IMG/VR virus record: IMGVR_UViG_3300021962_000496
Span: 1 to 28,454 of that record
DNA from: a virus
DNA length: 28,454 bases
Direction: 5' to 3' (one strand)
Positions 1-28,454 of the stretch are shown here, one piece after another (the first letter of the stretch is position 1; every line of letters begins with the position of its first letter). The notes below the pieces were generated by a model. It did no database searches and was not told where the DNA came from. It saw nothing but the letters and a program-made list of their open reading frames with translations. The translations under genes and the position numbers were made by a program.

Positions 1-424
1 GATCATTTCTATCAATATCACGGGTTGATACCATTGCACAATTTTGAAGGGCAGCAGAATTACGCTTCTCCATAGTCATTGGGGTACCAAATGCCCACAG
101 ACCTCTTCCTGGCGGTGTCCACTTTAAATTAAACATACGATCAAACGCTTCTTGTGCTGATTTTTGTGCTTTATAGTCATTCCAAGGTAGTCTGTTTTCT
201 TTTGCGTGATTCTTTTGTACTGAGTACATACCCTCGATTACTCTTTTGCAGACCTCATGCCATCTTTCCTTAGTTCCATCCTCTTTTACACGGGAATAAG
301 TACGGATAAATGTAATCTCTCCTAATGAGTTAAGTCCAGCGTCCTTAAAGCCGAAAGGAGGCTCTATTTCTGCATATTTTGTAACAAAATCATCGGAAAG
401 GCGAAAAGAAAAAACATCTGACAT
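1..424 (-). CDS. nrdJ: Adenosylcobalamin-dependent (class II) ribonucleoside-triphosphate reductase, N-terminal part, cut by window edge
   Basis: The reading frame opens with ATG at 424, after an AGGAG ribosome site, and stays open for 141 codons to the window edge. The protein has the stretches WHEVCKRVIEGMYSVQ, NRLPWNDYKAQ, FNLKWTPPGRGLWAFGTP and SAALQNCAMVST, which match the start of the monomeric B12-dependent reductases of the Lactobacillus leichmannii type. These enzymes turn ribonucleoside triphosphates into deoxy forms using a cobalamin-generated thiyl radical. The Cys in ALQNCAMVST corresponds to the first redox-active cysteine of the active site. The gene would supply dNTPs for phage DNA synthesis. 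The catalytic barrel, radical cysteine and cobalamin region lie outside the window, so activity cannot be judged. It is the last gene of the minus-strand block seen here. Confidence 0.88.
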   Translation of the reverse strand, partial: MSDVFSFRLSDDFVTKYAEIEPPFGFKDAGLNSLGEITFIRTYSRVKEDGTKERWHEVCKRVIEGMYSVQKNHAKENRLPWNDYKAQKSAQEAFDRMFNLKWTPPGRGLWAFGTPMTMEKRNSAALQNCAMVSTRDIDRND

Positions 425-458
425 AAGCGTAAATCTCCTAATTAAATTGAATTTTAAA

Positions 459-476
459 TGATACTTAATTGTATCA
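459..476 (-). promoter_or_regulatory. Extended -10 promoter with overlapping palindrome upstream of the reductase
   Basis: On the minus strand TGATACAAT (476 to 468) is an extended -10 element without a clear -35. It lies inside the inverted repeat TGATAC-ttaatt-GTATCA (459-476), so a dimeric repressor could cover the promoter. About 45 bases of leader then lead to the AGGAG site and the ATG at 424. The operator role is inferred only from the symmetry. Confidence 0.45.
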
Positions 477-526
477 GAGTTTTTAGTTTTTGTAAACTCT
501 ATAGTTATACATTAGGTACAGTTTTT

Positions 527-551
527 GTTTTAATAAAACAGTTATTAAAAC
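527..551 (-). other. Inverted repeat at the 3' end of the oxygenase cluster
   Basis: GTTTTAAT (527-534) and ATTAAAAC (544-551) can form an 8-bp stem with a 9-base loop. It overlaps the stop codon of the oxygenase gene ending at 545. No U-tract follows on the minus strand, so it is not a textbook terminator; it may slow 3' decay or be chance in AT-rich DNA. Confidence 0.3.
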
Positions 552-1123
552 TTAATCCAAAACCCTGGACTTATATACTTTATTCCAGAAGTTACAGTAA
601 GTGATTCATGAAAATATGGATCTGTTGATGGAAAAGCAATTAAACTTCCAGCCTCTGGTTTAATTTTAATATCTTGATTTTTAAAATATAACTCTCCACC
701 AGCATAATCATCATTAAGATATAAAACAATTGATAAAACTTGTTTTGTATCATCTCCATAAGAGTCTACATGAGGGCCCATCGATTGTCCCTCAAAATAC
801 TTACTTATTGATAATGGCGTTAATTTTCCTATATCTATTGAGTATCTTTTTGAATAATCTTCCGAGCATTCAATAATAGCGTTTTTTATTGTTTTAATTA
901 TAAAAGAATCAAATTTAGAATCATTAAATTCATTATTGCTGCTATTTATAACTTTTTGTTTTCCATAAACCACTTTATTATCGCTTGGTCCCCAAGATTT
1001 CCATTTTGTAATTTTGCTGGTTGCAGATAATTCATCTTCTTCAATTAATTCAATAAGATTTAAAGAGTCTGGAAACAAATCATAGTAATATACTATTTTG
1101 TCATAAACCTCTTTTGATTTCAT
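545..1123 (-). CDS. 2OG-Fe(II) oxygenase, prolyl 4-hydroxylase-like
   Basis: A 192-residue protein of the prolyl-4-hydroxylase alpha-subunit-like superfamily (double-stranded beta-helix). The iron triad is visible as H118-x-D120 in GPHVDSYGD and H172 in YFHES; K182 in SGIKY is in the place of the 2-oxoglutarate-binding basic residue. The core motif LYLNDDYAGGELYF (about 134-147) is shared with the six other copies in the window. Such enzymes use O2 and 2-oxoglutarate to hydroxylate a protein side chain or other substrate; the substrate here is unknown. The start ATG overlaps the upstream stop as ATGA (1120-1123), so translation is coupled to the preceding oxygenase. The N-terminal 100 residues diverge from the other copies and may select the substrate. 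Confidence 0.88.
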   Translation of the reverse strand: MKSKEVYDKIVYYYDLFPDSLNLIELIEEDELSATSKITKWKSWGPSDNKVVYGKQKVINSSNNEFNDSKFDSFIIKTIKNAIIECSEDYSKRYSIDIGKLTPLSISKYFEGQSMGPHVDSYGDDTKQVLSIVLYLNDDYAGGELYFKNQDIKIKPEAGSLIAFPSTDPYFHESLTVTSGIKYISPGFWIKF

Positions 1124-1869
1124 TTAATTCCTTTTGCCCAATCCTCTTTTTGTTTTGCTTGTTGTCTTCTAACTTCCTCTTCTTCTTTTTTCCATCTATC
1201 CAATGTTTCTTGATCATATTCTATATCTGCATAATCCCAAAACGAAACCATAGTATATCTAGTTCCTTTTGTTATTTCGCTTACTCCATGAATATTTTCT
1301 ACGCCACCAGGAAAAACATAGTAGGAATATGCATTTGGCTTAAATGAAAGATACGGCTTCATATTATTATCTTTATCACAAAAATATAATTCTCCACCTT
1401 CATAATTATCATTAAGATACAAAATTCCAACATATTTATTTATTTCAAATGCATTTGGATTACCATCATGATCTGAATTATCTGAATGTGGTGCTGCAAA
1501 TCCACCTACATCCCATTTTTGTGCATGAGCAGTATTTGCACGAACTTTTCTATCAAAAACTTTTTCAACTGCTTCTTGGTATTTATTTTTTAAATCATCA
1601 AAAAAATTATCTGAAAGCCCAAAAGATCTCATAATATTTGAATCTGTAAGAATTCCTTTTCCAGAAGATCCGTAAAAAGCAATATCGCCCCATTCAACAT
1701 TACAGTTTTCAAAAAAATCAATCATGTTTTTAACTATGCTTGGAGAAATAAAGTTAGGAATTTCTACTACTTTATTTGTGTTTATGCCTAATCTTGTTTC
1801 TTGTATTTTAGAATTTTGAAGATAAACAAAATCTTTTTCATCAATATTATCAATAATTCCATTAATCAT
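1120..1869 (-). CDS. 2OG-Fe(II) oxygenase with charged C-terminal tail
   Basis: A 249-residue prolyl-hydroxylase-type oxygenase. The iron ligands are H128-x-D130 (APHSDNS) and H194 (ENIHGVS), with R204 in GTRYT as the 2-oxoglutarate contact. The conserved core is LYLNDNYEGGELYF. It ends in a charged tail of about 30 residues (from about 220, rich in K, E, R and Q) that the other copies lack and that is predicted helical by eye. The gene starts at ATG 1869 with a -10 element (TATAAT, 1881 to 1876) only six bases upstream and no Shine-Dalgarno, so its mRNA is probably leaderless. The next oxygenase gene is coupled to it by an ATGA overlap. Confidence 0.88.
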   Translation of the reverse strand: MINGIIDNIDEKDFVYLQNSKIQETRLGINTNKVVEIPNFISPSIVKNMIDFFENCNVEWGDIAFYGSSGKGILTDSNIMRSFGLSDNFFDDLKNKYQEAVEKVFDRKVRANTAHAQKWDVGGFAAPHSDNSDHDGNPNAFEINKYVGILYLNDNYEGGELYFCDKDNNMKPYLSFKPNAYSYYVFPGGVENIHGVSEITKGTRYTMVSFWDYADIEYDQETLDRWKKEEEEVRRQQAKQKEDWAKGIK

Positions 1870-1875
1870 GTTTAT

Positions 1876-1881
1876 ATTATA
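1876..1881 (-). promoter_or_regulatory. -10 element, leaderless start for the 1120-1869 gene
   Basis: TATAAT on the minus strand ends six bases before the ATG at 1869. The expected transcription start falls on or next to the A of the ATG. It lies in the 14-base gap after the CDGSH gene. There is no TGn extension and no obvious -35. Confidence 0.5.
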
Positions 1882-1883
1882 CC

Positions 1884-1994
1884 CTACTTTTCTTTTTTAA
1901 CTTTTGTTGAATCGTCATCATTTTTTACGTTATGGGTACCATCACAGTATGGAAACATATTAGATCTTCCACAGACGCATTGTTTAAGAGCCAT
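1884..1994 (-). CDS. CDGSH-type iron-sulfur microprotein
   Basis: A 36-residue ORF: ATG at 1994, stop TAG at 1884-1886, with an AAAAAGG-type ribosome site. Its centre, CVCGRSNMFPYCDGTH (residues 6-21), fits the CDGSH signature C-x-C-x2-S/T-x3-P-x-C-D-G-S/A/T-H exactly. C6, C8, C17 and H21 would bind a 2Fe-2S cluster with the 3-Cys-1-His ligation known from mitoNEET. In that family the cluster is redox active and can be transferred to other proteins. The C-terminal 15 residues are charged (DDD then lysine-rich). It is very short for the family, essentially one bare motif, and may need to dimerise. Being embedded between Fe(II)-dependent oxygenase genes suggests a role in iron or electron supply, which is inference. 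Confidence 0.8.
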   Translation of the reverse strand: MALKQCVCGRSNMFPYCDGTHNVKNDDDSTKVKKEK

Positions 1995-2012
1995 GCTTAT
2001 ACCTTTTTCTTT

Positions 2013-2678
2013 TTATTGTTTATGAGATTTAATTGTCCAAAAAAACGGACAAGTATATCTAATTCCACTTTCTATTTTGCTTACACCGTGAATATAATTC
2101 ATATCTCCTGGGAAAAAATATGCTGCACCTGCTTTTGGTTTAAAACTAATATTTTGTTTTGGAAAATAAAGTTCTCCGCCTTGATAATCATCATTTAAAT
2201 AAAATAAACTAGCAATATCATAATAAGGAAAATCATTTGGTTTTCCTGCATTATCGCCTTCGTGTAGTTCTTTATCTGCATGAGGATTTTGAAATTGACC
2301 TGGAAGCCATCTAACAATTGCTGGACTTGTTGCCCACGCATCTACTTTAAAAAAATCATCTATTACTATTTTTAATCTTTGAACTAAAGTATCTATTAGT
2401 GGATTAATTGTTTTATCTTGTTTTTCAATAGTTCTTCCAGTTGCTACTCTATCTTTCCAATATTCAGAATCATAAATAACTGTTCCGTCTTCATTATAAT
2501 GGGTTTCTGTATAGTCCCATTCTTTTATGTTTCTTGCAAAAGTTGATATTCTTTCTAGTTCTTCTGGGATCATAAAGTTTTCAATTTCTACAATATTTGA
2601 TGAACTAGAACCAAAAAATCCAGACGGAGTTATAGAAAATCTTTCTAAATCATAAGTTTTGTTTGAAATGTTTTTCAT
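2013..2678 (-). CDS. 2OG-Fe(II) oxygenase, prolyl 4-hydroxylase-like
   Basis: A 221-residue oxygenase. Ligands are H133-x-D135 (NPHADKE) and H197 (YIHGVS), with R207 in SGIRYT for 2-oxoglutarate. The core is LFYLNDDYQGGELYFP (158-173). The insert HEGDNAGKPNDFPYY after the first histidine resembles the HDGNPNAFEINKY stretch of the 1120-1869 protein, so these two form a subgroup. The ATG at 2678 lies six bases from a -10 hexamer and lacks a ribosome site, so it is likely leaderless. The CDGSH gene begins 18 bases downstream of its stop and is probably cotranscribed. Confidence 0.88.
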   Translation of the reverse strand: MKNISNKTYDLERFSITPSGFFGSSSSNIVEIENFMIPEELERISTFARNIKEWDYTETHYNEDGTVIYDSEYWKDRVATGRTIEKQDKTINPLIDTLVQRLKIVIDDFFKVDAWATSPAIVRWLPGQFQNPHADKELHEGDNAGKPNDFPYYDIASLFYLNDDYQGGELYFPKQNISFKPKAGAAYFFPGDMNYIHGVSKIESGIRYTCPFFWTIKSHKQ

Positions 2679-2684
2679 TATTTT

Positions 2685-2693
2685 ATTATACCA
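2685..2693 (-). promoter_or_regulatory. Extended -10 promoter, leaderless start for the 2013-2678 gene
   Basis: TGGTATAAT on the minus strand is a perfect extended -10. Six bases separate it from the ATG at 2678. No -35 hexamer is seen, as usual for extended -10 promoters. Confidence 0.6.
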
Positions 2694-2698
2694 TTTTT

Positions 2699-3433
2699 CT
2701 ATTCATATTTTCTTGGCTCCCAAACTTCATTTTTATATATTCCACCGTTTGGTTTTCTATATTTATCACCATTTTTTTTACTATTTAAAATCATTTTAGA
2801 AAATGTTGGAATTTCAAATTCGCTTTCCCAGTCTTCTCTTTTAAAAGGAATCATTTGTGAATAAGGCGTTCCCTTTGGTATGATTCCAGAAAAATCTTTA
2901 CTCATTAAAAATGGCATAAAACCTGGCAATGCAATTTTATCATTATCAATAATTCCTGAAATAGTTAAAAATGGAAGTTCAAATCTATTGAATGGATGAG
3001 AATATAAAACACTGTATCCTTCTGGAACTTGAACTCCCCAATCTGGAAACCAAGCAAAATGATCTTCATAGTATCCAGATGGTTTTACAAAACCTGGCAA
3101 ACTTGATCTTGGAGTACAAAAATCTTTATAATTTGAGTCTTCAATCTCAACAATAAGTTTATTATTTTTATCATAAACAAAATTAAGATCGCAAGGTGTT
3201 AAATATGTGTACCCAGTTCCCATAATATCAAACATTGACGGGCAGGCTTTCCAAGTTGGAATTTTTCCTTTATCTGGACCAATTGCATACTCTCCAGTTT
3301 CTGCATTTTTAAAAAATCTATCAGCCTTTCTATACCATTCTGGAATTGTTTTTATTATTGGTTTAGGTTTAAAATCACTTTCTTTGTTTAGCCATCTTCT
3401 ATTTGCAATAAAATTAATTTTTTTATTTTCCAC
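2699..3433 (-). CDS. Phage protein of unknown function (IPEWYRKA / CPSMFDIMGTGY family)
   Basis: About 244 residues. I choose the GTG at 3433 because AAAAGGA lies six bases upstream; the longer frame to a TTG at 3451 has no such site. Recognisable stretches are KTIPEWYRKADRFF near the N-terminus, WKACPSMFDIMGTGYTYLTPCDLNF, and a C-terminal half rich in proline and aromatic residues (LPGFMPFLMSKDF, IPKGTPYSQMIPF). I recall proteins of this pattern beside 2OG-Fe(II) oxygenases in environmental phages, but know no function and see no catalytic motif. It overlaps the upstream gene by 11 bases, so the two are coupled and may act together. Confidence 0.65.
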   Translation of the reverse strand: MENKKINFIANRRWLNKESDFKPKPIIKTIPEWYRKADRFFKNAETGEYAIGPDKGKIPTWKACPSMFDIMGTGYTYLTPCDLNFVYDKNNKLIVEIEDSNYKDFCTPRSSLPGFVKPSGYYEDHFAWFPDWGVQVPEGYSVLYSHPFNRFELPFLTISGIIDNDKIALPGFMPFLMSKDFSGIIPKGTPYSQMIPFKREDWESEFEIPTFSKMILNSKKNGDKYRKPNGGIYKNEVWEPRKYE

Positions 3434-4136
3434 TAATTTTCCTTTTATCAAATGTTTTTAATTTAAAAGACTTAAGTTCATGCGTTCCGACACTAATACC
3501 ATTTTCATCAGTTGCATTTCTATAAAAATGTGTCCAATCACCCTGTTGATTTATTTTTTTAGAAGCATCTCCATATCTTTTACTTTTTAATTGATCATCT
3601 TCGCTGTGTTCAAGATCATAAATATGCATCTCTGTTTTATTAATGTTATTTAAAGAAATTGGAATAACTGAAATAATTGGTTTATTTGCTGGTAAAACAA
3701 TAGCAGCATTTGGCTTAATTATTTTTAAAGCAGCAGGCAATGGGTGTGGATAAAAAGATGTTGACATTAAAGTTGTATATGGAATTACTGTGTCTAAAAA
3801 TAAATTTGGTATTGGCATAGTAAGAAGAGTAATATCTTTGTCTGTAACAAATCTTGTAAATGTGTTTAAACTTAAAGTTGCACTTCTTCTATTTTCATTA
3901 ACATATTTATGTCCTTTAATGATTTTAATATGTCCTTCTTCTTTGTCTGTATCAATGCCATCCCAAGTAAAAACTATGTCTTCTGGAAAACTTATTCCCC
4001 ATCCAAGACCATTTGTTAAAGATAATGGAAAACAATTATATGCATGAGCATTTGATACATCATCCATCCACTTTCTTTTTATGTTCAAAGGCTCTATTGT
4101 TATGCCAGAGCCTTTTTCAATTTCTGCTCTAATCAT
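3423..4136 (-). CDS. DUF6065-like phage protein
   Basis: A 237-residue protein. The N-terminal part, KRKWMDDVSNAHAYNCFPLSLTN followed by GWGISFPEDIVFTWDG, resembles from memory the DUF6065 family, whose members read W-M and then YRCLPL..ANQ.GW. Further conserved-looking parts are TRFVTDKDITLLTMPIPN and TSFYPHPLPAALKIIKPN (a hydrophobic, proline-rich core). No enzyme motif is evident. The gene lies between oxygenase genes and overlaps the next unknown gene. The family name is a recollection and should be tested; the coding call itself is firm because of length, context and frame. Confidence 0.65.
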   Translation of the reverse strand: MIRAEIEKGSGITIEPLNIKRKWMDDVSNAHAYNCFPLSLTNGLGWGISFPEDIVFTWDGIDTDKEEGHIKIIKGHKYVNENRRSATLSLNTFTRFVTDKDITLLTMPIPNLFLDTVIPYTTLMSTSFYPHPLPAALKIIKPNAAIVLPANKPIISVIPISLNNINKTEMHIYDLEHSEDDQLKSKRYGDASKKINQQGDWTHFYRNATDENGISVGTHELKSFKLKTFDKRKISGK

Positions 4137-4141
4137 AAATA

Positions 4142-4816
4142 TTAGTCGCCTGTTTCTTCATAAAATTTAGGATTATGAAATTTATTACTGTAATCAAGCA
4201 TCGTAACAATAGAGTACTTAGTTCCAGAAGTTACTGGTTTTGCTTGGTGTGGATACATATAATTAGATGGGAAAATAAACAAGTCTCCCTTTTTTGCTTT
4301 TAAATTAAGTCCTTGTAATCTAAAATAAAGTTCTCCACCTTCATAGTCATCGTTCGGATACCCAACTAAAGAAACTACACAATTATAAGAAAATCCGTGA
4401 TCATGGTGTTCCATAAAATGTTGTCCTGGTCCGTATTTAACAAAATTCATTGCTTCCCAATATCTAAGTTCTCCTAAGTTAAAAGTTGCAGAATAAGAAT
4501 CTACTGCCACTTTAGCCTTATCATAAATTGATTGCCACAAATTTTGTAATTTTAACCCAGACTCTGATCTATCATGAATTATGTCAGTTTTTTTATACTT
4601 AAAATCAACACAATCTCTGTAGTCTGGCATTAATTGCTGATATCCAACATATGCTGGTCCCCAATTATAATGATTATTTTTATCTTGCAATACTTCTTCT
4701 ATTGTTTCAATAATTTTTAAATCTTCTGTTAAAACATCATGGTAAACAAAAATACCATTTCCTAGGTTTTCAAACGATGACCATGATTGATTTTGTAAAA
4801 TGTTTGAGTTTGTCAT
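4142..4816 (-). CDS. 2OG-Fe(II) oxygenase, prolyl 4-hydroxylase-like
   Basis: A 224-residue oxygenase with H137-x-D139 (MEHHDHG), H190 (YPHQAK) and K200 (SGTKYS). Shared blocks with the 4859-5581 protein are RDCVDFKYK, EAMNFVKYGPGQ, DHGFSYNCVVSLV, DDYEGGELYF and IFPSNYMYPH, so the two are close paralogs. One odd point is GYPNDDYEGG, where the other copies have YLNDDY. The gene has a leader of about 30 bases with GGA before the ATG; an extended -10 (TGTTATACT) lies upstream. It heads the segment that leads into the two unknown phage proteins. Confidence 0.88.
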   Translation of the reverse strand: MTNSNILQNQSWSSFENLGNGIFVYHDVLTEDLKIIETIEEVLQDKNNHYNWGPAYVGYQQLMPDYRDCVDFKYKKTDIIHDRSESGLKLQNLWQSIYDKAKVAVDSYSATFNLGELRYWEAMNFVKYGPGQHFMEHHDHGFSYNCVVSLVGYPNDDYEGGELYFRLQGLNLKAKKGDLFIFPSNYMYPHQAKPVTSGTKYSIVTMLDYSNKFHNPKFYEETGD

Positions 4817-4846
4817 ATAGTATCCTTTTCTTTATAACTAAAAGTA

Positions 4847-4855
4847 TAACACAAA
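4847..4855 (-). promoter_or_regulatory. Extended -10 promoter upstream of the 4142-4816 oxygenase
   Basis: The minus strand reads TGTTATACT just after the stop of the 4859-5581 gene. A leader of about 30 bases follows, carrying AAAGGA before the ATG at 4816, so this start is leadered unlike several neighbours. Confidence 0.45.
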
Positions 4856-4858
4856 AAA

Positions 4859-5581
4859 CTAATGGTTTTTGTGAGCAACATCATTTAAATCCGTCATAAC
4901 AACAACACAGTATTTAGTTCCTTCAATCATATCTAAAGATGCATGCTCATATATATAATTAGATGGAAAAATTGCTATATCTCCTACTTTTGGTTTATAG
5001 GCTAGTTTATCTAATCTTGGAAAATAAAGTTCTCCACCTTCATAATTATCATTAAGGTAAATTACAGCAGATACTGTGCATGCATAACTAGGTCCATGAT
5101 CAGCATGAATTCTAAATTGTTGTCCTGAACCTTTATATTTTACAAAATTAAATGCCTCATAGTAATTAATACCAATTCCCCAATAATTTGCATAGTCATC
5201 TATACATGATTTTAATACATTATAAATTTCATCATGCATTTCAATAAGATTTTTATTTTCTGAACTTATAGGGCCTAAATCTTTTGGTTTATATTTAAAA
5301 TCAGAGCAATCTCTTGCAAACTTAATAGGTTTGTTTGAGTTTGTTACTTGAGCCTCACTCCACTTCCATTGTGTCTGTCCATTAAGTGTTGATTCAAGAA
5401 TATCAATATATCTTTCACAATCATTTTTATTTATTGCATTTTCATATATATTAAGCCCTAATGCTGGATTAGTAACATTAATATTATTAAATTTTTTTGG
5501 AGGTAGTCTAAAACTTGCTGACTCTGATCTATCTTTTGAAAACCACGGATTGTCTTCTTCTTTTATTGATTCTTGATACAC
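4859..5581 (-). CDS. 2OG-Fe(II) oxygenase, prolyl 4-hydroxylase-like
   Basis: A 240-residue oxygenase starting at GTG 5581, supported by AGGAG seven bases upstream. Iron ligands are H159-x-D161 (RIHADHG) and H213 (YEHASL); K223 in EGTKYC is the 2-oxoglutarate contact. The core VIYLNDNYEGGELYFP is intact. It pairs with the 4142-4816 copy (RDCSDFKYK, EAFNFVKYK, SYACTV). It is the first oxygenase gene downstream of the Hint-domain tail protein. All residues needed for catalysis appear present. Confidence 0.88.
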   Translation of the reverse strand: MYQESIKEEDNPWFSKDRSESASFRLPPKKFNNINVTNPALGLNIYENAINKNDCERYIDILESTLNGQTQWKWSEAQVTNSNKPIKFARDCSDFKYKPKDLGPISSENKNLIEMHDEIYNVLKSCIDDYANYWGIGINYYEAFNFVKYKGSGQQFRIHADHGPSYACTVSAVIYLNDNYEGGELYFPRLDKLAYKPKVGDIAIFPSNYIYEHASLDMIEGTKYCVVVMTDLNDVAHKNH

Positions 5582-5650
5582 CTTAAAACTCCTTTTTTAT
5601 AATTGTACCATAAACGCATTTATTAACATTTATTAAAAAGTAATATTATT

Positions 5651-6907
5651 TTAAGGTGCATCATCAGGTCGGTCAAAGACTAACATGTTTTGTGTAAAGA
5701 AGTTATCATATGGTTCACAGTTGATAGAAAATACTGTATCTTCATACGCAAGGACTTCAACTTCAGTAACATTAACAAAGCCTTGCTCTTCTCTGCTATA
5801 AACCATATAAGAAAGATCTATATCTGATGAGTTTACAAAACGAATAACGTCATCTTTTTTAGTCAAAATGTAATGGTGAGTAGAAAACATGTCGCCATTA
5901 ATCATAATTACAGTTGTTACTGGTCTAAATGTAATTCCTACAACTGTAGTATGTACAACGTTTGTTTCATTTAGTATTGGACTACTTGCAGTCCATGATT
6001 CTACTGTTGATGCATTTAACTCACCAGTTGGAATATCTAGAGCAAGAAGGGTATCTCCAATAACGATATCTTGTGCACTCTTGAATCCTTCTGGTGTTGC
6101 AATTCCTGTGTCACTTGCAATCGAATAGTATTCGCCTGGGAAGTATGGGAAGTATGGTGGGAAAAATGGTGGGAAGAACGGGAAAAACGGTGGGAAGAAT
6201 GGAGGAAAAAATGGTGGGAAGAATGGAAAGAATGGTGGGAAAAACGGTGGGAAGAATGGAGAAAGGGTAGTAATGCTTGCTGTTGTTGCGCCCAAAGATG
6301 TTCCATTTGCATTTGTTGCTGTAACTGTGTAAGTTTGTGATGTTCCTCCTGTATCTGAAATTGTTGTAGATGTTGCTGATGCTGACAAATTACCAGAAGA
6401 CGTTCCATCAGATCCTGTAACATTATGTCTTGTTAATGCACTACCACCATTGGCTCCTATTGTCCATTGAATAGTATTTTGATTAACTCCTGCAGTAGCA
6501 GTGGCACTTTGTGGTGCTTGTGGAACTGTTGTTGATGTAACAGAAGATGATGTTGTTCCACTTGCTGTACCAGTAGCATTCTTTGATTTTACTGTAAATG
6601 TATAAGAAGTGTTTGACGCAAGCCCTTCAAATGTATAACTTGTTGATGACGATCCAGTGTCGTGAGTATATGTTGATGGTGTTGTTGTAATAACATAAGA
6701 TGTTGCTGCTGGAGATTCTGCTGGAAGAGTCCAAGAAAGAGTTACTGCTCCACCAGTTCCAGAAGCAGATGCTGCAGATGTTGTATTTGCAGATGAAGCA
6801 TATGGTCTGTTTGTTCCTACATTTGTTGCAGTTAAAGAAGTAACATTTAATGGTTCTAAAAAGTTGTCTTGCGCTGAAGACTTAATTCCTCTACCTCTAA
6901 TTGCCAT
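5651..6907 (-). CDS. Tail-associated protein: two FN3-like domains, PFFP repeat, C-terminal Hint domain
   Basis: A 418-residue mosaic. Residues about 45-128 and 130-215 are two fibronectin-III-like domains (VTLSWTLP, TSYTFTVKSKNATG; NTIQWTI, TYTVTATNANG), common on phage tails. Residues 217-257 are almost only Pro and Phe. Residues about 262-412 look like a Hint (Hedgehog/intein) domain: SIASDTGIATPEGFKSAQDI followed by VIGDTLLALD as block A, STHHYIL as block B, and VFSINCEPYDNFFTQNMLV as block F. The first position holds Ser instead of Cys and the usual final His-Asn is replaced by Phe-Asp, so splicing is unlikely but cleavage or ester chemistry is possible. An AAGGAG site precedes the ATG. 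It may be a displayed tail or adhesion protein with self-processing; that is inference. Confidence 0.75.
   Translation of the reverse strand: MAIRGRGIKSSAQDNFLEPLNVTSLTATNVGTNRPYASSANTTSAASASGTGGAVTLSWTLPAESPAATSYVITTTPSTYTHDTGSSSTSYTFEGLASNTSYTFTVKSKNATGTASGTTSSSVTSTTVPQAPQSATATAGVNQNTIQWTIGANGGSALTRHNVTGSDGTSSGNLSASATSTTISDTGGTSQTYTVTATNANGTSLGATTASITTLSPFFPPFFPPFFPFFPPFFPPFFPPFFPFFPPFFPPYFPYFPGEYYSIASDTGIATPEGFKSAQDIVIGDTLLALDIPTGELNASTVESWTASSPILNETNVVHTTVVGITFRPVTTVIMINGDMFSTHHYILTKKDDVIRFVNSSDIDLSYMVYSREEQGFVNVTEVEVLAYEDTVFSINCEPYDNFFTQNMLVFDRPDDAP
6134..6262 (-). repeat. Pro/Phe repeat region (PFFPP/PFFPF units)
   Basis: Encodes residues 216-258 of the Hint-domain protein as tandem PFFP, PPFF and PFFPF units ending in PYFPYFPGEYY. 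The DNA repeat is a 12-15 base unit rich in GGTGGGAAGAA on the plus strand. It creates long false open frames on both strands. Such a region is probably a rigid linker, is prone to slippage, and is rich in proline near seven prolyl-hydroxylase-like genes. Confidence 0.85.
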
Positions 6908-6942
6908 GTTTGTTACTCCTTTTCTTATATTATATCAAATTT

Positions 6943-8937
6943 TTATGCTGATAGGTCGCCCATTACGATCCAAGTATCTGTTGCTCGTTTGAAAAGAGTT
7001 GCAGATGACCATTGTGCACGTAACTTAAGACCTGGAGTAGCATTAACTGTTACTCCTCCTGCACCAGCAATTGTTACTTGTCCCGAACCAGTTTGGATAA
7101 CATCAATTGATGTTCCTACTGGATATGCCACCGAAGAGTTCGCTGGGATAGTAAGTGTTTGTGCTGTTGACTTGCCCATTTCAATAACATTGTCTCTTTC
7201 TGTAAGTGATGAAAGAGTATAAGAATCTGTTTTTTGAACAATTGTTGTTCTTGAAGGTACGCCTTCTTTTGTTTGTGTACCGTCTGAAAATGCTACGCCA
7301 GATGCTGAGGCTGTTACAAGGCCTGAGAATGTTGGATTATTAATTACAGAAACTTGTCCACCTGTAACAGATATATTTGTTCCTGCTGTTATTGTTCCAG
7401 CACCTGAGAATTGTGTAAACTCAATTTCATCTGTTCCAACTGTTGTGATTACGTTTGTTTGTACCCAACCAGTTTTTCCATTTACTGTACCAGCCTCTAC
7501 GAAAATAAAGTCACCAGCATCTACTTCACCAGCACTATCATAATCTGTTGCACGAGTTGGTGCTCCAGATGCTGCAACGATGTAAATACCGTTTTCAGAC
7601 TTTGTTGTTTGGTTCTTAACAAGAATTCTGTTTCCTGTTGCAAGAGTTACACCGTCAAGGGTATCTCCATTTTCAACTGCGGAAGCAAGTGTAATGTTTG
7701 CAGTTGTTGCTGCGTCTACAGACTCGTGTACGTTAAGACCTGCAGTTGCTGCATCAACATATTGTTTTGTTGCTGCATGCATTGCACTTGAAGGGTCTGC
7801 ATGTAGCGTTACCGCACCCGTAAATGTTGCTCCCGAAAGACTTGCTTTTGCAGCAAGATCAGTTGTAAGGTTTGTAATATCAGATTGTGCGTGTGTATGT
7901 GACGATGAAGCCTTTCCATCAAGTTGTGTCTGAATTGCGGATGTAACGCCATCTACATAATTTAGTTCTGCAGTTGATGCTGTTACTCCATCAAGAATAT
8001 TAAGTTCTGCTGTTGAAGCGGAAATTCCATCAAGAACATTAAGTTCTGCTGCAGTTGCTGTTACATCTGTTGCTCCTGCTGCTAATAGATGGGTATGATT
8101 ACTATTTGCTTTTCCATCAATTTGTGTTTGAATACCAGAAGTTACACCATTAACATACGAAATTTCTGTTCCAGAAACATCTCCGATTGACGTAGTTGAA
8201 GGAAGAGTTACTGTTCCAGTAAATGTAGGGTCTGCTGATGTTGCTTTAGCATTTAGTTGTGTTTGAATTGGTGAAGTAACTCCATTTAAATATCCAAGTT
8301 CAGTATTGTCAAGACCTTCTATAGTGGCTTGCTTGCTATTTAACTGTGTCTGAATAGAAGAAGTTACTCCAGCAAGATATCCTAATTCTGCTGATGTAGC
8401 GCCAGTATCGCTAAGATTTCCAGTTGTAATTATTGTACCGCTAACATTTGGAATAGTTACAGTTCTATCTGCTGTAGGATCAGTTACTGTAAGTGTTGTT
8501 TCATAAGAATCTGCTGTTGATCCTTCAAATACAAATGAGTTTGTAACAGCAATTGTTGAACTATCAATTGTAGTTGTTGTTCCTTGTACTGTTAAGTTAC
8601 CAGAAACTGTTACGTTACCGCTGCCATCTGCAACAACAACTGTACCAGTAGCATCTGGTAGTGTAATTGTACGGTCTGCTGTAGGATCTGTTACGGCAAG
8701 GGTTGTTTCATAAGCATTAGCGGTAGCACCTTCAAAGGTAATGCTAGAGCCAAATGCTGGGTTTACTGTAGAAGATTGGTCAATAAAGTAGTCAAGGTCT
8801 GCCCAGTGATTAGTGCCATCACCAATCTTAAATTTATTGGTATCTGACTCCCATCCCATTTCACCTGCATTTAAAATAGGGTTTGCTGAAGTCCATTGGG
8901 CTGCAGTGCCTCTCCGTTGCTGCATTCTTGTTGCCAT
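6943..8937 (-). CDS. Long tail-fibre-type protein
   Basis: A 664-residue fibre protein. The N-terminus (QQRRGTAAQW, GEMGWESDTNKFKIGDGTNHW, residues 5-45) is the phage fibre/tropism-determinant start domain that probably docks to the tail. Two copies of a 38-residue module (FEGATANAYETTLAVTDPTADRTITLP-type, about 66-103 and 137-174) follow. Residues 183-345 hold repeats of the forms ELxxLxGVTSxIQTQLxxK and ASTAELNILDG. MHAATKQYVDA (about 382-392) is another common fibre motif, and the C-terminus is a beta-rich sandwich. The ATG has a good AGGAGG site and an extended -10 (TGTTATAAT) about 50 bases upstream. Fibres of this type are usually trimeric and bind the host. Confidence 0.8.
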   Translation of the reverse strand: MATRMQQRRGTAAQWTSANPILNAGEMGWESDTNKFKIGDGTNHWADLDYFIDQSSTVNPAFGSSITFEGATANAYETTLAVTDPTADRTITLPDATGTVVVADGSGNVTVSGNLTVQGTTTTIDSSTIAVTNSFVFEGSTADSYETTLTVTDPTADRTVTIPNVSGTIITTGNLSDTGATSAELGYLAGVTSSIQTQLNSKQATIEGLDNTELGYLNGVTSPIQTQLNAKATSADPTFTGTVTLPSTTSIGDVSGTEISYVNGVTSGIQTQIDGKANSNHTHLLAAGATDVTATAAELNVLDGISASTAELNILDGVTASTAELNYVDGVTSAIQTQLDGKASSSHTHAQSDITNLTTDLAAKASLSGATFTGAVTLHADPSSAMHAATKQYVDAATAGLNVHESVDAATTANITLASAVENGDTLDGVTLATGNRILVKNQTTKSENGIYIVAASGAPTRATDYDSAGEVDAGDFIFVEAGTVNGKTGWVQTNVITTVGTDEIEFTQFSGAGTITAGTNISVTGGQVSVINNPTFSGLVTASASGVAFSDGTQTKEGVPSRTTIVQKTDSYTLSSLTERDNVIEMGKSTAQTLTIPANSSVAYPVGTSIDVIQTGSGQVTIAGAGGVTVNATPGLKLRAQWSSATLFKRATDTWIVMGDLSA
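7903..8391 (-). repeat. Degenerate coding repeats in the long fibre (LDGVTAS / GVTSxIQTQL)
   Basis: Encodes residues 183-345 of the 664-residue fibre. At 7903-8052 the unit is about 33 bases (11 residues, ending ELNxLDG); farther upstream the unit is ELGYLxGVTSxIQTQLN. Closely related units recur at 10624-10848 in another fibre gene, giving scope for recombination between the two. Confidence 0.75.
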
Positions 8938-8974
8938 ATTATTTTCCTCCTACAGAAAATTTATTCTTTATTAT

Positions 8975-8983
8975 TATAACAGA
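8975..8983 (-). promoter_or_regulatory. Extended -10 promoter for the long fibre gene
   Basis: The minus strand reads TGTTATAAT here, followed by an AT-rich leader and AGGAGG before the ATG at 8937. No -35 is evident. Confidence 0.5.
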
Positions 8984-8986
8984 TAA

Positions 8987-9445
8987 TTAATTAAAATTAT
9001 CTATTGCAAGTCCTCCGTCATAGGTATTTTCCCATGAGTTTGTACTATAGTCTCCTGCACTTACTAGAACTCCTGGTTCATTGTAAGCACCTCCAGAAAC
9101 AAATGTACTTACTATTAATCCAGATCCATCAATTGATGTATCATGGATGTGATCTTGTAATACTTCTGCATCTTCAAGAGTTGCAATTGCTACCCATTGA
9201 GATCCATAATAAACATGAACTCTTTCTGTTAATGTATCAAACCAAAGATTTCCATTTGATGGAGATGCTGGGGCTGTACCACTAACGGTTACTCCTGCTG
9301 ATCCCGCAACGGAATCTACATATGCTTTTGTTGCTGCATGTGTGTTTTGAGTTGGGGTGGCAACTGTAACTGTTGAACCAAAAGTACCACCATCGGCTAC
9401 TATTAAGCCATGTTTTACTTTAAAATCTTTATTTACAGTTGCCAT
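8987..9445 (-). CDS. Short tail-fibre-type protein
   Basis: A 152-residue protein whose start, MATVNKDFKVKHGLIVADG, is nearly the same as that of the 615-residue fibre just upstream, so both likely share a docking partner. NTHAATKAYVDS (about 33-44) and APASPSNGNLWFDTLTERVHVYYGSQWVAI (about 59-88) are typical phage fibre modules. The C-terminal 50 residues are glycine- and serine-rich and may be the variable tip. An AAAGGAG site precedes the ATG; the gene follows the large fibre gene by 11 bases. Confidence 0.75.
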   Translation of the reverse strand: MATVNKDFKVKHGLIVADGGTFGSTVTVATPTQNTHAATKAYVDSVAGSAGVTVSGTAPASPSNGNLWFDTLTERVHVYYGSQWVAIATLEDAEVLQDHIHDTSIDGSGLIVSTFVSGGAYNEPGVLVSAGDYSTNSWENTYDGGLAIDNFN

Positions 9446-9456
9446 TTAATCTCCTT

Positions 9457-11304
9457 TTATGCCTCAATATATGTCTTTGAAACCTTAACGGCTGTATTTG
9501 CAGCGGCAGCAGTTACTTGTAGAAGAACATTTCCACCGCTATAAACGGCATTTGTTGTTCCAAGTTCTGCGTTGCTTACAACGTTACCATATTCAGTAAC
9601 ATAAACGTTATTGTTTCCATCTACTGCAACAAGCATTTCAATTACTTCAATATCATTGTCCTTTTTCATTTGAACAAAATATTTAGCAGCCGAATATGTG
9701 CTTGCTGACCATGTATCGATTGTTGTTGCTGATGTGCTCGCAGTTGCAGTTGCAGATCCAGCAAGGGCATCTGGGAAAGCAATGCTTGTACCAGTTGCTG
9801 CTCCAATTTCTGGAGTTACAAGAGTTGGTGTATTAGCAAATACTAGCGCACCAGTTCCTGTTTCATCTGTTACTGCAGAAGCAAGGTTTGCTGAGGAAGG
9901 GGTTCCCAAAAATGTTGCAACACCTGTTCCCAAACCAGAAACATCGCTTGCAATTCTTACAGTAAGAGTATTGTTTGCGCCGTCAATTGTTTTATTAGTT
10001 AATGTTTCAGAAACTGCACTTAAGTTTGTGCCATTAACCTTAAAGTTTTTACCGCTTGCAAGATCAATGTGTTCTGAAGATGTCCAAGAATCTGTAGCAT
10101 CTACCCAGTTAAAGGTCTTATCTGTTGCACCTTTAAGAGTAATACCACCGCCATCTGCACCCGCATCTGTTGGTGAGGCTACTGAACCAAGAACAAGGTT
10201 CTTGTCATCAACAGTAATTTCTGTTGAGTTAATTGTAGTTGTAGTACCGTTAACAGTCAAGTCTCCCGAAAGGGTAAGGCTTGTACCAGAAACAGCACCT
10301 GTAAACGTTGCACCGCTAAGTGGTGCATATGCTGAAAGATCAGAAGTTAAAGCAACTGTACCAGTGGCATTTGGAAGAGTAATTGTTCTATCTGCCGTAG
10401 GATCTGTTACAGCAATGGTTGTTTCATAAGCATCTGCTGTAGCGCCTTCAATAACAATTGATCCATCAGAAATTGTAAGTCCTGATACTGTTGGAGTTGT
10501 AATTGTAGGGCTTGTAAGAGTTTTATTTGTAAGTGTTTGTGTGTTTGTTGTTCCAACTACTGCACCAGTTGCACCATGTGCTTCTGTTGCACCAGTGTGT
10601 GTGCTCAAATCTCCTGCTGCTGCCTTATTATCTAATTGTGTTTGAATAGCGCTTGTAACACCATCAACATAATTGAGTTCTGTTGTTGATGTAGTAATTC
10701 CATCAAGAACATTTAATTCTGCTGTTGAAAGTGTTGCTCCATCAAGAATATTAATTTCAGAAAAACTTGCAGTTACGCCATCAAGAATGTTGAGTTCAGC
10801 AGTAGATGCTGTAATTCCATCAAGTGTATTAAGTTCTGAAGCATTTGCTGTCAAGTCTGAAACATTTGCTACTTGAACTGTAATTGTATTATTTGTGTAA
10901 GAAATTGTTTTATTGCTTAATGTTTGTGTTGCATCATTAAGTGTTACAGTACCTGTTGCATCTGGTAATGTAATTGTTCGATCTGCAGTTGGGTCTGTTA
11001 CCGATAATGTAGTTTCATAAGCATCTGCAGTAGCACCCTCAAAAATAATGCTGGTGTCAAATGTTCCAACTGCTGGGGCTGCTGCCCACTTAAGTCCTGT
11101 TGTTTCTGAAGAGTCTGCCGTAAGAATATATCCGTTTGTGCCTACAGCCAAACGATTAACTGTATTATCTGCACTTCCTACAAGCAAGTCACCCTTAGCA
11201 TCAACAAGGCTTTCTGTTAAAACATCATGACCATTAACGGTTGCTGTTGAACCTTCAACAATGAGACCATTTTTAATCTTAAAGTCTTTATTTACTGTTG
11301 CCAT
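9457..11304 (-). CDS. Long tail-fibre-type protein with shared modules
   Basis: A 615-residue fibre. In order: docking start MATVNKDFKIKNGLIVEG (1-18); module DAKGDLLVGSADNTV...GLKW (35-73), also found in the 15697-16530 protein; a TADAYETT/DPTADRTITLP module (about 86-121) repeated once near 278-315; ASTAELNILDG repeats (153-227); further SLTLSGDLTVNGTTTTIN-type beta units; and a C-terminal sandwich (about 530-615: AAKYFVQMKKDN, MLVAVDGNNNVYVTEYGNV) that resembles the C-terminus of the 11316-11762 protein. An AAGGAG site precedes the ATG. This modular build is typical of fibres that evolve by exchange. Confidence 0.8.
   Translation of the reverse strand: MATVNKDFKIKNGLIVEGSTATVNGHDVLTESLVDAKGDLLVGSADNTVNRLAVGTNGYILTADSSETTGLKWAAAPAVGTFDTSIIFEGATADAYETTLSVTDPTADRTITLPDATGTVTLNDATQTLSNKTISYTNNTITVQVANVSDLTANASELNTLDGITASTAELNILDGVTASFSEINILDGATLSTAELNVLDGITTSTTELNYVDGVTSAIQTQLDNKAAAGDLSTHTGATEAHGATGAVVGTTNTQTLTNKTLTSPTITTPTVSGLTISDGSIVIEGATADAYETTIAVTDPTADRTITLPNATGTVALTSDLSAYAPLSGATFTGAVSGTSLTLSGDLTVNGTTTTINSTEITVDDKNLVLGSVASPTDAGADGGGITLKGATDKTFNWVDATDSWTSSEHIDLASGKNFKVNGTNLSAVSETLTNKTIDGANNTLTVRIASDVSGLGTGVATFLGTPSSANLASAVTDETGTGALVFANTPTLVTPEIGAATGTSIAFPDALAGSATATASTSATTIDTWSASTYSAAKYFVQMKKDNDIEVIEMLVAVDGNNNVYVTEYGNVVSNAELGTTNAVYSGGNVLLQVTAAAANTAVKVSKTYIEA
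10624..10848 (-). repeat. Degenerate coding repeats (ASTAELNILDG) in the second long fibre
   Basis: Encodes residues 153-227, with five ExNxLDG-type units of 14 or so residues (LDGIT, LDGVT, LDGAT, LDGIT, VDGVT). They parallel the repeats at 7903-8052. Confidence 0.75.
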
Positions 11305-11315
11305 ATTTTATCTCC

Positions 11316-11762
11316 TTATGCCTTTAATCCCATACGTGCGTAACGTACAGTTACAGGCGTTAAACCGACTACTGGAGTAACCGTTATGGATACTGTATTT
11401 CCAGCGCGGGAGACGCTAATGGTGCCAATATTCCCATCATTGTCTATTGTTCCATATTCATTTACATTTACATCTGAACCATCAATTAAAATGGTCATTT
11501 CTGTGGCATAATACTTGTTAGCGCCACCAGAAGTCTTTTTGATAGAGATGATATATTTAACCATTCTCCACTCTGTTGCATCAAAATTGTCAATTACCGT
11601 AGCACTTTCAATGCCATTAATAGTTGACTCATTATTACCAGAAGTTCCTAAATCTGTTGATTGTGCTGCAGTTGAGTCAATTAGGTCTTCATAATCTGTT
11701 TGAGTTGGCCTATCTCCTGTTTGAAATAGGGCCTTTACTGATGATAATGATATTCTGGCCAT
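11316..11762 (-). CDS. Small structural protein, fibre C-terminal domain paralog
   Basis: A 148-residue protein. Residues 1-40 (SLSSVKALFQTGDRPTQTDYEDLIDS) form a start motif often seen in phage tail proteins. Residues about 60-148 (VKYIISIKKTSG, TEMTILIDGSDVNVNEYGTI, GNTVSITVTP) align by eye with the C-terminal sandwich of the 615-residue fibre (KYFVQMKKDN, EMLVAVDGNNNVYVTEYGNV), so a fibre tip domain exists here as a separate protein. The start is leaderless by position: TATAAT ends six bases before the ATG. Confidence 0.7.
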   Translation of the reverse strand: MARISLSSVKALFQTGDRPTQTDYEDLIDSTAAQSTDLGTSGNNESTINGIESATVIDNFDATEWRMVKYIISIKKTSGGANKYYATEMTILIDGSDVNVNEYGTIDNDGNIGTISVSRAGNTVSITVTPVVGLTPVTVRYARMGLKA

Positions 11763-11768
11763 GTCTAA

Positions 11769-11777
11769 ATTATAACA
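11769..11777 (-). promoter_or_regulatory. Extended -10 promoter, leaderless start for the 11316-11762 gene
   Basis: TGTTATAAT on the minus strand with a six-base gap to the ATG at 11762 and no ribosome site. Confidence 0.6.
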
Positions 11778-11793
11778 TAATTATTTTATAATT

Positions 11794-12021
11794 CTACAAA
11801 ATATAATTACTTACACCAATGATTTGTAGCGGAATTGGCGGTACATTGTTGGAACCAAAGCCTACAATATCTATATCAGTAATTCTTACTCTAAATGGTA
11901 AAAATTCATTTATTGTTACGCCTTTGTCAACCTTTTCTTCAATAGAAACTTGTGGAAAATCAGATTGATCAAGTGATTTTAAAATTGTTTTTTGTTTGTT
12001 AAATACTGCAACAGAAGCCAT
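11794..12021 (-). CDS. Small structural-region protein of unknown function
   Basis: A 75-residue protein (SVAVFNKQKTILKSLDQSDF, then FRVRITDIDIVGFG). The second half looks like beta strands. Its ATG shares the A of the upstream TAA stop (TAATG at 12021), so it is coupled to the beta-sandwich gene. I do not recognise a family; a small virion or assembly component is likely from context. Confidence 0.6.
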   Translation of the reverse strand: MASVAVFNKQKTILKSLDQSDFPQVSIEEKVDKGVTINEFLPFRVRITDIDIVGFGSNNVPPIPLQIIGVSNYIL

Positions 12022-12422
12022 TAAGTTGTTACGTCTTCTAGAACAACCATTTGACCTCTAGCAACTGTCCAAACTCTTGTTGCATCAGATAGTTGAACAT
12101 CAAAAACATCTCCAGTTCTTAATTGGTTAGATTGATTAGATGTTAATTTAACTGTAAATTCTCCATCTCCATCATCCCCGTCTGGAGCAGGGGTTATTGT
12201 AAATACCGTTCCAGCAGAATCTTGATCAAAATCATTTGCTGTGTCTGGTCGTCTAAATTTTGCAGCAATAGTCCAGTCGGCTATTACAAGTGGATTTTTG
12301 GCATCATCTGTAACATATATCCTAAATGCAACAGTATCTCCCTTTACGATTGTCCATTTTACCAATGGCGGGGCATCACCAATATCATAAACAGATTGTC
12401 CAGCACCTCTATAATTAGCCAT
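12021..12422 (-). CDS. Tail/baseplate beta-sandwich protein (paralog 1 of 3)
   Basis: A 133-residue protein with the pattern VKWTIVKGDTVAFRIYVTDD, an acidic loop, and VFDVQLSDATRVWTVARGQMVVLEDVT at the end. The same layout (RGDT near the N-terminus, D-V/I-Q or YYDVEI late, and a final G-x-I-x-V-x-x-D-V/I-T) is seen at 17101-17493 and 18329-18715. It recalls the N-terminal sandwich of lactococcal BppU-like or LtfC-like baseplate proteins, a recollection not tested. The ATG at 12422 lies six bases from TATAAT and has no ribosome site. Confidence 0.65.
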   Translation of the reverse strand: MANYRGAGQSVYDIGDAPPLVKWTIVKGDTVAFRIYVTDDAKNPLVIADWTIAAKFRRPDTANDFDQDSAGTVFTITPAPDGDDGDGEFTVKLTSNQSNQLRTGDVFDVQLSDATRVWTVARGQMVVLEDVTT

Positions 12423-12428
12423 AAAAGA

Positions 12429-12437
12429 ATTATAACA
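12429..12437 (-). promoter_or_regulatory. Extended -10 promoter, leaderless start for the 12021-12422 gene
   Basis: TGTTATAAT on the minus strand, six-base gap to the ATG at 12422. It is divergent from, and about 25 bases from, the plus-strand lysis-gene promoter. Confidence 0.6.
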
Positions 12438-12460
12438 TAATTACGAAAATACGTTAAAAG

Positions 12461-12490
12461 TTGACAAAAAATAAAATTCTATGCTATACT
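12461..12490 (+). promoter_or_regulatory. Strong promoter for the lysozyme-like gene
   Basis: TTGACA (12461-12466), 18 bases, then TATACT (12485-12490) preceded by TG one base upstream (TGCTATACT), so both a consensus -35 and an extended -10 are present. It is among the strongest promoters in the window. Confidence 0.75.
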
Positions 12491-12497
12491 GGTGAGT

Positions 12498-12527
12498 AAC
12501 ACCATTAAAAGATGGTGTTTTGTTTTC
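12498..12527 (+). terminator. Leader hairpin with U-rich tail, possible attenuator
   Basis: AACACCAT (12498-12505), loop TAAAAG, ATGGTGTT (12512-12519), then TTGTTTT. The 8-bp stem starts at about the transcription start of the promoter at 12485 and ends before the AAGGAGG site. It has terminator-like form but sits in the 5' leader, so it could attenuate, stabilise the 5' end, or end transcription coming from upstream. Confidence 0.5.
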
Positions 12528-12543
12528 TAAGGAGGAAACGATC

Positions 12544-13086
12544 ATGAATAAATCGGCAATGATTGGCGTACTCTCAGGAGTAGCAGCGATAGCAATTTTT
12601 GCTAATTCCGCTGCGAATGCTGAAAATAATTTAAGTTATAATTCTGTCTATGACGCTGACCTGACCGCGAAAGCGGTTTTTTCGGTTTCTAAGGAAGAAA
12701 ATAATAAAACTAATAAAAAATACAAATATGGAACCCCTCTTGAAAAAGATGAACTAATTAAAATTTTAAAGTCTGTAGGATTTGAAGGGTATGCTCTAAA
12801 AGTTGCTTGGGCAACGGTAATGAAAGAATCTATGGGAACTCCAAACTCTTGGAACCCTAATAGAAAAACTGGAGACAACTCTTATGGCCTGTTTCAAATC
12901 AATATGCTTGGTGAAATGGGTGAACAAAGAAGAGACAAGTTTAATCTAAAGTCTAATGAAGATTTATTTGACCCAGTTAAAAATGCAGAAATTGCATATC
13001 ATATGAGTGATGGTGGTAAAGACTGGTCTGCTTGGAAAGGTATTACCTGGAAAACTAAAGAGTGGATGCAACGTTATTCTGATTAA
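12544..13086 (+). CDS. Secreted lysozyme/transglycosylase-like muralytic enzyme
   Basis: A 180-residue protein. I choose ATG 12544 because AAGGAGG lies just upstream; the frame could extend to 12520. Residues 1-26 form a signal peptide (MNKS, hydrophobic GVLSGVAAIAIFA, cleavage near AANA-EN), so the product is exported by Sec. Residues about 66-180 look like a goose-lysozyme/SLT fold: E95 in ATVMKESMG as general acid, then NSYGLFQINMLG (112-123), and a Trp-rich end (WSAWKGITWKTKEW). Such enzymes cut the glycan strands of peptidoglycan, either for lysis or, if packaged, for entry. It is the only plus-strand gene inside the minus-strand structural block. Its last 32 bases overlap the convergent oxygenase gene. 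Confidence 0.8.
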   Translation: MNKSAMIGVLSGVAAIAIFANSAANAENNLSYNSVYDADLTAKAVFSVSKEENNKTNKKYKYGTPLEKDELIKILKSVGFEGYALKVAWATVMKESMGTPNSWNPNRKTGDNSYGLFQINMLGEMGEQRRDKFNLKSNEDLFDPVKNAEIAYHMSDGGKDWSAWKGITWKTKEWMQRYSD

Positions 13087-13612
13087 TTCTATTAATAAAA
13101 ACTTGTAAAGTTATTCTATTAGTAGATGATTTTACTGGTGTTATTCCGTGTAAATAACCTAAGTCATTAACTACAGCCTTATTAAATGTTGGAGTGATAT
13201 TTTTCCATTCCTGCAATTTTTCATCAAACCAATTAAACATTCCACCATCATTATATTCCCAAGAATTATTTAAATAAACAGTAATCGCTTTACTATACAT
13301 TCCATCTGCATGAACTGGAATATAAGAGTTTTTAGACCAAACATAAATCATTGCACTTTTTGATGATATTAATGGCTCATCTGTATTTGGATCAAAACAC
13401 ATTTGTGATTCAAGAATATTTTGTAATTCTTGTAAAAATTTGTCTGGTAATTTTATACATATAACAATGGAACTATCTCTTACTATATCTTTATTCCATA
13501 CCTGATTTGTCCAAATATGATTAGGCCCAGATTTTCCAGTAACAACATCTAGTCCAAAATTATAATATTGTTTTGCTAAATCTTCTGGTAAAAAATTATT
13601 TATTTCTTTCAT
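13055..13612 (-). CDS. 2OG-Fe(II) oxygenase, divergent copy
   Basis: 185 residues from ATG 13612, chosen because it forms an ATGA overlap with the upstream stop; a TTG nine bases earlier is the alternative. Iron ligands are H101-x-D103 (PVHADGMYS) and H155 (YLHGIT), with R166 (TNRIT) for 2-oxoglutarate. The core reads VYLNNSWEYNDGGMFNWFD where the other copies have LNDDYxGGELYF, so it is the most divergent of the seven, nearer to the Rps23/P4H-like side of the superfamily. Its 3' end overlaps the lysozyme gene tail to tail by 32 bases. It is separated from the main oxygenase cluster by the fibre genes. Confidence 0.8.
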   Translation of the reverse strand: MKEINNFLPEDLAKQYYNFGLDVVTGKSGPNHIWTNQVWNKDIVRDSSIVICIKLPDKFLQELQNILESQMCFDPNTDEPLISSKSAMIYVWSKNSYIPVHADGMYSKAITVYLNNSWEYNDGGMFNWFDEKLQEWKNITPTFNKAVVNDLGYLHGITPVKSSTNRITLQVFINRINQNNVASTL

Positions 13613-14217
13613 CTTAGCCAACTTACAACAGCGTATCTTGTTCCATCAATAACTGGAGAAACTGAATGATTATAAACATATGTAGATGGAAATACAATCA
13701 TTTGGTTTGCCTTCGGTTTAAATGTAATATTAAAACGAGGAAAACTAATTTCTCCTCCAGTATAATTTTCATTTAGATAATATACTGTAGATATTCTTCT
13801 ATGATATTTAGGACCATCGTCTATATGATTAGTAAATTGTTGTCCTAGCCCATATTTTAAAATACCGTAGGTGTCATGCCAATCTGATCCTATTTTATAC
13901 ATTGCCATATAGTCTTTTTCAATTGGATCAAAATGTTCAAAAAACAAATTGTTTAAATTAGTAAAAAATGTTTGGCTAGGACTACTTGGTATTAAATTTT
14001 CAATACCGCCCTTATACGGAACTCCAATTGAACTGGTGTCTCTTATTTTATATTCTATAGTATCTGATGATCCAGGTGCTGCTGCTGCTTTACCCCATTT
14101 TAATTTTGAAGAATTTATTCCTTCTTCAATTTCTTTATATAAATTATCACTATTTGGTATTACATTACTATAAATAACCATTCCTGGAGCAATTTCTTCT
14201 TTTATCATTTTTACCAT
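13609..14217 (-). CDS. 2OG-Fe(II) oxygenase, prolyl 4-hydroxylase-like
   Basis: A 202-residue oxygenase: H131-x-D133 (TNHIDDG), H184 (YNHSVS) and R194 (DGTRYA). KYGLGQQF, YYLNENYTGGEISFPR and VFPSTYVYNH place it with the copies at 4142 and 4859. The start is ATG 14217, overlapping the upstream zinc-ribbon gene by seven bases; an internal ATG three codons in is also possible, and neither has a strong ribosome site. With the next gene (ATGA overlap) it makes a second oxygenase pair, beside the cysteine-rich tail protein. Confidence 0.85.
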   Translation of the reverse strand: MVKMIKEEIAPGMVIYSNVIPNSDNLYKEIEEGINSSKLKWGKAAAAPGSSDTIEYKIRDTSSIGVPYKGGIENLIPSSPSQTFFTNLNNLFFEHFDPIEKDYMAMYKIGSDWHDTYGILKYGLGQQFTNHIDDGPKYHRRISTVYYLNENYTGGEISFPRFNITFKPKANQMIVFPSTYVYNHSVSPVIDGTRYAVVSWLR

Positions 14218-14444
14218 TTATTAATTGGGCAAGATGCTGCCTTTAACTTTGTTTTTTGTGACATAAAACATCCACAAAGTTTACATGTTTTTGTTGCTTG
14301 AATTAATTCTGGGCAAGACAAACAAATATCATATCTTTCTTTTTGTATTTCATCTGTAGTATGATTATTTGGATTAAAAAGATCCCAAGGTTTTACTTGT
14401 GCTTGTGCTTCTTTCCAAAGTTGCCATCTAGTTTTTTCAGTCAT
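14211..14444 (-). CDS. Zinc-ribbon-like phage protein
   Basis: A 77-residue protein. ICLSCPELIQATKTCKLCGCFM, then KLKAASCPINKW at the C-terminus, gives the cysteine pattern CxxC...CxxCxC...C, suggesting a zinc ribbon. The ending C-P-I/x-x-x-W is shared with the plus-strand protein at 19862-20026 (CMKCP, CRQCGCG, CPIGRW). Proteins of this form are frequent in T4-like and other phages, with unknown role. An AAGGA site precedes the ATG. It overlaps the following oxygenase gene and might assist it, which is inference. Confidence 0.7.
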   Translation of the reverse strand: MTEKTRWQLWKEAQAQVKPWDLFNPNNHTTDEIQKERYDICLSCPELIQATKTCKLCGCFMSQKTKLKAASCPINKW

Positions 14445-14452
14445 TTTTTTCC

Positions 14453-14683
14453 TTATGATGGATTAGCAAACTGTTGTGTTTCTGGATTATAAGAAGCATT
14501 AACTTGAACCTGAACAATACCATTTTCATCAATTTTATCGCTTATATCAATAATTAATGGTTCACTTAAAAAGATTGCACCTAATCTTTCATCTGTATGC
14601 AAAATGTCTGCAACCTGATTGTCTATAATAAATGCAAGTTTTACTGATAGTGGTGGTTGTGATGGTGTTATGTTTTCTGGCAT
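14453..14683 (-). CDS. Small phage protein of unknown function
   Basis: A 76-residue protein (VKLAFIIDNQVADILHTDERLGAIFLSEPLIIDISD). The pattern is familiar from environmental phage genomes but I know no function. It has an AGGAGG site next to the ATG. There are no membrane segments or cysteines. It lies between the cysteine-rich tail protein and the zinc-ribbon gene in the same transcription unit. Confidence 0.65.
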   Translation of the reverse strand: MPENITPSQPPLSVKLAFIIDNQVADILHTDERLGAIFLSEPLIIDISDKIDENGIVQVQVNASYNPETQQFANPS

Positions 14684-14706
14684 ATTTCCTCCTTATCTAT
14701 ATTCTA

Positions 14707-15690
14707 TCATATAACATTTTCTGTTGAAAAGTTATCTACTATTGCCCCAGCATTTGCAGATGACACTGTTTTAATGATTCCAGTTTTGGTGCCTTTTGTT
14801 GGTGAAGATGGAGTAAGTGTTAGCGTTGATCCTAATTGTGTTGTAAGATTTGTATTAGAATATGCAGTTGCTGTAATAGTGTTTGATGATGTGCTAACTT
14901 TAATTGATGATGCTGTAGTAAAACTTGATGAATTATTTTGAGATGCAATCTGTAATGATGCCTGTGAAGACACTGATCCTGAAACGCTAGAATAAATAAC
15001 AAGACTGCTTGTTGTACATGTATTACAGTTACAACTATATGTAGGATTATATGATGCACAACCACAAGATACATTAGCACATGTTCCACAAGTTTCACAA
15101 CCACAAGCAGATGTTCTACAAGTATTTGTTACGGTAGTAGGTGTTCCTGGACCACAACCATCATCAGTAAAATTACTAAAACATTGACCAAAAAAACTAC
15201 TATAATAGCAACCACTTGGACATGTATAAACCGTACTTGTTCCACACGCAGCATTTTGGCATGAATAATATAAGGCACATGCACAATATGTACATGATTG
15301 ACAACTATTATATGATGCACAATCGCCACCACAAGTTTGGCAGTTACAACTTGTACTTGCATAATTAACAGAACTTGCCCACCATGAGTTTGCATCTGTT
15401 ACCCAAAATGCAACTCCTGGACCACCATTTGTTATATCGGCAGAAACAATAACGTTTTGTGCTCCAACATCTAATGTTGCTAATGGGTAAGTACTTCCAG
15501 AATCTGAAGATGTTGCTTGGTTAGAAGAAATTGACCAAGTTCCACGAAGAACAGACCATAAATATCCTGAACTTGAAGTTCCTAAAGAACCATCTGATCT
15601 ATTAAATGTATCTGTAATTATTCTTTTTGCATTAGCCATCATTCCATAGGCTTTTGCTGCTGCTCCCGCGATTGATGAAAGAATTGGCAT
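14707..15690 (-). CDS. Cysteine-rich jelly-roll tail protein
   Basis: A 327-residue protein. Residues 23-112 (ITDTFNRSDGSLG, YLWSVLRGTWSISSNQATS, VIVSADITNGGPGVAFWV) look like half of a concanavalin-like jelly roll, and residues 228-327 look like the remaining strands (LVIYSSVSGSVSSQASLQIAS, ITATAYSNTNL). Between them, residues 115-225 hold 24 cysteines in patterns such as CNCQTC, CQSCTYCAC, CGCETCGTC and CNCNTC. An inserted disulfide- or metal-rich knob in an adhesin-like domain is the simplest reading. It was probably built by repeat growth of CxC/CxxC units. It sits among fibre genes, so a virion surface role is likely. Confidence 0.7.
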   Translation of the reverse strand: MPILSSIAGAAAKAYGMMANAKRIITDTFNRSDGSLGTSSSGYLWSVLRGTWSISSNQATSSDSGSTYPLATLDVGAQNVIVSADITNGGPGVAFWVTDANSWWASSVNYASTSCNCQTCGGDCASYNSCQSCTYCACALYYSCQNAACGTSTVYTCPSGCYYSSFFGQCFSNFTDDGCGPGTPTTVTNTCRTSACGCETCGTCANVSCGCASYNPTYSCNCNTCTTSSLVIYSSVSGSVSSQASLQIASQNNSSSFTTASSIKVSTSSNTITATAYSNTNLTTQLGSTLTLTPSSPTKGTKTGIIKTVSSANAGAIVDNFSTENVI

Positions 15691-15696
15691 TAGATA

Positions 15697-16530
15697 TTAA
15701 GCAAATCTTGTTTGGGATGCCAGAACTGTAAACGCTGCGCTTCCTGTTTTAATTACTGTATAGGAATAAGAGTCAATAGAACTGGTATTGCCAGACGAAG
15801 GTGCTGTTCCTCCCTGCCATTTTGGTGTAACTGATGATCCATCAATTGTTAATGTTGAATGATAATATGCTGTTGCACCATTTGTTACTAAAAATACAAC
15901 TGTAAGCGCATCTCCAGTGTTTAGTAGTGAGTCAAGAGTTGTGCTTCCGTCACCTCTTATGTTTAATGTAAAATTACCACTTGCATTAGTTGTGTAGTAT
16001 AAAACACTTTGTGTAACAACATCAAAATTATGAGTTGCGCTTCCTGCTGCTGTTGCAGAAATTGTAACCTTTTCTCTTGGTGAAACAAGAAATGAACGAT
16101 TTAATGTTGGGGTAGTTCCAAAAACTAATGCACCAGAACCAGTAGTAGATCCAGTAATCTGTGAAGTAGATACAGTTGGAGCAGACCATTTTAGTCCATA
16201 TGTTGTATTTGTACTATCAGCAGTAAGAACATGTCCATCGCTACCCACTGTTAAGTTATCAACAGTATTATCTGCTGTTGCAACAATTAAATCTCCTTTT
16301 GCATCAACTACTGTTTGTAAAACAGCACTATCTAAATCAACATTGATTGCAGCAATATCATCTTCAATTGCAGCAATGTAACTTGTTATACCTGCAGTAG
16401 GTGTTGATTCTGGCTCAGTATCTTGTCCCCAGTGATAGTACTTAAGTGCAACCTGTATGTCTGCTGCATCTGCCATTTCTGGAACTTTTGCAAGGGGATA
16501 TTTATTACTACCAATATTTGTGGCTGCCAT
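15697..16530 (-). CDS. Tail-fibre-type protein
   Basis: A 277-residue protein. Residues about 5-60 (YPLAKVPEMADAADIQVALKYYHWG, then AIEDDIAAINVDLDSAVL) form a short helical stalk. VVDAKGDLIVATADNTVDNL...GLKWSAP (74-118) is the same module as in the 615-residue fibre. GSGALVFGTTPTL (130-143) is also shared with that protein (GTGALVFANTPTL). The last 110 residues form a different beta-rich tip (LYYTTNASGNFTLNIRGDG, ALTVVFLVTNGATAYYHSTLTIDG). TATAAT lies eight bases upstream of the ATG without a clear ribosome site, close to the leaderless geometry seen elsewhere. Confidence 0.75.
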   Translation of the reverse strand: MAATNIGSNKYPLAKVPEMADAADIQVALKYYHWGQDTEPESTPTAGITSYIAAIEDDIAAINVDLDSAVLQTVVDAKGDLIVATADNTVDNLTVGSDGHVLTADSTNTTYGLKWSAPTVSTSQITGSTTGSGALVFGTTPTLNRSFLVSPREKVTISATAAGSATHNFDVVTQSVLYYTTNASGNFTLNIRGDGSTTLDSLLNTGDALTVVFLVTNGATAYYHSTLTIDGSSVTPKWQGGTAPSSGNTSSIDSYSYTVIKTGSAAFTVLASQTRFA

Positions 16531-16555
16531 AATTAATAATTATAACACAAAGTTA

Positions 16556-17101
16556 TTACAAAACGCCGTTTGAATTGTCTTGACCAATGCTAATAGAAAG
16601 CATTACATCATAGTCACCAGAAAGGTTTGTCCAAGACCCACTTAGTGCTTTTGCCTTAATTGAAAAAGAAAGATCCGTACCAGATAGTGTTGGTTCTGTA
16701 ACTACAGAGGCAATAACGTCAGTTGTTCCTATAATATTATGTTGTACTATAAAGCCATCAGTTGTTTCAGTTATTCCAAACATATCAAAAATATCATATG
16801 TAAAGTTTGCATTTCCTGAAGCAAAAGTAACGCCTTCAACTACATTATATGTTGTTGGAGCAAACTTGCCAACTAATGTCCATGCTGAGTCAATATACTG
16901 ATACAGGTAAGAACTAGAAACATCTAAATATAAATCGTTTGCTAGTGGAGTTTCTGAAATTGTTGAACCACTTGGCAACCCAGTTCCAACGAATTGTTTG
17001 CTTCCTCTTGTACCAGTTTGTCCAATATCAACTGATACAGTAATTTCTTCTACTGGGCCATAAACAGAAAGTTCAGGATCAAGAACAACTACTTCTGGCA
17101 T
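16556..17101 (-). CDS. Tail/structural protein with beta-rich C-terminus
   Basis: A 181-residue protein: EEITVSVDIGQTGTRGSKQFVGTG near the N-terminus, then an ANDLYLDVSSSYLYQYIDSAWTLVG stretch of the form found after collagen-like or GDKG segments in fibres, and a C-terminal beta domain (GFIVQHNIIGTTDVIASVVTEP). GQTGTRG may be a vestige of a collagen-like stretch. The ATG overlaps the upstream stop as TAATG at 17101, so it is coupled to the beta-sandwich gene. Confidence 0.7.
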   Translation of the reverse strand: MPEVVVLDPELSVYGPVEEITVSVDIGQTGTRGSKQFVGTGLPSGSTISETPLANDLYLDVSSSYLYQYIDSAWTLVGKFAPTTYNVVEGVTFASGNANFTYDIFDMFGITETTDGFIVQHNIIGTTDVIASVVTEPTLSGTDLSFSIKAKALSGSWTNLSGDYDVMLSISIGQDNSNGVL

Positions 17102-17493
17102 TAAACTGCTCCAGTAACATCATCTTGAACAGTAATTGTTCCAGTTAATAAAGTATATCTAAGTGCTCCACCATTATAAATTTCAACATCATAATAGTAG
17201 GTTGATCCGCCTTCCAAATCTCTTCCACCATCTGGAGTAATAGTACAAACTATTGTATTATTTCCAGTGTCAATAGATGCAGACAGATCGGAAGATCCAC
17301 TTGATGTCAATACTAAACCTCTATCACTACCTCTAGCATCTGCTATTGTAAAAATTGCATCTCTTGTTGGAGAAGTTGTTTGTTTGTATGGAGATAGATC
17401 AAATGCTGCTCCTGTAGAATCTTTTGGAGATATAACAAATTTAAATGTGTCTCCACGATAATAGTCAAAGTTATAAGTGCCTGGAAATGCCAT
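17101..17493 (-). CDS. Tail/baseplate beta-sandwich protein (paralog 2 of 3)
   Basis: A 130-residue protein: YNFDYYRGDTFKFVISPKDSTG, an ATRDAIFTIADA-like middle, and STYYYDVEIYNGGALRYTLLTGTITVQDDVT at the end. This matches the layout of the 12021-12422 and 18329-18715 proteins. Paralogs of one tail-tip sandwich in three neighbouring operons suggest they build related parts of one baseplate or tip, each with its own partner gene downstream. The start is leaderless by position (TATAAT, six-base gap). Confidence 0.65.
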   Translation of the reverse strand: MAFPGTYNFDYYRGDTFKFVISPKDSTGAAFDLSPYKQTTSPTRDAIFTIADARGSDRGLVLTSSGSSDLSASIDTGNNTIVCTITPDGGRDLEGGSTYYYDVEIYNGGALRYTLLTGTITVQDDVTGAV

Positions 17494-17499
17494 GTATTT

Positions 17500-17508
17500 A
17501 TTATACCA
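17500..17508 (-). promoter_or_regulatory. Extended -10 promoter, leaderless start for the 17101-17493 gene
   Basis: TGGTATAAT on the minus strand, six bases before the ATG at 17493, no ribosome site. It lies in the 15-base gap after the collagen-like gene. Confidence 0.6.
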
Positions 17509-18243
17509 CTAAGAAATGTGAATTAAGAAAGATTTGATTTTTACAGCAGAATCTAGGTCAGTCCTTATTTGTGGAATTATATTTCCTCTTTTCATCTTTT
17601 CGTTTAAGATATGCATTGTTTGAGTAATTGAAAAATCATATATGTATTTGTATTTTAAATTTGCTATAAACTGAGATATATTTAAAGCGGGATAAGAGTA
17701 TGTCCTTAACCAAACTTCTGTATTATTATCAAATGTTTCTAGTTCAAAATCATAAGTAATATCTATTTTTGTTCCAATATCTAATTGTTTAAAATTTAAT
17801 TTTTGTGTTTCAGTATTCCATAAACTTACCTTACCAATTGGCAAATATTTTTCTGTTGTAGATCCTTTTGCATCATTTAACAAATCTACCCAACCATCAT
17901 CACCTTTATCCAAACCTAAATATACTTGTTTTTGTTCTAAATTTTCATAATATGCCCAACCAAAATTTGTTGATTGTATTTCTGAGCCTTCTTTTGTTAT
18001 ATATAACGTTTGTCCTGCTGGCCCTCTTTCACCCTTTGGACCACGATCTCCAGGATCTCCTTTATCGCCCTTTGGACCCCTTTCTCCCTGACTTCCAGGG
18101 GGTCCTTGAGGTCCTGGTGGCCCCACCAAAATTTTGTAGTCTATATCAGGCGCAGGAGGCGTTTTTTCTTCTTCTGCTACTTTTCCATAAGAAAGTTTGC
18201 TTTTGCTATTTCCTGGAATTTCTGCTTTACGACTGACGCTCAT
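17509..18243 (-). CDS. Collagen-like fibre protein
   Basis: A 244-residue protein. Residues 41-79 are 13 uninterrupted Gly-X-Y triplets (GPPGPQGPPG, then GERGPKGDKGDPGDRGPK), able to form a short collagen triple helix. Residues 80-120 (LYITKEGSEIQSTNFGWAYYENLEQKQVYLGLDKGDDGWVDL) form a beta segment, and the C-terminal 120 residues are mixed (a globular head with no family I recognise). Several Y positions are proline (GPP twice, GDP), where prolyl 4-hydroxylases act in animal collagen. Its ATG overlaps the stop of a 29-residue gene (TAATG), making a tightly coupled three-gene cassette. Confidence 0.8.
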   Translation of the reverse strand: MSVSRKAEIPGNSKSKLSYGKVAEEEKTPPAPDIDYKILVGPPGPQGPPGSQGERGPKGDKGDPGDRGPKGERGPAGQTLYITKEGSEIQSTNFGWAYYENLEQKQVYLGLDKGDDGWVDLLNDAKGSTTEKYLPIGKVSLWNTETQKLNFKQLDIGTKIDITYDFELETFDNNTEVWLRTYSYPALNISQFIANLKYKYIYDFSITQTMHILNEKMKRGNIIPQIRTDLDSAVKIKSFLIHIS

Positions 18244-18332
18244 TATTCACCAGTTTTAATTATAAATGTTTTGTCGTCAACCTTTATAACTTTTGCTGGT
18301 GTTACGGCGGGGGAGGTAATTTTAATTATCAT
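18243..18332 (-). CDS. 29-residue coupled microprotein
   Basis: ATG 18332 to TAA 18243. The protein is MIIKITSPAVTPAKVIKVDD plus nine residues. It starts with an ATGA overlap on the upstream stop and ends with a TAATG overlap onto the collagen-like gene, which is good evidence that it is translated. Alternating hydrophobic residues suggest two beta strands. Its function is unknown; a small structural piece or simply a translational bridge. Confidence 0.6.
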   Translation of the reverse strand: MIIKITSPAVTPAKVIKVDDKTFIIKTGE

Positions 18333-18715
18333 AGTCCACCTGGAGTTATATCGCTATAAACACTAATAGTTCCAATAATTGGAGTCCAAACAACATCATC
18401 GTCAGTTACTATTTGAATATCAAATGGTAGATTTGCTACAACTGATCTATATCCATTGCCCCAGAATGTTGTTAAATCTGGCGGGGCAGTAACAATAACA
18501 TAACCATCATATTTAGTAACAGTTAGTTCATCTAGTGTATCTCCAGCAGAATCATAAGATGTTGCCGAAAATGTCCAATTGTCGATATCAATTGTTGTTG
18601 TTTCATTATCTTCTAAAAAATCTACCCGTAGAGTTGCGGTGTCGCCACGAACCACTTTCCATTTAATGTTTATAGGTTCTGCGCCAACTTGCTCAATAGA
18701 AGATATCGTGCTCAT
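18329..18715 (-). CDS. Tail/baseplate beta-sandwich protein (paralog 3 of 3)
   Basis: 128 residues from the ATG at 18715 (STISSIEQVGAEPINIKWKV). The open frame runs on to 18772, but the extra 19 residues have no ribosome site, and an extended -10 (TGTTATAAT) ends seven bases before the chosen ATG. Features shared with its two paralogs are IKWKVVRGDTATLRVDFLEDN, LPFDIQIVTDDDVVW and GTISVYSDITPGG. It is the first gene of the cassette sandwich - 29-residue protein - collagen-like protein, the genes linked by overlapping stop/start codons. Confidence 0.65.
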   Translation of the reverse strand: MSTISSIEQVGAEPINIKWKVVRGDTATLRVDFLEDNETTTIDIDNWTFSATSYDSAGDTLDELTVTKYDGYVIVTAPPDLTTFWGNGYRSVVANLPFDIQIVTDDDVVWTPIIGTISVYSDITPGGL

Positions 18716-18722
18716 AGGTAAA

Positions 18723-18731
18723 ATTATAACA
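18723..18731 (-). promoter_or_regulatory. Extended -10 promoter upstream of the sandwich/collagen cassette
   Basis: TGTTATAAT on the minus strand. Seven bases separate it from the ATG at 18715, one more than in the nine cases with a six-base gap. Confidence 0.5.
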
Positions 18732-18765
18732 CAATAATCAATTTTTCTAGCCAGAGAGAGGAAAC

Positions 18766-18794
18766 TTGACAAACTTAAAAACCTCTGATATACT
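18766..18794 (+). promoter_or_regulatory. Strong plus-strand promoter reading through an antisense region
   Basis: TTGACA (18766-18771), 17 bases, TATACT (18789-18794). It resembles the lysozyme promoter. The first plus-strand gene downstream starts at 19107, so the transcript would first run about 300 bases antisense to the minus-strand membrane-protein gene. Confidence 0.65.
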
Positions 18795-18795
18795 T

Positions 18796-18872
18796 AAAAT
18801 ATATATAATATAAAAGATATATATTATAGTTATTATATATAATATACTCTATATAAATATATATTATATATA
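18796..18872. other. Nearly pure A/T tract with nested palindromes
   Basis: About 77 bases made almost only of A and T, with repeated ATATATAT and TTATATATAA palindromes. It starts at the transcription start of the promoter at 18789 and follows the stop of the minus-strand membrane-protein gene. It could be an easily melted site, a terminator region, or an intrinsically bent protein-binding site. Confidence 0.5.
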
Positions 18873-18876
18873 TAGA

Positions 18877-19071
18877 TTACTTATTTAGCAAATGATCGTA
18901 AATTAAGTTAACTCGTTCCTCAAGTCTATTGACCTGATCCTTTAAACTTGATCCAGAATTCGGGCGGAGTTCAGAAAGATAATGTTTTACAAGCCACTTG
19001 ATTCCTCCAGCAACTAGTGCTACAATTGATAGCGCTGTAAGAATTAGGCCTAACCAATCTTGGACTGACAT
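18877..19071 (-). CDS. Small membrane protein with coiled coil, holin-like
   Basis: A 64-residue protein with one transmembrane segment (LGLILTALSIVALVAGGIKWLV, about 7-28), a short basic/polar linker, then a heptad-like helix (SSLKDQVNRLEERVNLIYDHLL, 41-62). The LKPNSGSSLKDQVNRLEERV-type ending is familiar from actinobacteriophage membrane proteins. A holin or a holin-associated lysis protein is plausible by size and topology, but it is 6 kb away from the lysozyme gene. No ribosome site is clear; TAAAAT lies ten bases upstream of the ATG. Confidence 0.6.
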   Translation of the reverse strand: MSVQDWLGLILTALSIVALVAGGIKWLVKHYLSELRPNSGSSLKDQVNRLEERVNLIYDHLLNK

Positions 19072-19106
19072 GATAAGATTAATTTTATCACATTTTTAGG
19101 AGTGTT

Positions 19107-19868
19107 TTGAAAAAAGAAATTCTGGATACCATTGCGTACTCCCAAAAGTTAATAGTCTCGCCAGATATCGATGGCTTCATGTCGGCAAAGTTATTGTGGA
19201 AATATAATGGCTCGTCAGTCGTTGGGACATATGATAAAAATCTTTTACTTCTCGCTGACGGCATAGATCCAAAAGATTGTTTGTTTGTTGATTGCGATAT
19301 GAACTCTCCAGATTATGTATCAATCGGAAATCACATGCGACTTATGGAAGACAATATTTCAGTCGAATCGTTTAATCCAAATACGCATTACAAAGTCAAG
19401 CAATATAATCAAAAGTTTCCATTCGCAACGTGTTATCTTCTAGCGTTTGCAATAGAGCCTGAAACATCTCTATCTGACAACCTAAGCATGGCATACGCAG
19501 ATTCGACTTACAAAAACAAAGTCGATTATAGCGAAAACATGCAACATTGGTCAATATTGATGGATTGTCCACAAACTCAATTTGTTATGAACAATGATAT
19601 CCACAAATCTGTGGAAAAACATATGGCTCATATGGAAAGTAAACAGAGTTTCGTCTCAAGACGATTAGGCAAAGAAAAGTATATCGATCAAATGAACCAC
19701 ACTTTAAAATCCCAGGGGATAGAAATCGAACTAACCAGGGGATACAAATACCAAACAGGCCTGATAGACAAAACAACCTGTATAAGATATAATAAAGATA
19801 TCATGTCATATGCAGAAGTATACGGTGGAGAATATAGTGTTACATATAAGGATGAAGTAGAATGGTAG
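19107..19868 (+). CDS. DHH-phosphoesterase-like protein with altered motif
   Basis: 253 residues from a TTG at 19107, which has AGGAG close upstream; no in-frame ATG lies near. LIVSPDIDGFMSAKLLWKY (16-33) matches motif I of the DHH superfamily (D-x-D-G-x-x-S/A), LFVDCDMN (59-66) matches motif II, and SIGNHMRLM (72-80) stands where the name-giving D-H-H is found, here G-N-H. DHH proteins are Mn2+-dependent phosphodiesterases acting on small nucleotides, single-stranded DNA or RNA. The changed third motif may reduce catalysis or change metal use. The C-terminal half has no motif I know. It leads a plus-strand group with the zinc-ribbon gene (7-base overlap). The family call is by motif reading only. 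Confidence 0.5.
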   Translation: MKKEILDTIAYSQKLIVSPDIDGFMSAKLLWKYNGSSVVGTYDKNLLLLADGIDPKDCLFVDCDMNSPDYVSIGNHMRLMEDNISVESFNPNTHYKVKQYNQKFPFATCYLLAFAIEPETSLSDNLSMAYADSTYKNKVDYSENMQHWSILMDCPQTQFVMNNDIHKSVEKHMAHMESKQSFVSRRLGKEKYIDQMNHTLKSQGIEIELTRGYKYQTGLIDKTTCIRYNKDIMSYAEVYGGEYSVTYKDEVEW

Positions 19869-20026
19869 AGTTTGAGCCAAGCACAGAACTTGGTCGTACC
19901 CGCTTAGAAATCTGTATGAAGTGTCCTTGGTTACGAAAAGATGCAATGTCTTGCAGACAATGTGGATGTGGAGTAAACCTTAAAGTAGATAAACCGCAAA
20001 ATTATTGTCCGATTGGAAGATGGTGA
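19862..20026 (+). CDS. Zinc-ribbon-like microprotein
   Basis: 54 residues, ATG 19862 to TGA 20026, overlapping the DHH-like gene by seven bases. ICMKCPWLRK, SCRQCGCGVNLK and YCPIGRW give the same cysteine scheme and C-terminal CPxxxW as the 77-residue minus-strand protein at 14211-14444, so the two are likely paralogs on opposite strands. Six cysteines could bind zinc. No function is known to me. Confidence 0.7.
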   Translation: MVEFEPSTELGRTRLEICMKCPWLRKDAMSCRQCGCGVNLKVDKPQNYCPIGRW

Positions 20027-20029
20027 AAT

Positions 20030-20212
20030 ATGGATAAAGACAATTTTATAGACATAGTATTTAATTCATTTAATGAAGATAATTTGAAAATGTGCAAACA
20101 ATCTGGAATGACAGAAGATGAAGCATATGCAAAAATGAATGAAAGCGCACCTAGTTTGTTGTTTTTACTATCAAATGCATATGACAAACTTATTGAGGCT
20201 AAAGTTCTTTAA
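20030..20212 (+). CDS. Small acidic protein of unknown function
   Basis: A 60-residue, helix-rich protein (MDKDNFIDIVFNSFNEDNLK, MTEDEAYAKMNES). It starts three bases after the zinc-ribbon stop. It converges with the minus-strand gene ending at 20199, with a 14-base tail-to-tail overlap and no terminator visible there. Family not recognised. Confidence 0.55.
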   Translation: MDKDNFIDIVFNSFNEDNLKMCKQSGMTEDEAYAKMNESAPSLLFLLSNAYDKLIEAKVL

Positions 20213-20393
20213 CTAGTTCTACCAATAAAGATTTAGTGCGATCTAACTTTTTTTCTGCCTCGTCAATTTTCTCTTCATACCATAAATTGCCATAAGCATC
20301 GTCTTCGATTTGTTTGGCTATTTGTAATTCTGAAATTTTTATTTCAAGGTTATCTAGGGTCTTGAGGAGATAGTATATCTTCGCTAGTTTCAT
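20199..20393 (-). CDS. Small coiled-coil protein
   Basis: 64 residues from ATG 20393 (MKLAKIYYLLKTLDNLEIKI...); a GTG at 20420 is an alternative start. Regular leucine/isoleucine spacing and alternating charges suggest one long coiled coil. It overlaps the preceding small gene by 44 bases in another frame, which is large and lowers confidence. Confidence 0.45.
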   Translation of the reverse strand: MKLAKIYYLLKTLDNLEIKISELQIAKQIEDDAYGNLWYEEKIDEAEKKLDRTKSLLVELVKEL

Positions 20394-20502
20394 CTTTACA
20401 CCCGCAATTATCGCAAACACATTCTTTAAACATTTTTAGTGCCAAAGACTCATCTTCCTCATCAAAGTTAACCCATGCCTCAAAATTATCTAATATGCCC
20501 AT
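20350..20502 (-). CDS. Acidic cysteine-containing microprotein
   Basis: 50 residues, ATG 20502 (immediately after the upstream TAA) to TAA 20350. The first half is acidic (NFDEEDESLAL); the middle has CVCDNCGC, a tight CxCxxCxC cluster likely to bind metal. TAA and ATG of neighbouring genes abut, supporting coupled translation with the 57-residue gene upstream. Confidence 0.55.
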   Translation of the reverse strand: MGILDNFEAWVNFDEEDESLALKMFKECVCDNCGCKDETSEDILSPQDPR

Positions 20503-20676
20503 TTAAATTGACCACCAAACTGTAGGATTTTTATATTCTCTGCTATACACATTAAGTTCTTTTTGATGTTTCTTGTGCATTTGTCTCCAAGCAAGCCATT
20601 TTGTTTTATGGGTTGGCTGATCACAATGTCTACAAATGAAGTCTTTGGTTTCTTCGTATATGTGTTGACAGAGCAT
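20503..20676 (-). CDS. Small HNH/zinc-finger-like protein
   Basis: 57 residues from ATG 20676; the longer open frame starts at a TTG without support, while TATAAT ends six bases before this ATG. C3, then FICRHCDQPTHKTKWLAWRQMHKKHQKE, give a CxxC followed by spaced histidines, which may form a zinc finger. It is basic, so nucleic-acid binding is possible. It is the first gene of a three-gene minus-strand group. Confidence 0.55.
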   Translation of the reverse strand: MLCQHIYEETKDFICRHCDQPTHKTKWLAWRQMHKKHQKELNVYSREYKNPTVWWSI

Positions 20677-20682
20677 AGATCT

Positions 20683-20688
20683 ATTATA
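20683..20688 (-). promoter_or_regulatory. -10 element, leaderless start for the 20503-20676 gene
   Basis: TATAAT on the minus strand, six bases before the ATG at 20676, preceded by GGG as at 1876. No ribosome site and no clear -35. Confidence 0.5.
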
Positions 20689-20763
20689 CCCTGGAAAATC
20701 TGAAAAATTTTGGATTTGAGAAAATCTGAATATTTTGTAAAGATGTACGATACGCAATTTTAA

Positions 20764-20818
20764 AAAAATAAATAAAAAAAATTAGTGAGCACACTATCTG
20801 CTAAAGATCGTGCCCACT
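20764..20818 (-). terminator. Intrinsic terminator of the minus-strand early operon
   Basis: AGTGGGCAC (20818 to 20810) pairs with GTGCTCACT (20792 to 20784) with a single G-U pair; inside, ATCT/AGAT adds an inner stem. On the minus strand a long T-rich run (AATTTTTTTTATTTATTTTTTT-like, 20764-20783) follows. It lies 38 bases beyond the stop of the 20856-21008 gene. This is the clearest terminator in the window. Confidence 0.8.
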
Positions 20819-20855
20819 ATGCATGGCCTTTTTATTTTTGACTATGCACCGTCAC

Positions 20856-21008
20856 TTAGTAATAACACTGGCACACAGCACTATGGTTTTGTTTCCATAG
20901 TTCTAGCGCATCTTCCTGTAGTGATTCAGGAATACCCTCCATATACTTGTGTAATGGTAGAGGATATCGCTCTACTAAATCAATGTAAAGATTTTTCATG
21001 TTACTCAT
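20856..21008 (-). CDS. 50-residue protein of unknown function
   Basis: ATG 21008 (ATGA overlap with the upstream stop) to TAA 20856. The sequence (NLYIDLVERYPLPLHKYMEG, ESLQEDALELWKQNH, AVCQCYY) looks like a small helical protein with a C-x-C near the end. Its coupling to the upstream gene and the terminator just downstream support it as the last gene of the operon. Confidence 0.6.
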   Translation of the reverse strand: MSNMKNLYIDLVERYPLPLHKYMEGIPESLQEDALELWKQNHSAVCQCYY

Positions 21009-21208
21009 TTAGTAACTCCTATTCTTTTGTTAAATGCTTCTAACTCTTCTGGAGTCATAGCAGCGAGTTTTGCTTTTGCTCTAGCAATACCCTCACGGAT
21101 TTCTTTTTTTCTTTCATCAGAGAGTAAATCTCCTTGATACCCACGAGTCTTTCGCTCGTATGGCAAATCGTAATCCATAAATCTAAACTCATCATTTATA
21201 TAACTCAT
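21005..21208 (-). CDS. Small charged helical protein
   Basis: 67 residues. The first part (INDEFRFMDYDLPYERKTRG) is acidic/aromatic; the second (SDERKKEIREGIARAKAKLAAMTPEELEAFNKRIG) is a strongly helical, charged segment. Its ATG directly abuts the stop of the 38-residue gene, and its stop overlaps the next gene as ATGA. Family not recognised. Confidence 0.6.
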   Translation of the reverse strand: MSYINDEFRFMDYDLPYERKTRGYQGDLLSDERKKEIREGIARAKAKLAAMTPEELEAFNKRIGVTK

Positions 21209-21325
21209 TTATTTTCCTACTTTCTTGTAAGTACCTTTTGCGATTAGCGCATCTAGTAGCGCATAATCTGCTTTTGTTTGTTCTGGAGTCATGTCCCAGA
21301 CTTCTTGGATTTTGATGTTATCCAT
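21209..21325 (-). CDS. 38-residue protein, first gene of the minus-strand early operon
   Basis: ATG 21325 to TAA 21209, with AGAAAGG upstream. The protein begins MDNIKIQEVWDMTPEQTKAD and ends in a lysine-rich tail. It contains the MTPEQT/MTPEEL motif also present in the next gene, so they may share an ancestor. A possible promoter on the minus strand (TTGATT, 17 bases, TACTAT) lies about 40-75 bases upstream. Confidence 0.6.
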   Translation of the reverse strand: MDNIKIQEVWDMTPEQTKADYALLDALIAKGTYKKVGK

Positions 21326-21566
21326 TTTTACCTTTCTAGTATTGAGACTTTCTCAACCTTTCTTATAGTCTTATAGTAACATAGACCACTGACAAAATCA
21401 AATTAGACATGCATACAAATCGGACATTTTCAAAAATATTTTTTATTTGACTAAAATGACTGCTTAAATAGGGGCAAATCGGACATGCCCGGGGGTGTCC
21501 AAAATGTCCAAATTGTACTGTGACTAAGACCACATAAATTACATGGATGTAAAACGGCGTGTCGTA

Positions 21567-21595
21567 TTGACTTTTTGGCTTTTATCTGATAGTCT
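21567..21595 (+). promoter_or_regulatory. Plus-strand early promoter
   Basis: TTGACT (21567-21572), 17 bases, TAGTCT (21590-21595). The -35 matches those at 24208, 27104 and 28320; the -10 is weaker. Confidence 0.5.
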
Positions 21596-21612
21596 TATAA
21601 CATAACAAAATA

Positions 21613-21665
21613 GAGGTTTGAGCCTAGCAAATAATCCGAAAGGTGAGCCTAGCAAATAAGACCTC
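21613..21665 (+). repeat. Structured leader with a 16-base direct repeat
   Basis: TGAGCCTAGCAAATAA occurs at 21619-21634 and again at 21644-21659. The pair is enclosed by GAGGT (21613-21617) and ACCTC (21661-21665), which can pair. Being just downstream of the promoter at 21567, it is an RNA leader that could bind a regulator twice or hold the two repeats in the arms of a hairpin. Confidence 0.6.
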
Positions 21666-21695
21666 AAGAAAGTATCTTAGAAAGGATAACTTATA

Positions 21696-21782
21696 ATGAA
21701 TAATCAAACAGATGAATACTTTGAAGAATTGTATACAGAAATGATGTTAGAACAAATGGAATATGATATGGAGAATTTCTAA
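21696..21782 (+). CDS. 28-residue acidic microprotein
   Basis: MNNQTDEYFEELYTEMMLEQ and eight more residues; AAAGGA precedes the ATG by about ten bases. It is strongly acidic and methionine-rich, probably one helix. The stop overlaps the next start as TAATG, which supports translation. Confidence 0.5.
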   Translation: MNNQTDEYFEELYTEMMLEQMEYDMENF

Positions 21783-21928
21783 TGAATACCTGCATAGATT
21801 GCAATACAGAAAACAATATCGTACACTCTGGAGTAGATGCGTTTGCTCTAGAAGTAATGCAATGGGTAGGGCAGATATGCTATCCATGTGCACAAGAACA
21901 CTATAATATGCAAAACGCTTGGGTATAA
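21782..21928 (+). CDS. 48-residue zinc-ribbon-like protein
   Basis: CIDC at residues 4-7 and CYPC at 33-36 make two CxxC knuckles, a minimal zinc ribbon, with QEHYNMQNAWV after them. It is coupled to the preceding gene by TAATG. Small CxxC...CxxC proteins of this kind are common in actinobacteriophages; function unknown. Confidence 0.6.
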   Translation: MNTCIDCNTENNIVHSGVDAFALEVMQWVGQICYPCAQEHYNMQNAWV

Positions 21929-21930
21929 AT

Positions 21931-21969
21931 AGCCCCTATTTTGGGGCCCGGGGGCCCTGTCCGATTTGT
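21931..21969 (+). promoter_or_regulatory. G/C-only box with hairpin and TGTCC motif
   Basis: GCCCC-tatttt-GGGGC hairpin running into CCCGGGGGCCC, followed by TGTCCGATTTGT. It is one of seven such boxes in intergenic regions of the right arm (see findings). Confidence 0.5.
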
Positions 21970-22028
21970 ACCAACACGATCTCGGGCGTGTCGTAATAAC
22001 ATAAATAAATAGCGTTAATTTTACAGGT

Positions 22029-22060
22029 TAATATTCGTGTAACGCAGGGGGTGTGTCGCA
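22029..22060 (+). repeat. 31-32 bp dispersed repeat, copy 1
   Basis: TAATATTCGTGTAACGCA followed by GGGGGTGTGTCGCA. Shares AATATTC-x-TGTAACG and GTGTCG with the copies at 22089 and 23227. Confidence 0.6.
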
Positions 22061-22088
22061 CCATAAATAGCACCTATCAAAAAAAGGG

Positions 22089-22120
22089 AATATTTTCGTG
22101 TAACGCACTCGGGCGTGTTA
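22089..22120 (+). repeat. 31-32 bp dispersed repeat, copy 2
   Basis: AATATTTTCGTGTAACGCA followed by CTCGGGCGTGTTA. It is the same orientation as the other copies and lies 60 bases after copy 1. Confidence 0.6.
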
Positions 22121-22245
22121 TAGGGGTGTGATGTAGATAACAAAATATTTTTCAAAATGTCCGAATTATTAGCATTTTCGATTTGATATTTTCGGGAATC
22201 TGTGAAACAATAAGACTATTAGATAAAAGAAAGGTAGGTCATAAT

Positions 22246-22449
22246 ATGACTACACTATACAAGAATAAAGCCCTATGCGTGGGGGATAAGTTTCACACGC
22301 CAAATAAGCAAGCAATTTCCGTAGTTGCTTATTCTTTCGCTGACGCTGACTATTTCACTTTCTGTGAGGTATGCGAGCAAAATATATCCTCTTCATCTTT
22401 CTATGATGACGATAGAGGAACTGTTTATACTAAATGGGTAATAGAATAG
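22246..22449 (+). CDS. Small protein of unknown function
   Basis: 67 residues from ATG 22246, chosen for the AAAGGTAGG site; the open frame extends to 22183 but would read through the promoter. The sequence TTLYKNKALCVGDKFHTP and FCEVCEQNISSSSFY suggests a compact beta protein with a CxxC. It is the first gene of a chain of six overlapping or adjacent small genes ending at 23223. Confidence 0.6.
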   Translation: MTTLYKNKALCVGDKFHTPNKQAISVVAYSFADADYFTFCEVCEQNISSSSFYDDDRGTVYTKWVIE

Positions 22450-22462
22450 AAAGGAATCCCCT

Positions 22463-22666
22463 ATGAGTAAATTATATTCTGTAGAAAGTTTATTAGTAGG
22501 TAAGCAATATAATTCGCTTACCGCTAATGGTGAAATTGTTGAGGCAGAAATAAGCGACAAAGTTTATTTCGGTTCAGGAATTGACGCTTACCTTGTTCGC
22601 ATCCACGAGCGAGGCTTGATTAGAGATAAGTACCGCTATGTTGCGGTAAGAAATGGAGAAATCTAA
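22463..22666 (+). CDS. Small beta-rich protein of unknown function
   Basis: A 67-residue protein (SKLYSVESLLVGKQYNSLTA, VYFGSGIDAYLVRIHERGLI). It has an AAAGGA site. Its stop overlaps the next start as TAATG. The N-terminal layout (Y, then LxVGxKY/F...) resembles the preceding gene, so the two may be distant paralogs. Confidence 0.6.
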   Translation: MSKLYSVESLLVGKQYNSLTANGEIVEAEISDKVYFGSGIDAYLVRIHERGLIRDKYRYVAVRNGEI

Positions 22667-22863
22667 TGAATAAATATAAAGTATTTCTAGAAACATATGT
22701 AGAGGCAGAGGATTATCTAAAGGCTGCCTTCGCTGCTCATCATAAATTAGACCCATTGGGTGATGTACAATTTCAGTTTGAGGTTGTAGATGTTCACCAC
22801 TTTACCAGCGAGGGCTGGAAATCTCCTACGGGAATTGTCGAAATGTTAGAAAGGTATAACTAA
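22666..22863 (+). CDS. Small protein of unknown function
   Basis: A 65-residue protein (KYKVFLETYVEAEDYLKAAF, then HHKLDPLGDVQFQFEVVDVHHF). The beginning, YKVxxETYVEAEDxxxA, resembles small phage proteins with a beta-alpha-beta fold, and is echoed in the next gene (YKVKIETYSGEA). It is translationally coupled on both sides by TAATG. Confidence 0.6.
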   Translation: MNKYKVFLETYVEAEDYLKAAFAAHHKLDPLGDVQFQFEVVDVHHFTSEGWKSPTGIVEMLERYN

Positions 22864-23039
22864 TGTATAAAGTAAAAATAGAAACATATTCGGGAGAGGC
22901 TAGAGAAATCTCTCTCCCTTCTAAGGGTGCCGTTGCTCAATTCATAAATGAGTACCCAAACAATTTGCCAAAAGGCATAAGCGTAAAAGTGTCCTGCGAT
23001 GTTCTAGGCGTTAGAGGTACCTTGCGAGGTGCCCTCTAA
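22863..23039 (+). CDS. Small protein, likely paralog of its upstream neighbour
   Basis: 58 residues, ATG 22863 to TAA 23039 (MYKVKIETYSGEAREISLPS, GAVAQFINEYPNNLPKGISV). It starts like the preceding gene product (YKVFLETYVEAE). Both ends are TAATG overlaps, which supports translation. Function unknown. Confidence 0.6.
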   Translation: MYKVKIETYSGEAREISLPSKGAVAQFINEYPNNLPKGISVKVSCDVLGVRGTLRGAL

Positions 23040-23131
23040 TGTTCTATGTAATCGTGTTTGGCTTAGGTGTATTGGCTACACTTCTAGGCGCTGCGCTTGC
23101 GTTATTGTTTTTTGATTTGGAGGATCAATGA
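23039..23131 (+). CDS. 30-residue single-pass membrane peptide
   Basis: MFYVIVFGLGVLATLLGAAL followed by ALLFFDLEDQ: one hydrophobic helix covering nearly the whole peptide and a short acidic end. It is coupled upstream by TAATG and downstream by an ATGA overlap; its 3' end also carries the next gene's ribosome site. A small membrane effector is possible. Confidence 0.5.
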   Translation: MFYVIVFGLGVLATLLGAALALLFFDLEDQ

Positions 23132-23223
23132 AAAAGTGTACATTGTGTAGGCGTTATCGCATTCTAAAAAATGCGTATCTCTGTGTAGAGTGTAACGAAT
23201 TGATTCGACCTGGTAAAAAATAG
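23128..23223 (+). CDS. 31-residue zinc-knuckle microprotein
   Basis: MKKCTLCRRYRILKNAYLCV then ECNELIRPGKK: CxxC (4-7) and CxxC (19-22) in a very small basic protein, a minimal zinc ribbon. TTGGAGGA lies six bases upstream of the ATG. It is the last gene of the chain begun at 22246. Confidence 0.6.
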   Translation: MKKCTLCRRYRILKNAYLCVECNELIRPGKK

Positions 23224-23226
23224 GAA

Positions 23227-23257
23227 AATATTCATGTAACGTAGTCGGGCGTGTCGC
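23227..23257 (+). repeat. 31-32 bp dispersed repeat, copy 3
   Basis: AATATTCATGTAACGTA followed by GTCGGGCGTGTCGC, directly joined to the G/C box at 23258. It lies just after the stop of the zinc-knuckle gene. Confidence 0.6.
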
Positions 23258-23276
23258 GGCCCGGGGGGGGGTGTCC
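23258..23276 (+). promoter_or_regulatory. G/C-only box with TGTCC motif
   Basis: GGCCC, then nine G, then TGTCC; a second TGTCC follows nearby at 23280-23284. The G run is the longest in the window. Confidence 0.5.
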
Positions 23277-23311
23277 GTTTTGTCCTGTGATAAACAACAC
23301 ACTTACGGAAA

Positions 23312-23365
23312 TGTCCAGAATCTCCCGATTTTAGATTTGCGTTTGTCGGTGGGATAGTATAAGAT
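23312..23365 (+). promoter_or_regulatory. Promoter with upstream TGTCC box for the 23401 operon
   Basis: AAATGTCCAGAA (TGTCC at 23312) lies 25 bases before TTGCGT (23337-23342); 17 bases on is TAAGAT (23360-23365). The leader carries AAAAGGAG before the ATG at 23401. The TGTCC-to--35 distance matches those at 22158 and 26149. Confidence 0.6.
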
Positions 23366-23400
23366 AAATATATAACAAGAACCGAAAAGGAGAAATAAAT

Positions 23401-23601
23401 ATGATGACTAGAAAAGACTATGTAAATGTATCCGATATTTTGCGGGCTTACATTGACGAGATTCCTCAGACAACTTTCGAGGATTTGATTTTGGATTTTT
23501 GCGATTTCTTTCAGGCAGATAATGAAAACTTTGACCCTGCGAAGTTTGAGCAAGCGTGTTTCAACGCTACCAATAAATTATATGAAAAGGTAGGTGGCTA
23601 A
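23401..23601 (+). CDS. Small acidic protein of unknown function
   Basis: 66 residues, two adjacent ATG codons with AAAAGGAG upstream (start could be 23401 or 23404). The sequence (KDYVNVSDILRAYIDEIPQT, DFCDFFQADNENFDPAKFEQ) is helical; this DP-x-KF-E-x-ACF-x-A pattern is familiar from actinobacteriophage small proteins. It is the first gene of a four-gene coupled chain to 24155. Confidence 0.6.
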   Translation: MMTRKDYVNVSDILRAYIDEIPQTTFEDLILDFCDFFQADNENFDPAKFEQACFNATNKLYEKVGG

Positions 23602-23804
23602 TGAGTTTTCAGTATAGTTGGGAAAAGTCTACGATTTGGGATACCCCCGAAGTTTGGGAAGAACCATTGAGTGAGTTTCTAGAAAATTCCGAGGATATGG
23701 TTGCGCCTTGGGAAGTTGAAGTGGTAGAGTTAGAAGATGAGGAACCCTTCCTCTCTTTAGAGCAGAATCCAGAAATGGAAGATTGGTTGATGAGTAATGT
23801 CTAA
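23601..23804 (+). CDS. Highly acidic small protein
   Basis: A 67-residue protein with a very high share of Glu/Asp and Trp (WEKSTIWDTPEVWEEPLSEF, VEVVELEDEEPFLSLEQNPE). The start is TAATG-coupled. Strong acidity and aromatic residues recall DNA-mimic or inhibitor proteins of phages; that is speculation from composition. Confidence 0.6.
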   Translation: MSFQYSWEKSTIWDTPEVWEEPLSEFLENSEDMVAPWEVEVVELEDEEPFLSLEQNPEMEDWLMSNV

Positions 23805-24006
23805 CACAATGATAAAGCGAACAGTTGTAGTCTTTGAGCATGAATTGAGCCTAGACGCATTTCCACAATTAGTAAATATTAGCGAAGAGGATTTGACCTC
23901 AATGCTAAACACAGCAGTTGTAGAGTTGTATGAATTGCGAGAAAAAGAGCAATCTCTCAATGAGCATGGAACTCACTCGTTCATCAGAATTGTAGATGTG
24001 ATTTGA
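23797..24006 (+). CDS. Small protein of unknown function
   Basis: A 69-residue protein (TMIKRTVVVFEHELSLDAFP, EEDLTSMLNTAVVELYELRE) with a beta start then helices. It overlaps the previous gene by eight bases and the next by one (TGATG). Family not recognised. Confidence 0.55.
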   Translation: MSNTMIKRTVVVFEHELSLDAFPQLVNISEEDLTSMLNTAVVELYELREKEQSLNEHGTHSFIRIVDVI

Positions 24007-24155
24007 TGTTTATAGATATGTCTTTGTACATAGGGATAATGGCTACTTTAGCGAGTAGCCTTCTCTTTATTTTGTTTTCTTTTCTACGCATTAGAAAATT
24101 AGAGCGAGATGTTTATCGTTATCAAATGCGAATTAGAAACCTAACAAAAGCGTAG
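24006..24155 (+). CDS. 49-residue single-pass membrane protein
   Basis: ATG 24006 to TAG 24155. Residues about 6-27 (SLYIGIMATLASSLLFILFSFL) form one transmembrane helix, followed by a strongly basic amphipathic tail (RIRKLERDVYRYQMRIRNLTKA). Topology and size would suit a holin-like or membrane-anchor protein. The stop/start overlap is TGATG. Confidence 0.55.
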   Translation: MFIDMSLYIGIMATLASSLLFILFSFLRIRKLERDVYRYQMRIRNLTKA

Positions 24156-24165
24156 GATCTAAAAA

Positions 24166-24191
24166 GGGGGCCCGGGGGTGTCCGATTTGTC
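24166..24191 (+). promoter_or_regulatory. G/C-only box with TGTCC motif
   Basis: GGGGGCCCGGGGG followed by TGTCCGATTTGTC, just after the stop of the membrane-protein gene and just before the promoter at 24208. Confidence 0.5.
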
Positions 24192-24207
24192 TAGAACCTC
24201 CCATGAT

Positions 24208-24236
24208 TTGACTATAGGCTAGAAATACGATAAGAT
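24208..24236 (+). promoter_or_regulatory. Promoter giving a leaderless mRNA for the 24243 gene
   Basis: TTGACT (24208-24213), 17 bases, TAAGAT (24231-24236), then exactly six bases to the ATG at 24243. No ribosome site fits in the gap. Confidence 0.7.
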
Positions 24237-24242
24237 TATTCT

Positions 24243-24383
24243 ATGTGGAAAAAGACTAAAGAGGAGTTACGTAAGATTCAAGAATTACGTAGATCCAATG
24301 CTGCTACCCCATTAAGGGACAAGTCTAAATATTCCCGAAAAGCCAAGCATAAGAAACTTGACATTTTTGACCCTGAAAGGTAA
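24243..24383 (+). CDS. 46-residue basic protein
   Basis: MWKKTKEELRKIQELRRSNA, then an Arg/Lys-rich middle (KSKYSRKAKHKKLDIFDPER). It is highly basic and probably helical, so nucleic-acid or ribosome binding is possible. It begins six bases after the -10 hexamer. The last 26 bases of the gene contain the -35 and spacer of the next gene's promoter, and its stop codon is part of that promoter's -10. Confidence 0.6.
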   Translation: MWKKTKEELRKIQELRRSNAATPLRDKSKYSRKAKHKKLDIFDPER

Positions 24384-24386
24384 AAT
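24358..24386 (+). promoter_or_regulatory. Promoter giving a leaderless mRNA for the Gp88-like gene
   Basis: TTGACA (24358-24363), 17 bases, TAAAAT (24381-24386), six bases, ATG at 24393. The -10 overlaps the TAA stop (24381-24383) of the preceding gene. Confidence 0.7.
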
Positions 24387-24392
24387 ATATAT

Positions 24393-25121
24393 ATGAACCC
24401 AACCCCTACCCTTAAACGCTCTAACGATAGGAAAGTAACTAATGCAGTCTCCCCTAATGGAAAAACCCCAACAATTGCAAACACTTTTGGATTACCTGCT
24501 GGAAAGAATTACAGTTGTCCTGGTGAAACCTCTATATGTTCCAAAGTCTGCTATGCAGGCAAACTTGAGAAAATCTACAAAGGCGTAAAAGCAACTCTCA
24601 TTCATAACTGGGACCTGCTTAGCAATGCTACCTATGAAGAGATGATTGTGTTATTGGATAATATGATTGTTGACTTTAAAAAGGATTGCGATAAACGGTC
24701 CGCAGAGAAATTATTCCGCATTCACTGGGACGGTGACTTTTTCAATGATACGTATACCCTGGCCTGGAAGACAGTTATTGAAAAGCATGCGGATGTTCAA
24801 TTCTGGGTATACACGAGAGTAGCAAGCGCTGCTAGAATTCTTAAGGATGTTGAAAACCTAGGCCTATATTATTCTACCGATAGCGATAATAAAGATATCG
24901 CACAAGTGCTCTCGGGGGAGGGAATAAAACTAGCATACCTCTCTACAACGTTTGCGTTAGGTAGGGAGGATATGCTAAACTTGATTGGTAAGTCAGCCGT
25001 CAAGTGCCCTGAGAATAATAAAAAGATTCCGCTAATATCTAAACAAGGCTCAGCGTGTGTTACTTGCGGTCAATGCGTATATGAAAGAAACAATATCCTA
25101 TTTTCATCGTCTAAGAAGTGA
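24393..25121 (+). CDS. Mycobacteriophage Gp88-like cysteine-rich protein
   Basis: A 242-residue protein. NTFGLPAGKNYSCPGETSIC followed by SKVCYAG (30-56) matches the signature region of the 'gene product 88' family of actinobacteriophages; LFRIHWDGDFFNDTY (107-121), VQFWVYTR (135-142) and CVTCGQC (222-228) are further conserved parts. Cysteines at 42, 49, 53, 205, 222, 225 and 228 could hold a metal or iron-sulfur cluster. HWDGDFFN could be catalytic. The family function is unknown to me. The mRNA is probably leaderless (see the promoter at 24358). Confidence 0.75.
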   Translation: MNPTPTLKRSNDRKVTNAVSPNGKTPTIANTFGLPAGKNYSCPGETSICSKVCYAGKLEKIYKGVKATLIHNWDLLSNATYEEMIVLLDNMIVDFKKDCDKRSAEKLFRIHWDGDFFNDTYTLAWKTVIEKHADVQFWVYTRVASAARILKDVENLGLYYSTDSDNKDIAQVLSGEGIKLAYLSTTFALGREDMLNLIGKSAVKCPENNKKIPLISKQGSACVTCGQCVYERNNILFSSSKK

Positions 25122-25128
25122 GGAATAT

Positions 25129-25194
25129 ATGGAAGTCCTAATTGTCCTAATTATGGCAAGTGTCCTATTATTGGCTGGGCTAGGACACAAGTGA
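25129..25194 (+). CDS. 21-residue hydrophobic peptide
   Basis: MEVLIVLIMASVLLLAGLGH and a final Lys, with GAGGA before the ATG, seven bases after the Gp88-like stop. It is one membrane helix. The coding DNA contains three TGTCCTA or GTCCTA repeats, so the ORF might instead be a by-product of a regulatory repeat. Confidence 0.35.
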   Translation: MEVLIVLIMASVLLLAGLGHK

Positions 25195-25225
25195 TGTATA
25201 TCACACAGAAACCAGGCTCTACGAT

Positions 25226-25254
25226 TTGATATTTTCTAGCAACTCTGCTAGAAT
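25226..25254 (+). promoter_or_regulatory. Promoter with internal operator-like palindrome
   Basis: TTGATA (25226-25231), 17 bases, TAGAAT (25249-25254). Inside it TCTAGC-aactct-GCTAGA (25235-25252) forms a 6-bp inverted repeat over the spacer and -10, a likely repressor site. Confidence 0.6.
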
Positions 25255-25282
25255 TGTAATAACAACAACGAAAGGAAGCAAA

Positions 25283-25441
25283 ATGGCAAAGTCAGCACTA
25301 TACAAGGTAGGCGACACCTATACCTCGCAAAAGAGCAAGGTAACAGGAACCATTATGGAGATTTCTCCAAACTCATCTGGCTCGGTGCGAGTAAAACTAG
25401 ATGTTGAGGGAAAGACCCGTTGGACAACTTGGAAGGCGTAA
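25283..25441 (+). CDS. 52-residue KOW/SH3-like small phage protein
   Basis: 52 residues from ATG 25283 with CGAAAGGAA upstream; the longer open frame would include the promoter. MAKSALYKVGDTYTSQKSKV and GTIMEISPNSSGSVRVKLDV form a small beta-barrel-like pattern (VGDxYxS...GxVxEI...RVKL). I recall similar proteins in many actinobacteriophages, without known function. It is followed at once by the first pseudoknot element. Confidence 0.65.
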   Translation: MAKSALYKVGDTYTSQKSKVTGTIMEISPNSSGSVRVKLDVEGKTRWTTWKA

Positions 25442-25454
25442 GCCTCTAGGTTTA

Positions 25455-25467
25455 GCACACGCTAACG
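25455..25467 (+). other. Small hairpin 5' of pseudoknot copy A
   Basis: TTAGC-acac-GCTAA can pair as a 5-bp stem with a 4-base loop, at about 25452-25465, between the stop codon and pseudoknot A. Comparable simple hairpins precede copies B (CCCC-tctct-GGGG) and C (TATTCC-atcgg-GGAATA), but not D. Confidence 0.4.
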
Positions 25468-25498
25468 AGTCCTGAGCATGACTAGGATAAACTGCTCA
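25468..25498 (+). ncRNA. H-type pseudoknot element, copy A
   Basis: Stem 1 AGTC (25468-25471) / GACT (25480-25483); loop C; stem 2 TGAGCA (25473-25478) / TGCTCA (25493-25498); A-rich third loop AGGATAAAC. It lies between the stop at 25441 and the ribosome site of the gene at 25528, so it could act on either. Stem 1 differs from the other copies but pairs perfectly. Confidence 0.75.
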
Positions 25499-25527
25499 CC
25501 AAACCCCCACTACCCGAAAGGAATCCA

Positions 25528-25950
25528 ATGTCAAGAAGCAAAGCAATAAATGTAAAGATTGCCACAGCAAAGGTAATCAAAGCACTAGAAACTAAACTGG
25601 CAGAAATCAAGAAATTATATGCTCAGCAAGATGCTTTAGAGGCTAAGTACCAAAAGTCTTTAGAAAAGTGGAACAAAGATTTAATTGAGTTCGCACTTGC
25701 TAATATCAAGAAGGCTCAAGATGTTCGTACTAATGTGCGTACTTGGAGTAATCTTCTAAACATTGACTTTAATGTGCCTATCGTAGATGGCAAATATCCA
25801 GAAATGCCTATTCGTGACTTTGAGCAACTACACAAACACTCATATAACGAGATGGTAGAAGAAATTGAGAACGCAATTCGTATTCTCAAAATGACGGACG
25901 AGGAAGTTGTAAGCACAAGCACATACAACGCAATCGCTCGCTATCTCTAA
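25528..25950 (+). CDS. Coiled-coil protein of unknown function
   Basis: A 140-residue protein. Residues about 3-70 form a long charged helix (ATAKVIKALETKLAEIKKLY, ALEAKYQKSLEKWNKDLIEF), likely a coiled coil. Residues 73-100 carry a conserved-looking proline stretch (NVPIVDGKYPEMPIRDFEQL), followed by another helix. CGAAAGGAA precedes the ATG. It is flanked by pseudoknot copies A (upstream) and B (downstream). Family not recognised; helical scaffold or nucleic-acid-bound protein possible. Confidence 0.65.
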   Translation: MSRSKAINVKIATAKVIKALETKLAEIKKLYAQQDALEAKYQKSLEKWNKDLIEFALANIKKAQDVRTNVRTWSNLLNIDFNVPIVDGKYPEMPIRDFEQLHKHSYNEMVEEIENAIRILKMTDEEVVSTSTYNAIARYL

Positions 25951-25990
25951 GTTTCCTATACGCCCCTCTCTGGGGTACACGGGAATGAAC

Positions 25991-26018
25991 CTTCCTGAGC
26001 AAGAAGCAAAACTGCTCA
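25991..26018 (+). ncRNA. H-type pseudoknot element, copy B
   Basis: Stem 1 CTTC (25991-25994) / GAAG (26003-26006); stem 2 TGAGCA (25996-26001) / TGCTCA (26013-26018); third loop CAAAAC. It lies about 40 bases after the stop at 25950, in a 282-base gap, well before the next gene at 26233. Confidence 0.75.
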
Positions 26019-26145
26019 CTAAGTTTGGCTAGGCAGATGCCGTCTCGGTTGGCTGAATAGAGTTGCGATTCTAGATCTAAAAACTCGTTCCTAGTCATTT
26101 CATTTTTTGGGGGCCGGGACCATGTGACAAAAAACACATTTTAAG
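26019..26145 (+). other. Gene-free segment with hairpins and G/C box
   Basis: Between pseudoknot B and the next promoter. GAGTT/AACTC with an inner GATTCTAGATC hairpin lies near 26050-26078, then a G/C box (GGGGGCCGGGACC, about 26109-26121) followed by TGTGACA. A tRNA was looked for and not found. No ORF is supported. Confidence 0.4.
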
Positions 26146-26148
26146 AAA

Positions 26149-26202
26149 TGTCCAGAAACGCCCGAATTAAGATTAGACAATGTCAGCCCTATCTAGTAGT
26201 AT
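26149..26202 (+). promoter_or_regulatory. TGTCC box and probable promoter for the 26233 operon
   Basis: AAATGTCCAGAAACGCCCGA (TGTCC at 26149) lies 24 bases before TTAGAC (26173-26178); 18 bases on is TAGTAT (26197-26202). TAGAAT at 26203 is another -10 choice. The box is nearly the same as the one at 23309. Confidence 0.5.
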
Positions 26203-26232
26203 TAGAATATAACAAACGAAAGGAAACCCCGA

Positions 26233-26526
26233 ATGGATAACAAGCAATTCAGCAAGGTAATTGAAAATGCTACTGACGCAATCTATACAAATGAAATTCA
26301 AGATGAGGCAAGCGCACTTGTCGCAACAATCGCAGAAGGCGTAGACCTACAAACTATCATCAAAGAATTATTCTTATACTCGCAAGCAGTATCGGCTATG
26401 ACTTTGACTAAGATTCTTCACACCATGTATACAAAGGAAGAAGTAAATCAAATGATTGAAGCACACACAGACTCTATGGCAAATGAATTAGTTTCAGAAA
26501 TCGCAGACTACTTGGAGGCAAACTAA
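26233..26526 (+). CDS. Small helical protein of unknown function
   Basis: A 97-residue protein, acidic and helical throughout (KQFSKVIENATDAIYTNEIQ, ELFLYSQAVSAMTLTKILHT, MANELVSEIADYLEAN). It has CGAAAGGAAA upstream of the ATG. The stop overlaps the next start as TAATG. No family recognised. Confidence 0.6.
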   Translation: MDNKQFSKVIENATDAIYTNEIQDEASALVATIAEGVDLQTIIKELFLYSQAVSAMTLTKILHTMYTKEEVNQMIEAHTDSMANELVSEIADYLEAN

Positions 26527-26963
26527 TGTGGCAAGAAAATAATCCAATAGAAGAACCAAAGCCAGAACCACAACGCTTTGAGATTCCTATATTCATGGCA
26601 CAACTCAATACTAAAATCACAAACCTAGAAAATCAGGTTGAGCAACTAACAAAAACTGCGACTAGTAACTTTGATTTATACGCAAACTTACAAAAAAATA
26701 TTCGTGAGTTTCTAGAGAACAATCGTGAAGATGACAAGATTGAGTTTGATATTGACGAGGCCAACTCGTTCCTTGCCGAAAACTCTATTGAGCCACTAAA
26801 GCGTTTATACCTCGTTCAGTTTAGAATCGAAGGCGAGATTGAGGTAGAAGCAGAAAACGAAGATGAAGCACTAGGAATGGCTAATGAGTTAGAAGTATCT
26901 CATTGGTCTGCTGATGTAAAAACCTACGAGTGTGAAGGTATTGAAGTAGATACAACCTTCTAA
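26526..26963 (+). CDS. Acidic protein with coiled coil and C-terminal beta domain
   Basis: A 145-residue protein. Residues 25-65 are a coiled coil (AQLNTKITNLENQVEQLTKT). Residues about 95-145 (LYLVQFRIEGEIEVEAENED, EALGMANELEVSHWSADV) form a beta-alpha-beta unit of the DpnD/PcfM-like sort (xVxxxIEGxIEVEAENEDEAxxxA) seen in phage and plasmid proteins; this is a tentative recollection. It is coupled to the 97-residue gene by TAATG and followed by pseudoknot copy C. Confidence 0.6.
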   Translation: MWQENNPIEEPKPEPQRFEIPIFMAQLNTKITNLENQVEQLTKTATSNFDLYANLQKNIREFLENNREDDKIEFDIDEANSFLAENSIEPLKRLYLVQFRIEGEIEVEAENEDEALGMANELEVSHWSADVKTYECEGIEVDTTF

Positions 26964-27010
26964 TATTCCATCGGGGAATAGACCTACCACATGTCTTAAA
27001 ACTGGGTAAG

Positions 27011-27040
27011 GGACCTGAGCAAGTCCATGTAAACTGCTCA
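27011..27040 (+). ncRNA. H-type pseudoknot element, copy C
   Basis: Stem 1 GGAC (27011-27014) / GTCC (27023-27026); stem 2 TGAGCA (27016-27021) / TGCTCA (27035-27040); third loop ATGTAAAC. It follows the stop at 26963 and a TATTCC-atcgg-GGAATA hairpin. A G/C box (GGCCCCGCCCCC, 27051-27062) follows at once. Confidence 0.75.
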
Positions 27041-27103
27041 ATCAACTTCCGGCCCCGCCCCCTTTGTCCTATTTACGATGTGAGATTGATCACCCTTAAG
27101 AAC

Positions 27104-27132
27104 TTGACTTTGCAGCCCCTATGCTGTAAGAT
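27104..27132 (+). promoter_or_regulatory. Promoter of the DUF932 gene
   Basis: TTGACT (27104-27109), 17 bases, TAAGAT (27127-27132), then a 24-base leader with CGAAAGGAAA before the ATG at 27157. A match of this quality in both boxes is the best plus-strand example with a leader. Confidence 0.7.
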
Positions 27133-27156
27133 AGAAATACAACGAAAGGAAAAAAC

Positions 27157-28140
27157 ATGGCACACGAACTAGAACAAATCAATGGGCAAACCTCTTTTGC
27201 CTCATTTCGTGAACCCGCATGGCATGGTTTAGGAACTGTGTTCACCGAGGAACTCTCAACAAAAGAAATGCTAGACTTAGCAAATCTTAGCAACTGGAAT
27301 GTAAGACTAGAAGAAGTAACCCCTCCTGCTAATCTCACATCAGACAAAAATTATTTCTATGTAGTTCGAAATAATCCCGTAATCGATAATCAAAATGATG
27401 TTCTCGGAATTGTTGGAGAGCGTTACAATACTTTGCAGAATGAACAACTCTTTGATTTTGCAGATGCAATGCTAGATGGTGGCCGATGGGAAACCGCAGG
27501 CGCTATTCGTGGAGGCCGTGTAGTTTTCGGCTCTCTTGCACTAGAGCGTGAAACCGTACTAGACCCTAATGGTGTATCGGATAAAATCAATACCTATCTA
27601 GTTGTCAATACATCACATGACGGCTCAGTGTCTATTCAAGCAAGTGTTACACCTGTGCGTGTAGTATGCGCTAACACCTTGAACTTTGCATTGCGTAGTG
27701 TAAAGCAAACATTCAAGATTCGTCACACTCAAACCGCAAATGGCAAGGTTCAATCTGCCAAAACTGCACTCAACATTGCTAATTCCTACATGGATGACTT
27801 TAGCAAGATGGCAAACAAGATGATTCAAACCGAAATCACTGCACAAAAGTTCAATGATATTCTTCTCGCTGCTTATCCTAAGCCTGAGAAGGATTCAAGC
27901 AAAACTGCAATTACACGCTGGCAGAATAAGATTGACCAAATCAACGATATTTACACTGGCGAGTTTAATCACATGATTGCTGGTAATGCATGGGGAGCAC
28001 TCAATGCACTTACCGAAAGAATCGATTGGTATCGTGGAGATACTGAAACTAAGTTAGCAGCAGCAAGTGGATTTGATGTTGCTACTAATGCAGAAAAGAA
28101 TCGCTTACTAAAGATTGTAAATGATTTAGTAGCAGCGTGA
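27157..28140 (+). CDS. DUF932 phage/plasmid-like protein
   Basis: A 327-residue protein. The N-terminal part (MAHELEQINGQTSFASFREP, AWHGLGTVF) and the middle (YNTLQNEQLFDFADAMLDGG, WETAGAIRGGRVVFGSLALE, INTYLVVNTSHDGSVSIQAS, PVRVVCANTLNFAL) are characteristic of DUF932 (TIGR03299), widespread in phages and plasmids. The family's biochemical role is not established to my knowledge. The length is typical and the gene looks complete. It has its own promoter and ends just before pseudoknot copy D and tRNA-Asp, so the three may share one transcript. Confidence 0.88.
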   Translation: MAHELEQINGQTSFASFREPAWHGLGTVFTEELSTKEMLDLANLSNWNVRLEEVTPPANLTSDKNYFYVVRNNPVIDNQNDVLGIVGERYNTLQNEQLFDFADAMLDGGRWETAGAIRGGRVVFGSLALERETVLDPNGVSDKINTYLVVNTSHDGSVSIQASVTPVRVVCANTLNFALRSVKQTFKIRHTQTANGKVQSAKTALNIANSYMDDFSKMANKMIQTEITAQKFNDILLAAYPKPEKDSSKTAITRWQNKIDQINDIYTGEFNHMIAGNAWGALNALTERIDWYRGDTETKLAAASGFDVATNAEKNRLLKIVNDLVAA

Positions 28141-28144
28141 TAGA

Positions 28145-28173
28145 ATATCCTGAGCAAGATATAAAACTGCTCA
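28145..28173 (+). ncRNA. H-type pseudoknot element, copy D
   Basis: Stem 1 ATATC (28145-28149) / GATAT (28158-28162); stem 2 TGAGCA (28151-28156) / TGCTCA (28168-28173); third loop AAAAC. It begins four bases after the DUF932 stop and ends two bases before the 5' end of tRNA-Asp, so it could also influence tRNA 5' processing. Confidence 0.75.
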
Positions 28174-28175
28174 AT

Positions 28176-28249
28176 GGTCTGGTAGTTCAGTTGGTTAGAA
28201 CGCTACCCTGTCACGGTAGAGGTCGAGGGTTCAAGTCCCTTCCAGATCG
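28176..28249 (+). tRNA. tRNA-Asp (GTC)
   Basis: A full cloverleaf. The acceptor stem GGTCTGG pairs with CCAGATC (one G-T pair); the D-loop has AGTTGGTTAGA; the anticodon stem is CTACC/GGTAG with loop CTGTCAC and anticodon GTC at 28210-28212; the T-arm has GGTTCAAGTCC. The discriminator base is G73. No CCA is encoded at the 3' end. No promoter is directly upstream, so it probably depends on transcription through the DUF932 gene and on RNase P cleavage close to pseudoknot D. Confidence 0.95.
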
Positions 28250-28261
28250 CCCCAGCCTGGT

Positions 28262-28274
28262 GCGCCCGGGGGCC
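28262..28274 (+). promoter_or_regulatory. G/C-only box after the tRNA
   Basis: GCGCCCGGGGGCC, containing CCCGGG, 12 bases after the tRNA and about 45 bases before the next promoter. Confidence 0.45.
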
Positions 28275-28319
28275 ATCTTTTTAAACTAAAACATTATTTA
28301 CGATTCTATTAAGAAACGC

Positions 28320-28348
28320 TTGACTTTTTCCCATATCTAGGCTAAAAT
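28320..28348 (+). promoter_or_regulatory. Promoter giving a leaderless mRNA for the last gene
   Basis: TTGACT (28320-28325), 17 bases, TAAAAT (28343-28348), then six bases to the ATG at 28355. Confidence 0.7.
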
Positions 28349-28354
28349 ATTACT

Positions 28355-28454
28355 ATGACCCAAACAGAGATATTTAATCAAGTAATTCAAACTATCTATG
28401 ACGACAATTTCTCTCATGTTGACTTTATGGACAATATGGGGGGAGATTGTAATT
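28355..28454 (+). CDS. Small phage protein, N-terminal part, cut by window edge
   Basis: 33 codons visible: MTQTEIFNQVIQTIYDDNFS then HVDFMDNMGGDCN. The ending DFMDxMGGxDCx is familiar from small conserved actinobacteriophage proteins, where it precedes a C-x-C/H-rich part; that is recollection. The start is leaderless by promoter position. Function unknown. Confidence 0.6.
   Translation, partial: MTQTEIFNQVIQTIYDDNFSHVDFMDNMGGDCN

Follow-up and report, generated by a model that had tools for sequence, protein, structure and literature searches.

The 28,454-nt window analysed here (positions 1 to 28,454 of the IMG/VR virus record IMGVR_UViG_3300021962_000496) carries four copies of a short, apparently structured element behind protein-coding genes, raising the question of what this element is and what it does at phage transcript ends. 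A search with the pattern CTGAGCA-N(6-25)-TGCTCA, starting at L1, retrieved exactly four matches, all on the + strand (25472-25498, 25995-26018, 27015-27040 and 28150-28173), while shuffled windows contained a mean of 0.01 such matches and none of 100 reached four, confirming the copies reported in the first-pass annotation (A-D in Table 1). A sequence-blind scan for the geometry alone (4-bp stem 1, 1-nt loop 1, 6-bp stem 2, 1-nt loop 2 and 3-12-nt loop 3) returned copies A-D plus two unrelated matches, counting both strands; Markov controls yielded ~1.1 matches per window, never two with a common stem 2. The copies are spaced 0.5-1.1 kb apart, and their loop 3 (5-9 nt) ends with AAAC in all four cases.

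Table 1. Pseudoknot copies and neighbouring features in the window
Feature	Position	Strand	Stem 1; L1	Stem 2; L2	Loop 3	Basis or remark
Small gene, 3' UTR carries copy A	25284..25441	+
Hairpin TTAGC-ACAC-GCTAA	25451..25465 (approximate)	+				stop codon/copy A interval
Pseudoknot copy A	25468..25498	+	25468-25471/25480-25483, AGTC/GACT; C 25472	25473-25478/25493-25498, TGAGCA/TGCTCA; T 25479	25484-25492, AGGATAAAC	pattern search, geometry scan
140-aa gene upstream of copy B	25528..25950	+
Pseudoknot copy B	25991..26018	+	25991-25994/26003-26006, CTTC/GAAG; C 25995	25996-26001/26013-26018; A 26002	26007-26012, CAAAAC	pattern search, geometry scan
145-aa gene upstream of copy C	26526..26963	+
Hairpin TATTCC-ATCGG-GGAATA	26964..26980	+				stop codon/copy C interval
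Pseudoknot copy C	27011..27040	+	27011-27014/27023-27026, GGAC/GTCC; C 27015	27016-27021/27035-27040; A 27022	27027-27034, ATGTAAAC	pattern search, geometry scan, orthologous sites
DUF932-type gene upstream of copy D	27157..28140	+				phrog_1221
Pseudoknot copy D	28145..28173	+	28145-28149/28158-28162, ATATC/GATAT; C 28150	28151-28156/28168-28173; A 28157	28163-28167, AAAAC	pattern search, stop-codon and tRNA spacing
tRNA-Asp(gtc), directly after copy D	28175..28252	+

As noted before, all copies sit past stop codons (ending at 25441, 25950, 26963 and 28140), copies A-C at a distance of 30-51 nt and copy D with exactly 9 nt between stop codon and L1; the proposed position of copy D ahead of a tRNA likewise holds, its end lying 1-2 nt before tRNA-Asp. 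The gene upstream of copy A starts with an ATG behind an SD-like sequence (mechanical ORF start at 25226). Neither the 140-aa nor the 145-aa gene has a PHROG match, and the homologues of the phrog_1221 gene that have the element behind them belong to Pfam DUF932. The hairpin in front of copy A ends 2 nt ahead of stem 1, and copy B is preceded by a similar one (CCCC/GGGG). Generally, stop-to-element spacers of 16-90 nt show a threefold enrichment of hairpins (55 vs 18 of 158).

The same H-type pseudoknot was found in hundreds of IMG/VR contigs and also in genome contigs of many bacterial phyla. Cultured strains are among the carriers, e.g., Lacticaseibacillus hegangensis 73-4, where the element adjoins phage-like genes. 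The element is ~28 nt long with the consensus NNNC-C-URNNYA-H-GNNN-(N)AAAC-URNNYA, its constant parts being the C-G closing pair, the L1 C, an L2 other than G, the AAAC and the U-A ends of stem 2; sequence comparison indicates that pairing is avoided at the L1 C and at L2. Copies are single except for a tandem pair in one record (L149). The four sites in the window belong to a large family of H-type pseudoknots located in 3' UTRs.

With the inner stem-2 bases left free, 98 of 102 matches are fully paired. Pairs of both stems rank highest in mutual information. Standard pairs make up 96.6 % of pair cells, and both sides are changed in 190 cells compared to 64 in shuffles. The covariation indicates that both stems form, and the support for the fold is about as strong as the best that comparative evidence can give for an RNA structure; the initially proposed H-type topology with covarying stem 1 and A-rich loop 3 is supported. 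The additional claim of an invariant stem 2 applies inside the window only, since stem 2 covaries widely across phages (TGAGCA, TGAGTA, TGGGCA, TGGACA, TGAACA, TGGGTA, TAGCCA, TGGCCA and others), with changes that are always compensated and with G-U pairs tolerated (112/635). Close relatives carry double-compensated versions (TAGCCA/TGGCTA and TGGCCA/TGGCCA) at the orthologous site of copy C. Recognition of stem 2 by its sequence, as suggested in the first-pass annotation, was rejected on the basis of this covariation. A DNA-level element, i.e., a protein operator or recombination site without RNA role, might be suspected from the inverted-repeat character of stem 2; however, the covarying crossing pairs of both stems, the tolerated G-U pairs and the fixed strand relative to the upstream gene effectively refute such a reading.

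In agreement with the earlier impression that no named family fits, the suggested comparison with Rfam 15 yielded no match at the gathering score, none at E up to 10 for the 3.3 kb region, and for single copies nothing beyond 10-bit fragments of a microRNA model. A search of open-access literature with few preprints yielded no paper on the motif. A complete search of ~14 named classical phages (T4, T7, lambda, SPO1, T5, N4, D29, phiKZ and others) retrieved no element, which may explain why it was overlooked. With the pattern used, no valid element was found in Streptomyces, Arthrobacter, Microbacterium and Mycobacterium phages with DUF932 homologues or in a crAss-like phage, and none of the isolated lab phages searched carries one. 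Nucleotide comparisons aimed at named relatives of element-bearing contigs yielded nothing informative either. In cellular genomes, micro-ORF genes, whose peptides are without NCBIfam family, have the element overlapping the stop codon, often followed by an intrinsic terminator.

In 532 of 617 cases, the element and the nearest upstream gene share a strand. The stop-to-L1 spacing is most often 9-10 nt, and among the 361 cases within 40 nt just 2 are below 8 nt. The element is accordingly part of the 3' end of the gene before it and begins just beyond the footprint of a ribosome on the stop codon. Upstream (e.g., ArdA) and downstream neighbour genes are unrelated, with no common family; the next start follows within 45 nt of ~43 % of elements. 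A tRNA is located 1-13 nt downstream in 39/600 cases (6.5 %), compared to 0.9 % of background intergenic points with a tRNA within 40 nt. In a single case (record L128) a hammerhead follows, with cleavage 5 nt past the element according to the core as read here. Pseudoknot-bearing genes prefer TAA as stop codon (TGA 8 % vs 27 %), which would suit strongly expressed genes. Furthermore, one CRISPR array of type III-A, which targets RNA, has 140 spacers, 5 of which include the element, in one orientation only; together with the inferred array direction, this suggests crRNAs antisense to the element. Since no reverse transcriptase domain was found among the cas-locus proteins scanned, spacer capture via RT-Cas1 was dismissed and RNA-level spacer uptake is unsupported; selection by type III targeting suffices to account for these spacers.

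Of the roles listed in the first-pass annotation, the data agree best with a 3'-end decay block. The element may represent a compact roadblock to 3'-5' exoribonucleases that caps individual phage cistrons, to which we assign, from comparative sequence data, a probability of roughly one half. Polycistronic phage RNA would be cut downstream by RNase P at the adjacent tRNA, a self-cleaving ribozyme or a host endonuclease, or else be trimmed from its 3' end; the pseudoknot would then halt 3' trimming and leave the upstream cistron intact. Its conserved loops could form tertiary contacts resisting unwinding, and the short G-poor overhang would offer exonucleases little grip. Such a pseudoknot would act as an intercistronic 3' stabiliser comparable to REP or puf-type structures, reduced to ~28 nt and present in phages of many phyla. 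Points in favour are (i) the covarying fold, (ii) the stop-codon anchoring and same-strand upstream gene, (iii) the adjacent tRNAs and the L128 hammerhead, (iv) the scarcity of terminator-like hairpins (see below) and the hairpin-filled spacers, and (v) the TAA preference and the antisense type III-A spacers. The position on the sense strand in 3' UTRs or between cistrons conforms to known 3'-protective structures. One objection is that a simple hairpin could serve equally well, so that the strict conservation of L1, L2, AAAC and the stem-2 ends suggests more than bulk stability. Also counted against the exonuclease barrier are the ~43 % of elements between closely spaced genes without known cutting event, the intrinsic terminator often following micro-ORF elements, which should already protect the end, and the lack of an element-bearing isolate among the lab phages searched. 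It is conceivable, if tentative, that the family constitutes an unrecognised phage RNA class, i.e., a minimal purpose-built nuclease-block pseudoknot with conserved loop-stem contacts that spread over many phyla and was adopted by some bacterial micro-ORF genes.

Other readings were weighed against the same data. Frameshift pseudoknots sit 5-6 nt from the decoding site, and 5-6 nt is also the mode for the distance between stop codon and stem 1. The knot could accordingly be positioned at the mRNA entry of a stop-halted ribosome, blocking sliding of post-termination 70S ribosomes into the following gene or aiding termination or recycling, in line with the TAA preference and the many copies between closely spaced cistrons. 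Yet window copies A-C are too remote from their stop codons for this spacing, copies before tRNAs or convergent genes are not followed by any start that would need insulation, and micro-ORF genes have the stop codon inside the element, rendering such a ribosome insulator rather unlikely. Stop-codon readthrough or frameshifting was rejected, TGA being avoided and no downstream frame being served. The constant bases and the frequent placement at tRNA boundaries may alternatively point to a site that is bound or cut, e.g., during processing, by some RNA-binding protein or endonuclease of wide distribution reading fold plus constant bases; this is unlikely given hosts from many phyla, no common protein gene nearby and mostly freely variable stem bases. 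A signal to RNA polymerase (pause, antitermination or pseudoknot-type terminator) could be read from the G-poor, pyrimidine-rich 8 nt after the element, which are T-rich (>=5/8) in 63/359 cases vs 9-21/359 in later windows. However, tRNAs and close downstream genes are preceded by T-runs as often as distant or convergent genes (p 0.19), contrary to what a terminator would require, and the G-poorness is partly explained by avoided pairing with the L1 C, so that we regard this reading as improbable. An intrinsic terminator was specifically rejected, as the T-runs do not follow the downstream arrangement, close genes or tRNAs often come next, and terminator-like hairpins follow the element less often than they follow other stop codons (20/363 vs 124/1200, p 0.005).

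Small pseudoknots can serve as riboswitches or type III antitoxins, and the fold class is also that of the T4 gene 32 pseudoknot (see below). An autoregulatory operator is nevertheless disfavoured by the unrelated genes on either side and by the variation of most protein-readable bases; a metabolite sensor because the position is set by the upstream stop codon rather than a downstream start, with no common gene function; and an antitoxin or decoy for an RNA-targeting toxin because copies are single rather than tandem, without a common adjacent nuclease gene. With the stems variable as well, this group of roles is highly improbable. Riboswitches such as preQ1-I were dismissed, since the element is not located in the 5' UTRs of genes with related functions.

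Outside T4 and a few model phages, little work has addressed the 3' ends of phage mRNAs or the differential decay within phage operons, and the element provides a 28-nt handle on both that is proven by covariation. If the exonuclease block proves true, the element would rank with the smallest known RNAs of this kind and could serve as a portable part to stabilise mRNAs in many bacteria; if the target is instead the ribosome or RNA polymerase, the spread over many phyla suggests a universal partner.

With RNA-virus frameshift H-type pseudoknots the element shares the topology, a loop 1 of 1 nt, an A-rich loop 3 and the 5-6 nt spacing, but it has a stop codon, mostly TAA, at the decoding site and no downstream frame in need. 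Type III antitoxin RNAs (ToxI, antiQ) are likewise small, phage-linked H-type pseudoknots, whereas the element occurs as single copies without a tandem repeat array and without a toxin gene family among its neighbours. STAXI (RF01728) is a tandem RNA with UUCG tetraloops and 153 model positions, mainly found in Enterobacteriales (PMC2864571). It resembles the element in being pseudoknot-based and near antirestriction or DNA-handling genes, ArdA being among the upstream genes here; however, none of 12 element-bearing records exceeded the STAXI cut-off (best 12.2 vs 40.5 bits), and the widely spaced window copies lack its tandem arrangement, seen in L149 only. The T4/T2 gene 32 leader pseudoknot (PMC3014915) is also an H-type structure in tailed-phage mRNA with two coaxial stems, but represents a single 5'-leader operator bound by gp32, in contrast to multiple 3'-UTR copies anchored at upstream stops and followed by diverse genes. 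Closest in proposed function are the malE-malF REP, the puf stem-loop and the set of Dar and Sorek 2018 (PMC5927463), where upstream cistrons gain stability from 3' structures such as that of malE-malF: these structures are likewise intercistronic or in 3' UTRs, terminators are not favoured after them, and stabilisation of the upstream cistron against 3'-5' exonucleases was proposed as it is here. They are sequence-varied stem-loops of bacterial operons, whereas the element is a ~28-nt constant-loop pseudoknot mostly of phages, and as a nuclease block it would be the 3'-5' counterpart of viral exonuclease-resistant RNAs.

All four copies of the pseudoknot proposed in the first-pass annotation are present on the plus strand of the window (see table), each with a distinct and perfectly paired stem 1. 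For the motif CTGAGCA-N-TGCTCA chance predicts 0.01 occurrences per window, and four were reached in 0 of 100 shuffles. A scan for the geometry of the copies, blind to sequence, recovered copies A-D plus two unrelated matches; its Markov controls never gave two matches with a common stem 2. Copy D, supposed to lie just before a tRNA, indeed ends 1-2 nt 5' of tRNA-Asp. The 28.5-kb virus fragment carries tail genes leftward and a block of small genes rightward, the last one being of the DUF932 type. At least five genes matching a 2OG-Fe(II) oxygenase profile (phrog_61) are scattered among the tail genes, an unusual number for a single fragment.

Positions of the element copies, associated features and other loci
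Feature	Sequence	Position	Strand
Element copy A	window	25468-25498	+
Element copy B	window	25991-26018	+
Element copy C	window	27011-27040	+
Element copy D	window	28145-28173	+
phrog_61 match	window	548-1123	-
phrog_61 match	window	1123-1869	-
phrog_61 match	window	2016-2678	-
phrog_61 match	window	4862-5581	-
phrog_61 match	window	13612-14217	-
Type III hammerhead ribozyme directly after an element	L128	7541-7595	-
Two tandem elements	L149	4178-4250	-
Element, Methanobrevibacter bin	L204	377-402	
CRISPR array (L212, L227)	CP054675.1	~1,029,051-1,038,714	
Micro-ORF loci	L132, L137, L159, L170, L176, L182, L184, L188, L191, L193, L203, L210, L213, L220, L224, L230		

Further homologues, sought in IMG/VR and in species genomes, form a large family. 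The exact stem 2 occurs in at least 120 IMG/VR contigs, and among the matches listed most of those of the right length keep the layout with a different stem 1. Scanning one genome per species (84,980 species) yielded 106 stretches from many phyla, most with 3 bp or more in stem 1; about one tenth fall short of this and look like chance matches. Within cells the element is rare (9/297 and 2/380 genomes in two phyla). The well-formed element of contig L204 would represent an archaeal case, if not a binning error. Contig L149 (Sneathiella bin) carries two identical elements 48 nt apart, and in the variants L002, L119, L023 and L066 loop 2 comprises 2 or 3 nt, the layout being otherwise the same.

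The supposed invariance of stem 2 does not extend beyond the window, as compensated variants are widespread: TGAGTA/TACTCA and TGGGCA/TGCCCA were each found in at least 120 contigs, the flipped form (TGCTCA/TGAGCA) only twice in the whole collection. A relaxed pattern with only 14 fixed bases, unconstrained at the inner positions of stem 2, gave 102 distinct matches. Stem 2 pairs fully in 98 of them, including 75 with exclusively Watson-Crick pairs, every one of which also possesses stem 1. In the derived 93-sequence alignment, standard pairs occupy 96.6% of pair cells and both-side changes 190 cells (64 in shuffles), while sliding the partners by one column lowers pairing to ~25%. Pseudoknot pairs of both stems rank top in mutual information, with a foreign pair at rank six and another pseudoknot pair at rank seven. 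Among close relatives found via the DUF932 gene, i.e., independently of the element, stem 2 at the copy C site reads TGAGCA/TGCTCA, TAGCCA/TGGCTA or TGGCCA/TGGCCA; 6 of 21 show no element in the stretch examined, so gain and loss both occur. The element is an RNA pseudoknot under selection for structure.

Among 635 distinct copies, a sample which the figures describe as fetched since the collection patterns fixed several counted features, C-G closes stem 1 in 619, loop 2 is other than G in 630 and AAAC ends loop 3 in 621. The distance from loop 1 to the element end is mostly 24 nt, and a G directly 3' of the element is seen in only 2%. Both loops seem to be kept unpaired: the final C of loop 3 would pair with a loop-2 G, and the loop-1 C with a G directly 3'.

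The element is attached to the 3' ends of unrelated phage genes, the proteins encoded on either side belonging to many families. Spacing from stop codon to loop 1 peaks at 9 nt (76 cases) and 10 nt (49), values below 8 being almost absent, whereas the distance to the next start codon varies. All three stop codons are used with TAA preferred, TGA accounting for 8% versus 27% in other genes, a bias persisting in GC bins below 50%. Longer spacers are enriched in hairpins (55/158 versus 18 expected), present for three of the four window copies; that of copy B has only 4 bp. Terminator-like hairpins follow the element only half as often as they follow other stop codons. In 39 of 600 cases the same strand carries a tRNA beginning 1-13 nt downstream, and in the Polynucleobacter-binned contig L128 a type III hammerhead ribozyme directly follows the element; the predicted cleavage site, judged from the ribozyme core, lies 5 nt 3' of the element. 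A second element of this contig (stem 2 TGAGTA/TACTCA) lies 270 nt away. In Clostridia contigs (L151, L163, L183 and L221, also L140, where the element is without stem 1) the element is directly followed by a conserved CCGCC...GGCGG hairpin whose inner helix covaries, possibly a site of cutting or attachment; three of these contigs contain a DUF2800 RNA.

In a complete Ignavibacteria genome (CP054675.1), 5 of 140 spacers of a CRISPR array carry the element; all five share one orientation, and each differs from the others in sequence or flank. The system is of type III-A (Cas10, Csm proteins, Card1-like effectors, plus Cas1). If the array runs as the adjacent cas genes suggest, its crRNAs would lie antisense to the element RNA, consistent with transcription of that strand during infection. 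Other spacers of this array appear terminator-like, and single element-bearing spacers occur in L225 and L138, probably also in L145 and L178.

A conserved micro-ORF of ~20 codons (e.g., MRWMFPHATHCSTCGSIRWS, MKRFTMPRTAHCSEGCKLKS) has its TGA stop inside the pseudoknot in bins of Desulfobacterota, Actinomycetota, Aminicenantes, Omnitrophota and KSB1. It is accompanied by a strong SD, in several cases by a sigma70-like promoter and often by a terminator; the peptides scanned against NCBIfam had no match.

Placement before tRNAs and a self-cleaving ribozyme is the clearest hint of function: following a downstream cut by RNase P or a ribozyme, the knot would form the extreme 3' terminus of the upstream mRNA and could block a 3'-5' exonuclease. 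Such a roadblock, held at about even odds (roughly 0.5), would explain this placement as well as the closeness to stop codons, the indifference to gene identity and the fewer terminators. A role directed at the ribosome, at a protein or at RNA polymerase is possible instead.

As anticipated, no named family fits: Rfam comparison gave no match even when copies were submitted singly with E values as high as 10 allowed, and the literature searches retrieved no paper on the element. STAXI (RF01728), the sole described pseudoknot motif they yielded, was compared and did not agree. The element is regarded as a new RNA family with a role probably of a known kind, and it may instead be of a wholly new kind; the proposed exonuclease roadblock is akin to protective structures reported from bacterial operons (PMC5927463).
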